From positions 62,001 to 126,000 of the forward strand of contig NW_014575399.1 of NCBI RefSeq assembly GCF_000803265.1: a DNA stretch of 64,000 nucleotides, written 5' to 3'. The notes below the pieces were generated by a model that ran no database searches, was not told where the DNA came from, and saw only the letters and a list, made by a program, of their open reading frames with translations. Shown here piece by piece: positions 1 to 64,000 of this stretch; positions within the stretch are counted from its first letter, which is position 1, and the number at the start of each line of letters is the position of its first letter. The DNA is from Ordospora colligata OC4 (Eukaryota > Microsporidia > Ordosporidae). The position numbers were made by a program, and so were the translations under genes.

Positions 1-589
1 GTTCTTTGCTCTCGGTATGCATAATACACTCACGTAATATTTTTACATATTGCTCAGGATATTCTTTGTTACTAATAACACTGTCATAGTACTTCACGAT
101 TTCACCTCGTTCTGCATCACTCAGCATTTGCGCTGCCTCATCAAACACCCAGCAATGCACTCCACGCCTTCCAGAAAACACAAATCCAATCTTGTGGAAG
201 CCAAACTCGTGATGCAGAGAATAATCGAGTATCTTGATTGCTGCCTTCACAAGCGCAAAGCACTGCTCGCAAACAGCCTTTTCATTACAACAACTCCTGG
301 GATAATCCGTCAAATCAATATCAAATACAAGCTCCTTACTAGCAACTCTTGGGCAGTTATGCTTAGCAGGACGACCCTTGTACACCGCCCCAATGTCTAT
401 TCGTTCAGGAACAATACTCATCAGCTTCTTCCTAAACTCATCTACAGATCCAAAACTGAGGAACCGTATATAAGATCCAGAGAGTGTTCCAAACGAGACT
501 TCTCGGCACTCATTTATTCCCAGGCACTTGAAAATCACATCCAACGGCAACAGCTTTCTGTAATACGCCTTCAGCTGATCAGAATCCAT
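1..589 (-). CDS. PRI1: DNA primase small (catalytic) subunit, C-terminus beyond window
   Basis: The minus strand encodes 196 codons of the catalytic subunit of eukaryotic/archaeal primase, which makes RNA primers with DNA polymerase alpha. The start ATG is at 589-587 and the frame runs off the window at base 1, so only about the N-terminal half is present. Family hallmarks are visible: IDIGAVY, the metal-binding VFDIDLTDY (DxD) at about residues 90-98, a Cys-rich stretch after it, and SGRRGVHCWVFD. The start sits just after TCCTC. It is a head-to-tail neighbour of the transporter gene, which ends 39 bp upstream. Confidence 0.93.
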   Translation of the reverse strand, partial: MDSDQLKAYYRKLLPLDVIFKCLGINECREVSFGTLSGSYIRFLSFGSVDEFRKKLMSIVPERIDIGAVYKGRPAKHNCPRVASKELVFDIDLTDYPRSCCNEKAVCEQCFALVKAAIKILDYSLHHEFGFHKIGFVFSGRRGVHCWVFDEAAQMLSDAERGEIVKYYDSVISNKEYPEQYVKILRECIMHTESKE

Positions 590-628
590 GAGGATAAATA
601 CATTATTTATTTTCTATATTGTTTATGC

Positions 629-1558
629 TCATACAGACACAGTGTTCTCCTCCCTCCAGAAGAAGTTGAACATCTGTGCTCCAATCATAGCAAGTGAAAC
701 TCCCAGGAACTTCTGTGCATCTATCTCATATGAAAGAAGAATATCAGACGCAATTGCTGAAGCACCAGTGCATACATTCACAAGAGTTGATCGTTCTACA
801 GAATCAAGGTACAATGAGACACTTGACATGACATATGCCATTATTATTTCACTAAGCACTGCAAGATATGCCATTGGAGATTTAAGTGCCTCTACATAGC
901 TGTGTGCATTGCTGAATATCTCCTCTATCAGATGGAGCGATGAAAATGTTGCCAGGTAGAATGTATATGCCATCATGTAGCTCCAGAAGCTTTTGATGTT
1001 TTCTAAAGCAGGCTTTACTTTCAGATCAAAAGCAACAAAGCTTGCTGCATTGAACACTCCAGAAACCATTGCGGTCAGTGTATGCATGGGGATATCATAG
1101 ATTGCATCAACCGAGGAAACCTCTATGAAAACCCCAATCATGATAATTAATAGACCAAAGTACTGTGCAAATGAATAGCGAGTCCCACTCCAAGCAAAAG
1201 ACACAAGTGCAATGAAGATGTACTGGATGCTTGATGAAGTTGCATATGATGTGCATGATGCCTTGTGATAATACGAAAATGTGCCCAGACATGTTCCTAT
1301 GAAACTCAAGCTGGCAACCAAGAACACGTGCCTTATTTTGAAGTCGAGTGCTTGGATGTTTGAATACGAAACAAGCATTTTAGCAAGGCTAGACACAAAA
1401 ATCAGCAGAGCACCTGTTTTGTAATTGGAGATGATGAACGACCTAAGTGATGTAACTACAATTGCCATAAATATGCTAAGAACAACGAATGTCTCGAGTC
1501 TCTTTTTGCTCCATGGCGATCCCATTGAGGGATAGGTTATATTTAGTTTTGGGTTCAT
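629..1558 (-). CDS. Polytopic membrane protein, nucleotide-sugar/drug-metabolite transporter-like
   Basis: This 309-residue protein has about ten hydrophobic segments. Its overall pattern, including YSFAQYFGLLIIMIGVF near residue 135, resembles SLC35-type nucleotide-sugar transporters of the drug/metabolite transporter superfamily. The substrate cannot be read from the sequence. I start at the ATG at 1558-1556 (MNPKLN), directly preceded by GGGG. An in-frame ATG four codons upstream (1570) would overlap the RPC8 start codon by two bases. It is divergent from RPC8 with a 10-bp spacer. Family assignment is by topology and is moderate. Confidence 0.6.
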   Translation of the reverse strand: MNPKLNITYPSMGSPWSKKRLETFVVLSIFMAIVVTSLRSFIISNYKTGALLIFVSSLAKMLVSYSNIQALDFKIRHVFLVASLSFIGTCLGTFSYYHKASCTSYATSSSIQYIFIALVSFAWSGTRYSFAQYFGLLIIMIGVFIEVSSVDAIYDIPMHTLTAMVSGVFNAASFVAFDLKVKPALENIKSFWSYMMAYTFYLATFSSLHLIEEIFSNAHSYVEALKSPMAYLAVLSEIIMAYVMSSVSLYLDSVERSTLVNVCTGASAIASDILLSYEIDAQKFLGVSLAMIGAQMFNFFWREENTVSV

Positions 1559-1568
1559 CCCCGCGTAC
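1559..1568. promoter_or_regulatory. 10-bp spacer between two divergent start codons
   Basis: The bases CCCCGCGTAC separate the start codon of the minus-strand transporter gene (1558) from that of plus-strand RPC8 (1569). Read forward they give a CCCC motif before RPC8; read in reverse they give GGGG directly before the other ATG. Both are the known classes of microsporidian start-proximal signal. Any core promoter upstream of this must lie inside the neighbouring coding region. Confidence 0.6.
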
Positions 1569-2096
1569 ATGTTCTACACAATGTGGTTTGAAGAGGATGT
1601 AAAGATTCCGTTGAGTAGCGAAATGAAAGAGAAGGAGGTTTTTGAAGTGTTGAAGAGGAAGTATGTTGGTAAGATTATTGAAGGGTTTGGTATATGTGTG
1701 GTGATTACTGAATGTGCAAGAGTTGAGGAGTATCAGGTTTATGATGAGTTTCTGGCAGCACATGCAAAGTTTGAGATGCTTTTATTCAAGTTCTTTAGGG
1801 ATGAAGTAATGTATGGCGAGATTCTGGAGCAGAATAGTGAAGGGATCCGAGTAGGAATATCATTTTTTGATGAGATACAGGTGAAGAAGGATAATCTAGC
1901 TGAGGGTTCTGAAATGGTGTATGTGAGCGATGGAGGAGAGAAGAAGGCAGCATGGGTGTGGATTTATAAAGGCAATCGGTTTTACTTGCGTAGGAAGTCA
2001 AAGGTACGTTTGAGAGTGCTGTGGGACTGTACTGATGGATGTGTGATGTGTGATTTCAAGGAGATGGGCCTTGGCCCGATTGATTGGTGGGAGTAA
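1569..2096 (+). CDS. RPC25: RNA polymerase III subunit RPC8 (Rpc25, RPB7-like)
   Basis: This 175-residue protein is the stalk subunit of RNA polymerase III, the paralogue of RPB7 in Pol II, which pairs with Rpc17 and helps initiation. The N-terminal tip domain (MFYTMWFEEDVKIP...) aligns with the start of the human and yeast proteins. It is followed by an S1/OB part with RVGISFFDEIQV and the typical C-terminus GLGPIDWWE. It is somewhat shorter than the roughly 205 residues seen in animals. The start at 1569 matches the family and follows CCCC by 6 bases. Confidence 0.9.
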   Translation: MFYTMWFEEDVKIPLSSEMKEKEVFEVLKRKYVGKIIEGFGICVVITECARVEEYQVYDEFLAAHAKFEMLLFKFFRDEVMYGEILEQNSEGIRVGISFFDEIQVKKDNLAEGSEMVYVSDGGEKKAAWVWIYKGNRFYLRRKSKVRLRVLWDCTDGCVMCDFKEMGLGPIDWWE

Positions 2097-2194
2097 GCAG
2101 TGGAGAAGAGAATGGAAGAACATGCATGTGTGGAGCATAATGTATGATGGTGAAGTGAATAGGAATTAGAGTAAATTGAAAACGGAGCCCTTTA

Positions 2195-2347
2195 ATGGAA
2201 TATAAGGCAGATGAGGAAAAGATTGTGATTGAGCGACTTGATGTAATAATAAAGAATCTGAGAGAGATAGACACCGATCTGAACCATCTTCTTATGTTGA
2301 ATGTTGATGCAGGAGAGTTGATGAAGAGTATTGATAAAGTTTTATAG
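2195..2347 (+). CDS. Small 50-residue coiled-coil protein, DASH-subunit-like in size
   Basis: A short frame of 50 codons begins four bases after GCCC (2187-2190), the same start signal as neighbouring genes, and ends in TAG at 2345-2347. The peptide (MEYKADEEKIVIERLDVI...) is one amphipathic helix with Leu/Ile heptads and an acidic start. Its size and pattern recall the tiny DASH/Dam1 kinetochore subunits Dad1 and Dad4, but no diagnostic residue lets me choose. The motif, the preserved frame and the fit between RPC8 and the next gene support a real gene. Confidence 0.5.
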   Translation: MEYKADEEKIVIERLDVIIKNLREIDTDLNHLLMLNVDAGELMKSIDKVL

Positions 2348-2382
2348 TTTATGTATGAATATTTACAGTAAAATGCCCTGTG

Positions 2383-3255
2383 ATGAAGATAAAGCGGATA
2401 ATTGAGCTGATCAAGCGATGCAATGACCAACCGATTATATTTCACAGACTATATGGGCACTTAGCGCATGCTCTGAAGAGTGTGGACTACTTGCATGAGC
2501 TGAATGACGATTGGTCTCGGATGGTGATATATGGTGTGGTTCGGAGCAAGTATGCTAACCAAGGGCTTGAAGGAAAGGTGATGGTATTTCTGAAGGGACA
2601 CCGCCCGCCTGTGGAGAGTAGTGAGGTGAGATTGAGGATATGGATTGTTCTGTATTACATGAAGAATAGAACGGTGAGTCAATTGAATCACATGATAGTA
2701 TTTGAGCTTGTGAGTAATTTTATGGGGATGACGAGCTTTATTGATGGACTTATTATATCTGTGCTTGCGATAGCAACAACAGGACCGAGTTTTGGAGCGG
2801 TAGGAAACAAGAAACTAAGAGAGGAGTGTATTGAGCATCTTCTTGAGCAAGTGAAGAAGAAGAACTTGTCTCTTATGAACAGAGCAATGGCAATTCCATG
2901 CTACTTTGGACATGAGAAGGAACCGCCTCTGGTAGTAGATGCAGTGATGGAAGAGAATCTAATGAGTGTGGTGATTCTTGAACGTGTGTGTTTTTATGCA
3001 AAATTTGCTAAGGACTCAAGATTTGTTAAACAGATTGTGCCTGATGATCATATGTTTATTGAATCGCTCAGGAAGTATATCAACAGGCAGTTTATGAGAG
3101 ATAATGTGAAAAGAGGATGTGCAGTATCAGAGTGTGTTGTTGAGGACACAGGTGTTTTTGATGCAATTCGAAGGGCGTATGGAAAGGCTGGAAACAAGCA
3201 GAGGTTTTTAAGCAAGGTTGTTGAGTTTGTGACAGGATTGGATAATGAGCAGTGA
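2383..3255 (+). CDS. Unknown protein, 290 residues
   Basis: I do not recognise this protein. It is a mixed helical soluble protein with no clear signal peptide. One hydrophobic patch (about residues 105-130, with FIDGLIISVLAIA) could be a buried helix. The C-terminal third is basic. The ATG at 2383 follows CCCTGTG, the identical arrangement to that before BUB3 at 5546. The frame itself could be read from a GTG at 2380, but ATG is preferred. It lies head-to-tail after the small gene at 2195 with a 35-bp gap. Confidence 0.7.
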   Translation: MKIKRIIELIKRCNDQPIIFHRLYGHLAHALKSVDYLHELNDDWSRMVIYGVVRSKYANQGLEGKVMVFLKGHRPPVESSEVRLRIWIVLYYMKNRTVSQLNHMIVFELVSNFMGMTSFIDGLIISVLAIATTGPSFGAVGNKKLREECIEHLLEQVKKKNLSLMNRAMAIPCYFGHEKEPPLVVDAVMEENLMSVVILERVCFYAKFAKDSRFVKQIVPDDHMFIESLRKYINRQFMRDNVKRGCAVSECVVEDTGVFDAIRRAYGKAGNKQRFLSKVVEFVTGLDNEQ

Positions 3256-3385
3256 CTAGAGGAGGCATCTACATATTGAGAATGGGTTGAATGAAATAAA
3301 GTGGTTGTTGTAAGTGTTGAAAAGATTCTAAGAAATACAAATTGAAAAGTAGTGGATATGAAAAGGCTCGGAGATGCGGAGTAAT

Positions 3386-3391
3386 AAAAAA
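3386..3391 (-). terminator. Pol III terminator of tRNA-Arg (T6)
   Basis: Six consecutive T on the minus strand directly follow the discriminator base of the tRNA. This is the standard RNA polymerase III stop signal. Confidence 0.8.
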
Positions 3392-3464
3392 CGCCCTGAG
3401 CGGGACTCGAACCCGCAGTCTTCTGCTTAGAAGGCAGACGCGATAGCCATTTCGCTATCAGGGC
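3392..3464 (-). tRNA. tRNA-Arg (anticodon TCT)
   Basis: The minus strand folds into a full cloverleaf. The acceptor stem is GCCCTGA/TCAGGGC, the D arm TAGCGAAATGGCTA, and the anticodon loop CTTCTAA with anticodon TCT. The T arm is GCGGGTTCGAGTCCCGC, and the discriminator base is G. There is no intron. A run of six T (plus-strand A at 3386-3391) follows as the Pol III terminator. Confidence 0.95.
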
Positions 3465-3534
3465 CCCAGTTTAAAGTGTCCAGGTCCCAAAGTGAACCGT
3501 TAGAACGATATGAACATTCACACAAGCACCCCTT

Positions 3535-4839
3535 ATGCGCGAGGTGATCACATTACAGGTTGGACAATGTGGAAATCAAATAGGAGCTGAGTTCTGGAAG
3601 ATGCTTTGTAATGAGCATGGAATATCACCGTGTGGAATTCTACAGGATTTTAGAGACCTTGGTGATAGGAAGGACGTGTTTTTCTACGAAGCAGATGACA
3701 ATGTGTTTGTACCACGCTCAGTCCTTGTTGATCTTGAACCACGAGTGCTTGCTCAGGTTCCATCGTTTTTCAACCAAGAAAACATTTTTCTTTCGAACGA
3801 AGGAGGAGGAGCTGGGAACAACTGGGGGCATGGATACTGTGCAGGAAAAGGAATGGGCGATGATTTAATAGACATTTTGCAAAGAGAAGCTGAATGTTGC
3901 GATTCGCTTGAGACATTCTTCTTACTTCACTCAATTACTGGTGGAACAGGCTCTGGATTTGGATCTTTGCTTCTTGAACGGATCAGAGATGAATTTCCAA
4001 AGAAGATTCTACAAACATATTCAATCTTTCCAAACAACGATGAGTCCAGCGATGTGGTTGTACAACCATATAATTCGATACTGACACTTCAGAGGCTTTT
4101 TGAATGCTGCGACAGTGTGGTTGTGATGGACAACTCGTCTCTTGGCAGATATGCGCTGGACTCCTTGAGAATTGATACACCAACATTTGAGCACATCAAC
4201 TTGCTTATTTCGACAGTCATGTGTGCAGCAACAAGCACTATCAGGTTTCCAAGTTACATGTACTGCACACATCAGTCGATAAATGCATCTCTTGTGCCAA
4301 TCGATCCATTCAAGTTTGTTGTGCCCTCGTATACACCTTTTGTGTGTGGAGAGATGTCCAGAGTCGTAAGGAAGGCCACACCATCAGATGTGATGCGAAG
4401 GCTTCTTTTACCAAAAACAAGACTTGCAAGCTATGACTCTTCAAAAACACAAGCTTTCGTGTCTGTGATGAACATCCTCCACGGGGTTGATGATGCAAGC
4501 GAGGTGTCTAGAACGGTGATGAGGCTTCTTGACAAGAGGGTTGTTAACTTTGTGCCTTGGATGCCTCCTTCTTTCAATGTCGTTCTTAATAGAAATATTA
4601 GTAACCGGATGGGCGTCAGCAGAGTGTCAGGTCTTGGTCTTATAAATTCATCTGGAATTGCATCTGCCATCGATAAGATTTGTGGGCAGTTTGATAAGCT
4701 TCGAAGACAGCGTGCGTTTCTTGATATATACAAGAAGTTTGGTGTTGATACCGAGATGTTTGACCAGAGTAAGGAAACAATACAGAAGCTATTAGAGGAG
4801 TACAGCAGAGCAGAGCTTTCTAATTATTCAAGTACCTGA
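3535..4839 (+). CDS. TUB4: Gamma-tubulin
   Basis: This 434-residue protein nucleates microtubules at the spindle plaque. It begins [17 protein letters not shown], carries the tubulin nucleotide loop GGTGSGFGS at about residue 141, and has gamma-specific sequence such as [12 protein letters not shown] and RFPSYMY. Its length is normal for the family (about 450). The ATG at 3535 follows CACCCCTT, a CCC start motif. Together with BUB3, KNL1, the INCENP-like protein and the kinesin it makes the window rich in mitotic genes. Confidence 0.97.
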
Positions 4840-4909
4840 GTTTATATTCATGTAGCATTCTTTAACTCAATAGATGCGCGTTGATCAATAGAATAAAGAT
4901 TTTTACTGT

Positions 4910-5407
4910 TTATTTGTTACTTCCCATTGTGAATGACTTTGTTGCTTTGTGAATGAATGATGCAAGTCCCTTCGGAACCTTCATTCCATCCACTCCTTCA
5001 AAGTTTCTTTTTGCAAGCCTGTCGATCATCTCGGTGCTCTTGGACTGCACAATCATGCCTTCATACACAAATCCTGCCACAAGCAATATAACCTGATCAT
5101 ACTTCTTCCAAAGCTTGTCTTTGATTGAACTCTTGATGATTGACATAAATCCAATCATGAACTCGTTGAATGCATGCCAAACGAATGGTTCGTTGCATTC
5201 TATAGGGCAGTAGATGATCAGCACAAGCTCATCGATCTTCTTAGACATGACTATTCTGTCAAATGCCATCGACATATTTTCCTTGGCATATATAACCTTT
5301 TCAACGATTCTCTTTGAAAGGTCTTCATCCTTTACAAATGTTTTTTTGAATAGAATTTCTCCATTGGTATCTGCAATAATCAATCCTTCAATGTCCAGGC
5401 AATCCAT
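4910..5407 (-). CDS. RET3: Coatomer subunit zeta
   Basis: This 165-residue longin-fold protein matches zeta-COP, the small adaptor-like subunit of the COPI coat used in Golgi-ER retrieval. The N-terminus has a strand-rich start (IEGLIIADTNGEILFKK). The C-terminal half has the family pattern ILLVAGFVYEGMIVQSKS followed by IDRLAKRN. The length is close to the yeast protein (189). The start ATG (5407-5405) follows AGCCCTGA. Another COPI subunit, beta-COP, lies at 49968. Confidence 0.8.
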   Translation of the reverse strand: MDCLDIEGLIIADTNGEILFKKTFVKDEDLSKRIVEKVIYAKENMSMAFDRIVMSKKIDELVLIIYCPIECNEPFVWHAFNEFMIGFMSIIKSSIKDKLWKKYDQVILLVAGFVYEGMIVQSKSTEMIDRLAKRNFEGVDGMKVPKGLASFIHKATKSFTMGSNK

Positions 5408-5545
5408 TCAGGGCTTGTTGTTTTGGTATTTCCAATGTTTGTTTTTGAAACGATGGCTCTTGCAAATGTGATGTATTTTATGCACATGGAAACTTTTGAT
5501 ATATAAATGTGATACACTTTATGCGCAGATGCAGGCATCCCTGTG

Positions 5546-6439
5546 ATGAAAGTGCACGAGATTAACTCTGTTCCACAAGATACAATTATGAGTGCGGTAT
5601 GTGAAAACAGATTTGTATTGGCTTCTTGGGACTGTAAGCTGTGTCTGTACTCCAGTGATGCACTTGAGTTGATTAAGCAAGTTTGTAGTGATTCTCCTGT
5701 TACAAGAGTCATCTTGTCTTCAGGCACTGAAGAAGGGGATGATTCTATACGTGTTATCACTGGAGACATCGAAGGAAAGGTCTGTATGTACGATGGCTTT
5801 CTGAACAAAACAAAGGAAATACAAAGCGGTGTTGGTGGAATACAGTTTCTTCATCAATGTGGCAGTACAATAGTCGTTGGTGGATGGAATAAGAAAATTG
5901 TATTTATTGAATCAAGCGGGATAAGAAATACACTTGATACTGATGGAAAGATACACTGTTCAGCCATTATTGGAGATATATTAATCTGTGGACAACATAA
6001 CTCAGTTGTGGGATACAATATTAGCAATTGCTCTGTGTTTTTCAGGCGGCTATTTGATATGCCTGTGCGCTCACTTGCGATTCATGCCAGTGGATTTTTT
6101 GCTGGAACCACAAGTGGAAGAATATATTATGAGGATTTTGCAAATGGAGACAATTCGTACGTATTCAACGCACACTACGACATTTCAGGAGAAGTAAAGA
6201 CATTCTATCCGGTCAATGCTCTGGTTATACACAAGCATCTGTATTCTGGTGGATCTGATGGAAAACTGTTGAGATGGAGGCTTGGCTCAAAGAAAACATG
6301 CAAAGTGATGCACACACAGGCAGTTGGCGTCAGTAGCATATGCACTAAAACAAACCGATTGTTTGTGACGTTTTCATATACTCATGACAACGGTCAGATC
6401 GACAAGTATTCTAGCAAGGCATTCGCAATTGATATATGA
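5546..6439 (+). CDS. BUB3: BUB3 spindle-checkpoint WD40 protein
   Basis: This 297-residue beta-propeller resembles BUB3/RAE1 rather than other WD40 proteins. It has LASWDCKLCLYSSDALEL in the first blade and SGRIYYEDF in the middle. Its diagnostic region FYPVNALVIHKHLYSGGSDGKLLRWRL sits near the C-terminus. BUB3 binds phosphorylated MELT motifs of KNL1, which is encoded at 39536. The ATG at 5546 follows CCCTGTG. The end of the gene is 97 bp before RER1. Confidence 0.85.
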   Translation: MKVHEINSVPQDTIMSAVCENRFVLASWDCKLCLYSSDALELIKQVCSDSPVTRVILSSGTEEGDDSIRVITGDIEGKVCMYDGFLNKTKEIQSGVGGIQFLHQCGSTIVVGGWNKKIVFIESSGIRNTLDTDGKIHCSAIIGDILICGQHNSVVGYNISNCSVFFRRLFDMPVRSLAIHASGFFAGTTSGRIYYEDFANGDNSYVFNAHYDISGEVKTFYPVNALVIHKHLYSGGSDGKLLRWRLGSKKTCKVMHTQAVGVSSICTKTNRLFVTFSYTHDNGQIDKYSSKAFAIDI

Positions 6440-6536
6440 CCAGCAACAAGAGATTTGTATGATACTAAAGCATGAGCTAATCAAGAACACGAATGTAATG
6501 CGTGCATTTTTTGATGATTTACATGCCCCCACTCAA

Positions 6537-7034
6537 ATGGACTTGAAAACATTGAAGCAAGTGTACTTAGACAGGCTTGCATCGAGACCAGACATACGAT
6601 GGGCCATCACGTGGGTTATTTTTGTACTATACTGCATCCGCATCTGGATGACAAATGCATTTTACCTGGTGACGTATTGCATGGGGATCTATCTTCTGCA
6701 TGCAGTAATTCTTTTCCTGACGCCGAAGGGAGAGATGATTCCAGACCCGTTTGAGAATGTTGATGATGACTATGTCCCAGAAAAGATAGATAATGAGTTT
6801 AAGCCGTTTGTGAGGAATCTCCCGGAGCTTGAGTTCTGGATGTTTGCCACAAAGACTCTTGGAACTGCGCTGTTTGGGACGTTTTTTTCGATTCTAGACA
6901 TTCCGGTGTATACGCCGATTCTTGTTGGATACTTTATATTCATGGTGGTTTACACAGGAAGACGGTTGATATCGCACATGAAGAAGTATAACTATAATCC
7001 GTTTGTGCAGAACAAGGAGTACTATAAGAAATAA
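6537..7034 (+). CDS. RER1: RER1, Golgi-to-ER retrieval receptor
   Basis: This 165-residue protein has four membrane segments and the conserved RER1 core: WAITWVIFVLYCIRI, LHAVILFLTPK, KPFVRNLPELEFW, then FFSILDIPVYTPILVGYFI and RRLISHMKKYNYNPF. RER1 recycles ER membrane proteins through COPI vesicles. A longer frame extends upstream into BUB3, but the ATG at 6537 follows GCCCCCACTCAA and aligns with the start of yeast RER1, so I use it. Confidence 0.93.
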   Translation: MDLKTLKQVYLDRLASRPDIRWAITWVIFVLYCIRIWMTNAFYLVTYCMGIYLLHAVILFLTPKGEMIPDPFENVDDDYVPEKIDNEFKPFVRNLPELEFWMFATKTLGTALFGTFFSILDIPVYTPILVGYFIFMVVYTGRRLISHMKKYNYNPFVQNKEYYKK

Positions 7035-7089
7035 AGAAATGTTGGTGTTAATGCTTTTTAATACAAATTGTTCCAGGTATTGAATCCTG

Positions 7090-9684
7090 ATGATTGAGCC
7101 TATTAGACTGCCACTGAGGAAAATTAAGTTTGAAGAATACATAAACAGCACTGGAGGAATTATTGATGATGCACAAGGACGTGTGAGCGATGCGAATGTT
7201 GATCTCAATGAGTTTGTGTGCATGTTTGTGAATCAAGCAATGAAAGAGATGCGGGATGCGCTCAACAAGTATCATTCGGTGTCTGAGATGATATGCAGGA
7301 AGGAGCTGAGTGTATTTTTCAGACAGAAGGCTGCAGACTTTGAGTGCTTGTTTATTCTTTTGAGTGGAGCAGAGTACCTGCGAAACAGCCGCTCGAACGA
7401 ATACAGGATGAAAATGATATCACATGCAGATCATGCATATGTGCGGATTGCAGATGATTTAGCATATGTTTTTGAGTCTTTGAAGCCGATGATTGCGCCG
7501 AAGGGGGATGTTTTTACGTGCTTGCAGGCTAACCTTGATCCTGACTATCTGTTACCAAAGCTTTATGAGCCAAGTAATAGCAGTGTTAGTGATGAAGACA
7601 AATGTAACAGTATGGAAGTAGAGGATGGGATAGAATTTGAGCAAATGCACAGGGCAAGCAAAATATATCTCGGTAGAGAAGATCTGTCTATCTACAGAAA
7701 TGTGAAGGTTGAGAATGGAATGGTGTATTTGAAAGATGAGCATTTTTTATTTACTCTTGCGCTGTGTGGGGATATTTCGAAGCCGCAGTGGAAACTGATT
7801 GATGTCCAGGGAGAAGATGATGCATTCAGTAGGCACCTGCTTTTTTGTATGCCTAGTAGTGTAAGTGCAATATCAAGATTCTCCAGGGTTTATGAGTCGC
7901 ACTTCAGGATGAGACAAATGTTCCTTGTAGTAAAAGCAGCTTCTGAGCGCATTGATATGGAGGTTAATGGACACTATAGAAGATTTGAGGTTGTGGTTGG
8001 TAAATTTAAGATGTCAGTGAAGATTGAGGAGCATACGATTCTTGGATGGATATATGTTGGTAATGAGAAGGCTCGTATTGGAGAGAATGATATGCAAGGA
8101 TGTGTGAATGGAATACAAAGGAATGCAATTGATGAATTTGAGTGCTGGATTTCGAATTATCTGTGTAAAGATGGAACAGATGCTCGGTTTTCATTTATTA
8201 ATGGATTTGTAGCAAGTGGTAGGTCATTTAGAAGCGCCTTAGATCTGGAGATGTTTTTGGACAAGGATAGGGAAAACAGTGTTTTTTATGAGTTTTTTGA
8301 AAATACTTTTCGTGGAGTGCATGAAGGCATTGGGCAAAGGTGTGAAGTGTTCAGGAACTACAGAAGCGAATTATTTGGAAAAAAGAATGTGTTTATTACC
8401 AAAAGCCGAGTCTTTCTGTGTGTGTGCCTTGTAGGACTTACAAACACGTGCATGAATCTAAAGGTGTATGCAGGAAGTCATGAGCTTATGGATTTTTTTG
8501 ATTATGTAGAAGTTTTGTTAAGGATAGATGCGAATGGAAGAGTGATAGGGGTTGCAAATTTGAATTGTAATGAAAATAATGATGTATTAGATATAGCAAA
8601 TGGTATGTTAACATCGCAAGCTATTCCAATCGAAAGTGTTTATGAGTACTTTATTCAAAGCATGGAAATTTTATTTTTTGTGCATAATGCATGTTGTATT
8701 GCAAATCAAGTGGTTGTGGTTATGGATAGAATTATTGTGAATCATGAAATGCATGGAGGCAGGCTATGTGTTGTGGTAAGTCTGAATGAGCAGAATCTTG
8801 TTGTATGTGTAGATTTTGAAGCTAGTGCAGGCTTTCCAGCATTATTGAATGCTCCATTAGAAAGAATGGTGAGAATTGATGCATTTGAAGAGTATATGCG
8901 ATTTGCGATTTGTATGATTGATATCAAGATGGATTTTGAGAATAAAGAAGGTAGAGCAGAGCTTGGATCTATGAACAGCATTGGGATAGTCTCAATGGAA
9001 GTGGAAAGAGGACTTGATATACGGCTTACTGGAATGGATATGAATCTTTCATTTAATGATTTTGAAGGCAAAATGAATCTTGAGGTAAATACACTGGGAA
9101 TGAATGATGTTTTTGAATGTATTCCAAAGACAAATGCAGTTGATATACTAATTTGTTTCTATGAATTCTTTTTGAAAGGTTTTATTCCATGTGTTTGCAC
9201 ATCATCTGGATTGGTATTTAAATTCAGGTACGCATCTCAAGGGACACTAAGATTGAAAATGGTGAGCAGGAGTGCATACAAAGTGTGTGTAGAAGGACTT
9301 AACGGAGATTTTAATGAGTTCAGTGGAATATCAATAGGAATGAATGCACAGCTGTTGCAAAAGCTTGATCAACTGTATTACGATGAGAGAATACAACACA
9401 TAGCAAGTCTTGCAAGAATTGAGTATGAAGTACAGGATGAAAGTAGAAAAGTAGTGATTGTTACGCCATGTGGCCAGTTCAATATTAGTGTTAATGGAAA
9501 TACATGGGATTTTGCAATCATGTTGAACACAATGAAATTGAACGAAGAAGTTTTAAGTACGATTTGCATGTATTTCAATAAGGAACTTACAATTGGAAGG
9601 AATATATCAATGATGCTAGGATACTTGAGAAGCGATATATATATTCTGAGATTGATTGAGAAGCTTGGTTTACAAATACGTTGA
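7090..9684 (+). CDS. MED14: Large protein resembling Mediator subunit MED14 (Rgr1)
   Basis: This 864-residue protein resembles MED14 only in its N-terminal quarter: RLPLRKIKFEEYI, then a helical bundle with CRKELSVFFRQKAADFECLFIL, then an ARIADDLAYVFESLKPMIAP-like segment ending in DPDYLLPKLYEP. This follows the family's order, in which MED14 N-terminal helices scaffold Mediator. The rest is strand-rich and divergent, with no recognised domain. Length is below yeast Rgr1 (1082). The start follows AATCCTG. The call is tentative; a profile search with the MED14 N-terminal domain would decide. Confidence 0.5.
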   Translation: MIEPIRLPLRKIKFEEYINSTGGIIDDAQGRVSDANVDLNEFVCMFVNQAMKEMRDALNKYHSVSEMICRKELSVFFRQKAADFECLFILLSGAEYLRNSRSNEYRMKMISHADHAYVRIADDLAYVFESLKPMIAPKGDVFTCLQANLDPDYLLPKLYEPSNSSVSDEDKCNSMEVEDGIEFEQMHRASKIYLGREDLSIYRNVKVENGMVYLKDEHFLFTLALCGDISKPQWKLIDVQGEDDAFSRHLLFCMPSSVSAISRFSRVYESHFRMRQMFLVVKAASERIDMEVNGHYRRFEVVVGKFKMSVKIEEHTILGWIYVGNEKARIGENDMQGCVNGIQRNAIDEFECWISNYLCKDGTDARFSFINGFVASGRSFRSALDLEMFLDKDRENSVFYEFFENTFRGVHEGIGQRCEVFRNYRSELFGKKNVFITKSRVFLCVCLVGLTNTCMNLKVYAGSHELMDFFDYVEVLLRIDANGRVIGVANLNCNENNDVLDIANGMLTSQAIPIESVYEYFIQSMEILFFVHNACCIANQVVVVMDRIIVNHEMHGGRLCVVVSLNEQNLVVCVDFEASAGFPALLNAPLERMVRIDAFEEYMRFAICMIDIKMDFENKEGRAELGSMNSIGIVSMEVERGLDIRLTGMDMNLSFNDFEGKMNLEVNTLGMNDVFECIPKTNAVDILICFYEFFLKGFIPCVCTSSGLVFKFRYASQGTLRLKMVSRSAYKVCVEGLNGDFNEFSGISIGMNAQLLQKLDQLYYDERIQHIASLARIEYEVQDESRKVVIVTPCGQFNISVNGNTWDFAIMLNTMKLNEEVLSTICMYFNKELTIGRNISMMLGYLRSDIYILRLIEKLGLQIR

Positions 9685-9781
9685 TAAACGATTGAGAATA
9701 TACCTGATATGTGGTGACTTTATATGAGTCTTTGTAACTGATGTAAGAGATGGAAAAGATACTAGATCTAGACATATTTAT

Positions 9782-10849
9782 TTACAGCTCCTCAACGTTA
9801 TTGGCAGCCAAGGTATCGAATGTATTTCTTCGGCAGAATAAGATATAAAAAATCGAGCCGATGAAGGAGAATATCAGTAAAGCGGTTAATGGAAGTGCAA
9901 TAAGAACCATTTGAGGACCAACACCAAGAACAAGGCATACTGTAAGTAGCGTGACTAGCATGCTTACATGGGCAGTAAGAACTCGCTTCCAGCCAAGGGC
10001 CTCTTCGTTCTCATCCTCTGATGCAGTTTCAAGGAGTGCAAAGAAATCGTTCTGTGTTCTATCGATTTCAAAGAGGAAGTCATCGTCTGCATCTAACGTG
10101 TTTTTACGGAAATATTCTCTTACCTCTGGCTGCATGAGGAAGTCATCATCAGATGCAAAGTACCTGGCGTTGTATGACACACTTCTATCGGCAGGGGTTG
10201 ACTTTGGGATGGAGATCTGACCTTTCTGTAGTTTTTCTATTACCTCCTTTGGGGAGTTTTTGGATGAGTATGGCTTGTGTGGTGTTTCTCTTGTTTCTGA
10301 TAGATTTGGTGGAGTGTTGAGCTTACCATTGTCGAATATGATGTCTGAAGAACTTGATTTGAATACCTGAGATGATGAGTTTGTGGCTAATTTTCCTGTA
10401 TATGGCTTGATATCAGAAAAGAAGTAGTCGACTAGTGCGCTATCAACATCCAATGGAATAACCTTGTAATAGTAAACCTGGCCAAGGATGTACATGTTGT
10501 TAAGAGGGTTTCTGACTTTCATTCTGTGCAGCAATCTTCTGTCTGACTCGAACCTGAATAGTATCCTATTTAGCTCTGATGCAGCATAATAGAAGTTGTA
10601 GAGGATGTTTTGGTCCTCTGGATCTGGAGTGGTTACTCTTGCGATTATTAAGTCTTTGTTCTTGGTCCTGCAGTCTAGTACAAGTGCCTTGAACTCTTCG
10701 AGTGTGAATGTCTCAATGGTATTTGCATCCAAGACGTCAAGCTCGCCAGGCTGGGCAGACTGGAAGTCTTCTGGGCATCCGATGATTCTGATTATTGAGG
10801 AGATGCCTTTGGACTTTTCGTAGACATCGGGAGCTTCTGCTGTTGCCAT
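9782..10849 (-). CDS. Two-TM membrane protein, paralogue of the gene at 17304
   Basis: This protein (355 residues from the ATG at 10849; an ATG at 10897 would add 16) has a conserved N-terminal module with IETFTLEEFKALVLDC, ARVTTPDPED, ASELNRILF and HRMKVRNPLNNMYI. A low-complexity Ser-rich linker follows, then a short conserved block (ARYFASDDDFL...VREYF), and two C-terminal membrane helices at about residues 283-345. Each block is shared with the product of 17304-18152. The ELNRILF...KNPLNN pattern is faintly like a cysteine-less RING/U-box, but I do not assign a function. No CCC motif is evident at the start. Confidence 0.7.
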   Translation of the reverse strand: MATAEAPDVYEKSKGISSIIRIIGCPEDFQSAQPGELDVLDANTIETFTLEEFKALVLDCRTKNKDLIIARVTTPDPEDQNILYNFYYAASELNRILFRFESDRRLLHRMKVRNPLNNMYILGQVYYYKVIPLDVDSALVDYFFSDIKPYTGKLATNSSSQVFKSSSSDIIFDNGKLNTPPNLSETRETPHKPYSSKNSPKEVIEKLQKGQISIPKSTPADRSVSYNARYFASDDDFLMQPEVREYFRKNTLDADDDFLFEIDRTQNDFFALLETASEDENEEALGWKRVLTAHVSMLVTLLTVCLVLGVGPQMVLIALPLTALLIFSFIGSIFYILFCRRNTFDTLAANNVEEL

Positions 10850-11020
10850 ATCGCGAACTTGTTGATTTGTAAACAAACAAAGAATATTTGGAAGCAATCA
10901 GTAATTAAAGATTTGTAGATCTTTTGCAAAATATGAAGATTGTGATGAGAATGGCTGAATGATGGAACTTGTTTATTGATGTGAAACAGTGGAGATAAAA
11001 GCAACGGAATAAACAAAGGC

Positions 11021-11614
11021 ATGACGAGTCTTCGAAAGGACCTGAATGCACATACATTCAAGATGGTTGTTCTTGGATATTACTCTGTTGGCAAAAGCAG
11101 TCTAGTGCTGAAGTACGTGAAGGATGAATTCAATGCAAATGAGGAGAGCACAATAGGTGCGTCTTTCCTGACAAAAACGATGTTCACATCCGAGGGGAGT
11201 GTTAAGTTTGAGATCTGGGACACGGCAGGACAAGAAAGATACAATAGCTTGATTCCGATGTATTATCGTGGTGCACAGGTAGCCTTGATAGTGTATGATG
11301 TTACGTCGATTGAAAGCTTTGAGACTGCAAAGAAGTGGGTTGACGAGCTTGGCTTTGAGAAGCCAAAGGAATTCATTAAGGTTTTGATTGGCAACAAATC
11401 TGATCTTGAGGATGACAGAAAAGTGCAGTATCAGGAAGCAAAGGAGTATGCAGATAGTCAGTCGCTAATGCTCTTTGAAACAAGTGCAAAGACAGGCAAG
11501 AATGTGGCAGAGATATTCAGCATGATTGCAGAAAAGGTTCCAAAAGAGGATAAAAAGAAGCCAAAGAGAGGATTCAGATTACGAGATGAATACATAAAAT
11601 ACATCTGCTGCTAA
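11021..11614 (+). CDS. YPT5: Rab5-family small GTPase
   Basis: This 197-residue Ras-like GTPase has all nucleotide motifs: the P-loop GYYSVGKSS, switch I STIGASFLTKT (a Rab5 signature), WDTAGQERY, NKSD at about residue 126 and TSAK. It ends in YICC, a double-Cys prenylation tail. Rab5 proteins act in early endosome fusion. It is convergent with CFD1, with only 7 bp between the stop codons. No CCC motif is seen at the start, but the N-terminus matches the family length. Confidence 0.92.
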   Translation: MTSLRKDLNAHTFKMVVLGYYSVGKSSLVLKYVKDEFNANEESTIGASFLTKTMFTSEGSVKFEIWDTAGQERYNSLIPMYYRGAQVALIVYDVTSIESFETAKKWVDELGFEKPKEFIKVLIGNKSDLEDDRKVQYQEAKEYADSQSLMLFETSAKTGKNVAEIFSMIAEKVPKEDKKKPKRGFRLRDEYIKYICC

Positions 11615-11621
11615 TGCTTTA

Positions 11622-12359
11622 TTAAATCATCTTATCAATTACATGATCTATTACTTTTGTTATTGTGTCTCTAAACTTCACATATGATCCCAATGATCTG
11701 TTTGTGTTAGCAAATACTCCATCATCCAATGCTTTACACAATATAGGATCTATTTCTAGTGTGCATAAAAATGGGATTCCAATGCTTTCGGCCAGTCTTT
11801 GTCCTCCTTTCGATCCAAAAATGTTTGTGATTGCGCCACAACACTCACAACGATATCCACTCATGTTCTCGACCAGGCCAAGAATACAGATGTCGTTCTG
11901 CATGCAGAAGTCAATTGCACGTGAGCAATCATGTAGTGAAACCTCTTGTGGTGTTGTAACAATCAATGCCCAAATGTCCTTCGATCTCAAAAACCCATGC
12001 TCTTCAGATAATCCTGGAGGCATGTCAATCACAACATTCTCAAATTCATCTATGGAATCATACAGCATTGACAACATATGCATCTTTTTAGGTCCTCGCC
12101 ATATAACTGTGTCAGTGTCATTCATCATCAATCCCATGGATAGAACATACAAATTGTCTGTAACTTGAACTGGAACAAATCCCTTGCTTGCTTTTCGAAC
12201 AATTCCTCTAACGCCTAGTCCACACACTACACTAGGTCCACACAGATCAAAATCCAGCAATAAAGTCTTTCCCATCTCAGAAAGTGCAACACTCAGCATT
12301 ATGGACACCGAGCTCTTTCCCACTCCTCCCTTACCGCTCATCACAGCTATTTTTACCAT
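11622..12359 (-). CDS. CFD1: Cytosolic Fe-S cluster assembly ATPase CFD1 (NUBP2)
   Basis: This 245-residue Mrp/NBP35-type P-loop ATPase has the deviant Walker A GKGGVGKSS at residues 9-17, a DMPPG switch, and a CxxC at 171-174 (in MSGYRCECCG) used to hold a bridging Fe-S cluster. It lacks the N-terminal four-Cys ferredoxin-like part of NBP35, so it is the CFD1 type. The CFD1-NBP35 scaffold supplies clusters to proteins such as XPD-family helicases, primase and ELP3, all relevant in this window (CHL1, NTH1, ELP3). Confidence 0.88.
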   Translation of the reverse strand: MVKIAVMSGKGGVGKSSVSIMLSVALSEMGKTLLLDFDLCGPSVVCGLGVRGIVRKASKGFVPVQVTDNLYVLSMGLMMNDTDTVIWRGPKKMHMLSMLYDSIDEFENVVIDMPPGLSEEHGFLRSKDIWALIVTTPQEVSLHDCSRAIDFCMQNDICILGLVENMSGYRCECCGAITNIFGSKGGQRLAESIGIPFLCTLEIDPILCKALDDGVFANTNRSLGSYVKFRDTITKVIDHVIDKMI

Positions 12360-12533
12360 ATAAGGGACTTGCTACACAAAACTTCTTGTGCATAAATATG
12401 CAAATAGAAACGGATTTCATGCTGTTTTTGAACCATAGTAAACAATTAAGCATATATTCATACTCTTTTAATCTATAAATGCTGAACTTTACATTATTCA
12501 TCTTGTCATTATTCAAATAATCTCTATATTGCT

Positions 12534-14804
12534 TTATATAAGCCTGCGTTTCTGTTCAGACTCATAATCTGTTGCATATTGACATTGATCAACTTCTTTC
12601 AAGCTTATTTTGCTCACAACAACCGCTTGTCTGAAAAACTTGTGCACCATCACTGAGATCTTCTCTCCAAGCACACTTTTAAGGCGCTCCATTGTTGAAA
12701 ATGCAAGATCTCTCAGGCTTCGGAATCCCTTCCTTACCTTCCATATATTAAATTGGGTAATACCAGGAATGCTGAGAAGCACATCCACAAGCTCAGGATT
12801 CATCCCAACTTCCATTTCCTGCACTTCATCCAAACACTCCTTCCTCTGAAGATCCCTTATAACCTTCACAGAAAAAAGCCTGCAATCAGACCACACAACA
12901 CGCAATGTCCCAAAATTAAACAGAAGCAGTACAAACTTGCATAAAATACTATTTCTAAATGTATCCTGTTCGTATCTGTAGTAATCAGACAGACACGGCC
13001 TTCCATCAAATTCAAGAAGTAATATAGGAAATGCATATCTGTAACACATCATACTTGCCTGTGCATACAGTCTTCCACTACTCAATGACGACTGAAAATC
13101 TGCAATTGACTTTCTTTCAATGCATATCGATGGACTCAACAGATAGTCTCCAATTGAAAGTGTCGACACATGCAGCACGTTCTTTGTCCTGAATAGAAAA
13201 AATGGCAATTCAGCTCTCAGCTCCCTAGAGTCAACCACTACTGTATATTTCCTATCAATGCACTCATCTTCAAGATCAATCTGGTCTTCAAGATTATCCA
13301 GACATAATGGAAGTCGGGATCTTTCCTCAATCAACTTCTCAAAGCATTGCTTCTCCATCCTTATTTCTTCAAGATACCTGTGCTCCTCTAGTGAGTTACT
13401 ATACATCAGGAAGTATGCTTTTATTGAATGAGTTGTTCCATACCGCTCGATTTTTCTTATGCTGTCTTGACTCGACTCAAACAAGACTGCGCATTCATAA
13501 TCATGAGTGTCATATTTGAATTCATGGTGTGTTAAGACTCTAATTGTGTCTAGTGAAGCACATTCATCATTATTTACATGACGATATAATGCAAATACAC
13601 TTAGCAAAGAGTCTTTAACTTGATTGTTTGAAACCAATATGATCATTCTAACATCGCTCGACTGTTCAATGATTTCAAGTAATTTGTTCATTTTTGGATT
13701 TAGTCTGTAGAATATCTTGAGAGCATCTTCAGGAAGCGTTTGTAGAATCTCAATCTCATTTTGAATATCAATACGTTTATGCTTTTGATTCAAGATACTT
13801 TCACCACATGTAATTGAATAATCAGATTTTTGAATTGCATCATGAAATAGTTCTCTTGCCTTATCAACCAGTACATGGGAAGCATCTAAATTTAACCAGG
13901 TGCTGTTCTTGCCCAGCTCAATCTGCCTTTTTACCATGTTGCCCACATACTTGTACAATGAGCCAGGATCACAAGAAAACAGAAAAAACACAAGTGTCTT
14001 CATCTCACATAGATCATCAATCACACTTCCTGAACCATTATTCCATGTATTATTGACTGGCAATATTTTCAAATGCTTGAATATCCTGTAGATATTTCCG
14101 GATATGATCATTCCTGAATTGATCTGATCTCTGTCGTTTCCTTTCAGTACTAGCTTTAAAAGACTGTCTATGATTTCCATCAAGACTACCTGAATTTCTC
14201 CGACTTTCTTTGGCATCTTAAATTTGATCTCTTCAATATCCAGATCTGTATTCAAAGACTTCTCAACCTTTGAATGGAATCTAGGAAAGAACAACACCTT
14301 ACTCACTTTGAGACACCTCAGTTTCTTGGCTAGAGGAGAAAATCCAAGTGCAAGGTGAACAGGTGATTCTGAAAATGCTTTGATGTGTCCATCTGCATTT
14401 TTGGATCGAAAAATATGTATAATAAAAGACTCTGGAGATGCTTCTGTCATTGTCTCTGCATTGCATATGATCAAGCAATTAACTTTCTTAGCATCAATTG
14501 TTCCATCGAGCATATCAGAAATAAACACACGACTCCCAGCAACATACACACCACCTGTCTGATACATCTGTGTTCGACTCTTCCTAGGATGCATTCCTAC
14601 ATTATGCATATGTGGAGATTCAACTCCAAGAACGAATTCTTTGTCCTCATCTCCAAAGTTAATCAGCAGCACAAAGCTATTTGCATTCAGGTATGGATCG
14701 ATACACCTGTTGATAGCACTTTGAATGTTTAGTCCACCTCCCATGACAAGCAAGAAGCTTTGTCCTTCTATTTGCTTGTGGATGTCTTCTTCATACTCTA
14801 GCAT
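12534..14804 (-). CDS. RAD1: XPF/RAD1 structure-specific endonuclease
   Basis: This 756-residue protein is the catalytic half of XPF-ERCC1, which cuts 5' of lesions in nucleotide excision repair. The inactive helicase-like N-terminus begins MLEYEEDIHKQ, as in yeast and human XPF. The nuclease site GDYLLSP...ERKSIADF is intact (ERK at about 563-565), followed by LLLEFDG and a C-terminal helix-hairpin-helix (LLSIPGITQFNIWKV). A longer frame extends upstream to 14987, but the ATG at 14804 follows CAGCCCAGCAT and fits the family. It is divergent from RPB4. Confidence 0.92.
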   Translation of the reverse strand: MLEYEEDIHKQIEGQSFLLVMGGGLNIQSAINRCIDPYLNANSFVLLINFGDEDKEFVLGVESPHMHNVGMHPRKSRTQMYQTGGVYVAGSRVFISDMLDGTIDAKKVNCLIICNAETMTEASPESFIIHIFRSKNADGHIKAFSESPVHLALGFSPLAKKLRCLKVSKVLFFPRFHSKVEKSLNTDLDIEEIKFKMPKKVGEIQVVLMEIIDSLLKLVLKGNDRDQINSGMIISGNIYRIFKHLKILPVNNTWNNGSGSVIDDLCEMKTLVFFLFSCDPGSLYKYVGNMVKRQIELGKNSTWLNLDASHVLVDKARELFHDAIQKSDYSITCGESILNQKHKRIDIQNEIEILQTLPEDALKIFYRLNPKMNKLLEIIEQSSDVRMIILVSNNQVKDSLLSVFALYRHVNNDECASLDTIRVLTHHEFKYDTHDYECAVLFESSQDSIRKIERYGTTHSIKAYFLMYSNSLEEHRYLEEIRMEKQCFEKLIEERSRLPLCLDNLEDQIDLEDECIDRKYTVVVDSRELRAELPFFLFRTKNVLHVSTLSIGDYLLSPSICIERKSIADFQSSLSSGRLYAQASMMCYRYAFPILLLEFDGRPCLSDYYRYEQDTFRNSILCKFVLLLFNFGTLRVVWSDCRLFSVKVIRDLQRKECLDEVQEMEVGMNPELVDVLLSIPGITQFNIWKVRKGFRSLRDLAFSTMERLKSVLGEKISVMVHKFFRQAVVVSKISLKEVDQCQYATDYESEQKRRLI

Positions 14805-14905
14805 ATGCTGGGCTGTGATAATGCCATATATGAAGCAGGTGAGTTTGAAGCCCATCAATGGACATAAACCAGCATAACGAAGATATGCATGAGTCTCACC
14901 CAGTA

Positions 14906-15220
14906 ATGCTTGCAGAGGCAAAGTATTTGTTGGAAAGCCACAAAGAGCGATTTCGTGCAGATTACAGATCAAATGCATCCAAGACATTCAGGTCTACGCT
15001 TGGATATCTCGAGTGTTTTTGTAGAATCAAAGACAAATCGATGGCGGAGGATCTGCGCACAAACCTTGCTGGACTACGCTTTGATGAGATGGAGATTGCA
15101 TTACTGGGATCTCTGTTTCCACAATCAGTTGAGGAGGCAAAGGCGTTAATACCATCGCTGGAGTCAAAGAGCGATGATACCATAAGCCAGGCTGTTGAAA
15201 AGATACAGCAGATGCTTTGA
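14906..15220 (+). CDS. RPB4: RNA polymerase II subunit RPB4
   Basis: This 104-residue protein is the small stalk subunit of Pol II that pairs with RPB7. It matches the family over its whole length: KYLLESHKER, LGYLECFCRIKD, LRTNLAGLRFDEMEIALLGSLFP and the signature EEAKALIPSLESK. The ATG at 14906 follows CACCCAGTA. An upstream ATG at 14858 is less likely. It is divergent from XPF, with 101 bp between the starts. Confidence 0.9.
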   Translation: MLAEAKYLLESHKERFRADYRSNASKTFRSTLGYLECFCRIKDKSMAEDLRTNLAGLRFDEMEIALLGSLFPQSVEEAKALIPSLESKSDDTISQAVEKIQQML

Positions 15221-15458
15221 GGAGCAGTGATATGTTAGCAGTTGAGTATATTAAATAATTATATGTATGATTGTTATATGAATATATCAAGTGATCTACA
15301 GTACTTTATGCTTGAATCTGCTTTATACTGTATTATTATTTATCAACTGCTTTATGTTGTATTATTCATAATGTGTTATGTGTGAATATTCAAGTATTAT
15401 GCGCTTGTATTATCTATCATGCTTTATATTATATAAGTAAATCTCAAAATATGTGGGT

Positions 15459-16364
15459 ATGGAGAATGAAGCAAAGTACAATGGATGGACTATTATTGAT
15501 ACATGTGAAGAGATAGATCTGGAGAAAACGTTGTTTAGTGGACAGGTGTTTTCATTCGTAAGAACAGGAGAATGTGAATACACAGGTGTTGTTGGAGAGT
15601 ATCTTGTAAGTTTTATGCAGAAGGGACAGAATGTGCTGTATAAAGTACTTCATGAGCGCAAGCCAGTCATGAACATACATGATGCAGTATGCCATTTTTT
15701 CACTCTTGATGTGCATATGCATGAACTGGCTGAAAAGTGGAAATTCGATGACAAATGCCTTTCTGGATTAAGGATGCTTAGGAACGAGCTGATTCCAACA
15801 ATATTTTCGTTTATTTGCTCATCAAACAACAATATTCCACGAATAACCAAGATGGTGTGGTTTCTATACTCGAAGGGAGAATTTATTATGGAGTACAAGG
15901 GATCTAGGTTTCACTACTTTCCATCTGTTGACAAACTGGTAAACATTGAGGATGAGCTGAAGGCAAATTCATTTGGATACCGAGCAAGATATGTGTGTGA
16001 TGCAGCAGTGTATCTGAAAATAAGCAGCGAAAGCATTGTAAATGGCAATGACTGCAGGAAAGCGTTACTTGGAATACGAGGCATAGGAAAGAAGGTTGCA
16101 GACTGTATTCTGTTAATAGGCCTTGGAAAGCATAGTGTTGTACCGATAGATACACACATTCTCAACTATGCAAGGAAGCACTTTGGAATCAGTGAAATTC
16201 GAATGTCAAGTGCAATGTATGACAGAGTACAGGAGATTTATGTGAATAAGTATGGCAAGTATGCAGGAATTGCACAACTTTATATATTTAAGACCATGGT
16301 TGATCTACGAAGCAAGAAAAATACAAAGCTTGAAATGAATAACAACCAGAGTGAAGGTATTTAG
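15459..16364 (+). CDS. OGG1: 8-oxoguanine DNA glycosylase OGG1
   Basis: This 301-residue base-excision repair enzyme removes oxidised guanine. The helix-hairpin-helix GIRGIGKKVADCILL carries the catalytic Lys (about K212, human K249), and VPIDTHI carries the catalytic Asp (about D231, human D268). The N-terminal region has the OGG1 pattern FSGQVFSF. Membership is to OGG1 rather than endonuclease III because there is no C-terminal Fe-S cluster. The ATG at 15459 follows GTGGGT (GGG-type signal). The next gene starts 49 bp downstream. Confidence 0.92.
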   Translation: MENEAKYNGWTIIDTCEEIDLEKTLFSGQVFSFVRTGECEYTGVVGEYLVSFMQKGQNVLYKVLHERKPVMNIHDAVCHFFTLDVHMHELAEKWKFDDKCLSGLRMLRNELIPTIFSFICSSNNNIPRITKMVWFLYSKGEFIMEYKGSRFHYFPSVDKLVNIEDELKANSFGYRARYVCDAAVYLKISSESIVNGNDCRKALLGIRGIGKKVADCILLIGLGKHSVVPIDTHILNYARKHFGISEIRMSSAMYDRVQEIYVNKYGKYAGIAQLYIFKTMVDLRSKKNTKLEMNNNQSEGI

Positions 16365-16413
16365 TTATGCTAATGCGATTTAAGAATGAAAACAGAATCG
16401 AAGTATTCCCTGA

Positions 16414-17178
16414 ATGAAGTGGGATGCAGTTGAAAAGAGTAATGAAGTAATTGAAAATCAAAAAGAATTAAAGAAAGCAAAGGAAACAATCGAGAGGGTG
16501 ACTGTTGAACCTGTTCATGCACAAAATGTTGATTTAAGTCCTGAAGGAAGCATGGTAGGTGAATTTATGTTGGACTTCAAGAGGCAGATTAAGAAACGAA
16601 TACATGAGTATGATTTCAAAGCAGTATATAATGTTGGAAGAACAAGCAGTCCGTATATGTTGACACGGAACTCTGTTGTGATGATGCTTGAGGAGGAGCT
16701 TGGAGTGGAGATTATTGTTCGTGGATATTATAAGCCATTTGAGTTGAATGCAGAAACCGATGGATCTGATGCATTGATGTATGATGTTTATGCAGCAACA
16801 CCTGAGATTTTACGTAATGCAATGAGTAAAATTAGAGAAAAGATCAAAGCCATAGACGGGTATATGAAAGGAAGATATGAATCCGTGTGGAGGCAAGTGA
16901 TAAGGAATGGAGAGAAGTATTATTCATCAAGGATACTGTTACAGTTAGAGAATGAAGCTGACAGAGATTTGATCAAAAATGAACTGCTTAGGATTATGCA
17001 TGAGTGCTCTGTGGATGCCACATTGAGAGGAAGATACTCAGGATACATTGAACCTTGCTTGGAAGCAGAGTCTAACGAGCCAGCATACATTCATCTCGTA
17101 TCCAAAAACAAGACGAATCTGGCAACAGCAAGAAGATTCTGTGAAGATATAGTTGCAAGATACAAGCAAAAAGAGTAG
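16414..17178 (+). CDS. KH-domain protein similar to KHDC4/DDX46 C-terminal region
   Basis: This 254-residue protein contains a stretch (about residues 70-145) with LTRNSVVMMLEEELGVEIIVRGYY, a loop, then YDVYAATPEILRNAMSKIREKI. That arrangement is the divergent KH fold of KHDC4 (BLOM7) and of the C-terminus of the splicing helicase DDX46/Prp5. A second similar block is likely (about 160-245, with LRGRYSGYIEPCLE and AYIHLVSKN). An RNA-binding, possibly splicing, role is inferred from the fold only. The ATG follows TTCCCTGA. Confidence 0.5.
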   Translation: MKWDAVEKSNEVIENQKELKKAKETIERVTVEPVHAQNVDLSPEGSMVGEFMLDFKRQIKKRIHEYDFKAVYNVGRTSSPYMLTRNSVVMMLEEELGVEIIVRGYYKPFELNAETDGSDALMYDVYAATPEILRNAMSKIREKIKAIDGYMKGRYESVWRQVIRNGEKYYSSRILLQLENEADRDLIKNELLRIMHECSVDATLRGRYSGYIEPCLEAESNEPAYIHLVSKNKTNLATARRFCEDIVARYKQKE

Positions 17179-17303
17179 TGCCCATACATATTTGATTGAT
17201 TCTGATGCAGTAGTGTGTATATGATTGATCGATGCTCTGTATGCCTTGGCTGAATCTGAAACAATACTTGGTATAAAGCAGCATGTTTATTACACTTGGT
17301 TGA

Positions 17304-18152
17304 ATGGAGGAATGCCTGGTACAAGCAGCTATGAGAGCTCGCTCAGAAATTGCATTTGAGTGCAATATCAAAGACGCATGCATACAGCCTTACTGCAAAG
17401 TGCTTGATACCGATGCGATTGAGGCATTTACATTGGAAAAGTTCAAGACACTCATGATATTATGCATGAAAGAAGAAAAGGACTTTGTTATTGCAATGGT
17501 GACAACGAGGGATCCGTCTACTGACAACCCATTCTACAGTTATTATTCTGCAATAGATCTGAATAACTTTCTTTTCTGTGTGGAAGGTGGATATCTGATG
17601 AACAGGATGGGTGTTAAGAATCCAGCAAACAACCTGAGTATTACAGAAAAGGTTTTATATTATAGAATATTGCATAAAGAGTTGTTGGGGATATGGAAAG
17701 ATTATTGCTCAAGATATGATCGAGATTCTGTTGCAAAAGATCATGAGATAGTGTACATCAAGGCAGAGTATTTTGCATACTATGAAGACTTTCTGTTTGA
17801 CTCATCTGTGAGACAGTACTTCTCTTCTAATTCTGATGGAAACGAATGTTTCACACATGGATTCAGTTCGACTGGAGACTCATTAACAATTGTTGATGAC
17901 CAACTTGAGAATTATCATGATGACAAGTTCAGCCTGAAGATCATTTTATACACCAACATGGGCACAATCCTTGCGATATTCACAATATGCATGCTTGTTG
18001 GAAGTAGAGAGGTCCTGATGACTGTACTTGCACCACTCCTACTCACAATGTTCTTCTCAGTTATCTTCCTTGTTCTTTATGTCTTACTATTTGAGACGCC
18101 AGAGTGCCTTGAATCAATCCTAAATCTTGGGAAGCGCTGTCTTTCTGAATAG
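17304..18152 (+). CDS. Two-TM membrane protein, paralogue of the gene at 9782
   Basis: This 282-residue protein shares with the gene at 9782-10849 the blocks IEAFTLEKFKTLMILC, AMVTTRDPS, AIDLNNFLF and NRMGVKNPANNLSI. It also shares EYFAYYEDFLFDSSVRQYF and two C-terminal membrane helices (about 212-265). It lacks the long Ser-rich linker of the other copy. The C-terminus after the last helix is short and charged. The function is unknown. The pair lies in opposite orientations about 6.5 kb apart. Confidence 0.7.
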   Translation: MEECLVQAAMRARSEIAFECNIKDACIQPYCKVLDTDAIEAFTLEKFKTLMILCMKEEKDFVIAMVTTRDPSTDNPFYSYYSAIDLNNFLFCVEGGYLMNRMGVKNPANNLSITEKVLYYRILHKELLGIWKDYCSRYDRDSVAKDHEIVYIKAEYFAYYEDFLFDSSVRQYFSSNSDGNECFTHGFSSTGDSLTIVDDQLENYHDDKFSLKIILYTNMGTILAIFTICMLVGSREVLMTVLAPLLLTMFFSVIFLVLYVLLFETPECLESILNLGKRCLSE

Positions 18153-18219
18153 AATAATAATTATTAAAAGTTTAGAAATATAACTGTAATCATTTATTTT
18201 CATATACTGTTTGCAGCAA

Positions 18220-18624
18220 TTATTGCTTTTTCTTGTTCTTCTTCTTCCTGACTAAGTTGAGCTTGTTCTCGACATACAGTCCGTTCTGGACAATGCCTTT
18301 CGGTGCTTTGTAATGTGCTTGACCAGTTCCTGACTGCTTCTGTATGCCCTTTCTTGTCTCCATGATTGTAGCGCTCAGTCCCTCAACAACAAACCTCTTT
18401 CCATACTTCTTATTGATGCGAAACCTTCCTGGCTTCATAAAGTCTCTTGGATGCATGCTTCCTGGCTCAGACACATGCTCAATATCAAGCTTACACAGAG
18501 CACTTTTTATTTCCTGCCATTTAGGTGCAGGAACACAAACATCAATTCCATACTTCCTGCCTTCTGATACTGACTTTGTGCTATCGATGTATATCGGATA
18601 CAAGCAGAAATGACTACGATCCAT
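18220..18624 (-). CDS. SEC65: Signal recognition particle subunit SRP19
   Basis: This 134-residue protein binds SRP RNA and helps load SRP54. It has the family start LYPIYIDSTKSVSEGRKYGID, the PGRFRINKKYGKRFV segment that contacts RNA, and a Lys-rich tail (KKKNKKKQ). The ATG at 18624 follows GGCCCCCTCCACAA, with an AATTTTTT run 15 bases further up, like other translation-related genes here. Confidence 0.9.
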   Translation of the reverse strand: MDRSHFCLYPIYIDSTKSVSEGRKYGIDVCVPAPKWQEIKSALCKLDIEHVSEPGSMHPRDFMKPGRFRINKKYGKRFVVEGLSATIMETRKGIQKQSGTGQAHYKAPKGIVQNGLYVENKLNLVRKKKNKKKQ

Positions 18625-18885
18625 TTGTGGAGGGGGCCTAATACAAAAAATTATCTGTACCGTTTATGCGCTTGTATACATTCACTTAATGTTTAATACA
18701 TTTTTTCATATTCTCGGTTAATATCTACTGTATCACATATTCTCACTTCATTCTTAATCCATTTTATGTGATGATGCAAGCATTTACTGATGATTTGCAA
18801 TGCATTCAGGCATTTGAATGTATCACTATGCATTACAACCACTCCACAAGCAACATAAAGCTCCTTTGTTTACACATACCCTGTA

Positions 18886-20199
18886 ATGTTTCCAGGATCG
18901 CTGCAACTATTCCCGGACTCACTACCGCTTCCAGTATACATGATGATTAATGGATCACTGCTTGCACTTGCCGCTCTACTCAGTGTCTTTTATGCGCAGG
19001 AATATCATACAAGAATTACAAGGTTCTTCATTATGAAAACAGAAAACACGTTCATGCGGGCACTAATACTGTGCCTACTGAACAGCATGCCAAAGATAGT
19101 GTTGTTGGCCAGCCTGCATAGCGCATCCTCACTCAGTATCTTCTCATCTGTTCTTTCAGGCAGCACTCAGCTATCAGTTGCAATCACCCTTGCAATTGTA
19201 CTGCTTTCTGCAAAGTCTAACTTTGTTGTGCACCACATGAGCTTCTATAAGGACATCTTCTTTATGGAAGCATCGCACTTACTCCTGCTGATCATGCTAT
19301 CAAATGCATCAGCATCAAGCTTCATCCCGTTCATGTCGCTATGCGTATTTGCAATATTTCTGACAAATACCATCACAATACCATCATACATTTCACAGGT
19401 ACCGAGCAACAGCGTATCCTCAAGGACATTTGCATTAGATGATATACCACATACAACAGGAAGAGCATTGACATATCCGCTGAGGCTTGTGTTTGATGCG
19501 TTGCTACTCAATCATTCATATATGCCACACGAGGTAGCAAAGAAAAAGCCATATGCTGCTATCTTCTCACCTACAATCAACATGATGATTGTACTGTCGT
19601 ACTTCGGAATGCATTTCGAATACACAACGATCCTCGCGCTCATGATATGTGCACTTCTGTTTGGATCGTTGCTGTACACCTTTGTAAAGAAGAGGATTAT
19701 GAGTAATGCATTGTATGTGTATTCATTTGCTGCTGCAACAGCTCTGTTTTCTGTAATAATGGTAGGAACAAGCAGCATGATTAAGAATATAGCAGAGGTA
19801 TCAGGCGTTGGAAGCCAGCTTTTGTCTGGGACGCTTCTTTCCATGCTTGCAAACATTGTTGAGATTGTCACGTGTATGCATTATGCAAGATCAAGCATGC
19901 CTGAAATGGCATCCTGCTCTGTGATGTACTCACCAGTATTCAATTCCCTTCTGTTCCTACCTCTGATTAAAATTGCACTGGGTAGAGACACACTGTATGC
20001 AGGCATTCAAAACATCGCAAATGCACCATTCGTGTACTTCTCGTATGTATTCATTCTTGCAGAGATTAAGGTGTTATTTGTGAACTACCTACTGAGACAC
20101 CAGAAGCTCACAAAGGATCTTGGATACACATTGATTGTCGTGTATTTGTTGTTCATTGCAGGCTTTGCAGTGGAAGGCAAGACACACCTTTGTAAATAG
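18886..20199 (+). CDS. Polytopic membrane protein, possibly a divergent cation/Ca2+ exchanger
   Basis: This 437-residue protein has about ten or eleven membrane helices arranged as two halves around a loop at about 170-220. The second half has SGTLLSMLANIVEIVTC, which is positioned like the alpha-2 repeat of CaCA-family exchangers. The corresponding place in the first half reads LLNSMPKIVLL, where the usual acidic residue is replaced by Lys. The family call therefore rests on topology and weak motifs. The ATG follows TACCCTGTA. It could be another multipass transporter. Confidence 0.5.
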   Translation: MFPGSLQLFPDSLPLPVYMMINGSLLALAALLSVFYAQEYHTRITRFFIMKTENTFMRALILCLLNSMPKIVLLASLHSASSLSIFSSVLSGSTQLSVAITLAIVLLSAKSNFVVHHMSFYKDIFFMEASHLLLLIMLSNASASSFIPFMSLCVFAIFLTNTITIPSYISQVPSNSVSSRTFALDDIPHTTGRALTYPLRLVFDALLLNHSYMPHEVAKKKPYAAIFSPTINMMIVLSYFGMHFEYTTILALMICALLFGSLLYTFVKKRIMSNALYVYSFAAATALFSVIMVGTSSMIKNIAEVSGVGSQLLSGTLLSMLANIVEIVTCMHYARSSMPEMASCSVMYSPVFNSLLFLPLIKIALGRDTLYAGIQNIANAPFVYFSYVFILAEIKVLFVNYLLRHQKLTKDLGYTLIVVYLLFIAGFAVEGKTHLCK

Positions 20200-20254
20200 A
20201 TCAAAATTCCTATAAAATGCAAGTGTTAGCATAAAAACTCAAATAAACGTGGAT

Positions 20255-21262
20255 TTAATTCACTGATCGTATTGCAGATGCATCAAACTTGTTGATAAAC
20301 CTCTGTCTTTCTTCAATCTCCTCCTCCGTCATTGCAAGTGCTTCTCTTGGTATCATCAATGGCTCATCAAGAACCGCTTGAACCTCATCAGTATAGAAAA
20401 GCTCCTCAAGATCATCATGTGTAACCATTTTATTAGGCAACATAAATCCATCCATAAGTTCAGAAGCCCTTTCAAATCCTCCAAACAGTTTATCGAGCTT
20501 TTCAAATGCACTCTCAGTCCATATAATCAGTCTGCCCGCCACTCCTCCAGGTGTGAGCTCAACAAGATCGAGTGAATCAATACTCATCTGGTCAACTCCT
20601 CTGATATTTCTGAATGCAAGCAGATCAGACTTCTCTCCATGAATCAGCAGTGCTCCCTTTCTCTGTGTATGTCTTCTGTTCCTCATCTTTCCCTTTCCAG
20701 TCCTAACCTTTCTACTGTTCTCAACTCTGTCCAGCTCATCTTCAATATTCAGTGCACGAAGAACATTCATTGCATCCTTTGTCTTCTTGATCTTTGCTAC
20801 CTCGTCAGATACAATGATCGGCAACATCTTGATGTTCGATATCCTGTGTCCACGTGCCTCAACAAGCCCTGCATGTGCAGATGCTGCAACACCTATTGCC
20901 ATTGCAATCCTCAGTGTATTCTCAACCACCTTCCTTGCCCACCTTCTGTGTGTCTGCGTAGGATGTGCCATTCTTCCCTTTCTGCAAAAATTTGCAAATG
21001 CTCCCTGGCCTGCTCGTCTTGTACCAGATCCCTTGACTCTTGGCACACGTGCAACAGCCCTTCCTGTTCCCCAAGACTCTGCAGAGTGTTGCTTTCCTGC
21101 TATCTTTGACACCGAATACGGCTGCCTGCTCTTCATCCTGTAGAGCGCATGTGTCTTCAACACAAGGTCGTGTCTTATTGGTATTGAAAACACCTCGGGC
21201 AACTCCATGGTTTTCTTCACTGTTACTCCATCGGTCTCATAACAGTTGATGCGCTGCTTCAT
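20255..21262 (-). CDS. RPL4: 60S ribosomal protein L4 (uL4)
   Basis: This 335-residue large-subunit protein lines the exit tunnel. It contains SRQPYSVSKIAGKQHSAESW, GTGRAVARVPRVKGSGTRRAGQGAF, GHRISNIKMLPIIV, GKGKMRNRRHTQRKG and APGG-like TPGGVAGRLIIWTESAFEKLD. The C-terminus is shorter than in yeast. I place the start at the ATG at 21262 (MKQRINCYE), after GGGCTTGAA. The longer frame to 21301 adds 13 residues with no counterpart in the family. Confidence 0.96.
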   Translation of the reverse strand: MKQRINCYETDGVTVKKTMELPEVFSIPIRHDLVLKTHALYRMKSRQPYSVSKIAGKQHSAESWGTGRAVARVPRVKGSGTRRAGQGAFANFCRKGRMAHPTQTHRRWARKVVENTLRIAMAIGVAASAHAGLVEARGHRISNIKMLPIIVSDEVAKIKKTKDAMNVLRALNIEDELDRVENSRKVRTGKGKMRNRRHTQRKGALLIHGEKSDLLAFRNIRGVDQMSIDSLDLVELTPGGVAGRLIIWTESAFEKLDKLFGGFERASELMDGFMLPNKMVTHDDLEELFYTDEVQAVLDEPLMIPREALAMTEEEIEERQRFINKFDASAIRSVN

Positions 21263-21454
21263 TTCAAGCCCTTCGATTGCGCAATTTTTTAAACTTTGCA
21301 AAATGGATCAGGCTGTACCTATAAGGGCTTAGATTCTATAGGTGTGAGCAATGTAAGTAATGCATTATGCAGTCATGCTTGTAAGATAACAAGACATGCA
21401 CAGTTGTACAGGAGTGATCATGCATTTAATGCAACAGAAGTAAATCCCCTCATA

Positions 21455-23794
21455 ATGAGCTATGACAGATGGATGTGTGGGGAGGACGAGTGGCTGAACG
21501 TAAGACGATCAAGAAGAAGATCGACTCCAAAGGGATCTCAGAGAGCCATGAAGGCACGTGAATTGATATCAATTGCAAACAACATGTATGTGAGAAACGA
21601 GTTGGGCAAATGCATTCAAATACTCAAAGAGGCAATCTGCCTATGTCCAAAGAATCCACGCCCATACTTTACTCTAGGACTGATATTTGAGGAACAGAAA
21701 GAATACCCAAAGGCATACTACTGTTTCCTTGTTGCAGCACATTTGCAAAAGAACAATTATGGGCTTTGGAGAAAGCTTTACGAGTACTCCCGACGCCTTG
21801 GATATGAAAAAGAACGGATATACTTTATTGAAGTGCTGCAGAAGAAGGGAAATATGAGAGAAATGGTTCTTGAGAAGATGCAGCTGTATGGTGAAGATAG
21901 GTTCAAGGAGCTGTGCTGCAGAATTGAGCTGTTTGAGTTTGATGGAGCAGATGACCAGATTTTTGAGCTAATTAAGCAGTCTGCCACGCATAAAGCAAAG
22001 TTGGGGAGATTGGCAAAAAAGCTTCAGACATATCTTTTGAATGCTGGCAGTCGTTGCTCAGATTATTATGTAATCCAACTGATTCTTCTGAAATATGATG
22101 CACTGGATACGGCGGATATGAACATGCTGTTTGAAAAGCATGTAAGTACAAGAGCAATTGCTCTTGATGCAAAGCTCCGAGTGATTGGAATTATTGCGAA
22201 CTTGGAGGATGAAAAGAGTAACGAATACTGTAAAGATCTCTGGGAATTTCTTGATGACGAGGAGGTGTGGACAGAACAGATTGAGCTATGCATGCTGAGA
22301 CATCTGGTAGAAGTACTAGTTGGCAAAGGAATGGTTGATGAAGTGACGAGGCTGTTGAGCAGAGTAAGAAACAAATTTGAGGATCAGAAGGAGTTTGTGT
22401 ACTGGAAGATGGGATGTGTTTTCCATGACTGTGGAAGAGATGAGGAAGCACTTCTATACTACAAGCTTGTACTGGAGATAAATCCAGTGAATGACATGGT
22501 TAAGTCATGTATTCATTCGATATATGTGAAGCAAGGGAATGCAGAGATGGCCAGAAGGTATGAAACGATCAAGCAACTTATTGAGATTGTTGATGGAAAG
22601 AACAAATACGGAGAAGCTTATTCAGTTGAGAAATGCATGGACATGCGTGTGCTGTATGAACTGACGAAAGGATTGAAAGAGGAGCCTGAAAGGTTTATTG
22701 AGAGTAATCAGGTTCTTGTGAATGATTTTCTGAAGAATAAGAGAGTGTATGAGAGAAGGAAGAAGAGTAAGAGTATGATGACAAAGATATGCAAACCAAG
22801 GCGTATAGGAAGGGAAATTGAGCAGAACAAGAAGGAGTCTGAGAGTGTTAGGGTTGATGATGTGCATGAAGGCTTCCGATTGGCTGATCTACATGGGTTA
22901 AACGTTGATGAATGGTTTGATGTTGTGTCAGGTCATATATGCAGTCTTCTGATAGCTGGGCGATTTGAAGAGGCAACAGCAATGGTTTTCAAAGGGCTAG
23001 AAGCACATGTATTTAGATGCAGGAATGATTTGATGATAAAGCTGGTATTTATTGGATTGAAGATCTCACTGGTGCTTGGAGACTTTGGAGACTTTGTAAC
23101 GCTTGTAAGGAGTTTGATATGCCATACAGGCAATTATTCATACACATACCTACTTTTTTACTTCAGTAATTTTTTTATGTTTTTCCATAAGGATGGAGAC
23201 TTCTCGTATTTTCAGAAATATCTGCAGCGCGTGTGTAGACGGAGATTGATGATTAGCAATACAGAGTATTCATCAAGTGATGAGGAGGATATTAACGACG
23301 TGAATGTGGATAAGAAGGAAGAAATAGGCGAAAGAGAATGTTTGAGAAGGAACGTGGTTGGAGTGACGCACTTTTTGTTTCTGAATTCATTAGTTCCGAA
23401 TTTACTGCAGGCAAAGACTGTAGAGATGGTTTCATCGATTGAAAGGGAGAGTAGTCCATCAGAAAGTATTATTCTTGCATCGATGTTCCTGATGCACTCG
23501 AAGTCCAGACGTGTAAGTGACAGGAATATGTTTGTGAAGAAAGGTGTTGCGATCCTAAAGGATTTGAGGGAGAGATGTATTGCGGAAGGAGGAGGAGATG
23601 ATGCATGTATTGCATCATACAATATTGGGAAGGCATATCAGTTTTTTGGATTTCCAGGCCTTGCTGAGCGTTTCTACTTAGAGGCGCTGAATGCATCTGA
23701 TGTTGAGTTGAAACGACTTGCAGAGTTCAACTTGTATCTTATATACAAGAAGAGCAACACAATGCAGGTTTTTAGAGATGCTGTTTGTAGATAG
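21455..23794 (+). CDS. TFC4: TFIIIC TPR subunit TFC4 (tau131, GTF3C3)
   Basis: This 779-residue protein is built of TPR-type helical pairs. The N-terminal array begins AMKARELISIANNMYVRNELGKCIQ and continues with PYFTLGLIFEEQKEYPKAYYCF, as in TFC4. The C-terminus has the family segment SYNIGKAYQFFGFPGLAERFYLEAL. Mid-protein there is a basic/charged linker at about 450-490. TFC4 bridges tRNA promoters to TFIIIB. The ATG at 21455 follows ATCCCCTCATA. A longer frame from 21296 is not supported. Confidence 0.82.
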   Translation: MSYDRWMCGEDEWLNVRRSRRRSTPKGSQRAMKARELISIANNMYVRNELGKCIQILKEAICLCPKNPRPYFTLGLIFEEQKEYPKAYYCFLVAAHLQKNNYGLWRKLYEYSRRLGYEKERIYFIEVLQKKGNMREMVLEKMQLYGEDRFKELCCRIELFEFDGADDQIFELIKQSATHKAKLGRLAKKLQTYLLNAGSRCSDYYVIQLILLKYDALDTADMNMLFEKHVSTRAIALDAKLRVIGIIANLEDEKSNEYCKDLWEFLDDEEVWTEQIELCMLRHLVEVLVGKGMVDEVTRLLSRVRNKFEDQKEFVYWKMGCVFHDCGRDEEALLYYKLVLEINPVNDMVKSCIHSIYVKQGNAEMARRYETIKQLIEIVDGKNKYGEAYSVEKCMDMRVLYELTKGLKEEPERFIESNQVLVNDFLKNKRVYERRKKSKSMMTKICKPRRIGREIEQNKKESESVRVDDVHEGFRLADLHGLNVDEWFDVVSGHICSLLIAGRFEEATAMVFKGLEAHVFRCRNDLMIKLVFIGLKISLVLGDFGDFVTLVRSLICHTGNYSYTYLLFYFSNFFMFFHKDGDFSYFQKYLQRVCRRRLMISNTEYSSSDEEDINDVNVDKKEEIGERECLRRNVVGVTHFLFLNSLVPNLLQAKTVEMVSSIERESSPSESIILASMFLMHSKSRRVSDRNMFVKKGVAILKDLRERCIAEGGGDDACIASYNIGKAYQFFGFPGLAERFYLEALNASDVELKRLAEFNLYLIYKKSNTMQVFRDAVCR

Positions 23795-23884
23795 AAGCGA
23801 TTATGGATGAGATGCATGGATGCTGTGAATGTTTTTGTGATATAGATAAAGATGATGCTTGTAATGATTTGTAGCACCCTTAGA

Positions 23885-24664
23885 ATGGGAGATGGGCATA
23901 TACTGAATGTGTGGAAGGACAATCTGCATGTGGAGATGAGAAGGATATCGCAGCTTGTAAGGAGGTACAGATATGTTGGGATGGACACTGAGTTTCCTGG
24001 AGTGGTTGCGAAGCCTGTTGGGAGCTTCAAGTCGCCCTCTTCATTTGTGTATCAGCAGCTGAGGTGTAATGTGGATATTCTGAAGATTATACAGATTGGG
24101 ATTTCGCTAAATGATGAGCAGGGCAACAGGCCGCAGCCAACGAACACGTGGCAATTTAACTTTGAGTTCAACCTTGAGACTGAGATGTACTCGCAGGAGT
24201 CGATAGATCTGCTTATCCAGGCAAGGATAGATTTCAAAGAGCATAAGAGACGGGGAATAGGAGTTGAGGAGTTTGGCGAGACTTTGATGACATCTGGGCT
24301 TGTGTTGAACGAGGATGTAACGTGGATTTCATTTCACTCTGCATTTGATTTTGGATATCTTGTTAAGATCCTGACGTGTAATATGCTACCTGAGAGGGAA
24401 GACGAGTTTTATAGGTTGCTGAATGCGTTTTTTCCGGACTTCTGCGACATAAAGTTTCTAGTACAGAACAGCAAGTATCTGAAAAAGGGTCTGCAGGAGA
24501 TTTCGAACGATCTTGGACTGGTGAGGGAGGGAATTCAGCATCAGGCAGGAAGCGATGCATTACTGACATCGCACGCGTTTTTTAAGGCAAGGGAGACTCT
24601 TTTTAACAAGAGTATTGGGAAAGAGTTTATGTGTAAGCTATTTGGTATTGAAGTAAATAATTAG
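23885..24664 (+). CDS. POP2: CCR4-NOT deadenylase CAF1/POP2
   Basis: This 259-residue DEDD-type 3'-5' exonuclease shortens poly(A) tails. It has VGMDTEFPG (catalytic Asp and Glu), WQFNFEFNL, WISFHSAFDFGYLVK (second Asp region) and HQAGSDALLTSHAFFK (last Asp). Length matches the catalytic core with no N-terminal extension. The ATG at 23885 follows GCACCCTTAGA, so I do not use the upstream ATG at 23852. It is convergent with UBC8. Confidence 0.95.
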   Translation: MGDGHILNVWKDNLHVEMRRISQLVRRYRYVGMDTEFPGVVAKPVGSFKSPSSFVYQQLRCNVDILKIIQIGISLNDEQGNRPQPTNTWQFNFEFNLETEMYSQESIDLLIQARIDFKEHKRRGIGVEEFGETLMTSGLVLNEDVTWISFHSAFDFGYLVKILTCNMLPEREDEFYRLLNAFFPDFCDIKFLVQNSKYLKKGLQEISNDLGLVREGIQHQAGSDALLTSHAFFKARETLFNKSIGKEFMCKLFGIEVNN

Positions 24665-24697
24665 TTGCGTTTACTGAGTTGAAGTTAAGGAGTTTTA

Positions 24698-25213
24698 TTA
24701 TATTTCCATGCTTTCGTCGTCGGTAATGTATGCATGTGGATCTGGGCATGGTATTTCTTTGGTTATTGGGATTGCATATTGCTCGACGTATGTTCGCACA
24801 ACATCGTTGTACTTTTCTCTGTTTGTCAGGTAGAGTGAGCCAGCTTCGCAGTTGAGTGGATCTGAGGGATTTGGATATGTCAGCAACTGTGGAATAAGGA
24901 TATCAACGATGTTGAGCAGGTCATAGATCGGAGACCATATCTGGTTAAGGACGTCGAGGCAGATTGAGCCGCTGACCTCATCGATGTTTGGATGGAAGAT
25001 GCGTGTTTTGAATCCTATTGACGGGCTTTTGAACGGATAGCTGTCTGGAAGCAAGATGTTCACGATGTATTTTGCACCACTGTATAGCGAGTCTGCAGGG
25101 CCGTTGATCAGGACCTCCATCTGTGTTGATTTTCCCTCGATCATCCGGACCTCGTATCTTGCATTGTACAGTTTTTGGATTTCGCTTTTTATCCTTGAGT
25201 TCAGTTTGACCAT
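24698..25213 (-). CDS. UBC8: Ubiquitin-conjugating enzyme UBC8 (UBE2H type)
   Basis: This 171-residue E2 has YPFKSPSIGFKTRIFHPNIDEVSGSICLDV, with the HPN motif and the active-site Cys at about residue 85. The LLTYPNPSDPLNCEAGSLYL region is specific to the UBC8/UBE2H type. The acidic tail (TDDESMEI) also fits. In yeast UBC8 acts with the GID E3 ligase. No CCC motif is evident at its start. Confidence 0.9.
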   Translation of the reverse strand: MVKLNSRIKSEIQKLYNARYEVRMIEGKSTQMEVLINGPADSLYSGAKYIVNILLPDSYPFKSPSIGFKTRIFHPNIDEVSGSICLDVLNQIWSPIYDLLNIVDILIPQLLTYPNPSDPLNCEAGSLYLTNREKYNDVVRTYVEQYAIPITKEIPCPDPHAYITDDESMEI

Positions 25214-25430
25214 GTAGTTTGACTGTGAAGCTTGTTATAATATGTTGGTTTGTTTAAGGTGTTTCATTGTCATTTGTGATTGGTTGTATGAAGTGCCTGA
25301 ATGCATTGCAACAAACATGATGTGATGATGGGGGTGTGTAAACTATGGATGCCACTGTAAGAGATTACTCAGTTAGCCATGCTCATTTCACTCTACACTA
25401 ACAGTCAATAGCTCGATGATTTTTACAATA

Positions 25431-25441
25431 AAAAATTGCCC
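25431..25441 (+). promoter_or_regulatory. A-rich/ATT-CCC start signal of RPS4
   Basis: AAAAATTGCCC lies six bases before the RPS4 start codon. Several translation genes here share an A-tract plus ATT(T) followed by CCC close to the ATG. Confidence 0.55.
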
Positions 25442-25447
25442 TGGGAA

Positions 25448-26254
25448 ATGACGACTGGGCATAAAGATCATTTGAAGCGTTTGGCAGCACCTAAGTCATG
25501 GATGCTGGGAAAGCTTGGAGGAACGTTTGCACTGAAGCCAGCGAGTGGGCCACACAGTGCGAAGATGTGCATACCTCTTGGATATCTGGTGTCTAGGTTT
25601 CTGAAGTATGCAGGCAACAGGAAGGAGTTAAAGATTATTTTGGAGGGTAACAATGTGAAGGTGAACGGAAGAGCCAGGACAGATCCGCACTTTCCTGTTG
25701 GGTTGTTTGATGTGCTTTCTATTGACAAGACTGGTGAGCACTTCCGTGTGTTTTACACTGTGTCTAAGAAGTTCCATCTGCACAAGATAGCATCAAGTGA
25801 AGCAGAGTACCGACTGGCAAAGGTGGTCAAGAAGTACTCGCACTTAAATGTGCCATATGTTGTGTCAAGCTGTGGATTGAACATCAGGTTCTGCGACCCT
25901 GCAATACGGATTGGAGACACAATCAGAATTGATAGCGGAAGTGGGAAGGTTAGTGGATACATAACGCCTGGCGTAGATAAGGTAGTGTATGTGCTGAATG
26001 GAAGGTCTAAGGGATGTGTCGGAGTGGTTAATACGATTAACAAGCATGCAGACATCATAATATACGGAATGACCGACTTTGCAGGACATTCATTTTCATG
26101 TGCAGACAAGAACTGTGTTTTTATTGGGGAGTCACGTGATAACATCTGGATGACGCTGCTGAAGGAGAATGGAATCAAGTACTCTGAGCTTGAGAAGATC
26201 AACATGAGGCTTGGCGAGATGGTCGATGCAGAAGTTGCTGAGAACGAAGAATAA
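25448..26254 (+). CDS. RPS4: 40S ribosomal protein S4 (eS4)
   Basis: This 268-residue protein has the eS4 order of domains: the N-terminal [20 protein letters not shown], an S4 RNA-binding domain with [22 protein letters not shown], the central [17 protein letters not shown] block, and a C-terminal KOW-like part. The ATG at 25448 gives [11 protein letters not shown], which matches the family. The open frame four codons longer is not used. The start follows GCCCTGGGAA. Confidence 0.97.
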
Positions 26255-26312
26255 AACCATTCGTTTACTTATTATATTTGATTTATCTGATGAATATTTG
26301 CTGCTTAATGCA

Positions 26313-27005
26313 TCAGAAAAGAGAGCTTGGGCATTTTGAAGCGATTATGCATTTGTTACACTGTGGACTCCGTGGAAGGCATATTATCTGACCGAATCCA
26401 ACGAGGACTGTGTTGAGTGCCATCCACTCATTCTCAGGTATGATTTCCTGAAGTCTTTTCTGTGTTTCAACTGGTCTTTTGGTGCTTACTAGTCTTATTC
26501 TATTTGAGATTCTATGAACATGTGTATCTACGCTTATTCCCACTGTCTTGTTGTGAACATGAGCCATGTACAAGACGCCCATTTTCATGCCTATGCCTGG
26601 AAGTGCAAGTAGATCGTCCAGTGTATTTGGAAGTCCTGTTTTGGCCAATATCTGTGCGATTTTTTTGATGTACTGTACCTTTTTATTGTGGAAACCAACT
26701 TTCTGGATACAATTGTTGATGTGATTGGTGCTTGTGATGAGTATGTTTTCGAGTGTGAGTCCATTGTATTCTGAAGATTCATTGTGTGTTCCTTCGGGAA
26801 GTGACTGACGTAGTCTTTGCATGGCATTCCATGTTATGCTGTCTTGTGTTTGCGATGATAAAAGAAGTGCAATCAAGACATGCAGTGCTTTTTGCTCGTG
26901 TGAAGTGCATGCAGGAGTTATTGAACATCCCATCAGATCCACAGGTGATATAATGTTTTTTCTATGATGCTTTATTTCGTTGTACAGCTGAACTGGTTCG
27001 TGCAT
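26313..27005 (-). CDS. NTH1: Endonuclease III-like DNA glycosylase/AP lyase
   Basis: This 230-residue base-excision repair enzyme acts on oxidised pyrimidines. It has LLSSQTQD, the helix-hairpin-helix LPGIGMKMGV with catalytic Lys141, VDTHVHR with Asp160, and a C-terminal 4Fe-4S ligand set C209-x6-C216-x2-C219-x5-C225. All key residues are present. The protein is close to the bacterial length, without the long N-terminal extension of many eukaryotes. It is the second HhH glycosylase in the window. Confidence 0.95.
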   Translation of the reverse strand: MHEPVQLYNEIKHHRKNIISPVDLMGCSITPACTSHEQKALHVLIALLLSSQTQDSITWNAMQRLRQSLPEGTHNESSEYNGLTLENILITSTNHINNCIQKVGFHNKKVQYIKKIAQILAKTGLPNTLDDLLALPGIGMKMGVLYMAHVHNKTVGISVDTHVHRISNRIRLVSTKRPVETQKRLQEIIPENEWMALNTVLVGFGQIICLPRSPQCNKCIIASKCPSSLF

Positions 27006-27442
27006 GCTTACAAGGACAACAGTTCAGAGTTATTGTTGATGATTAGTTGTACGGGTGATTCCTCATGTTTTAGGTAATCTGATATATTTATGTGTATGAA
27101 TGAGACTGAATAGATGATATGATATGATATAAATAGAATAGAATAGAATAGATGATATCATATGAGACTGATAGGAATGGAATGGAATAGATTATAAATC
27201 ACTGAATAACATAAATAATACATCAAATGAATGTAATACATAATATCATGAATGAATAGCATAGATGATGCAATGCATGAATAGAATAAAATGGATAATA
27301 CATCACTGAACAGAATATATTATAAATCACATGAAGAGTATAAATAATACAGTATTTGCATAAACTGCTGTAAATTGTTCAATGCATCTTTGTATGGAAT
27401 ATTGCAATAAAACGCCGAGTATCTGTCCCATCTGTAATACGA
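27006..27442. repeat. Low-complexity AT-rich spacer with short tandem repeats
   Basis: This 437-bp stretch between divergent NTH1 and the kinesin gene has no supportable gene. It contains runs such as (GATAT)n at about 27118-27130 and (AGAAT)n-like GAATAGAATAGAATAG at about 27137-27152. Many scattered copies of ATGAATAG and ATAAATAATACA-like words follow. A CCC (ACTGTCCC, about 27424-27430) precedes the kinesin start by about a dozen bases. Confidence 0.6.
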
Positions 27443-28705
27443 ATGACCGAGAATGTCAGGACATATCTAAGAATCAAGCCGCAAGCGATTCCAGAAGGAA
27501 TTACTGTGACTAGAGACACAATAAAGATAGATGGGAATGAGTTTGGATTTGACAGGGTTTTCAGAAATTCAACACAGCAAGAGGTTTTCCAGGAAATTTC
27601 AAAGAGTCTACTTGTGGAATGTATGCAGGGATACAACTGCACGTTGTTTGCATATGGGCAGACAGGAAGCGGAAAGACATACACCATTCAAGGAAATGAT
27701 CACAACATGGGGATAGTGCAGCGATCACTGGACTTTCTTCATAGACATACAGGACTTAAGGTGTCTCTATCGTTTGTGGAGATATACAATGAAGTGATGT
27801 TTGATTTGCTTGATACAAATGCTATGCTGTCTATAAGAGAGGACCCATGTGCAGGTGTTGTTGTTGACAACCTGACTGTTGTTGAGTCAAGTGGCTATGA
27901 AGAAAGCATGGAATTGTACACGCGTGGATTGAAGATAAGGAAGATTTCGTCGACAACGATGAATAAAGAAAGCAGCAGGAGCCATTGTGTTTTGATGGTG
28001 TATCTCCGTAATGAATGTGATATTGTGCATAGAGCATCGAAGCTGTGCTTTGTTGATCTTGCAGGGTCTGAGAGACTGAGAGAAAAGGAGATTGAGGAGC
28101 TGCGAATGAAGGAAGCAATGAACATCAACAAATCGTTATTGTGTCTTGGAAAGGTGATAAATAAGCTGAGTGGGGATGTGGATGGACACATTGGCTATAG
28201 AGAATCTAAGCTTACTTTTCTTTTGAAAGACTCACTTGGTGGAAACTGCAAACTGACTGTTATTGGCAATGTTTCTCTGGAGAATCGAAGCGATAGTGTG
28301 GGAACGATGAATTTTCTACAGAGATCTCGAATGATCAAGAACCCAGCAACAGTGAATTCTGATGTGAATGGAGAGCTAGAAGAAGTGAAGAACAAACTGA
28401 AGGATCTAGATGTAGAGAACCAGAGTTTGAAGGCAAAAATAGCATTAATGGATATCCGGCCATGTGAGATACCGACTGGGATGCTGCATTTCCAATATGA
28501 GATTAGTGAGATAAGCAAGGTTGTTAATGATGCAATAGGTGATCTGGAATGCCTAGAGCGAGAGGTTGCAAAAATATCTGGGCATGACTTCGATGTGAAT
28601 AGAAAGCTTTTACTTGATATACATGAGTATTTTGTAAACATATCAAGTAGCAGAAGACGCCAGGTTGAATTGATGATGAAGCGGAAGGGAGATGATGAAC
28701 GCTAG
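27443..28705 (+). CDS. Kinesin with N-terminal motor, KIF15/kinesin-12-like neck
   Basis: This 420-residue kinesin has a complete motor: P-loop GQTGSGKTYT, NKESSRSH switch I, VDLAGSER switch II and the HIGYRESKLTFLLKDSLGG block. The neck reads SRMIKNPATVNSD, then a coiled coil (GELEEVKNKLKDL), a form seen in plus-end-directed N-terminal kinesins of the kinesin-12/kinesin-5 groups. Only a short tail follows, so it is far shorter than those families elsewhere (about 700-1400). A spindle role is inferred. Confidence 0.88.
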   Translation: MTENVRTYLRIKPQAIPEGITVTRDTIKIDGNEFGFDRVFRNSTQQEVFQEISKSLLVECMQGYNCTLFAYGQTGSGKTYTIQGNDHNMGIVQRSLDFLHRHTGLKVSLSFVEIYNEVMFDLLDTNAMLSIREDPCAGVVVDNLTVVESSGYEESMELYTRGLKIRKISSTTMNKESSRSHCVLMVYLRNECDIVHRASKLCFVDLAGSERLREKEIEELRMKEAMNINKSLLCLGKVINKLSGDVDGHIGYRESKLTFLLKDSLGGNCKLTVIGNVSLENRSDSVGTMNFLQRSRMIKNPATVNSDVNGELEEVKNKLKDLDVENQSLKAKIALMDIRPCEIPTGMLHFQYEISEISKVVNDAIGDLECLEREVAKISGHDFDVNRKLLLDIHEYFVNISSSRRRQVELMMKRKGDDER

Positions 28706-28833
28706 TGATTACATCCCAGCGTAGTGTTTTATGTGGTATTTGATTTTATCGGATTGAATGACTAGACTTATTGTGATGTAGAGATGATCAGTGTGATTGT
28801 AGTGCAAGTATGTTTGATGAGAGTAGCGACGGT

Positions 28834-28855
28834 AAATTTTGATATTTTCGTACCC
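28834..28855 (+). promoter_or_regulatory. AAATTTT...CCC start signal of eIF4E
   Basis: AAATTTT at 28834-28840 is followed by ACCC at 28852-28855, and the chosen ATG is at 28866. This is the same arrangement as in other translation genes of the window. Confidence 0.45.
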
Positions 28856-28865
28856 TAGCGTGAGT

Positions 28866-29396
28866 ATGAACTTGGAGTCGTCCTGGGTTCTGTGGCAGAA
28901 CGGCAACGATGATTCGAACATCAGGAGCTGGGGAGAAGACATTCTAGAGGTTGGTGAGGTTTCGACAGTTCCTGAGTTTCTGTATATGTGTGACATGATA
29001 GTTAAAAACGGAGTGGAGAATCTGTGCTCTATGAATCTGTTTAAGAAGGGGATCAAGCCAATGTGGGAAGATGAGGCAAATGTGAATGGAGGAAGACTGA
29101 TTCTTGACATACCTATGATGACTCGTGAGGACCTGAATGGCATTTGGAAAAAGACAATGGCGTTCTGTGTATCAAATTGCATTGAGAACATCTGTGGATG
29201 TGTTTTTAATGAGAAGCAGTCAGTATACAAGATATCGATATGGTTTGGAAGAGACTATAACCAGGACATGATTAAGGAGAAATGGGAAAGTGTGCTTGGA
29301 AACATCAACCTGCCAATATACTCTTTTCTGCACAAGAAGTCTCTGGACGGTACAAAGGGAGGAAAGAAGAAGTGGGGAGGAAAGAGAGAGAAGTAG
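28866..29396 (+). CDS. CDC33: Translation initiation factor eIF4E (cap-binding)
   Basis: This 176-residue protein has the eIF4E pattern: SSWVLWQNGN near the start, VPEFLYMCD, LFKKGIKPMWEDEANVNGGRL with the cap-stacking Trp and Glu, IWKKTMAFCV and ICGCVFNEKQSVYKISIWFGRD. The tail is Lys/Gly-rich (KGGKKKWGGKREK). The ATG at 28866 follows ACCCTAGCGTGAGT. The longer frame from 28839 adds nine residues that are not needed. Confidence 0.9.
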   Translation: MNLESSWVLWQNGNDDSNIRSWGEDILEVGEVSTVPEFLYMCDMIVKNGVENLCSMNLFKKGIKPMWEDEANVNGGRLILDIPMMTREDLNGIWKKTMAFCVSNCIENICGCVFNEKQSVYKISIWFGRDYNQDMIKEKWESVLGNINLPIYSFLHKKSLDGTKGGKKKWGGKREK

Positions 29397-29550
29397 AGAA
29401 ATGCACATGAAGTGTATGAGCATATGACAAGAGCCTTGTGGCAAAGCCTCTGCTATAAGTATAATAAAGCCTGTGTGTGGAATGATGTGTTTGTTGATTA
29501 GATAAAGCCTGTAATGCAGAAGATTTGACCGGAAATGTTTATTATTCAAG

Positions 29551-30414
29551 CTACTTTGTCCTTTTATTTGGCTTTGGGGCAACCTTTACAAATCCATCTG
29601 GACAGATGTCTGAGAGTATCGATAGCTTTGACTCATTAAGAAACATGTTTAGGAACTCTTCAGCCTCGATTGTTTTTATGCCTGATATTTTTGAGATTAT
29701 GTTCACTGCTTCTGAGAAAGATTTTCCGGATATTCGCTTTTCGATGTGTGCCAAAGTTATTGATGGATTCTTACCATGAATATATCCTCTAGATTTAACA
29801 CATCTCTCAAGTACTTCTGCACGATCAATGCCTTTCATGGGCTCCTTCTTCAAAGACATCGATGAAAGGTCCTCAAAGAATTCCTGAGGCTTTTGGGGCG
29901 GGCTGTTTGCAACCGCATTCTTTTGGAAATACTCGTCCACCTTGTATGATGTCAAGAGATCTCCAAGGTCATTAACAACACTATTGTATGGCAAAAACCC
30001 CTTATCTACGTCTCTTCTAATGTATGAGTCTGCAATGCTGCCGTCTTCAATCATGCTTCTCAGCTCATTACTTGTTAACGGCCCAAGCACGCTTTGAGAC
30101 TTCTTTACCAGCCATAGAAATGATGCTTTCGGAGGAATTCCAATCACAAAGTTTCCTCTTTGGTCAAAGTGTCCCTGATCTGCTTTTGACAGATCCGCTT
30201 CCCACATTGTCTCAAGCTCCTTCTTCTGTGATTTCTTTTGTGGCCAAACAGTTTTCTTCATGGCCACTGCAAGAATCTTCTTCTTCGCTATACAATCCTT
30301 TTCTTCCTTTGTATAATCCTGTGTGATCTTTGGTTTTTGCTCTTTAATGGTGCAAATCGTCTCGTCAAAAACAAAATCATCTGGCCTTACTGGACGGATA
30401 TCTGCAAATCTCAT
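29551..30414 (-). CDS. GYF-domain protein
   Basis: This protein (287 residues from the ATG at 30414; 290 from 30423) has a GYF-like domain at about residues 95-150. It shows FLWLVKKSQSVLGPLTSNELRSMIEDGSI followed by IRRDVDKGFLPYN, where Trp, GPL and RR.....F.P take the family positions. GYF domains bind proline-rich peptides, for example in CD2BP2/Lin1 of U5 snRNP and in Smy2. The flanks are charged and unassigned. CCCC lies 9 bases before 30414 and directly before 30423, so the start is ambiguous. Confidence 0.6.
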   Translation of the reverse strand: MRFADIRPVRPDDFVFDETICTIKEQKPKITQDYTKEEKDCIAKKKILAVAMKKTVWPQKKSQKKELETMWEADLSKADQGHFDQRGNFVIGIPPKASFLWLVKKSQSVLGPLTSNELRSMIEDGSIADSYIRRDVDKGFLPYNSVVNDLGDLLTSYKVDEYFQKNAVANSPPQKPQEFFEDLSSMSLKKEPMKGIDRAEVLERCVKSRGYIHGKNPSITLAHIEKRISGKSFSEAVNIISKISGIKTIEAEEFLNMFLNESKLSILSDICPDGFVKVAPKPNKRTK

Positions 30415-30583
30415 TCGCTGCATGGGGTTTGATGTATTGCATTTCAATTATGCATACCTGTAACTACACAATTAAAGATCAATTAGTTCAAACATAGGGT
30501 TTTTAATACAATATTTACTGGCATGAATGATCCAATGTAAAATGCTGTACAATGCATATGTTCAGGTACATATTTGTACAGAA

Positions 30584-31027
30584 CTACAGAAACCGATTAC
30601 TTCTGTCTGGTACATAATCGTCTCTGTCTGGCTCAAAGCTGTCCTTTTTATTTTTTGATGGTGTTATTGGATCTATTTTTATCAATGGGTTTGTACCAGA
30701 GTCATCATCTTCTGCTGTATTCTGACTACCATATCTCATGAATGTGCTTGAGTCCATCATCGATCCCTTGATGTGTCTGTCTGCTGTAAATGTTCGTGCG
30801 TCATCCATGTTTGGAGTCAAATCGTCACGGCCTATGTTTGCAAAGTCAACAGGTACAGATTCAGATGTATTGAAAAGACTTTGAATGTATGATTCATCAT
30901 AAATTCCATAATCGCTTTCTGTTATATTTATGGTTTTGATGTTGTCTGACACTGAGTATGTGTTGGCAGATTGCCTTTTAACGATGTATTTCCTACGGAG
31001 TGTGTTTAGAAGCTGCTCAAAGTTCAT
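30584..31027 (-). CDS. PI31-like proteasome inhibitor
   Basis: This 147-residue mostly unstructured acidic protein ends NPLIKIDPITPSKNKKDSFEPDRDDYVPDRSNRFL. The order DP-x-P ... F-x-P-D-R-D-D-x-x-P-x-x-x-R-F-L resembles the C-terminal tail of PI31/Fub1, which enters the 20S core. PI31-like peptides have been described bound to a microsporidian proteasome from dormant spores, so such a gene is expected. The ATG at 31027 (MNFEQLL) follows ATCCCATACAT. Confidence 0.55.
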   Translation of the reverse strand: MNFEQLLNTLRRKYIVKRQSANTYSVSDNIKTINITESDYGIYDESYIQSLFNTSESVPVDFANIGRDDLTPNMDDARTFTADRHIKGSMMDSSTFMRYGSQNTAEDDDSGTNPLIKIDPITPSKNKKDSFEPDRDDYVPDRSNRFL

Positions 31028-31136
31028 ATGTATGGGATTTACTGCATGTGTTAAAAATGCCAAATACATGCGATTGATAGCTGTCGATTAATCAGAAATA
31101 TATTACCTGAATGCAGTCAACACGCCCTTACTGAAG

Positions 31137-32102
31137 ATGCAACAGGATGAGGTTGTGCAGCAGATTGAAAGCAGATTGAAATTCTTGAGATTGAATGTTA
31201 GCAAGGAGGTTGCAAATGAAGTGCTCAAGATGTTTTTGAAGAAGAGCAAAAACAAGTCTGAGAATGTTGATGTCTTTGTCGATAGCCTAGTTGAGAGTGG
31301 GACTCTGAACACGTTGCAGTTAGATTATGAAGCAAGCAATGAGATAAAAAATGATGGGCAATGGAGGAGATCAAGACGGAATGCTGTATATTCAGAGAAA
31401 ATAACACCAGAGACGTTTAAACTCAAGAACTATCCAAAAGATGATGCAACAGTGCGGTTCTTGAAAGAAATCCTTGTTGCAGATATACCTTTTGGGTTTA
31501 TGAATCCTGAGCAGAAGAGAAGGTTGATAGAGTCTATGGAGCTTATGGATGTACAAAAAGGAACAGTTGTGACGCAGGAAGGAGCACTTGGATCAGAGAT
31601 GCATATTATTGAGAGTGGGGTTTTTGAGGTTAGCAAGGATGGAGAAGTTCTACGTAGACTTTACAGAGGAAACTTCTTTGGGGAAATAGCGCTTCTACAT
31701 AACATTTCAAGGACAGCGACTGTTAAAGCGATTACTGATGGAAAGGTGTGGGTGGTTGAGCAAACATCGTTTTCAGGGATTCGGATGATGGACAGGATTG
31801 CCAACAAGAAGGTTATTATTGAAGGGCTACGGGAGAATGGAATGTTTGGAGTAGCTGGAGATGATGATGAGACTGTATTGAACAGGGTAAGCTTTGTGCA
31901 TTATAAGAATGGAAGCAAGGTTGAGATAGGAGATTCTGAGTTTTTAATGATTGTAAGTGAGGGAGAGATTGATGATGGGGAAACAAGAAAGGTTTCACCT
32001 AAGGAGGTGCTGCGTGTAGGATTTATAGCAGTAACTGAGATTGAGGTGGCGCACATTCCTGAACTATGTGAAGACGAGAGTATAGGGAATAATGAAGAGT
32101 AA
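31137..32102 (+). CDS. BCY1: cAMP-dependent protein kinase regulatory subunit
   Basis: This 321-residue protein has a short helical N-terminus and an inhibitory pseudosubstrate RRSRRNAV (77-84, Ala at the phospho-site). Its first cAMP-binding domain has an intact phosphate-binding cassette, FGEIALL...SRTATV (181-196, including Glu183 and Arg192). The second domain (about 235-310) lacks any FGE.ALL/R.A cassette and is short, so it probably cannot bind cAMP. The yeast protein has 416 residues. The ATG follows GCCCTTACTGAAG. Confidence 0.92.
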   Translation: MQQDEVVQQIESRLKFLRLNVSKEVANEVLKMFLKKSKNKSENVDVFVDSLVESGTLNTLQLDYEASNEIKNDGQWRRSRRNAVYSEKITPETFKLKNYPKDDATVRFLKEILVADIPFGFMNPEQKRRLIESMELMDVQKGTVVTQEGALGSEMHIIESGVFEVSKDGEVLRRLYRGNFFGEIALLHNISRTATVKAITDGKVWVVEQTSFSGIRMMDRIANKKVIIEGLRENGMFGVAGDDDETVLNRVSFVHYKNGSKVEIGDSEFLMIVSEGEIDDGETRKVSPKEVLRVGFIAVTEIEVAHIPELCEDESIGNNEE

Positions 32103-32184
32103 TAAAGAATCAAGCTATGTCATAAATGTGCTGGCATGATTGCTAAGGTAATCGGGAACTGATTGTATGTACCTTTATATATAA

Positions 32185-32257
32185 GTGACCTTAGTGTAGT
32201 GGTTATCACATTCGCCTAACACGCGAAAGGTCCCCAGTTCGAGCCTGGGAGGTCACA
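32185..32257 (+). tRNA. tRNA-Val (anticodon AAC)
   Basis: A complete cloverleaf is visible: acceptor GTGACCT/AGGTCAC, D arm TAGTGTAGTGGTTATCA, anticodon stem-loop TTCGC-CTAACAC-GCGAA with anticodon AAC, T arm CCCAGTTCGAGCCTGGG, discriminator A. There is no intron. T4 at 32261-32264 is the probable terminator. Confidence 0.95.
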
Positions 32258-32260
32258 TGC

Positions 32261-32264
32261 TTTT
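32261..32264 (+). terminator. Pol III terminator of tRNA-Val (T4)
   Basis: Four T begin three bases after the discriminator base of the tRNA. Confidence 0.6.
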
Positions 32265-32581
32265 ATGTTTTATTATATTATGGAAATTACAGATATCTTT
32301 GTATGTCATTTACTCATTTTGTATGTGATTAACAATTATATTGATCTTTGTTAAAATACTTCATATGATATGAATTTCCATTTATCTTTGTTAAAATACT
32401 TTTCATATGATATGAAAATACATTTATATTTAGTGGCATATACGATCTTACTTATCTTTGTATACCACAAATTTATATTCATCTTTACTGACGTACTTTG
32501 TATGTCATATACCATTTTGCTCACTTTGTATTAATTAACATTTTACTGATTTTGCATGATATAAAAAAGATAGATTTGTGT

Positions 32582-32587
32582 AAAAAA
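32582..32587 (-). terminator. Pol III terminator of tRNA-Tyr (T6)
   Basis: Six T on the minus strand directly follow the discriminator base. Confidence 0.8.
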
Positions 32588-32671
32588 TCTCTCAAGCCGG
32601 ATTCGAACCGACGGCCCCTCGATATCAGCTACTTCTACAGTCAAGTGCTCTTCCAACTGAGCTATTGAGAG
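32588..32671 (-). tRNA. tRNA-Tyr (anticodon GTA) with a short intron
   Basis: The minus strand gives acceptor CTCTCAA/TTGAGAG, D arm GCTCAGTTGGAAGAGC, anticodon stem CTTGA/TCGAG and T arm GTCGG-TTCGAAT-CCGGC. Between the stem halves lies CTGTAG, an 11-base insert, then A, which places GTA in the anticodon. The insert (about 32623-32633 on the plus strand) sits at the canonical intron position between 37 and 38. tRNA-Tyr also carries a small intron in Encephalitozoon. Confidence 0.92.
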
Positions 32672-32788
32672 TCTCTTGTGCACACTCACTTAGTTTTCAC
32701 ACCTCATCCATCTACTAAAACATTTCAAAAAAATATAATCAATTTATTCACAGCTCGTCAATACCTCCTATCCACACTCAGGCATCTA

Positions 32789-33043
32789 TCATAGCTCACG
32801 CATGCTCCTGGACTTAAATGGTGATCCAGGAAATGTCAAGAAAAACACATCCATCTCCCGCTCCTCAGTATGCTTCTCTTCCTTCCTCTCTCTTCGTTCG
32901 CTCTTTTCTGCTATCTCCTTCAACGCACTGTACCTCTTGGCAGGTTTCGACTTCGTTGGCGTAAACTCCTTAATACATGGATCGTAGTTCTCCTTGTCTG
33001 TAGATTCATCAAACCTGACCATCTCAGACATCTCGCTCCTCAT
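32789..33043 (-). CDS. Small charged protein with a KEN box
   Basis: This 84-residue protein is highly charged and probably disordered. It has STDKENYDP (KEN-box-like APC/C degron, about residues 14-22), TPTKSK and SPFKSR (candidate CDK sites), and a conserved-looking RYSALKEI. The family is not recognised. The ATG at 33043 follows ATCCCTGAATA, the usual start signal, which supports it as a real gene. It lies beside the kleisin gene on the same strand, so a cell-cycle role is possible but inferred. Confidence 0.55.
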   Translation of the reverse strand: MRSEMSEMVRFDESTDKENYDPCIKEFTPTKSKPAKRYSALKEIAEKSERRERKEEKHTEEREMDVFFLTFPGSPFKSRSMREL

Positions 33044-33167
33044 TATTCAGGGATTTGCTTAAATTAATATACTTATTTTTGGAGGGAATGCTCTTCGATG
33101 CCTTGAAATCCAACCTTAAAAGATCATATTACAAACATACCACAAACACACTTAAATATCCATAGTT

Positions 33168-34082
33168 CTACATCCAACACCTATCAAGTATAATCCTTCC
33201 GTACGGAGTTTCCTGCACTGGTCTAATTATCCCTTCACTGCTCAACTCAAGTATCTTCAAAAACATCCTTGCCTTCATCCTGTTATTCCATTCACTCACA
33301 TGGCTATTGAAATCAGCTCCAGATGCAAAAAGTGAAAGCCATTCGCTCTCTGCTTCCACCTCAGATTCGCTCACTTCAAAAACAGTTGATGAGCCTCTCA
33401 TTTGCTCAGCCGTTAGCGTCGATGAGTTACGCATTTGCTCAATTGAACTCAACGTTGCCGAGCTCAACATCGGTGCTTCACTCTCCTCAATCTCAAGTAC
33501 CTGTCTTTCACACACCATCCTCATCATCTCATTCACAACAAACACATCTCGTCCTCCAAACATCCTCATGTCCACTTCAAGCGGTATCTTTGTTCCTATG
33601 GTACTTCTGCCATACCAATCACTCAAGTCAAGCTCTGTTTCAATGTCAATGGCTCTTTTCTTCGGTTTCCATTCTATTCCACTCTCAACACGCTCCTCAT
33701 ACGCCTCATTGCTGCTAAACATCAAACTCTCGCCATTCCATTCAATATCAGCCTCAAAATCACACATTGTCGTCACATACTCATCTTCCATCGGTAGCAT
33801 ATTCCGGTTCTTCTTTCCAGGTACTATCCTTCTAATCTGCTTTTTGGTATCCATCATACTCAACAGCATTCCAACTCTCTCCAATTGTTGTCTCACATCC
33901 TTGATATACATCCTAACCACTTCCCTGAGCGCCAAACTGCATTCTTCAATACTGCACTTGTTTCCAAGCTTCAAAACCATCTCCATCACATTTGCTACAT
34001 CGACTCTTTTCCTCATACTACTCCATTTTCCATTAATAAAAGTATTCCATCTCCTATGAACCTCATCCTCTAAACATCTCAT
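33168..34082 (-). CDS. Divergent kleisin of the Scc1/Rad21/Rec8 type
   Basis: This 304-residue protein looks like a shortened cohesin kleisin. Near the N-terminus VDVANVMEMVLKL...SLALREVVRMYIKDVRQQLERV matches the Smc3-binding helical part (usually LLLGVVRIYS.K...L). At the C-terminus KARMFLKILELSSEGIIRPVQETPYGRIIL matches the Smc1-binding winged helix (...L..L......QE.PYG.I). The middle is acidic/Ser-rich. It is about half the length of yeast Scc1. Cohesin ring closure is the inferred role. The start is not supported by a CCC motif. Confidence 0.6.
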   Translation of the reverse strand: MRCLEDEVHRRWNTFINGKWSSMRKRVDVANVMEMVLKLGNKCSIEECSLALREVVRMYIKDVRQQLERVGMLLSMMDTKKQIRRIVPGKKNRNMLPMEDEYVTTMCDFEADIEWNGESLMFSSNEAYEERVESGIEWKPKKRAIDIETELDLSDWYGRSTIGTKIPLEVDMRMFGGRDVFVVNEMMRMVCERQVLEIEESEAPMLSSATLSSIEQMRNSSTLTAEQMRGSSTVFEVSESEVEAESEWLSLFASGADFNSHVSEWNNRMKARMFLKILELSSEGIIRPVQETPYGRIILDRCWM

Positions 34083-34119
34083 ATTTCATGCTGATGAATG
34101 TCATTTCAATCACTTTAAT

Positions 34120-35001
34120 CTACACACTATCTTTGCATAAACAACCTGCTCTTCCATACCTGCTTATAGATTCGGCCAGCTCATTTGCATCAAAAGGCGC
34201 CATAAAAACCTCAGCTACATCACTACTCCCAATACTCAGGTATTCATCCCTGAATCCTTCATCAACAGCCAAGATAATCGGCACATCTTTGCTTGCATCC
34301 CGAATACGGCATACCAGCACTCCATAATAAGCAGAAACTACATGCATCACTACCACATTATATCCCCATCTCATAACACTCTCAATCCCACACTTCCCAT
34401 CAACAACTGTCAACGCATATCCAGGACTCCTCAAGGCTTCCACAAAACACTCAGGCATACTCCCTGTTTCTCTAATACACAGCACATTCACTCTGGCTGT
34501 CACGCCCTGCCTCTCGCAATAAATAGCTCTCTTCAATTCGTTTATATCTTCAACAACCTCCCTTAGATACTTAGAAATGCTTCGGATCGAGCTTAGAACA
34601 TGTGACTGGTAAACAATGCTGCTCTCAATCTGCTTTGGTCGAGAATCCTCCCCAGCTCCCATCTCGCTCGGAGCTTTCTTCCTTCGGATTTTGCTCAGCA
34701 AATCAGGCCTTCCACGCTGGAAATACCTATTCTTGTACTCCCATGGTGTCCATACAGATCCCATACACTTTACTGCATCGTTCTTGATCTTATAAAAATC
34801 ATACTTGTTCAGCTGTCTCACAAAAGAGCTCCAGTTTTTATGCTTGAAGTGCCTCTCAAGAATAACCTCAGAAAACTCCTCCTGGCTGCCTATCACAAAA
34901 CTCTTTCCATCTGCACTCCATGAAATATACCTGAAGTTTGCTGGATCCTCCACCATCCTGAATAGCTTCTCAACAAACTCAGATCCAGAACCTTGACCCA
35001 T
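34120..35001 (-). CDS. SKN7-like transcription factor: HSF DNA-binding domain plus degenerate receiver
   Basis: This 293-residue protein starts with a clear HSF-type DNA-binding domain (about 8-75: FVEKLFRMVEDPANFRYISW, then HFKHKNWSSFVRQLNKYDFYKI). A helical linker (about 125-165) follows. Residues 170-283 follow a two-component receiver fold: VNVLCIRE, GYALTVVDGKCGIESV, YNVVVMHVVSAYYG, PIILAVD, VFMAPFDANELAESISRYG. The phospho-Asp position is His220, the acidic pocket residues are missing, and the Lys before P-F is Ala. This is the fungal SKN7/Prr1 domain order. The ATG at 35001 is preferred over a GTG start. Confidence 0.75.
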   Translation of the reverse strand: MGQGSGSEFVEKLFRMVEDPANFRYISWSADGKSFVIGSQEEFSEVILERHFKHKNWSSFVRQLNKYDFYKIKNDAVKCMGSVWTPWEYKNRYFQRGRPDLLSKIRRKKAPSEMGAGEDSRPKQIESSIVYQSHVLSSIRSISKYLREVVEDINELKRAIYCERQGVTARVNVLCIRETGSMPECFVEALRSPGYALTVVDGKCGIESVMRWGYNVVVMHVVSAYYGVLVCRIRDASKDVPIILAVDEGFRDEYLSIGSSDVAEVFMAPFDANELAESISRYGRAGCLCKDSV

Positions 35002-35116
35002 CCACACACAACACAGCCATCACAATTATTGTACAATTATTACACCTGATCATCACACACCAACAAAGATACTATACCAATTTTAATACGAACCAAAACA
35101 AACATTGGCCTTCCTC

Positions 35117-35803
35117 TTACTCTCCCTTCTTGAAATACAATCTCCCTTCCCTGATCGTTACATCTCGCTTCAACTCATCAGCACCAATACGCAGTCTGAA
35201 AACTGTGTTTCGTCGGTTCAGCTGATGTCTGGATCGCCTTGCATTCTTATGCTCCCTACTCTCGGCATACATCGAGTTGATATATCTCTGTTGGTAATAG
35301 AGCAGCAATTCGCACACAAGAGATTCATTCGTATCGCAAGACTTTACATCTTCTACTGTTTCCTTCAACAACTGCAACACTGCGTCAATCTCTTCGTTAT
35401 CTTTAATCTCATTCGTATGCATAAACATCATGTCTTCATACAAATGAGATCCAAACAAATGGTATGGCAAAAGACACTCATATGCGTGGTTGATATTCAA
35501 GAATCTTCGGAGATCGGGCTTTTCAATCTGTGCCAAGTCCTTCTGCAGAAACCCAATTACTTTCTGTCTATGCGTTTGTGCATGCTTATAAAAGTTTCCA
35601 TACAACATTCCTGGGCCTCGTGCACATCTTCTATCAGCCACTTCGCTTTCTATGCTTCTCTCAGCATGCTCCTTGATTTCTTCAAACTGTGCTTCTTCAA
35701 CATTCGCTGTTGCTATTCTTGCCCCTTCGTCTTGCCCTCCAACAACGGACTCGCCAGAATTACCCACGCTAAGCTCATGCCCATCAAGCATGTCTTCATC
35801 CAT
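35117..35803 (-). CDS. GLTSCR1/BICRA-domain-like protein
   Basis: This 228-residue protein contains FLNINHAYECLLPYHLFGSHLYED (about 105-128), which resembles the GLTSCR1 core in which DA..RLLPYH.F is diagnostic. It is followed by a helical stretch (DAVLQLLKETVEDVKS, LLLYYQQRYINSMY). In animals that domain defines the non-canonical BAF chromatin-remodelling complex. The N-terminus is acidic and the C-terminus basic. The start follows AGCCTGAA. The match is short, so this is tentative. It is divergent from PHF5A by 35 bp. Confidence 0.45.
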   Translation of the reverse strand: MDEDMLDGHELSVGNSGESVVGGQDEGARIATANVEEAQFEEIKEHAERSIESEVADRRCARGPGMLYGNFYKHAQTHRQKVIGFLQKDLAQIEKPDLRRFLNINHAYECLLPYHLFGSHLYEDMMFMHTNEIKDNEEIDAVLQLLKETVEDVKSCDTNESLVCELLLYYQQRYINSMYAESREHKNARRSRHQLNRRNTVFRLRIGADELKRDVTIREGRLYFKKGE

Positions 35804-35838
35804 TTCAGGCTAAAAAAAACACGAATTTACATCCACAC

Positions 35839-36111
35839 ATGCAAGCATATTCGGCTACATCAAGATGCAATAGAATACACACAAGCATAAAAGGAATGCT
35901 GTGCGATAAATGCTCAGTCAGGTGCTATGTGTGCAAAGAAAATACTCACATCCATTCTATAGATCTTTTAATATGTGAATTCTGCTTCCACTCCACATAC
36001 AAGAACAAATGCATCATGTGTGGTGAAAGAGATCCAAAGCACAGCGCACACTATTGTAGAGAATGCATTATCCTTCAGAAACATAGAGAAGGCTGTCCCA
36101 TATATACATAA
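35839..36111 (+). CDS. RDS3: Splicing factor PHF5A/RDS3 (SF3b)
   Basis: This 90-residue zinc protein is the SF3b subunit near the branch-point pocket. The spaced cysteines are present: MLCDKCSVRCYVCKEN, LLICEFCFHSTYKNKCIMCGE, HYCRECIILQKHREGCP. They align over nearly the full length with human PHF5A (110). The C-terminal tail after GCP is about 17 residues shorter than usual. Its presence fits the spliceosomal introns found at 42799 and 43104. Confidence 0.92.
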   Translation: MQAYSATSRCNRIHTSIKGMLCDKCSVRCYVCKENTHIHSIDLLICEFCFHSTYKNKCIMCGERDPKHSAHYCRECIILQKHREGCPIYT

Positions 36112-36188
36112 TAGCCATACAGCTTCTCATCGTCATCCAAAGCATCATATCTGTAAACAAATAATAAACATATCGCTTTAATCAAACA

Positions 36189-37298
36189 TCATGGGCCATT
36201 TCTTTGAGACGGCCATTTGTTAGGACTGTCGTTCGACACATTCTTCACATGTGGAAATAACACCTCAACATCAATCTCATGTCCATTCGAAAAATACCTC
36301 TCAAGAACACCATGATCCTGCATCTTCACCTTGAAGTTTATGGCTGGATCCTTTGCAAACTCAGGAATCACAAAGTTTAGATCTGTTATTGCATCATCAT
36401 CGCCAACCTTTGGAATGTACGTTTTGGATTTCTTATCTCCATGCTTCTCCTTTACAGGTACAGACTTGAGCAGTTGGTTATCAATTACCTTCTTATACAG
36501 ATTGCTTCCATTCAATCCTTTAATATCTCTTTTCTTGCCATCATCGCTTCCCATCTCATCATATTTGTTCATCACATTTGGCATTGTCATGCCATCACGT
36601 ATTAACTGCTCTTCTTTGAATTCACTTTCTTTGGGTATACAGATCGATTCATTCACTTTGTTCATGTACTTTCTCTTCATCAGCTGTAGAGCTGCATTCA
36701 ACTTCATGTTATCTCCTCCATCGCTCACTTTCTTTTCTTTGGTTGTATCATGCTTCACTTCACTTCTATTCTCATCAATCGTTCTTTTATTGCTCTTGGC
36801 ACAACTAGTGCCTAAGCTCTTCAGTTCAGCCACATATCCACAATCAGATGGCTTCCTGAGCTTAGAATTTCCATATCGATCATTCCCTTTATTCATCACA
36901 ATCCCATCCCTATATCCAAATCTACTCATGCCCTCTCTGGTCTCTTTAATGCTCCTCACCTGTGAATTCTCAATATCCCACTGATCTTCCACGGCCTTGC
37001 TTCTCTTTTTAGTACATGTATCAAGCTCACAAATTTTATCAAATTCATTATGCGCCTTGCTCTTGATCACAGGAATACAGCTAGCATCCAAACTCTCCCT
37101 ATCAAATACTCCATCGATCTCTCCCTCACACTGATTATCATCTATTGCCACATTCTCTTTCTCATCTGCTTCTCTGCTCTGCTTGCTCACTTTCTTTATT
37201 TCATCCTTCACATTTTTCTTTTCATTCACTATCAAACTTTCCTTCACTCTGCAGACATGTTGCTTCCATTCATCCACAAACTCCTGCAGTAGCTCCAT
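36189..37298 (-). CDS. SLI15: INCENP/Sli15-like chromosomal passenger protein
   Basis: This 369-residue mostly charged, low-structure protein has a short N-terminal helix (MELLQEFVDEWKQHV). Its C-terminal segment (311-369) resembles the Aurora-binding IN-box: IPEFAKDPAI for IP.WA, a short loop, then IDVEVLFP for LEEIF, and SPNKW for the SS.KW end. INCENP would anchor and activate Aurora kinase. A KEN sequence occurs at about residue 47. The ATG at 37298 directly follows ATCCCTC. Confidence 0.6.
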   Translation of the reverse strand: MELLQEFVDEWKQHVCRVKESLIVNEKKNVKDEIKKVSKQSREADEKENVAIDDNQCEGEIDGVFDRESLDASCIPVIKSKAHNEFDKICELDTCTKKRSKAVEDQWDIENSQVRSIKETREGMSRFGYRDGIVMNKGNDRYGNSKLRKPSDCGYVAELKSLGTSCAKSNKRTIDENRSEVKHDTTKEKKVSDGGDNMKLNAALQLMKRKYMNKVNESICIPKESEFKEEQLIRDGMTMPNVMNKYDEMGSDDGKKRDIKGLNGSNLYKKVIDNQLLKSVPVKEKHGDKKSKTYIPKVGDDDAITDLNFVIPEFAKDPAINFKVKMQDHGVLERYFSNGHEIDVEVLFPHVKNVSNDSPNKWPSQRNGP

Positions 37299-37323
37299 GA
37301 GGGATCAAAAACACAGCCTTACA

Positions 37324-39483
37324 TCAATTGACCTTACTTCGTCTAATCATATCAAATTCCATTACTTCAAGTCCTTGCTTCAATCGCTCTGCTGCACTAA
37401 CGACATTCCTAACCCTGGCCCAATACATCCCATTCCTAGGATCAAAAAACTTCACCATCTTGATCACTTCCTCAGGCACACTCTTCAGCACTCCATAGAG
37501 CAGCAAATAACTGTCTCCGTCATCATAGTCATTCTCTATTCTGTGAGCGTAATACTGCTTCATTCGTTGTATACACGCTTCACAAATACCTAAAGTATTG
37601 CATTCCATGTCTATCATCCTCTTGTATTCATAATACCCAGAGTATTTACTTCCTTCAGGCACTTGTTTGTTTTCATAATATTTGATTTCTGAATCAATCA
37701 GCCCAGACCTTACATGCTTTCTGGAGTTATACAAAACAGGAAGTGCAATCCTTCCACTATGTCTAAATATCACAAATCTCTCGTACCACATCCTCTCGTC
37801 TGAAGCATATTTCTTTATCATCTCATTAGATAGCTCCACAGCTTTCTCCACATCAACCACCTTAATGTATCTCAAATATCCAACGGCCACTTCTACATTA
37901 TTCGGATACTTTCTCATACACTCTTCATACACTTCAGATGCATCCATACCTGCATTACGCGTTAGCTCTGCATACAATAAGTAGTGCTTATACTCGTGAA
38001 GATCGTTGCGTATTGTAGAAATTGCCATTTTTACACTCATCTGCGATAGAACAACATACCTCCTGATTGTTTTCATCTTCTTTGGAATCGCGCTCAGACT
38101 GCCAACAAAATCACCTGCAAAATAATGCATCTTCGATCTTGCAAGCACAAACAGCTTCTTTTCCTTGCCATAATGCATAACTCCGCATTTCAGAATCTTG
38201 TCTGCTTTTCTGAAAAACTTCAGCTCATTCTGCATTGTGTACAACTTCCAGTACTCCTTCGCCTTCATCAGATCCACAAAGTATCTTCGTCTATGCATTA
38301 CAAAAAACTCGTCTATAAATTGCTCATCAAGTACACATTGCTTAATAACTCCATAGCATAAAACAAAGCTCTCATCATCATGCATCCCATGCTTGCTAAT
38401 TGATACAAACAAGCATCTTAGCCCATGTGGCATGACACACATAGGATCCACTTTAACTCCCTTGATATACAATATAATATCGGTATTATTTAAGGTTTCC
38501 ACAGGAAATACAACTTTTATCTTACAATCATTCAAAATACAAACTATCTTGTGCAAATGAAGACAAAACAAATCATTCAGTACATCATCATCACCGTTAA
38601 TCAAAAGATGCACCATCAATGCATGCAAATATATCTGTTTACATTTAAGTTGATTGTACAATCTCTTAATCATGTGAATGGCAGGTTGTGAAGCAACAAA
38701 CATCATTGCAAATTCATTTGAAGCATTACTAGCCGTGCTATCCAAAACATTATCAGCTGTAGATAAATCTTTCGAATTGTCTGCTTCTATGTATACATCA
38801 GCCATGTCAATAACAGAGTCATACAGAAAGCATTGTTTCTGATCTATGCAATTAATTGCATTAGTCATTGCTTTTCTCAGTAAAATTGATTTAGGATGCT
38901 TCAAAACGCCTGCTTGTAAAACATCTATCCTTTTGTCGCATTCAAATAGCATCATGTAGAATTGTTCATCCCCATTCATCACATTCAATGCATCGTTAAG
39001 TAATTCAGGCACATAACACCTTTTTATAATCTCTGTCCAAAGACGAGCATCTCTGATGTCTCTTGCATCAATCAGAATTTTATTTGCATTATCACATGGC
39101 AGAAGTCTACTAAGCTTGATCCGGGCATCTACATTCTGGCGGTTCTTCTGAATCAAATCTGTAAGTATGCTAATCTTCCATTTATTATCGCATGCATTTG
39201 TGGAAGATTCAATTTCATAGCAATCGAGCTCTTTAAGACCAATGCTCCGATAATGTTTCCATGTTATTTTTGATGGTGAATGATCGCTTTGAATCTGAGT
39301 GCTCTCCATATCGATGTGTGCAAGCGTATTCATCTCTTCTGTGGAGAAAATGGGAAATGCGTCCCGAGCATGTCTTTTATTTCTTCTTTTACTTATTTTT
39401 GCATAAACATCATCTTCCTCGCTGCATGCATTTGGCTCACTCTGAGGAAACAAGTCGCGAACATCGAAGTGGCGCTTTTCCAT
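37324..39483 (-). CDS. PRP6: U4/U6.U5 tri-snRNP HAT/TPR protein PRP6
   Basis: This 719-residue protein begins MEKRHFDVRDLFPQSE and is built of TPR/HAT helices. In the N-terminal third TDLIQKNRQNVDARIKLSRLL resembles the early PRP6 repeats. The end, RIENDYDDGDSYLLLYGVLKSV..VIKMVKFFDPRNGMYWARV, matches the PRP6 C-terminus (D.GD.W......E.A.PRHGE.W). PRP6 bridges U5 and U4/U6. The open frame continues to 39795, but the ATG at 39483 follows GCCTG and gives the PRP6-type start. It is divergent from KNL1 by 52 bp. Confidence 0.75.
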   Translation of the reverse strand: MEKRHFDVRDLFPQSEPNACSEEDDVYAKISKRRNKRHARDAFPIFSTEEMNTLAHIDMESTQIQSDHSPSKITWKHYRSIGLKELDCYEIESSTNACDNKWKISILTDLIQKNRQNVDARIKLSRLLPCDNANKILIDARDIRDARLWTEIIKRCYVPELLNDALNVMNGDEQFYMMLFECDKRIDVLQAGVLKHPKSILLRKAMTNAINCIDQKQCFLYDSVIDMADVYIEADNSKDLSTADNVLDSTASNASNEFAMMFVASQPAIHMIKRLYNQLKCKQIYLHALMVHLLINGDDDVLNDLFCLHLHKIVCILNDCKIKVVFPVETLNNTDIILYIKGVKVDPMCVMPHGLRCLFVSISKHGMHDDESFVLCYGVIKQCVLDEQFIDEFFVMHRRRYFVDLMKAKEYWKLYTMQNELKFFRKADKILKCGVMHYGKEKKLFVLARSKMHYFAGDFVGSLSAIPKKMKTIRRYVVLSQMSVKMAISTIRNDLHEYKHYLLYAELTRNAGMDASEVYEECMRKYPNNVEVAVGYLRYIKVVDVEKAVELSNEMIKKYASDERMWYERFVIFRHSGRIALPVLYNSRKHVRSGLIDSEIKYYENKQVPEGSKYSGYYEYKRMIDMECNTLGICEACIQRMKQYYAHRIENDYDDGDSYLLLYGVLKSVPEEVIKMVKFFDPRNGMYWARVRNVVSAAERLKQGLEVMEFDMIRRSKVN

Positions 39484-39535
39484 CAGGCATGCTGAGAACA
39501 AAACAAAAATAAATGTAAAAGGGCACATCCAGGCA

Positions 39536-41500
39536 ATGGGCGAGAACAATGAAACAAGGAAGAAAAGAGTGTCTTTTGCTACAGAGGCGCATGTGACATA
39601 CATATATCCCGAGGCCGAAGCAAAATGCAGCAGTGGGATAGATTCTGGACTTGCCAGTGAAGACGAAGTGTCTGTAGAGATGACTGTGGATTGCATTAAG
39701 AATAGGCAAGAATACATTGAAAGCGAAGGCACGGGTATGAGCATAAAAGAACAGGGATGCATAAATGATGATCCAAGAAATAGAATCCATAGCATAGCGT
39801 ATACAAAAGATACTTGTGGAACACCGAATAATGATGCAGATGATAAAGGCTTCCTGAATACGGATATTGGTGTGTTAGCAGGATGGGAGAACCTAGTTGA
39901 TACTCCAAAGGATCATGAGTTTTTGAAAAATGCATGTTTGAATAATAATACTGCTAATTTTGGCAATGGATATGCATTATCGGTACATGAGCGAATGGAT
40001 CAACATTTGAATGAGAATGAGGCGAACAATATACAAATAGAAATGCATGGAAAAGATGGAAATGCAGGCATGAATAACATGGTACATGATGCAGAGAAGG
40101 AGTATGATGAGCTTGATAACACGCTACTCAGCAATGCAACTCTGAATGTTGAGGAGATTATAAACACCCAGGATCTACGGAAGATCATACCACAGGCACG
40201 AAGGGATGTAGTGAATGTGTCTGAGTTGTTGATTTCAAAAGGAATAAGGTTTCTAGACAACTTGGTAGTTTCAAGCACACGGCGAGACACAATATCGAAG
40301 TCGAAGAATGAGGTGCGTGTAGAGCAAGTGAGGATCTATGAGAAGTTTGTGGAGCCTCGGACGCAGTTTCTGATGGGGTTTAGCGAGATTCTTGAGGACA
40401 AGATGAAGAGGCAGGAGGCGGTGAATGAAAAGCTAGAGATCGAGTTTGAGATGAAGGGGAGTGTGTTTGAGGAAGAAGATGTGTGTAGGCAGCTGAAGTC
40501 GTTGAAGAGCGAATGTAGAATGAAAGCGAAGATTGAGTGGTATGAGCTGCGGAAGGAGAAGGAGCTTGAATTCAATGAGATGGTTGTTGGCAATAAGAAT
40601 GAGATTACAGATGAGTATAACCGATTAGCTGAACGAGTTTCATCGATTGAGGAAGAGATTGAGAAGAGAAAGGCAGCAAATTTAAGAATGGAAAAGCAGA
40701 TACAAAGGATCCGCAGCAGGATTGATGAGGGAGGAGACGCCAGGTATATGAAAATTGATGAGTTGAAAGCACAGATGAGCGAGCAAGATATGGTTTTTGA
40801 AGGCATCAACAAGGAAATGCATGACCTAGAGGATCTGAATATGAAAAAAGAGATTGAGAGAAAGGTACTGAATGAAACAATTGCTAAGATCAATGAAGAC
40901 ATCAAGGAGCTTGAGAAAGGATTGGATGTAAAGAATGTGAATGAACTGCAACTGAATGAGATAAGACAAGAGTTTAAGGCACTTTGTGCAATTTTTGGAG
41001 TGGAATTTGTGAATGTGGATCTGAATGAGATGAGATTGAGAGTGATGGGATATGAAATAGACATTACGATGCAGGAAGGATTTGTGATGAGAACGGTTGA
41101 GGTGAAGTGTGTAAATCTTGATGGTCAAGACCGGTGTTTAGGAGCATTGCATGAGTATTTGGAGAAACATATTGGAAGGATTGGTAAGCGTTGCGGAGGC
41201 ACAAGTAAATTGTTTTTTGATGGGATGAAGGATATTGTGAAAGCGGTACTTATTGGAGCAGGATTGATCAAGGAGCTGAAAACACTGAAGTTCAAACACG
41301 ATGTTGAGTGTATATTGAGAGACGAAAGTGTTCTGATAGTGATAGGAATGCTAGATGCATACGAATGTTCAAAAAGAGAGATTTTGGTGAGTATTTCAAA
41401 TGGATTTGAATGCATGATTGAGAAGAACGGAGAGAAGACGACTTATGATCTTGCAGAGCATGTAGGCATATTGTTAAAGGCTGTTGATCAGACTAGTTGA
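39536..41500 (+). CDS. SPC105: Outer-kinetochore scaffold KNL1/SPC105
   Basis: This 654-residue protein has the KNL1 order of parts: a PP1-docking RVSF (11-14, KKRVSFATE), one MELT-like VEMT (47-50) in a mostly disordered N-terminus, and the family-specific Spc7 segment GIRFLDNLVVSSTRRDT (236-252). A long coiled coil follows (about 260-480), then a C-terminal RWD-like region (about 490-640). It is much shorter than yeast SPC105 (917). KNL1 recruits BUB3-BUB1 through MELT repeats; BUB3 is at 5546. Confidence 0.87.
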   Translation: MGENNETRKKRVSFATEAHVTYIYPEAEAKCSSGIDSGLASEDEVSVEMTVDCIKNRQEYIESEGTGMSIKEQGCINDDPRNRIHSIAYTKDTCGTPNNDADDKGFLNTDIGVLAGWENLVDTPKDHEFLKNACLNNNTANFGNGYALSVHERMDQHLNENEANNIQIEMHGKDGNAGMNNMVHDAEKEYDELDNTLLSNATLNVEEIINTQDLRKIIPQARRDVVNVSELLISKGIRFLDNLVVSSTRRDTISKSKNEVRVEQVRIYEKFVEPRTQFLMGFSEILEDKMKRQEAVNEKLEIEFEMKGSVFEEEDVCRQLKSLKSECRMKAKIEWYELRKEKELEFNEMVVGNKNEITDEYNRLAERVSSIEEEIEKRKAANLRMEKQIQRIRSRIDEGGDARYMKIDELKAQMSEQDMVFEGINKEMHDLEDLNMKKEIERKVLNETIAKINEDIKELEKGLDVKNVNELQLNEIRQEFKALCAIFGVEFVNVDLNEMRLRVMGYEIDITMQEGFVMRTVEVKCVNLDGQDRCLGALHEYLEKHIGRIGKRCGGTSKLFFDGMKDIVKAVLIGAGLIKELKTLKFKHDVECILRDESVLIVIGMLDAYECSKREILVSISNGFECMIEKNGEKTTYDLAEHVGILLKAVDQTS

Positions 41501-41849
41501 ATGTCGTGCTTTTGAGTTGGGATGGATACAACATATAAAAGTAATGTATGTTTTCATGCACAGAATAACCGAGCAGGTCCAGTTAGTGAATGATCTATTA
41601 CGAATTATTATGGATTTGGCTGATTATGGATTCGTAGAATATGATTGATTATGAATTAGGTACTAATATGAGCTAAAGTGAACAATAGCCAAATATCAAT
41701 TTCTTGAATTCGTGAGTATTTATATTTATGTATTGGAGGCTATACGAAGTATTGTGCATGGAATTATCAATTTTTGGATTGAAATTAAAGTACGGAAACA
41801 ATAAAGGATTTTAATGGTATGCAGTTTTGATTAGGTTGATGGTTTTAGC
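41501..41849. other. Intergenic region without recognised content
   Basis: These 349 bp lie between the convergent KNL1 and helical-protein genes. I see no open frame with a start signal, no tRNA cloverleaf and no clear repeat, only AT-rich sequence with repeated GATTATG/ATGATT words at about 41625-41655. Confidence 0.5.
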
Positions 41850-42203
41850 TTATTGCTCTTCTTGATTGAGTGTGTTTGTCTCTTGTATTTGTTGTGAGAC
41901 ATTTAGTGAAAGGTGGTGATCATTGATTGCGTCCCTGAGCTCATTGATCTTAGATATGCACTCGTTAGAAATTGCACTGATGTCTGCACCTTCTGTTTGA
42001 ATGCTTTCATATAGAGAAGTCGCCTTCTCATACACCAATCTTTGATGCTCAACAAGCTTTGAGAGCACTTCAATGTCATTACTTGAATCCTTCTTTGATA
42101 AGTCCACAATCTTGTCGAGAACTGCTGCTAGCACATACAGGCTCTCAATGCTGTCTCCTCTGCTAACTGCATCAATAAGCTTTGTGTAATTGTCCTCGTC
42201 CAT
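41850..42203 (-). CDS. Small all-helical protein, unknown
   Basis: This 117-residue protein (MDEDNYTKLIDAVSRGD...) is predicted to be nearly all helix with heptad spacing (VLAAVLDKIVDL, LSKLVEHQRLVYEKATSLYESI, ISKINELRDAI). It ends in a polar Gln/Glu-rich tail. I do not recognise the family; small Mediator or kinetochore subunits have this build. The ATG at 42203 directly follows CCTCCC. The longer frame to 42245 is not needed. Confidence 0.6.
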   Translation of the reverse strand: MDEDNYTKLIDAVSRGDSIESLYVLAAVLDKIVDLSKKDSSNDIEVLSKLVEHQRLVYEKATSLYESIQTEGADISAISNECISKINELRDAINDHHLSLNVSQQIQETNTLNQEEQ

Positions 42204-42326
42204 GGGAGGTTGTCCTTCAAAACATTTACTATGCGTTATTATCATTTAACAAAACAATGATAATATATTGTATATTGCACTACAGCATGATTGCAATAAT
42301 TATGCCAAATCAAGTACCTTGCAAGC

Positions 42327-43295
42327 ATGGATGCACAAAACCAGATCAAAAGAAACCTGAAGAACAACTACATCCTGATAGAGTTCCTTATGTTTGTGAC
42401 AAGGACAGTTGTTTTGGCTTTTGCTATCCACGAAAATCCCTACTTGTCGATTACAAAAGGAATACAAGGTGCATGGATAAACACAATCTTCATTGACATC
42501 ACAAACATCTTCCAGTTTATATTCATATTTGATGTGATTCAGCGTGAAAACATATTCCAGATGCTATTGTACATTCCGATAATCATGTATGCAATGCTGA
42601 TCATACTTGCAACAATTCTTAATGCAGAGATTATTGAATTCAAGACTGGGGCTGTGAACGGCAGGGCAAGGTTTTTGTATGCGTACACAGGCATTCTTGC
42701 GTTTGAGATCTTGATTCACATCCCTGTGTATAAGAAGCTAAAGGCAGGCTTTATGTGGTCGAACTTCAAGAAGATAGGTGCAGACCCAAAAATGAATGGT
42801 AAGTTAAAACATATAATTTATAGAAGCCTTCCAAAGAAGAGAGGAATTGAATGCAATCAAGAAGCTTACAATTGTGTTTGTGTGCTCAGAAGTTCTTGGA
42901 ATATATTTCAACAAGGTTGATATGATCTTGTTCAAGCAGATTAGCCTTGGTATTATTTTTATAGTGATGATGCCTTTTCAGAATGACGAATATGTGGCGC
43001 ACCGGATTGTTTTTCTGATACTTTCTGGAATTTTCTTTGTGGGTGGGATAGTGAGTCTAGCGCTTGATATAGTGCATTTCTTTGTTAACAACGTTACAAA
43101 ACTGTAAGTTAAATACTTAATTTTAGAGAATCAATTGTGGACTCGTTGTTTTACATGTTCATCATGTTTTTGTTGTTTATTGGTGGGTTTCGAGATTACA
43201 AGATGTTTGGAAGTGGACTGAAGGAGTATTACAATGGGATTACTACAAGTTCAAGGAAGAAACTGATTTTGGAAAAAGAGCACGATTTTGAATAA
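42327..43295 (+). CDS. Seven/eight-TM membrane protein encoded in three exons
   Basis: Exons 42327-42798, 42824-43103 and 43127-43295 join to 306 codons plus stop. Exon 1 carries four membrane helices and FKKIGADPKMN; exon 2 continues NEAFQRREELNAIKKL and adds about three more; exon 3 adds the last helix and MFGSGLKEYYNG. Each open frame ends or shifts exactly at a GTAAGT...TAG element, and removing both elements (25 and 23 bases) restores one frame. From memory, the IGADP loop and the late GLK motif resemble an uncharacterised fungal multipass family. The function is unknown. Confidence 0.8.
42799..42823 (+). other. Spliceosomal intron 1 (25 bases)
   Basis: It starts GTAAGTTAAAA and ends ATATAATTTATAG. 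The 5' GTAAGT and a TAAT-type branch close to the 3' TAG match the short-intron class of microsporidia. Its length (25, remainder 1) is exactly the frame change between the flanking open frames. Confidence 0.85.
43104..43126 (+). other. Spliceosomal intron 2 (23 bases)
   Basis: It starts GTAAGTTAAAT and ends TACTTAATTTTAG. Without splicing the frame stops at the intron's first TAA. Splicing leads into 169 bases of exon 3 in frame. It shares the first ten bases with intron 1 and has a TTAAT branch-like element fused to the 3' site. Confidence 0.82.
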
Positions 43296-43631
43296 AATTA
43301 CCATGCATGTATTTATTTTGTTCAGTGTGCTTTTTCATGTATTATACTCACTCATGTATATTTATGCATTACTCATTCATTGTATAATGATTATGCATCA
43401 CTCATTCATGTTACTTATGTATTACATGTAATGTATATGCACTTAATCACGCACATCCTTATGTAACATAGCACACTCCCACACTCATACTTCCACATTC
43501 ACTACTATAGCACACACTCATACTTCCACATTCACTACTATAGCACACACTCATACTTCCACATTCACTACTATAGCACACACTCATACTTCCACATTCA
43601 CTACTATAGCACACACTCATGCATCCACGCA
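43296..43631. other. Gene-free part of the left arm
   Basis: These 336 bp between the three-exon gene and RPS25 hold ATGTAT/ACTCAT-rich sequence, a near-palindrome around TATTACATGTAATGTA (about 43421-43436), and the 33-bp minisatellite. No gene is seen. Confidence 0.6.
43480..43626. repeat. 33-bp minisatellite, left copy
   Basis: Four head-to-tail units of 33 bp (43480-43512, 43513-43545, 43546-43578, 43579-43611; each begins CACACTCATACTTCC) are followed by a partial unit. They appear identical. They lie just 3' of RPS25 and outside any coding frame. Confidence 0.92.
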
Positions 43632-44003
43632 CTACACTGCTTCTGACACCACTTCCACACTCGCCACTGCATTCACGCTCTCCTTCTCCTTCACTGCCGC
43701 ATAAACCGTTATCCGCGGATTCCCTCGCACCTTCTCAATCACTCCCTCCATGCACAGGTGCCTCAACACATTCTCCGCAACTCCAAGATTCAGATTGTGT
43801 CGCGACCCAACAGAAAACCGTGTCACCATTCTCGCTCGCACCACTTCCTTGCGCACCTTTCCAAGCAGCTCCTCGGACACAGTCACTATCTTGCGCACAT
43901 CCTCCTTCTTCTTTGCTTCTCCCCACTTCTTCTTGTCCTTTCGTGTTCCAGACGCTGCCTTCAATGCCTTCTTCTCCTTGGACTCCTGAGACTTCTTGAC
44001 CAT
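43632..44003 (-). CDS. RPS25: 40S ribosomal protein S25 (eS25), left copy
   Basis: This 123-residue protein has a Lys-rich N-terminus (MVKKSQESKEKKALK, KDKKKWGEAKKKE). A winged-helix core follows with LGKVRKEVVRARMVTRFSVGSRHNLNLGVAENVLRHLCMEGVIEKV, as in eS25. The C-terminus is extended by an Ala/Val/Ser tail. The ATG at 44003 follows AGCCCAA; the open frame to 44036 adds 11 residues upstream. It is identical to the copy at 45641. Both copies are transcribed away from the 1.4-kb spacer. Confidence 0.93.
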   Translation of the reverse strand: MVKKSQESKEKKALKAASGTRKDKKKWGEAKKKEDVRKIVTVSEELLGKVRKEVVRARMVTRFSVGSRHNLNLGVAENVLRHLCMEGVIEKVRGNPRITVYAAVKEKESVNAVASVEVVSEAV

Positions 44004-44005
44004 TT

Positions 44006-44020
44006 GGGCTGTCAAAATTT
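44006..44020 (-). promoter_or_regulatory. AAATTTT-CCC start signal of left RPS25
   Basis: On the minus strand AAATTTTGACAGCCC ends two bases before the ATG. It is the mirror of 45624-45638. Confidence 0.5.
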
Positions 44021-44272
44021 GCTGCAAATATTCCACGCTCTTAAATACATCACATGATACACATAATATAATAACACATAATATTCTCTACTGCATAAAA
44101 TATAACACATAATATAATAATAGATCCTTATTATCTAATACTCATAATATAACATCATATCCTAAATATTCACATCATAAAATAACGCAATAACTCATGC
44201 ATTCTAACACCATTCAATTAATATATCAAAAACCTTATCTTTAATCATCTAGTTAATCAGCAAGCTCCTAAA

Positions 44273-44905
44273 TTACAGCTCTTTTCCTTCCTCATCAAAA
44301 AACTTCACATCAGACCCAAACTTTCTAACCTTCTTCAAATTCCCAATATCAAACCAGAACTCCTCTTGGTCATCTATACTAGCGTCTATATCCTTCGTCT
44401 GCTTTTCTTTGTTCACTTCAAATCCAGGAAGCTTAAACTCTCTTTTCATCTCGTCAACCTCCTCCATTGCTTCCTTAGCTGCCATCTCATCATTGCCATC
44501 AACCTCACTCTTCTGTATAATCCCTACCATCTTCTTCTTTTCACTGTTTATCACTCCATCTCCTTGGCAGCCCTTAAACTCGCCTCGCTTGAACTTCTTC
44601 TCGCTCAGCATCATATCCCTTCCTTCCTCTGAATCACTCAGAGCCTGCATCATGTCACTACTATCACCATCAAAAAATAAATCATCAACAGCCTCTCTTA
44701 CGCTATCAGACTCTGAGGTATCCACTTCTTCAACATCAACATTATCCAATATCTTCTTTATCAATGCCTTGCTGTCTGTTTGCTCCCTAAAGTTCTCGTC
44801 GAGCCCCATGGACTTTGCAATCAGTTCCATTAGCCTGTCTGTCTCCTCCTCAGACAATAGTCTCTTCTTTTTTGCCAACAAAAAATTCAAAAGCTCCTCA
44901 TACAT
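44273..44905 (-). CDS. Acidic nuclear-type protein, possibly PC4/SUB1-like with DEK_C-like N-terminus
   Basis: This 210-residue protein is very acidic in the middle. The N-terminal helices and IKKILDNVDVEEVDTSESDSVREAVDD (about 45-75) recall the DEK C-terminal domain. The C-terminus, FWFDIGNLKKVRKFGSDVKFFDEEGKEL, recalls the first strands of the PC4/SUB1 coactivator fold but stops before its end. Both matches are weak. The ATG at 44905 follows AGCCCTGTAGA. It lies inside the spacer between the RPS25 repeats. Confidence 0.45.
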   Translation of the reverse strand: MYEELLNFLLAKKKRLLSEEETDRLMELIAKSMGLDENFREQTDSKALIKKILDNVDVEEVDTSESDSVREAVDDLFFDGDSSDMMQALSDSEEGRDMMLSEKKFKRGEFKGCQGDGVINSEKKKMVGIIQKSEVDGNDEMAAKEAMEEVDEMKREFKLPGFEVNKEKQTKDIDASIDDQEEFWFDIGNLKKVRKFGSDVKFFDEEGKEL

Positions 44906-44998
44906 TCTACAGGGCTTGTTTTTCCAAAAATATACATCATGCTTCCTCAACTACTACGCTTCTCAAAACAATACAAACAGCAAACAAAACGAAGTACG

Positions 44999-45448
44999 TC
45001 ATTTATTATGATGCTCAACAAGCTTTGGCTTCCAATTTCCAGGGATCTTCATTGTACGCTTGTAGTACCTTGCAAGTCGATACATCCTTGATGACACAAG
45101 AATAAGATGATGCTTTGCACAGTTATCCTTCTTGAACATATTCAGATGAGTCTTAAGCTCATTCACTCGCTTCACAAGTGATTCGAGATCAAACGGAATC
45201 CTTGGAGTTGTTCCGTTGTTCTGCAGAAACTTGCAAATGTCCTCGCCGAGCACGTCCTTTGCCTTTCCGATCCCATACATGTCTCTGAGCCTACATCCTA
45301 TTACAGGTGCCGGTATTCCCTTGTTTCCCATCTGGATAACGTCTGCCTTGACCTGATCAACAGATGCAGAAATGTATGACGGGAACCTAGTTGCATATGG
45401 TTTAACGCTTGCTGAGCGACCTTGTCCGGTGGAATGCATTTTTACCAT
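44999..45448 (-). CDS. RPS13: 40S ribosomal protein S13 (uS15)
   Basis: This 149-residue protein begins MVKMHSTGQGRS as in eukaryotic uS15 (MGRMH..GKG). It contains MGNKGIPAPVIGCRLRDMYGIGKAK, the DLESLVKRVNELKTHL helix, and ILVSSRMYRLARYYKRTMKIPGNWKP. Its length equals the human protein (151). The ATG at 45448 follows GCCCTTCAATCAAG. The frame upstream to 45511 is not used. Confidence 0.97.
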   Translation of the reverse strand: MVKMHSTGQGRSASVKPYATRFPSYISASVDQVKADVIQMGNKGIPAPVIGCRLRDMYGIGKAKDVLGEDICKFLQNNGTTPRIPFDLESLVKRVNELKTHLNMFKKDNCAKHHLILVSSRMYRLARYYKRTMKIPGNWKPKLVEHHNK

Positions 45449-45458
45449 CTTGATTGAA

Positions 45459-45471
45459 GGGCAATTTTTTT
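45459..45471 (-). promoter_or_regulatory. A-tract/ATT-CCC start signal of RPS13
   Basis: On the minus strand a run of seven A, then TTGCCC, ends 10 bases before the RPS13 ATG. It closely resembles the RPS4 signal at 25431. Confidence 0.5.
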
Positions 45472-45623
45472 GTATGCAGAAATGCATGAGTTCTATTATT
45501 TTATATTGCACTACTGGGCTATTGTATTATATTATGTGTTATATTTTATGCAGTAGAGAATATTATGTGTTATTATATTATGTGTATCATGTGATGTATT
45601 TAAGAGCGTGGAATATTTGCAGC

Positions 45624-45638
45624 AAATTTTGACAGCCC
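45624..45638 (+). promoter_or_regulatory. AAATTTT-CCC start signal of right RPS25
   Basis: AAATTTTGACAGCCC ends two bases before the ATG at 45641. Confidence 0.5.
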
Positions 45639-45640
45639 AA

Positions 45641-46012
45641 ATGGTCAAGAAGTCTCAGGAGTCCAAGGAGAAGAAGGCATTGAAGGCAGCGTCTGGAACA
45701 CGAAAGGACAAGAAGAAGTGGGGAGAAGCAAAGAAGAAGGAGGATGTGCGCAAGATAGTGACTGTGTCCGAGGAGCTGCTTGGAAAGGTGCGCAAGGAAG
45801 TGGTGCGAGCGAGAATGGTGACACGGTTTTCTGTTGGGTCGCGACACAATCTGAATCTTGGAGTTGCGGAGAATGTGTTGAGGCACCTGTGCATGGAGGG
45901 AGTGATTGAGAAGGTGCGAGGGAATCCGCGGATAACGGTTTATGCGGCAGTGAAGGAGAAGGAGAGCGTGAATGCAGTGGCGAGTGTGGAAGTGGTGTCA
46001 GAAGCAGTGTAG
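45641..46012 (+). CDS. RPS25: 40S ribosomal protein S25 (eS25), right copy
   Basis: This 123-residue protein is identical to the product of 43632-44003. Both the coding sequence and the flanks (116 bp upstream of the start, about 346 bp downstream of the stop) are shared exactly. The duplication is therefore recent or kept uniform by gene conversion. The motif AGCCCAA precedes the ATG. Both copies look intact and should be expressed. Confidence 0.93.
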   Translation: MVKKSQESKEKKALKAASGTRKDKKKWGEAKKKEDVRKIVTVSEELLGKVRKEVVRARMVTRFSVGSRHNLNLGVAENVLRHLCMEGVIEKVRGNPRITVYAAVKEKESVNAVASVEVVSEAV

Positions 46013-46017
46013 TGCGT

Positions 46018-46164
46018 GGATGCATGAGTGTGTGCTATAGTAGTGAATGTGGAAGTATGAGTGTGTGCTATAGTAGTGAATGTGGAAGTATGAGTGTGTG
46101 CTATAGTAGTGAATGTGGAAGTATGAGTGTGTGCTATAGTAGTGAATGTGGAAGTATGAGTGTG
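46018..46164. repeat. 33-bp minisatellite, right copy
   Basis: Four 33-bp units at 46033-46164 and a partial unit next to RPS25, the reverse complement of the left array with the same copy number. Equal copy number in the two arrays argues for recent duplication or conversion. Confidence 0.92.
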
Positions 46165-46420
46165 GGAGTGTGCTATGTTACATAAGGATGTGCGTGATTA
46201 AGTGCATATACATTACATGTAATACATAAGTAACATGAATGAGTGATGCATAATCATTATACAATGAATGAGTAATGCATAAATATACATGAGTGAGTAT
46301 AATACATGAAAAAGCACACTGAACAAAATAAATACATGCATGGTAATTTTATTCAAAAAATATACACGTTTAATGCAAGAGTTGGTTGCAAGTCAGTTAA
46401 ACGGATACAAATATTTTATC

Positions 46421-46433
46421 AAAAATTTACCCC
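46421..46433 (+). promoter_or_regulatory. AAATTT-CCCC start signal of DBP2
   Basis: AAAAATTTACCCC ends three bases before the DBP2 start codon at 46437. Confidence 0.5.
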
Positions 46434-46436
46434 AGT

Positions 46437-47927
46437 ATGATATACAGAAACCAAGACGGAGATAGAAGAGGATATAGAGGAGGATCAAGGATGGACGGAG
46501 GATCGAGATATGGCAGTAGACCAAGAAGAGAACCGTACAGATGTGAGCCACTTCCTGAACTACCGCCTGTTGAGTTTCAAAAGGATCTGTATGAAGGAGC
46601 AAAGAATAAAATGAGCGATAGTGAGATAGCGGCATTCAGAAAGAAGAACGAGATGATGGTCAAGGGACGAGACATCCCAGAACCGATTGAAGGATTTGCT
46701 GATGCAGGATTCAGCGAACGAGTAGTGAGTGAATTTAAGAAGAAGGGATTTAGCGAGCCAACGCCAATACAAGCGCAAGGATGGCCAATGGCACTTAGCG
46801 GACGAGACATGGTTGGAATAGCACAGACAGGGTCTGGAAAGACGTTGAGTTTTATACTTCCAGCACTTGTGCATGCAAAAGCACAGGTGCCTTTGCGAAG
46901 AGGAGACGGACCGATAGTGCTAGTGCTTGCACCAACAAGAGAGTTAGTGATGCAAATTAAGAAGGTGGCTGATGAGTACTGTGGAATGTTTAATTTGAGA
47001 AGTGCAGCGGTGTACGGAGGCGCTTCTGCACAACCACAAATAAGATCATTGCATGAAGGTGTGGAGGTGCTTGTAGCTACACCTGGACGATTGATTGATC
47101 TGCACGACCAGGGACATGCGCCATTGAGTCGAGTAACATTTTTGGTACTGGATGAAGCGGATAGAATGTTGGACATGGGATTTGAGCCACAGCTAAGAAG
47201 AATTATACCGAAGACGCATAGTGACAAACAGACACTGATGTGGAGTGCAACATGGCCACGAGAGGTAAGGGAGCTTGCAGAGAGTTACATGAAGGAGTAT
47301 ATACAGGTGACTATTGGAAATGAGGAGTTGAAGACCAATAGCAAGATCAAGCAGATAGTTGAGGTATGTGGAGAGAGAGAGAAGGAGGAGAAGTTACTAG
47401 AAGTGCTTGGAAACCATAAAGGAGAGAAGATAATTGTGTTTTGTAACATGAAGAGGACATGTGATGATTTGGAATATGTGCTGTGTAGGGCAGGGCATGG
47501 TGCATCTGCAATACATGGAGATAAGTCACAGAACATCAGAGACAAGGTGCTTGATGATTTCAGAATAGGACGACGAAGTGTGCTGATTGCCACTGAGGTT
47601 GCAGGAAGAGGGCTGGATGTGAATGATGTGAAGCTTGTGGTGAATTTTGACTTTCCTGGCTCATGTGAAGATTATGTGCACAGGATAGGAAGGACAGCAC
47701 GAGGAAGCTGTAAGGAGGGAGTTTCACACACGTTTTTTACGACTGCTGATAGGGGAAATGCTCGTGAGCTGATAAGAATGCTTAGGGAAGCAAAGCAAGA
47801 GATCCCATCTGAGCTTGAGGGAATGGTTAGGGCGCCTTCTAGTGATAGGTATGGATCTAGGAATAATAGCAGGTATGGATACGACTACAACCGAGAAAGG
47901 ACTAGTAGATACTCTGCTAGGAGATGA
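46437..47927 (+). CDS. DBP2: DEAD-box RNA helicase DBP2 (p68/DDX5 type)
   Basis: This 496-residue protein has an Arg/Gly-rich N-terminus, the Q motif (GFSEPTPIQAQGWP), AQTGSGKT, PTRELVMQI, TPGRLIDL, DEADRMLDMGFEPQ, SATWP, VFCNMKRTCDDL and HRIGRTAR. The GWPMALSGRDMVGIA and MLDMGFEPQLRRI sequences are of the DBP2/p68 class. The C-terminus is a short Arg/Tyr-rich tail. It acts in rRNA processing and mRNA decay. The start follows ACCCCAGT. Confidence 0.96.
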   Translation: MIYRNQDGDRRGYRGGSRMDGGSRYGSRPRREPYRCEPLPELPPVEFQKDLYEGAKNKMSDSEIAAFRKKNEMMVKGRDIPEPIEGFADAGFSERVVSEFKKKGFSEPTPIQAQGWPMALSGRDMVGIAQTGSGKTLSFILPALVHAKAQVPLRRGDGPIVLVLAPTRELVMQIKKVADEYCGMFNLRSAAVYGGASAQPQIRSLHEGVEVLVATPGRLIDLHDQGHAPLSRVTFLVLDEADRMLDMGFEPQLRRIIPKTHSDKQTLMWSATWPREVRELAESYMKEYIQVTIGNEELKTNSKIKQIVEVCGEREKEEKLLEVLGNHKGEKIIVFCNMKRTCDDLEYVLCRAGHGASAIHGDKSQNIRDKVLDDFRIGRRSVLIATEVAGRGLDVNDVKLVVNFDFPGSCEDYVHRIGRTARGSCKEGVSHTFFTTADRGNARELIRMLREAKQEIPSELEGMVRAPSSDRYGSRNNSRYGYDYNRERTSRYSARR

Positions 47928-48040
47928 AGGCTTAATGGAGTCATTGAGCAATGCAAAGCAAGATTTATATATAGGATCCGAGGTATATAAGAATGATAGG
48001 AAGGGATTCGTTGAATAAAGTTTCGTTTTAGGATTTATTT

Positions 48041-49711
48041 TTAGAGATTTGAAGGAAAGGCCTTTACCATGTATGGGCCTTCTAATGTGTATCCGAATCT
48101 TGCATAGTATTTTCTTGTTCCCACGCCTGAGATTACTGCGATTTTTGTGGATTTATGCTCATCTCGTGCGATTTTCTCTGCTTCCTCAATAAGCAAGGAG
48201 CCATATCCTTGATGCTGGAATTTTTCTGCATCTGCCTTGCTGACAGCAACTGCACTTCCATAAACATGAAGCTCTCTTATCATTGATGCATTTATGTTTT
48301 GTACAAACTCATGGTGTATACCATTTTCAACACAATGATTTAACTTTCCCTTCAGCTCCGGCCTGAATGTCTTAGCACTACACTTGCGCAATCTCAAAAG
48401 ACCTATCAGGATGTCTTGCTTTACATCCTCATAGCTCAGAAACGTCTCCCAGCCATTGTTTGCAAAGTAATCTCTCCTTACAAGCTCTACTTCATCAGGA
48501 AGTATGCTTTCATGAATGCTCTTGATCCCAACCTCTCTAGTGCGCACATCTCTGCACTTCGTTTTGTAGTCTTTCATTCTTGCTAGTGCAAGCTCCCTAA
48601 TGTTTCCATGCTCCACGCCAGAGCTCACAAGAGTCATCGGAATGTCTCTTTGGATTCTGTATATTCTAGTCCACGGTGGTACAAAAGACATTATCTTGGC
48701 CAGAAAGTCAATCAGCTCGTCTGGAGAGTAGTTTCTGTATTTGTTGTTTTTCCACAGCTCAAACAGTCCTGTTCCTTTGATAACAAGCGTTGGATATATT
48801 TTTAACCCATCGCTTCGGAACCTTGGATTGTCAAAGTACTCTCTGAATTGGGCAAGATCTCTCCTAATAGGGACATTTGGAAGATTTGGCATCATGTGTG
48901 CAACGATCTTGAATCCAGCATCTTTAGTAAGAGAGAATGACTCACAGACACTCTTAACTGTGTGTCCGCGATTTGTGTCTATTGCAACATCTTCATATAC
49001 ACTTTGCACTCCGATTTCTACTCTTGTGCATCCGTATTCTAACATCTTGCTCAGATGTGATTGTGCACAGAAATCTGGCCGGGTTTCAATTGTGATTCCA
49101 ACACATTTCAGACGTGCTTCTGCACCAACCTTTACAGCCTCCTCAACAGTAGATGACTTGTGTCCACTCAAAGCATCGTGGAGTTTTGAGATGAAGTTGC
49201 TTCTGTATGACTCAGACAGCGACATAAAAGTACCTCCCATTATTATGTATTCCACCTTGTCGATGCTGTGTCCAAGTGCTTTTAGCTGCTTAAGACGTTC
49301 TCTGGCCTGTTCAAAAGGATCGTATCTGCTTCGGATTGCCCTCATACTTGTTGGCTCATATCCAGTGTATGACTGCGAAGAATATTCAAACTCAGAGTCT
49401 GGGCCTCCGGGACAGTAGACGCATATGTTTCCAGTCAATGCGATGTGAGGACATCTGTGTGGCTTACACATCACAGCAACAACAGCAACGCCAGATGCAG
49501 TCCTAACCGGCTTTACCTTTAGCTTGCTGATCAAGTCACTATACTCTGGAGGAATAAATGAGATTATATCTACAAGGCGTGGAATGCATCCGAGTTTGTG
49601 TTTCTTGCATACCTGCGTGCGGATTTTTGCTGCATTAATTTCCTTTTCTTCTTTATGCAGCCGGATTATTTCTCTGGAGATCTCGCCGCATGCCTTTACA
49701 AAGTCAGACAT
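48041..49711 (-). CDS. ELP3: Elongator catalytic subunit ELP3
   Basis: This 556-residue enzyme modifies wobble uridines in tRNA. The radical-SAM part has [26 protein letters not shown] (Fe-S cysteines) and [31 protein letters not shown] segment follows. The C-terminal acetyltransferase domain (about 400-550) has VYGSAVAV and [13 protein letters not shown] for acetyl-CoA. Length is normal (yeast 557). The ATG at 49711 follows ATACCCAC. No other Elongator subunit is in this window. Confidence 0.97.
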
Positions 49712-49967
49712 GTGGGTATTGATCAGAATGAATAATTGGTATGCGCTGGAGTATTATGAGTGTGATTGATGCGCATGAATAACATGTGTATATGAGTTGA
49801 ATTTTATGAATGAATTAAACCATTCTTGTCTTGAATGAGCTCTATCTGATAGAAAGTAATGAGTAGATTGAGTATTTGGTAGTGAACATCATCAATACAG
49901 CTGATGGACAATGCATCAACACACTATGGAGTGTTTTCATATTTTGTATTCCTTACAAGCCCTGAAG

Positions 49968-52424
49968 ATGCAAACCTCGCTGTACTTGAATACATCAACA
50001 CAGATGAGGAGGGATGAAATAATGCAGAAGCTGTCTTCGAGCAGTGAAGAAGAGAAGATTGAGGCGATGCAACAGATAGTGACACAGATGAGCCAGGGAG
50101 GTGAATTTTCATCGATTACACTGAAGATTACGAAGGAGATCATGATGGTGAAGAACAATGAGCTGAAGAGACTATTTTACTATTTCATGGAGATGTTGCC
50201 GAAGTCCAGGGACTCTGAGGCGTTTGGTGAGGTGTTATTGCTGTCGAATCAGGTACGAAAGGATCTTGAGCATGCGAATGAGTATGTTAGAGGATTTGTG
50301 ATGAGGTTTGTTAGCACACTGTGCGATCAGGAGCTGATAGGTAACTTCTATAAGCTTGTAAAAGATAACTTCAACCATCCAAATACATATGTGAGGAGGA
50401 ATGCATATTTCTGCCTAGGAGAGGTTTTTAAGAAGGTTGAGGTATACAATGAGATTCCTGATCTGCTGTATCATGCATTGTTGAGGGACATTGATCCAAA
50501 TTGCCTAAAGCAGGCGTTTGTTTCACTACGGAATGGTGATGAAGCGCTTGCACACAAGTATATTTCTGAGGTGTCGGTAAATATTCCAAACGAGCTTTCT
50601 ATAGCAATAGTTGAGTGGACAAGCGATGTGAAGGTTCTTGAGAAATTTCTTGCGAGTGAGGATGCGCAGACAGCAATGGAAGCAGGGATTGTTATTCACA
50701 AGGTGAGTACAGATGAAGGGTTGCTGAGAAGGAGTCTGGATGTGATACTCAGGGGGGCTGAGAGACTTTCTAGGTACAAGGAGTATGTGATTGATGAGTT
50801 GTCAAGGCATTCTAGATATGGTTTCCATGGTAGTGCAATGAGGTTTCTTGGACTGATGGATGTATATGACCTTAGCTTCTGCTCCAAGTGCATAAACTTT
50901 GTGTTTAAAATATCTGAGACGCATGAATTTCTTGAGATATGTGATTTTTTGAGTCTGAAGTTCAAGGAGACAAGTGATGTGTCTTTACAGAACCAAGCTT
51001 TCAAGGTAATGCTTTTTGAGAAGATGTCGTGTTTTGCGGAGCAGTATTCGTCATATAACGAAAGAATGATTGAGGAGGCTTTGAGGAACATTGGTTCTGA
51101 TAATCCTGAGATGAGCTATGGAGCGCTCGTATTTCTTGGATCTTGCTTTAAGGTTATGAGGAATGAAACTAAGGAGGGAGAGAATGCAATGTATCTAAAA
51201 TATGTTGAGGAGCTTGTAGAGAAGATTGATGAGACGAAGTATGGAAAGATACTGAGGCATTGTATGGATATAGTGAAGCAGCATGCAAATAAGTTGATTT
51301 TTGAGAAGGTTGTTAATGATGTAAATGAGTCCTTTGAGAAGACGGACAAGCCATTATATTTGCGAAATACACAAGCATTTCTTGGATGTTATGTGTGCAT
51401 TGAGCTTTGTGAGATGTGTAAACGACTTGGTGGGGATATGAAAGAGAAGGTGATTGCAGTGATGTTAAAGTTTATTTCTTATGGCAATGAGAGCGGAACC
51501 ATAGATGCTAGCTCTCACTCGACAATAATTGCATGCATCCGATCGCTAGTGTCAGGTAGTGAAAGAGCGGAGGTGAGTTCTGATAGCCATAGAATATGTA
51601 GAGAAGGTGTGCTTGATGCGATTGTACTTCCTGGATGTGATGACAAAGATAAGATTAGATTGAGGAGACTGAATGAGTTTATTGGGGAAGGAGAAGCATG
51701 GAATGGAGGAGTTGGCAATGTTGTTCAGTTGAGCGGATTATCTGATCCTGTGTATGTGGAAGGGTTAGTTGGATATACAAGATATGAGGTTGTGGTTGAA
51801 ATGATGCTGATTAATCAGACGTCATCTTATTTGCAGAACATCCTGATTGATTTTGTAAGCAGTAGGAATCTTGTGGCGTCATTTATGTCAAGCCCGTTTT
51901 CATTATCTAGCAGGTCGGTTGCAGTGAAGAGATATGTGTTTAAGATTCAAGATGCATCGAATGGATTTTTGAGTGGGTCTATGACGTTTAAATATCCTGA
52001 CGAAAGTGGGGAATATGCAAATACGGCATACACGATAAACTTCTGTGAGATTAGGACGTCAGTTGCGGAGTTTCTTGAGTCTTGTGAAATTGCTCCACAT
52101 GAATTTAGGGAGATGTGGAAAGACCTTGAGTGGGAGAACACATACACATTGAAGTTGAGCACAAGGAGACCTCTTGAAGAGATATTTGAAGGAGTGAGCA
52201 ACGGAGTGAGGGGAAGAGTGCTTGATATAGAGTGCAATGATGATTATGCGGTGGGAAATATTGTGTGCTTGACACAACAGAGCGTGTATGTGCTTGTGAA
52301 TGTGTGTCTTCGTCGTGAGGAGAGTGTGTATTTTGAGTGTAGGATTCGAAGCAAGAAGGAGGGAATAGTGAAGTCTGTAAGCATGGTTGTTGGGGATGTG
52401 CTGAAGTCGTTTAGGAATAAATAG
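49968..52424 (+). CDS. SEC26: Coatomer subunit beta
   Basis: This 818-residue COPI subunit has an N-terminal adaptin-like helical solenoid (MLPKSRDSEAFGEVLLLSNQVRKDLEHANEYVRGF...). Its C-terminal beta-COP appendage region begins VVQLSGLSDPVYVEGLVGYTRYEVVVEMMLINQTS, which is specific to beta-COP. It is about 150 residues shorter than yeast SEC26. The ATG at 49968 follows AAGCCCTGAAG, so the upstream ATG at 49911 is not used. RACK1 starts 49 bp downstream. Confidence 0.92.
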   Translation: MQTSLYLNTSTQMRRDEIMQKLSSSSEEEKIEAMQQIVTQMSQGGEFSSITLKITKEIMMVKNNELKRLFYYFMEMLPKSRDSEAFGEVLLLSNQVRKDLEHANEYVRGFVMRFVSTLCDQELIGNFYKLVKDNFNHPNTYVRRNAYFCLGEVFKKVEVYNEIPDLLYHALLRDIDPNCLKQAFVSLRNGDEALAHKYISEVSVNIPNELSIAIVEWTSDVKVLEKFLASEDAQTAMEAGIVIHKVSTDEGLLRRSLDVILRGAERLSRYKEYVIDELSRHSRYGFHGSAMRFLGLMDVYDLSFCSKCINFVFKISETHEFLEICDFLSLKFKETSDVSLQNQAFKVMLFEKMSCFAEQYSSYNERMIEEALRNIGSDNPEMSYGALVFLGSCFKVMRNETKEGENAMYLKYVEELVEKIDETKYGKILRHCMDIVKQHANKLIFEKVVNDVNESFEKTDKPLYLRNTQAFLGCYVCIELCEMCKRLGGDMKEKVIAVMLKFISYGNESGTIDASSHSTIIACIRSLVSGSERAEVSSDSHRICREGVLDAIVLPGCDDKDKIRLRRLNEFIGEGEAWNGGVGNVVQLSGLSDPVYVEGLVGYTRYEVVVEMMLINQTSSYLQNILIDFVSSRNLVASFMSSPFSLSSRSVAVKRYVFKIQDASNGFLSGSMTFKYPDESGEYANTAYTINFCEIRTSVAEFLESCEIAPHEFREMWKDLEWENTYTLKLSTRRPLEEIFEGVSNGVRGRVLDIECNDDYAVGNIVCLTQQSVYVLVNVCLRREESVYFECRIRSKKEGIVKSVSMVVGDVLKSFRNK

Positions 52425-52454
52425 TTTCTGAAGAATGAAGGAGAGATTTGTTTG

Positions 52455-52468
52455 AAAATTTTGAGCCC
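52455..52468 (+). promoter_or_regulatory. AAATTTT-CCC start signal of RACK1
   Basis: AAAATTTTGAGCCC ends five bases before the RACK1 ATG at 52474, as in RPS25. Confidence 0.5.
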
Positions 52469-52473
52469 TGAAA

Positions 52474-53478
52474 ATGTCGTGTGAACTGAAGGTTGTTGCA
52501 AGTCTGAATGGGCATAAGGACGAAGTTAAAGGACTGAAGGCTGTCCGAGTGAACGGAAATGAGCTGTTGTATTCGGGATCTAGGGATAAGAAGGTGTTTG
52601 CCTGGGACCTGCACAGCAAGGTTGAGGAGTCTGATTATGCAAGGATAAATAAGTTGTATGACAATGGACACAGGAGAAGGATCAATGGGATTGATGTTTC
52701 TAAGGATGGAGCGATGTTGGTGAGTGTGGGATCTGATATGATTGGAAGGATATGGAATACTAAGAACAAGATGTCGATTGAGCTGAAAGGGCATAGTAAA
52801 GATGTGTTATGTGTGAGCATAAACTCGAATGACACGAAGATAGCAACAGGATCGGTTGACAAGACGATGAATATTTATAACACGCGTGGAGAGCTTATAA
52901 CGAGTATTACAAAGGATATGGCGCGGATGCATCGTGGATGGATTAACTGTGTGGCGTTCCATCCTCTTGATGAGAGTGTGCTTGCAAGTGGGTCTTCTGA
53001 TGGGACTGTGAAGATTTGGAACCTGGAGATGCAGGAGCATACACACACGTATCTTGGAGGTGTTTATGTTGATTATGAGAAAGCAGAGGAGGCTAAGACA
53101 CAAGTGCATGATTATGATGAGTCTAAGAGTGTGACAGCAATGGCATATTCTTTGGATGGATCATTACTAGCTTATGGAGATAAGAGCGGAAAGGCGTATC
53201 TTGTGAAGCCAAACACACAAGAGCAGATGTGCAGCATTGATGTGACGGTGCCGATACGATCTATTGCAGTTGGAGAGACTGATGCAGTGATTGGCCTTGG
53301 AACAGACGAGTCTGTGATTATCTGGGACACGATTAGCTCGAAGGTGGTGGCAAGCTATGATCTTTGTGAGATAATGAATGGAGTGAAGTGCCTGTCTCTG
53401 GTGTTTTCTGGAAGGACGCTTTATTGCGGACTGTCCAACGGGACGATTGTTGAACTGGAGTTTAGAAAATTGGATTAA
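52474..53478 (+). CDS. ASC1: RACK1/ASC1 ribosome-associated WD40 protein
   Basis: This 334-residue seven-bladed propeller has the RACK1 order: LNGHKDEVKGL, SGSRDKKVFAWDL, GHRRRINGIDVSKDGAMLVSVGSD, LKGHSKDVLCVSI, GWINCVAFHPLDESVLASGSSDGTVKIWNLE and a final LYCGLSNGTIVELEF. It sits on the 40S head and links ribosomes to signalling. Length is near 320. Its AAATTTT-CCC promoter is the same type as the ribosomal genes. Confidence 0.93.
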   Translation: MSCELKVVASLNGHKDEVKGLKAVRVNGNELLYSGSRDKKVFAWDLHSKVEESDYARINKLYDNGHRRRINGIDVSKDGAMLVSVGSDMIGRIWNTKNKMSIELKGHSKDVLCVSINSNDTKIATGSVDKTMNIYNTRGELITSITKDMARMHRGWINCVAFHPLDESVLASGSSDGTVKIWNLEMQEHTHTYLGGVYVDYEKAEEAKTQVHDYDESKSVTAMAYSLDGSLLAYGDKSGKAYLVKPNTQEQMCSIDVTVPIRSIAVGETDAVIGLGTDESVIIWDTISSKVVASYDLCEIMNGVKCLSLVFSGRTLYCGLSNGTIVELEFRKLD

Positions 53479-53518
53479 ATTTTGTCTCTGAGATATTTTG
53501 TGTAGTTTTGGAGTGCTG

Positions 53519-55483
53519 ATGAAACAAGGGCTTGAGCTTTATGAGGAGCAAAGGCAATTTGTGAAGGATGCCAGGAGTGTTATTGATGATGGAGGAGTTG
53601 GAGTGTTTTCGAGCCCTACAGGCACAGGAAAGACAAGGTCGCTGCTTGTAGCGGTGTCTGAGTATGTGGATAATATTGAGAGATATGGAAAGAGCACAGA
53701 AGATGTGTACATGGATGCAAGAAATAGGATGTTGGAAAAGGCATTGTTGCATGAATCATCAGGTGCAAAGGTATTATATTGTACTCGAACGCATAAACAG
53801 CTTATGCAGGCAATCAAAGAAGCCAAGACAATTGGTCTAGAGTGCAATTCAGTTGTTCTTGGGTCAAGAAGAGTTTACTGCGTCAATCCAGATGTTAATG
53901 AACTGAGTTCTATTGAGATGATGAATGAAAAGTGCAAGCAACTGATTAGTACGAATGGATGTGTGTTTTATGATGGATCTGGAAATCTCAATGGATGCGG
54001 AGCAATTGATATTGAAGAGATGATTGTGATGGGAAAGAAACAGAGGTTCTGCCCATACTATGCATCTAAACGATACAGTATGCAATGTGAAATTGTTTTT
54101 CTACCGTATCAGCTGTTATTTACAAGAGAAGGGAGAAGAAGTGTAGACATCAATGTTGCAGACAAGGTTGTGATTGTTGACGAGGCGCATAATATTTGTG
54201 ATGCAGTTGCTGAGATGAACAGTGCATGTGTGTATTTTGATGCTATTTTAGAATGTATTTCTGTGTTTGGAGTTTATAAGCAAAGATGGCCAGGTAAGAG
54301 CCGACATAGTGATGTGGCAAACAAGGTGAATGGTATTCTTGTAAAGATAGCAGGATTCCGATCGAAATATCGAAGATTAGACGCAGATGAAGATGTTGCA
54401 CTGGGAGTGTCTGAGTTTCTGATCATGGCAGGAATTGAAGAAGTCAATATGCTTGAGGTTGAGGAGGATCTTATGGATGCAGGAGTGATAAAGCGAATTG
54501 AGATGATTAAGAAAAAGGCAGGCGTCTATGCAATTGAAATATCTAAACTTCTGAGATTGCTTACGATGAGCGATGTAAATGGAAGGATATTCTACAGCAC
54601 AAGACGAATCAGGTTTGTACCGATTGATCCATCGATATACTTTGAAGGAGTATCTGGATGTAAGGCGCTTCTGCTTGCAGGAGGAACAATGGAACCTATT
54701 GAGCAGCTACAGAGAATATTTGGTGGTGTGAATAATAACAATATACAAAAGCTTGGAAACAATGAATGTGAGCATTATCTGAGCAATAATTATAGTGCAT
54801 TTAATTCAAGCATGAAATACTTCTCTTACAAAAGCATTTGTGAGGACTTTCTACCACTTATAGTGTGCACAGGGCCATCAGGAAAGAATATGATTGTTAA
54901 TTATGAAACAAGAGAAAACCATGAATGTGTGAAGGATGTTGTGCAGTCTATACTGAATCTGTCGAATGCAGTACGAGAAGGCGGGATAGTGTGTTTTGTG
55001 CCATCAAAAGCATATCTTGAGGTCCTAAAACATAAAATTGGTGATAAAATTGGTGCAAAGCGAGTGTTTTATGAATATGACGAGTGTGTATTTGATTTAT
55101 ATACGCATGAAGTAAGAAAGTGTTCGTGCATACTGCTGGCAGTTGTTGGTGGAGGATTGAGTGAAGGTATTAACTTCAATGACGAGCTGTGCAGAATGGT
55201 TGTTGTGATTGGCGTTCCTTATCCTGTCATGAATGCAGAAATGAAGGAACGAGCTTTATTTTATGGAACAAAGCACATATCACATGTTGCAATGAAAGCA
55301 GTGAACCAGGCACTTGGAAGAGCCTTGAGACATAAGAATGATTATGCAGTGCTTGTGTTGCTGGACAAAAGATACATCGAACTGTCTTATATGATAAGTC
55401 CATGGATAAAGCAGAAGATTATTAAGTGTGATTTCAGGCATGCACTTGTGAATGCATATCAGTTTCTTCGCAAACAACGATAA
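53519..55483 (+). CDS. CHL1: Fe-S DNA helicase CHL1 (DDX11)
   Basis: This 654-residue superfamily-2 helicase of the XPD group has SPTGTGKTRSLL, CTRTHKQL, an Fe-S cluster region (SRRVYCVNPDV, NEKCKQL, NGC, QRFCPYY), and VDEAHNICD. The C-terminal motifs EGINFNDELCRMVVVIGVPYP and QALGRALRHKNDYAVLVLLDKRY follow. The VYC-x-NP-V and FCPYY context marks CHL1/DDX11 rather than XPD or FANCJ. It supports sister-chromatid cohesion. The ATG at 53519 has no CCC motif. Confidence 0.85.
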   Translation: MKQGLELYEEQRQFVKDARSVIDDGGVGVFSSPTGTGKTRSLLVAVSEYVDNIERYGKSTEDVYMDARNRMLEKALLHESSGAKVLYCTRTHKQLMQAIKEAKTIGLECNSVVLGSRRVYCVNPDVNELSSIEMMNEKCKQLISTNGCVFYDGSGNLNGCGAIDIEEMIVMGKKQRFCPYYASKRYSMQCEIVFLPYQLLFTREGRRSVDINVADKVVIVDEAHNICDAVAEMNSACVYFDAILECISVFGVYKQRWPGKSRHSDVANKVNGILVKIAGFRSKYRRLDADEDVALGVSEFLIMAGIEEVNMLEVEEDLMDAGVIKRIEMIKKKAGVYAIEISKLLRLLTMSDVNGRIFYSTRRIRFVPIDPSIYFEGVSGCKALLLAGGTMEPIEQLQRIFGGVNNNNIQKLGNNECEHYLSNNYSAFNSSMKYFSYKSICEDFLPLIVCTGPSGKNMIVNYETRENHECVKDVVQSILNLSNAVREGGIVCFVPSKAYLEVLKHKIGDKIGAKRVFYEYDECVFDLYTHEVRKCSCILLAVVGGGLSEGINFNDELCRMVVVIGVPYPVMNAEMKERALFYGTKHISHVAMKAVNQALGRALRHKNDYAVLVLLDKRYIELSYMISPWIKQKIIKCDFRHALVNAYQFLRKQR

Positions 55484-55511
55484 ATGGTACTTTTATTTAT
55501 TAATGCGCTTT

Positions 55512-56045
55512 CTATTTGAAGAAGCCGTTTAGTTTCTTGATGTGCCGTACAGTGATTCTTGGCCCGATCTCTGTGAATCCGACTTTAATGTCATCCTCGT
55601 CCTTTGTAAGTATTGCATAATGTCTGATATGTATGAGGTCGTCATCAAAGTGGAAGTGGATGCTTCTTCTGGAGGTGCTTGGCTGGGACGACAGTGATGA
55701 AAACAGGTTCTTCAATGGACTGTCTCCTGAAAATGTTATAAGAGGATCATCTCTGTAATGTTCATGGCTGACTTTGACATACGTTGGATTGTACTCAATA
55801 ATATTGAATATGTATGTTGGACCGTTTGGTCTAACACCTATTTTGATATCTCTAGCATCCACAAGAATGAAGTGTGATAGCTCGAATGAATCTGCAACTT
55901 CAATGTATGACTTGATAGTGGTGTTCTTGTCCTTAAGCTTTGCGGTGACATTTGGCTCAAGCATCCTGCGCAAGTGTTCACAGATCTGTTTAGTGCGCTT
56001 TGCGGGCTTTTTTACCGTTATTACAAGCTTGTTTGAGAAATTCAT
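55512..56045 (-). CDS. SSF1: Ribosome biogenesis Brix protein SSF1 (Peter Pan)
   Basis: This 177-residue protein is essentially only the Brix domain. It has LRRMLEPNVTAKLKDKNTTIKSYIEVADSFELSHF, GVRPNGPTYIFNIIEY, and at the end IKVGFTEIGPRITVRHIKKLNG. The MLEPNTA.KLK and LGFTEIGPR features point to SSF1/PPAN rather than IMP4 or RPF2. Yeast SSF1 has 453 residues, so the long tail is lost. The ATG at 56045 follows AGCCCTTTGTATAG. Confidence 0.8.
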   Translation of the reverse strand: MNFSNKLVITVKKPAKRTKQICEHLRRMLEPNVTAKLKDKNTTIKSYIEVADSFELSHFILVDARDIKIGVRPNGPTYIFNIIEYNPTYVKVSHEHYRDDPLITFSGDSPLKNLFSSLSSQPSTSRRSIHFHFDDDLIHIRHYAILTKDEDDIKVGFTEIGPRITVRHIKKLNGFFK

Positions 56046-56082
56046 CTATACAAAGGGCTTCGAACATATTTGGGTTAAACTG

Positions 56083-57003
56083 TTAAATGTTTGGAATAAG
56101 TGTTATGTCAACTATGTTAGAGTATTGCTGCACATTGTGTTTTTTTGCATCTTTGACACTCTGAATCGCAAGGTATGCTTGTGTGTTAAGGAATATAAGC
56201 GGTTTGATTGAGAAATGGCAAAGCAGCACAAAAAGCGTAGTTTTTGCGAAACTGATGGAATGTGTTTGTGTTAAGTATCTTGCGAAAAGAGTTTCTATTG
56301 TTTTACAAATCTCCATAACAAGCTTGATGAGCAGATATGCGATTATCCCTCCGATTCTGATTCTGGCCAGTAGTATGAGCTGCTCAACCTCAGGCTCTGA
56401 AAGAAGCTGCCTTTGGAAAAGCACAGTGCAGATCTTTGAGATTTTTTTGAGCAGAGCAAAGTAGAGTATAATTAGCAGAAGCGTTTCTGAGCTGTTTATG
56501 ACATCAACAATGTAGTTGCCAAGGAGAGTCTTCCCAGTAACAACAAAAACAATTGGATAAAGCAGTATGCCGCCGTATGCTCTTGATCCAAGAACAGCCT
56601 CGAAGACATACTCATCAAACCCAAGATCCTTGAACTTCTTTGATGAAATTACTGGCAGGAACAGCATGATTGTATGGAAAAGCAGGCTTTTTTCTATGCC
56701 TTCAATTGTTATCTCAAACAACTTGAGTGTTGCACCTCGAGCGTGGTTGACAAGCTTATTGATTGTTGGATTTATGGCTGATCTAGCTTCGTATATGTGT
56801 ATCAGGTAGTATATAGCCATCAATATGAGTAAGGTAAGCATGAAGAAAAATTCCTTGCGCCTGATAGCTAGAAACTCCCTGCAGTAATTGCTCTCCTCGT
56901 GTTGCTTTCTACTTTGGATCCCTTCGATGCTCAATGAGAAAATCTCGCACACAATCGCAACCAGGAGAACGGCAGACATCAGTGCCTGAATGTTTTGATT
57001 CAT
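56083..57003 (-). CDS. Polytopic membrane protein, unknown
   Basis: This 306-residue protein (MNQNIQALMSAVLL...) has about seven hydrophobic segments and conserved-looking loops such as YEARSAINPTINKL and GSRAYGGILLYPIVFVVTGKTLLGNY. I do not recognise a family. A longer frame starts at 57060 (MLYSIVLCYLQ). Neither start has a CCC motif, so the N-terminus is uncertain. It is divergent from the reductase gene at 57134. Confidence 0.65.
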   Translation of the reverse strand: MNQNIQALMSAVLLVAIVCEIFSLSIEGIQSRKQHEESNYCREFLAIRRKEFFFMLTLLILMAIYYLIHIYEARSAINPTINKLVNHARGATLKLFEITIEGIEKSLLFHTIMLFLPVISSKKFKDLGFDEYVFEAVLGSRAYGGILLYPIVFVVTGKTLLGNYIVDVINSSETLLLIILYFALLKKISKICTVLFQRQLLSEPEVEQLILLARIRIGGIIAYLLIKLVMEICKTIETLFARYLTQTHSISFAKTTLFVLLCHFSIKPLIFLNTQAYLAIQSVKDAKKHNVQQYSNIVDITLIPNI

Positions 57004-57133
57004 TGTTGTTTGTTTGATAACCACAGACTGTAAATAACACAAAACAATAGAATACAGCATTGGATAGAATTTAGGATACTAGACATGCATCAGGCATAAT
57101 ACTTCAAATTAATGATTTGTGCGCCTCCCTCAA

Positions 57134-58021
57134 ATGATTGTTCAAGCGTTGTACATATATATTGCATATGTGTTATCGAAAGTTATACCGGCTGTTTATC
57201 AATACATTTATTCAAGATGCAGAAATCATCAGGTGTGGGATGACATCAAAGGAAGATATGTCCTGATAAACGATGCAACTGGAAGCATCGGAGCAGCACT
57301 GGCATTAGAATTTGCAAAAAGAGGCATGAAAATAGTGCTTGTTGGAAAGAATGAATTGAAACTGGTAAAGCTTCATTTGAATATAAGCCAGATTACTGAA
57401 TGCCACATGCATATCGTTGACTACAACAAGAAGAGTAATTTTGAATTTATAGATCAATATGACATCCGGGTTCTAGTCAATTGTGTTGGTACAGCAAATA
57501 ACAGCCCTGGATACTTTGTGGAGCATCCTTTTGAAGAGATCATGAGAGCCAATTTGCAAGGGCCTGTGCTGTTGATGAAGCAAATTATTGCCAACATGAT
57601 GGAGAATGGACGTGGGTATGTCCTAAGCGTAGGATCATTGATGGAAAATGTACCTAGTCCGTTGTATTCATCGTATGGATGTTCAAAGGCAGGCTTGATA
57701 TCGCTTTCTAATTCGCTTTATTATGAGTTGGAAGAATGTGGGATTAATGTAGAATATGCATACTTTGGTTACATGTGCCAGGGTGTAAGTGGGCAGGATA
57801 ACTCCTCTGTACTTAGACCATCGCCAATTGTGCTTGCATGCTCGATCCTTGATATGTTTGGATCTGGAAAGTCATGTATTCCTTACTTACCGCACTTTCT
57901 TGTGTATCTTATGATCATTTGTATTCCTTCTCCGCTCCTTAATAGACTCATATTCTTCAGCAACAGGCAGAGGATGATTGACGAGAGGAAGCGAATGGCA
58001 AATTATTATAAAAATCACTAG
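57134..58021 (+). CDS. IFA38: Very-long-chain 3-ketoacyl-CoA reductase-like SDR
   Basis: This 295-residue short-chain dehydrogenase has an N-terminal membrane helix (ALYIYIAYVLSKVIPAVY) and a nucleotide-binding glycine motif (INDATGSIGAALALEFAKRG). NCVG stands in for NNAG, and VGSLMENVPSPLYSSYGCSKAG carries the Ser/Tyr/Lys triad (YxxxK). A C-terminal hydrophobic part follows. The membrane anchor and overall order fit the IFA38/HSD17B12 group of ER fatty-acid elongation. Substrate is inferred. The ATG at 57134 follows GCCTCCCTCAA. Confidence 0.75.
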   Translation: MIVQALYIYIAYVLSKVIPAVYQYIYSRCRNHQVWDDIKGRYVLINDATGSIGAALALEFAKRGMKIVLVGKNELKLVKLHLNISQITECHMHIVDYNKKSNFEFIDQYDIRVLVNCVGTANNSPGYFVEHPFEEIMRANLQGPVLLMKQIIANMMENGRGYVLSVGSLMENVPSPLYSSYGCSKAGLISLSNSLYYELEECGINVEYAYFGYMCQGVSGQDNSSVLRPSPIVLACSILDMFGSGKSCIPYLPHFLVYLMIICIPSPLLNRLIFFSNRQRMIDERKRMANYYKNH

Positions 58022-58071
58022 AAAGTAAAATAACCAGAACACAGTAAAAATATCACAGCAATGCTTTATTA

Positions 58072-58512
58072 TTAGTTAATCGACGATGCCTGAGACGAAA
58101 TCTTTGGCCACATATCAGCAACTTCTCTTGGAACAGGCCCTGCTATCTGTGCACCCTTAAGTTCACCCTTGTTATTGATCAGAACTGCTGCGTTGTCCTC
58201 AAATCCGATGTGAGATCCGTCTGGGCGTCTCCATGTCTTCTTCTGCCTGATCAGGATTGCATAGTGCACTTTCTTTCGTAGCTCCGGCTTTCCCTTCTTG
58301 ACCGACACTACGCATATATCTCCAGGCGCTGCAGAAGGAAGTCTGTTGAGCCTTCCCTTGTATCCACGGACACCTATGCATCTGAGCTTCTTTGCACCGC
58401 TATTGTCTGCACAATTCATCACAGTCTCGACTTGAATGCCCTTGGTCATTTTATACCTTGGCTTGAGTGCTACTTTCTTCTCTGCAACCTCTACTTTCTT
58501 CTCTGCAGCCAT
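58072..58512 (-). CDS. RPL23: 60S ribosomal protein L23 (uL14)
   Basis: This 146-residue protein has the uL14 core: [95 protein letters not shown] and the end [16 protein letters not shown] Lys/Ala/Val-rich N-terminal repeat ([15 protein letters not shown]) replaces the usual short tail. The ATG at 58512 follows GACCCTTGAAG. Confidence 0.97.
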
Positions 58513-58616
58513 CTTCAAGGGTCATCCTGATAATTTTTTCTAAATTCTGTTAGCTGACGGTGTGTTATGGAATTTCGATGTATTATAACATATGGAATTA
58601 TATGATTATACTTGGG

Positions 58617-58693
58617 TGATTATACTTGAATGAAGTACTTTGTATGGTTATGGATGAATGATTATACTTGAATGAAGTACTTTGTATGGTTAT
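58617..58693. repeat. 35-bp direct repeat, period 42
   Basis: Two copies of a 35-base unit beginning TGATTATACTTGAATGAAG lie at 58617-58651 and 58659-58693. They appear identical, and a partial copy (GATTATACTTGGG) precedes at about 58604. They lie between RPL23 and the small gene at 58752, in a spacer with no other content. Confidence 0.85.
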
Positions 58694-58751
58694 ATTTTAA
58701 TCAAAATCCAGGTTGTCAAGCGATTATCGTATTCACATAATTACATTGTAT

Positions 58752-58949
58752 TTACATAATGTGTTTAGTGGATGCTCTTGGCTTTATAATTCTTGAACTA
58801 TTTGCATTCTGTGTATTGATTGAGATCCGTACACTCTGTCTTATTCTATGTATCTTTTCTAGTCCTGCATATTCAACCAGGGCATTGTCGATCTCAAGCA
58901 GCCTCAGCCTAATTCTTGCTTTCAGCTCAAGTCTGTCTGCAGTGCTCAT
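58752..58949 (-). CDS. Possible small protein, 65 residues
   Basis: This short frame (MSTADRLELKARIRLRLLEIDNALVEYAG...) codes for an N-terminal amphipathic helix rich in Leu/Arg and a basic polar tail. The start at 58949 is preceded by GCCTTCGA, a weak form of the start signal. A plus-strand frame overlaps it but is hydrophobic in a way typical of a shadow. The family is not recognised and expression is unproven. Confidence 0.4.
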   Translation of the reverse strand: MSTADRLELKARIRLRLLEIDNALVEYAGLEKIHRIRQSVRISINTQNANSSRIIKPRASTKHIM

Positions 58950-59058
58950 TCGAAGGCATACGTATCCATAAGATTAAATCGGTTTAATATTCAACTAATA
59001 CAGCGATCAGCAAATGACTTTCTGTTGCATTTGTAGAGTGGAAGCAGCCCTACTTGTT

Positions 59059-59436
59059 ATGAAGCCTTTCATGCTGGGAATATTGAAGTGCAAAAGATGT
59101 ACGTTCATGCAGAGACTGGAATTGATCTGTAACGAAGCGATATGTGTTGATATCAGTGCAAGCGAGCCACAGATATTCAACAAGCACATGTATCTGGAAG
59201 ACTCGGAAGAAAGATTGAAAATTCTTGCGCACAGCCTGAACATGCACCACTCCGTAACGCTTACTGAGCAAGACATTGAGTCATTTGTAGAAGATCCGTC
59301 GGATGATGCAAAAGTAAAGGCGTTTCTATTTGGAATAGACATAATCAGTGGAGCACTGAAATGCAGATCGTGTGGGTTACAATACCCAATCAAGAACTCG
59401 ATTGTGGATACGGTGGATGCGATTCAGTTCAATTAA
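59059..59436 (+). CDS. TRM112: TRM112 methyltransferase activator
   Basis: This 125-residue zinc-knuckle protein is the common partner of Mtq2 (eRF1 methylation) and of tRNA/rRNA methyltransferases. The N-terminus MKPFMLGILKCKRC matches MK.L..N.L.C..., and the C-terminus has SGALKCRSCGLQYPIKNSI, matching EG.L.C..CG..YPI..GIPN. The ATG at 59059 follows AGCCCTACTTGTT. The longer frame from 59014 is not needed. Confidence 0.87.
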   Translation: MKPFMLGILKCKRCTFMQRLELICNEAICVDISASEPQIFNKHMYLEDSEERLKILAHSLNMHHSVTLTEQDIESFVEDPSDDAKVKAFLFGIDIISGALKCRSCGLQYPIKNSIVDTVDAIQFN

Positions 59437-59607
59437 ATTATGAATGTTTATGATGCATATATTTATGATTTTTAACTGATCTGCTTGCTGACGTGTGCGG
59501 CGTTCTTTAGAGTGTGTATTTGTATTGAGGTTATAAAGATGAATTGTATCTTTTGATGCAACGAAGTCACGTGTTGGTTATATCATCTGTTATCTATATG
59601 CCCTGGG

Positions 59608-62409
59608 ATGCCGAGCACAAACATATTTACAGCGCTTTGCAGATATGCAGGGTTTGGTGGAGAAGAGCGTTCAGATGTGAGGACAGAAGAGATTGAAATG
59701 GCGGTTTCTGAAATACTAAAGAGAGCAAGAATCACGGATCTTGAGGAGTATATTAGGAGCTACAAATACATGAGAAGTGGCATGAATGCATGGCAAGAGA
59801 AGCTTATATTCAGGAGCAGAAGATGCTTGTTATCTGAGAGTGTGTTCAGATGCAATGTGAGACTACTCGGTCATTTTGGCCAAGTTGAAAGAGTCTGCTT
59901 TGACCAAGGAAATAGGTTTTTTATGTCTGGAGGGGCTGATGGCATGGTGAAGCTGTGGGATGCATTTACTGGGTTTCTTGTGCACAGCTTCATAGGACAT
60001 CAAAGTCTTGTGAATGATATTTGTGTTAGCATGGATGGTCGATTGCTAGTTTCATGCGATTCGCTTGGCTTGCTCAATGTGTGGAGCCTTGATGGATTTA
60101 AATTGCTTTTTGAGCTGCGCCATGAATGCGAGATTATATTTGCGGAGTTTTTTGATTTAGGATCAACAAGAATGTGCATAAACGGGAATGAAGAGTGCAA
60201 GAGATCTGTGTATGGGCTGGTTGTTGTTCTTGCAAAAGGGAGTGTTAAGATATACAAGATTGACGAGACGGGAGTAGTGGATGAGCATGAGAATATGTGC
60301 TTGGTTGGCGAGATAATAAAGGGAATCTGCTTTACGGAGGGAGGGCGATTTCTTCTGTGCAGTGGCTGGTGGCCATTTCTTGTTGTGTTTGACATGCAGT
60401 TTCCTGAGGGATGTGTGATTCTCGAGACGAATGGAATGCCTGTGAATACAATATGTGGGGCAAAGAATGGATTGAAAATTGCAGCAGCATGCGAGAGCCA
60501 GGTGTTCCAGTGGACGTTCTTTTCTGAAGGGATGCCTGGAATGGGCAACTTCAAGCGACGGGCGAAGGATCTGTCGTTGGCAGGGCATTGGAAGAAGTGT
60601 GCAGTGAGAGTGGAGATGAATGAAGGGGAGTCTATTGAAAGGATGTGCTACTTGAAGGACAATTTTTTGGTTTGTGTGTGCACGGACATGAAGATCCGGA
60701 TTTTTGCAGGTACAGAGCTGAGATGTGTGATTGAGGCACGCGAGATGGGAGTGCCTTATCCACATCCTTTGGAAAACACGTTTGTGATTAGTGGAGCACA
60801 TTTGAGAATGTATGACATGGACAAGGTGGTGTATGAGGAGCCATTGAACTTTATGGTAAATGACGCGCAATTTTCAAGCGATGGTGAATGTTTTGTGATG
60901 AGTGATGAAAGAGGGATAGTGAGAGTGCTTACTGCGAGACATGTTGAAGAGCCACCTCAGATGCAGTTTTTCCGCAGTGACCTTGATCACATTAATTCTA
61001 CAGGCTGGAGTGGGCATATTGAGTGCAATAATGAAGCAACATATGGATTAAATGGAGAAGTAAATGCACGATGGACAAAGATTGAATATAGCATAAGCAT
61101 GCGAACGAATTGTTGTGTTGCGATTGAGGATCTGGGAGCAAAGCATTTCTTGAAAGATCGTGTGGAGTTGGAAGCGTTCCGCAGGAAGTATATGAATGTG
61201 CCTATGCCTGGAGACATACAGATGGTGAGTTCGCAAGTACTAAGTTCAGCAGAAAGTAGTGAGGATGAAAGCGAATATATTGAGGATACATCAAGCACTG
61301 ACTCAGAAGATGAGATACTGCAATCCAGTGACGAGGTGGTTAACGCAGTGACTGAGAATAGAATTCCTCTGCGACGGTTTATGATTGAAAGCGAGTCGTC
61401 ATCTGACGAAGGGGCTATGCTGGTGAGAAGGGCTGGTATGCCAGAGCAAGTAGTCGGGCTTCAAGGAAGATTGCGAAGGTTTAACAGGCCAGTGATGTAT
61501 AGCACACATATACAGGCAGAAGATCAAGGGATAAGGATACTGAGAAGAAATCAAAGGAATGAAGCAGTTTCCAGACGTAGGTCAAGTAGAGTGAATGATA
61601 GGAATAGAACAGATACAGGTAACAGAGAAATGGAGAATACAAGATTGATGAGTGTACAGGGAGTATCTGGATTGACACAATATGTACAATCATGGTTTTC
61701 GTCTCTAAGCTTGATTCCACAGTCTGGAGACATTGTTTATGTTGATTGTGATGGATTACGGCGATTTGAAGAATTTGAGTCGAGAAAGATATTTAGGCAT
61801 TCAGGTGTACAAACGGGATACTATACAGTTAGAGAAGTAAATATTGTTAGGAATGAACCGCCATTTGTCAAGGTAGAGCTTGAAAAAGAGGGGCGTGTAT
61901 GTGTGATAAAGTACTATAGATATCCAGGATGGCAACCTATTATGTTATTAAGAGAGCAGGTTGAGATAAAAGAGATGGATGAGTTGAGATATATTCAAGA
62001 TGGAATGGTGTGTAATGGACGAGTTGTTGGATTTCGAGATGGAATGGTGATATTGGATTGTGGGGGAGGAAGTGTGATGGTTGATAGATCTGATGTGCTT
62101 GTATATAAGGAGGTGATTAGTGGAGAGAAGCAGAAAGAGATATTGGAGATACTTAAACAGCGAAGAATGTATAGGAATTTGTATGTGACGTTGAGAAGGG
62201 AATCGAATACGATATATTATGAGAATGTTGGATCCACAGTGAATCTTGGGAGTGTTGAAGAAAGGATTCGAAATGGGGTTTATCGAACGCTTGCAGGGCT
62301 TAAGTTTGATCTAGATCTTGTAATTGGGAATTCTGTGTATCTAGGAGAGGCAGTGCACGGATACTGTAAGATTGTTGTAGATGAGATTATGCATGTGATG
62401 CATGGATAA
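59608..62409 (+). CDS. BRWD/PHIP-like protein: WD40 repeats, Tudor-like part, C-terminal bromodomain-like
   Basis: This 933-residue protein has an N-terminal helical start, then WD40 blades from about residue 80 (LLGHFGQVERVCFDQGNRFFMSGGADGMVKLWD, FIGHQSLVNDICVSMDGRLLVSCDS). An acidic Ser-rich linker follows (about 545-600), then a strand-rich part beginning WFSSLSLIPQSGDIVYVDCDG (about 695, like the PHIP crypto-Tudor). It ends in a bromodomain-like segment with VNLGSVEERIRNGVYRTLAGLKFDLDLVIGN (from about 878). The acetyl-lysine Asn position appears to be Gly. The start follows GCCCTGGG. Confidence 0.7.
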   Translation: MPSTNIFTALCRYAGFGGEERSDVRTEEIEMAVSEILKRARITDLEEYIRSYKYMRSGMNAWQEKLIFRSRRCLLSESVFRCNVRLLGHFGQVERVCFDQGNRFFMSGGADGMVKLWDAFTGFLVHSFIGHQSLVNDICVSMDGRLLVSCDSLGLLNVWSLDGFKLLFELRHECEIIFAEFFDLGSTRMCINGNEECKRSVYGLVVVLAKGSVKIYKIDETGVVDEHENMCLVGEIIKGICFTEGGRFLLCSGWWPFLVVFDMQFPEGCVILETNGMPVNTICGAKNGLKIAAACESQVFQWTFFSEGMPGMGNFKRRAKDLSLAGHWKKCAVRVEMNEGESIERMCYLKDNFLVCVCTDMKIRIFAGTELRCVIEAREMGVPYPHPLENTFVISGAHLRMYDMDKVVYEEPLNFMVNDAQFSSDGECFVMSDERGIVRVLTARHVEEPPQMQFFRSDLDHINSTGWSGHIECNNEATYGLNGEVNARWTKIEYSISMRTNCCVAIEDLGAKHFLKDRVELEAFRRKYMNVPMPGDIQMVSSQVLSSAESSEDESEYIEDTSSTDSEDEILQSSDEVVNAVTENRIPLRRFMIESESSSDEGAMLVRRAGMPEQVVGLQGRLRRFNRPVMYSTHIQAEDQGIRILRRNQRNEAVSRRRSSRVNDRNRTDTGNREMENTRLMSVQGVSGLTQYVQSWFSSLSLIPQSGDIVYVDCDGLRRFEEFESRKIFRHSGVQTGYYTVREVNIVRNEPPFVKVELEKEGRVCVIKYYRYPGWQPIMLLREQVEIKEMDELRYIQDGMVCNGRVVGFRDGMVILDCGGGSVMVDRSDVLVYKEVISGEKQKEILEILKQRRMYRNLYVTLRRESNTIYYENVGSTVNLGSVEERIRNGVYRTLAGLKFDLDLVIGNSVYLGEAVHGYCKIVVDEIMHVMHG

Positions 62410-62486
62410 TGCTGAGCTATTGAATAGACAAGGTTAAGAGTTGAATGAGTGATTAAGAATGAGTAGATGTGATAGATGGAGCCCAT

Positions 62487-63233
62487 ATGTATTATGATGT
62501 GAATGTGAGTGAAGATTATTGTACAGATGAAGTGAAAGGGCTTGAGGAAAGCGAATATCAGGGATTTTGTGTTTGTAAGAAAGTGAAGGCAGGTGAGTTT
62601 AATCGACTGTTATGGAAACCGAAGGATCTTGGAGTTAAGAATGGATGGTATAGTAGGATTGAGTTGGAGTTTGCTGAAGGAGAGGCAATCAACTATGATC
62701 AGAAGAAGGCGATGAAGAGTGATGTGTTTGTAGTAAGGATTGGAGGAGCTGAAGGGCTTGACAAGCTGATAAAGCTGCAGCCTGACATGATTAGTTTTGA
62801 TTATTCAAGCCCGGTGCTTCGACTGAAGTCTGGATTGGTAAAAACAGCAATGAAGGAGAATATTTTTTTTGAGATTCCAATAAGGGAGGGACTTTATGGA
62901 GTTGAGCAGAAGGTGATGTGGATGAGGAATGTGCGTAAACTGCTTTTTGTTACGAAGGGAAAGAATGTGGTTGTGAGTAGTGGAGCAAAGAGGCTGAGTG
63001 AGTTGAAAAGAGTTAAGGATGTGATTTTGATGTTACAAACGTTTGGATTGAAGAGAAAGCGTGCTGAACAAGTGTTATGCAATTCTAAAAGGCTACTTGA
63101 GCATTGTGCAATGAGAAGGCATTGCCACAAAGGGATGGTTGTGACTAGTGTTGATGATGGAGCATTAAAAAGAGATTTTTTGATGAAGAAGTATGGATGG
63201 TTGATGGATAAAGGAAGAATAAAGGAAGTGTAG
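62487..63233 (+). CDS. RPP1: RNase P/MRP subunit RPP1 (p30), copy A
   Basis: This 248-residue protein has the p30 TIM-barrel pattern: start MYYDVNV, PDMISFDYSSPVLRLKSGLVKTAMKENIFFEIPIREGL, then WMRNVRKLLFVTKGKNVVVSSGAKRLSELKRVKDVILM and a C-terminal helix with CNSKRLLEH. A C-terminal extension of about 35 residues is basic. The ATG at 62487 follows GAGCCCAT; the frame can be read from a GTG at 62469. The next gene, 38 bp downstream, is its diverged paralogue. Confidence 0.88.
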   Translation: MYYDVNVSEDYCTDEVKGLEESEYQGFCVCKKVKAGEFNRLLWKPKDLGVKNGWYSRIELEFAEGEAINYDQKKAMKSDVFVVRIGGAEGLDKLIKLQPDMISFDYSSPVLRLKSGLVKTAMKENIFFEIPIREGLYGVEQKVMWMRNVRKLLFVTKGKNVVVSSGAKRLSELKRVKDVILMLQTFGLKRKRAEQVLCNSKRLLEHCAMRRHCHKGMVVTSVDDGALKRDFLMKKYGWLMDKGRIKEV

Positions 63234-63271
63234 AATGAATATTTTAAAGCTGATGTTTGTTCCCTGTTCTG

Positions 63272-63937
63272 ATGTATTTTGATGTGAATGTTGATGGAAG
63301 ATATCCAATTGATGAGGCAAATGCCTTACTAGAGAATGAGTGTGATGGAATGTGTTTTAATAACACAGTTGATGCGAGAGATGTGATGCAGATGAAGCAG
63401 CATGATTTATTGGTGTTAGAAGGCAAGCAAGTGTTCAGAAGAGTTGAAATAAGGTACTCTAGAGTTGATGAGCTACCTAGTATGGAAGTGGTGGAAGCGA
63501 TCCGTAGGACAATGAAGTGCATAGTTGCGGTGTTAATGAATGAATCGAGAGATTTTGAAGCGATTATGCGAATTGAACCTGACATTATTGCATTTGACTT
63601 TTCTAAGAGGATCTGTTTTCCAGACAAGATGGTTGAGGAAGCAGCGAAGAAGAATATTTTTTTTGAACTGCGGATTGCGGAAGGGCTGTATATGAAGAAA
63701 GAAAAGACAATATGGATGAGGAATATTAGGAAGCTTCTTGCGATTACAAAAGGTGTTAATGTTATAGTTTCTAGTGGAGCAGCATGCAATACGGAGGTAA
63801 AGAGACCGTTTGAGTTTGTGAGTGTGTTGCAAGGGGTTGGTGTAGATGAGAGTTGTGCAAGACGGGTGTTGATGAACTCGGCAAGAATGTTGAGGTCGTG
63901 TAAGTACCTGATATGTGGTGAAACAAGGATGAGATGA
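63272..63937 (+). CDS. RNase P/MRP subunit RPP1 (p30), copy B
   Basis: This 221-residue protein is a second p30 barrel: start MYFDVNVDG, PDIIAFDFSKRICFPDKMVEEAAKKNIFFELRIAEGL, WMRNIRKLLAITKGVNVIVSSGAACNTEVKRPFEFV and NSARMLRSC. It is clearly paralogous to copy A but differs at most positions outside these blocks and lacks the C-terminal extension. The ATG at 63272 follows TTCCCTGTTCTG. Both copies look functional. Confidence 0.85.
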   Translation: MYFDVNVDGRYPIDEANALLENECDGMCFNNTVDARDVMQMKQHDLLVLEGKQVFRRVEIRYSRVDELPSMEVVEAIRRTMKCIVAVLMNESRDFEAIMRIEPDIIAFDFSKRICFPDKMVEEAAKKNIFFELRIAEGLYMKKEKTIWMRNIRKLLAITKGVNVIVSSGAACNTEVKRPFEFVSVLQGVGVDESCARRVLMNSARMLRSCKYLICGETRMR

Positions 63938-64000
63938 TACAAGTATCTATTTGAAACGTATCTGTTGTGTGAGGAAGGTGATAAATAGAATGTGATGTGA

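Follow-up and report, generated by a model that had tools for sequence, protein, structure and literature searches.

SKN7 of fungi and Prr1 of fission yeast carry an HSF domain, a helix and a C-terminal receiver in this order. The role of Skn7 in oxidative stress is reported to require the receiver but not phosphorylation of its aspartate (PMC8510515), and in yeast this role is accompanied by Ser/Thr phosphorylation (PMC3871606). A 2021 survey of fungal receivers classified about 3% of them as atypical, Rim15 apart, and its main text makes no mention of Nematocida or Encephalitozoon (PMC8510515). SKN7-like proteins with a receiver have nevertheless been described in microsporidia, in a study that noted the missing SLN1 of Nosema ceranae, reported that microsporidia are without a classical HSF and stated that both HSF-like genes are missing from Hamiltosporidium tvaerminnensis (PMC6531884). 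The phosphosite is not mentioned in the main text of that study, in which the strings 'aspart' and 'phosphorylat' occur 0 times. The absence of histidine kinases from microsporidia has also been published (PMC4965123, PMC5285503), but in conflict with this, Table 1 of a 2015 survey shows histidine kinase and response regulator domains in one of two microsporidia and HPt in none (PMC4558063).

Receivers that keep the fold without a phosphorylatable aspartate, often joined to a DNA-binding domain, are described as aspartate-less or pseudo-receivers (ALR, PsR), with RitR, ChxR and FrzS as examples, and some of those from bacteria are reported to dimerise unphosphorylated (PMC4395418, PMC12632262, PMC5965902). 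Histidine and tyrosine are rare at the aspartate site of ALR, with basic residues together making up 4% and Phe or Tyr found in 23 sequences (PMC4395418).

Here, we analyzed a gene for a protein of 293 residues in Ordospora colligata, located in a stretch of 64,000 nucleotides (the window), which has the domain order of SKN7 and Prr1 and a histidine at the position of the phosphorylated aspartate.

Domain structure of the SKN7-like protein

The whole gene, annotated from its ORF, Pfam and its relatives as an SKN7-like transcription factor with a pseudo-receiver, is located at 34120..35001 on the minus strand, with the ATG at 35001 and the TAG ending at 34120; these coordinates are exact. An orthologue is present in Ordospora pajunii (92%), and near full-length relatives were found in Encephalitozoon cuniculi, E. 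intestinalis and E. hellem (50–54%). The gene is flanked on the same strand by a Rad21/Rec8-like gene (33168-34082) and by a gene for a protein of 228 residues with a sub-threshold match to GLTSCR1 (35117-35803). A few genes away, 31137-32102 codes for a protein with a cyclic-nucleotide-binding domain (2.5e-17), possibly the regulatory subunit of protein kinase A.

Several duplications were observed elsewhere in the window. The segments 43286-44119 and 45525-46358 form an inverted repeat with arms of 834 nt, which are 100% complementary, lie 1405 nt apart and each carry an identical gene for a ribosomal protein S25 of 123 residues. Two neighbouring genes, 62487-63233 (4e-34) and 63272-63937 (1.2e-24), match RNase P subunit p30 and are diverged tandem copies, while 9782-10849 and 17304-18152 are DUF5092 paralogues on opposite strands (1.2e-51 and 1.7e-29).

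The HSF-type DNA-binding domain covers residues 9–108 (34678..34977, minus strand; PF00447, 2.8e-32). Its best match in the PDB was Skn7 of Chaetomium thermophilum (1.7e-25), as compared to 2.4e-19 for human HSF2, which places the domain closer to Skn7 than to HSF in the PDB ranking. It is followed by a long helix at residues 121–168 (34498..34641, minus strand), predicted in the full-length model as a linker and possible coiled coil. Searches for HSE-like sites gave one match with one mismatch at the HSP90 locus (1.12 expected) and two exact matches in the 64-kb window (0.78 expected), and no target is proposed from these counts.

The degenerate receiver covers residues 170–285 (34147..34494, minus strand) and was delimited from structure models, hhalign and PDB profile matches. 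A Pfam search of the protein gave no receiver (PF00072) even at E 10, and nothing significant past the HSF domain. In the full-length AlphaFold2 model, residues 171–290 form five strands and five helices that follow one another as in a receiver, with a mean pLDDT of 78.8 and a pTM of 0.44, a value at which the relative placement of the domains is unreliable. Since the best 50 Foldseek rows listed for the full-length model were all HSF-type domains, the receiver was modelled separately (AlphaFold2, 54 sequences), which yielded the same order of elements with a pLDDT of 89.5 and a pTM of 0.85. Structural alignment alone was indecisive, with decarboxylase wing and B12-binding domains tying with receivers; a B12-binding domain was second in the Foldseek list for the receiver, which also included GPCR-flavodoxin fusions.

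Profile comparisons discriminated between these folds. When searched alone against the PDB, the domain matched the receivers of MtrA (1.1e-4), RegX3 (0.0022) and ArlR (0.011), and a profile of 12 relatives matched response regulators over profile positions 163–282 (best 5.4e-11). The receivers of the Encephalitozoon/Ordospora clade, 11 in number, aligned to 66 fungal-type SKN7 receivers with an hhalign probability of 97.8 over 114 columns, whereas none of 20 column-shuffled controls exceeded 1.3; the two Ordospora receivers by themselves gave 83.6% over 90 columns. Chance resemblance was thus ruled out by the shuffled controls, and another alpha/beta fold by the PDB profile matches. That the domain belongs to some other flavodoxin-like family is extremely improbable. 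It is contradicted by the hhalign controls, by the Pfam receivers of the relatives P0011 (35.9 bits, cut-off 30.2) and P0092 (precomputed annotation), and by the names of the C-terminal matches among the best 60 of 144 PDB chains; these were response regulators, CheY/PhoB-type proteins or histidine kinases, with two exceptions, a chain named simply as a transcriptional regulator and a de novo protein.

As judged from sequence profiles and predicted models, the C-terminal domain is a receiver by descent, and the protein is a member of the response-regulator-descended SKN7-like transcription factors of microsporidia. The initial annotation had proposed the SKN7/Prr1 order of HSF domain, helix and receiver-like segment from the DNA letters, and had suggested structure prediction and comparison with known receivers as checks. 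The proposed order was confirmed by PF00447 and the structure models; the (beta-alpha)5 order was recovered in both models, and the profile comparisons led to response regulators and fungal SKN7.

Active-site residues and the order of their loss

The active-site positions were compared in an alignment of 121 proteins, comprising 66 fungal-type and 55 microsporidian rows, the latter consisting of the 11 rows of the Encephalitozoon/Ordospora clade and 44 others. Relatives were drawn from the best 120 of 1645 proteins, and all counts refer to the matches listed. The division into 55 and 66 rows was made by protein length, was set after the pocket residues had been viewed and was then checked by trees. 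Apart from the window protein, the microsporidian group contains 54 database proteins, of which 23 bear an organism name taken to be microsporidian and the remaining 31 were assigned by the tree. Of the 23, 9 were looked up at the level of genus or species, and Encephalitozoon, Edhazardia and Spraguea are microsporidian genera. Proteins without an organism name are included in the fungal-type rows, and P0037 (apparently truncated) and P0093 were excluded from the counts. The fusion of HSF domain and receiver, which the initial annotation had recommended searching for in other microsporidia, is present in this group. One of its rows, P0129, is named from Hamiltosporidium tvaerminnensis and is SKN7-like with a Pfam receiver, contrary to the published statement (PMC6531884).

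The five canonical residues were found together in 65 of the 66 fungal-type rows and in none of the 55 microsporidian rows listed (0/44 and 0/11). Both acids, the threonine and the lysine are retained in 66/66 fungal-type rows, of which 65 have Asp at the phosphosite and the remaining one Glu. The row with Glu is P0199, Prr1 of Schizosaccharomyces cryophilus, the only fungal-type row listed with a residue other than Asp; P0205 from S. osmophilus has Asp. The phosphorylated aspartate has been lost in 54 of the 55 microsporidian rows listed. In the 44 rows outside the clade, the phosphosite is mostly Ser (39 rows), otherwise Gly (3), Cys (1) or Asp (1), and the surrounding pocket is largely preserved: the first acid is kept in 44/44, the second position is acidic in 43/44 and the lysine is present in 43/44, with Thr or Ser at the threonine position in only 4/44. 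The single Asp belongs to P0137, which is nested in a clade of rows with Ser or Gly, has Ala in place of the threonine and has an acid directly after it; its Asp is possibly a reversal.

In the Encephalitozoon/Ordospora clade, the dismantling of the pocket is more extensive. The phosphosite is Tyr in 9 rows and His in 2, namely P0010 and the window protein (His220, 34342..34344, minus strand). The first acid is kept in 0/11 and the second position is Glu in 7/11, corresponding to Arg177-Glu178 in the window protein (34468..34473, minus strand). The lysine is replaced by Met in 9 rows and by Ala in 2, here Ala268 (34198..34200, minus strand), and the threonine by Val in 10 and Ile in one, here Val246, followed directly by a new acid, Asp247 (34261..34266, minus strand). 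Across the microsporidian rows the threonine position is mostly Val, Ile, Ala or Gly. The residue after it is Gly, Ser or Ala in 66/66 fungal-type rows (acid in 0/66) and an acid in 43 of the 55 microsporidian rows, that is 32/44 outside the clade and 11/11 within it, where it is always Asp. The initial readings of His220 and Ala268 agree with this alignment, and the loss of the acidic pocket claimed with them holds for the first acid but not for the second position, which is still acidic. Beyond those readings, the comparison revealed that the loss of the aspartate is not peculiar to O. colligata, whereas only the Encephalitozoon/Ordospora clade went on to lose the pocket. P0011 is intermediate: it retains the two acids, while its phosphosite is Cys and its lysine position is Glu.

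Two further positions relate to oxidative signalling. The cysteine at DD+17, proposed as the redox residue of SKN7 (PMC8510515), is present in 66/66 fungal-type, 22/44 and 4/11 rows, and absent in 29 of the 55 microsporidian rows; the window protein has Tyr195 (34417..34419, minus strand). Ser or Thr at D+10, linked to oxidative signalling in yeast, was found in 64/66 fungal-type rows and in 10/55 microsporidian rows (8/44 and 2/11), in a column that adjoins a gap. Since both are largely lost, conservation does not extend to the known inputs of yeast Skn7 that bypass phosphate.

A tree of 71 rows was built from all 55 microsporidian and 16 of the 66 fungal-type rows; it contains SKN7-type rows only and its root was not inferred. 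A branch with an SH-aLRT support of 100% separated the 55 microsporidian rows from the others, with the window protein inside the clade of 11 rows (98%) and P0011 beside it (99%; long branch). The same two groups were recovered from the DNA-binding domain only, with 55% support, and from the receiver only with the five pocket columns masked, with 100%, both with a long-branch warning. On the tree, the aspartate changed state 3 times, the lysine once, the first acid once, the second acid 3 times and the acid after the threonine 5 times.

These sequence patterns suggest that the loss of the receiver switch is old within the microsporidia and apparently occurred in two steps. The acceptor aspartate would have been lost first, mostly by change to Ser and apparently in a single event close to the base of the microsporidia sampled here, while the acidic pair and the lysine stayed, and the pocket would have been dismantled later in the Encephalitozoon/Ordospora line. 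The two-step reading is weakest at the unsampled early branches, the root that was not inferred and the 55% support of the split in the DNA-binding domain. No protein named from Rozella, Mitosporidium, Paramicrosporidium or Nosema was among the matches listed.

Phosphorelay genes and the role of the receiver

The O. colligata genome (2,279,121 bases in 13 contigs) was searched for the partners of a phosphorelay. No match to HisKA, HPt or the receiver was obtained at E 10; the receiver search misses the degenerate domain as well, and thus its result covers recognisable receivers only. Four matches to HATPase_c were found, all in other proteins (topoisomerase II, MLH1-type, HSP90 and MutL-type). 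The histidine kinase and HPt input of SKN7 and Prr1 is thus not detectable in this genome, in line with the initial remark that relatives of this organism are not known to have two-component kinases. A second HSF-type gene (1456-2196 of locus L002, contig C4) codes for 246 residues with no Pfam receiver, which recalls the pair of SKN7-like and HMS2-like proteins in Nosema ceranae. Since microsporidia are reported to be without a classical HSF (PMC6531884), candidate regulators of the remaining stress response are the SKN7-like protein and its HMS2-like partner.

Based on the residue patterns, the predicted models and the analogy with Skn7 and bacterial pseudo-receivers, we consider it fairly probable that the receiver is a phosphorylation-independent module in an SKN7-like factor that lost its site in two steps. 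As in other members of the family, the HSF-type domain would bind DNA and the long helix would join subunits. The receiver would keep its fold and act without phosphate, either by stabilising the oligomer or by holding a partner protein, and control would be exerted via protein level or partners instead of a phosphorelay. The initial annotation had suggested that such a relic may have acquired a new use, perhaps in sensing or dimerisation without phosphorylation.

The main rival is a serious one, although we hold it to be the less likely explanation: the receiver in the Encephalitozoon/Ordospora line may be a decaying relic that has lost its function and changes freely as long as it still folds, with the work left to the DNA-binding domain and the helix. 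The receiver indeed diverges faster than the rest of the protein, with 86% identity between the two Ordospora as compared to 97% for the DNA-binding domain and 98% for the helix linker (residues 121–166), and with a mean pairwise identity in the clade of 0.42, versus 0.75 and 0.69, respectively. Pocket residues and the DD+17 cysteine have been lost, and His220 and its neighbours differ even between the two Ordospora. The faster divergence and the loss of residues tied to phosphate-independent inputs in yeast speak against a working module. However, every one of the 11 clade members, whose genome is compact and whose proteins have 285–299 residues, carries a full-length receiver, the predicted fold is good, Asp247 is invariant in 11/11 rows, and a conserved core remains, with 18 receiver columns identical in at least 10 of the 11 rows.

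Two other explanations assign a new chemistry to the old site. The acid after the threonine may replace the phosphoryl group beside the lysine, so that a moved charge holds the microsporidian receiver permanently 'on', frozen in an active-like state once the phosphorelay was lost, with the lysine dropped later only in the Encephalitozoon/Ordospora line. The frequency of this acid in microsporidia is consistent with such a state, which we nonetheless regard as rather improbable; the co-occurrence of the acid with the loss of the aspartate across rows is not countable as independent events. The Ser, Tyr or His at the old phosphosite could instead be a target of a conventional eukaryotic kinase or take part in metal or ligand binding, a new covalent or ligand switch that would fit the prevalence of Ser (39/44) and Tyr (9/11) and the retention of the acidic pair and the lysine where Ser is found. 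This switch is quite improbable, as the site is also occupied by His in the window protein and P0010, by Gly in three rows and by Cys in one, and no single modification fits such a mixture.

Comparison with known regulators

The architecture of microsporidian SKN7-like proteins and the missing kinases have already been published (PMC6531884, PMC4965123), whereas the state of the phosphorylation site is apparently new. No account of a lost phosphorylated aspartate in microsporidian SKN7 was found in the open-licence literature searched, with supplements outside the search. NCER_101594 of N. ceranae is described with the same architecture as the O. colligata protein (PMC6531884) and is absent among the relatives listed here. 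For a lineage that retains a response regulator after the loss of its kinases, the order of events was apparently acceptor first and pocket later, while DNA-binding domain, helix and fold stay. This opens to testing in yeast the role of the SKN7 receiver when phosphorylation of the aspartate is impossible.

Compared to fungal SKN7 and Prr1, the O. colligata protein is shorter (293 residues, as compared to 321–631 in the 66 fungal-type rows), is without the phosphorylated aspartate, the threonine, the lysine and the first acid, and has no detectable phosphorelay. With a predicted receiver fold, descent from receivers and His220 in place of the aspartate, it corresponds in these features to the aspartate-less and pseudo-receivers. 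Those are best studied in bacteria, whereas in O. colligata the degenerate receiver is combined with an HSF output and a phosphorelay that is undetectable.
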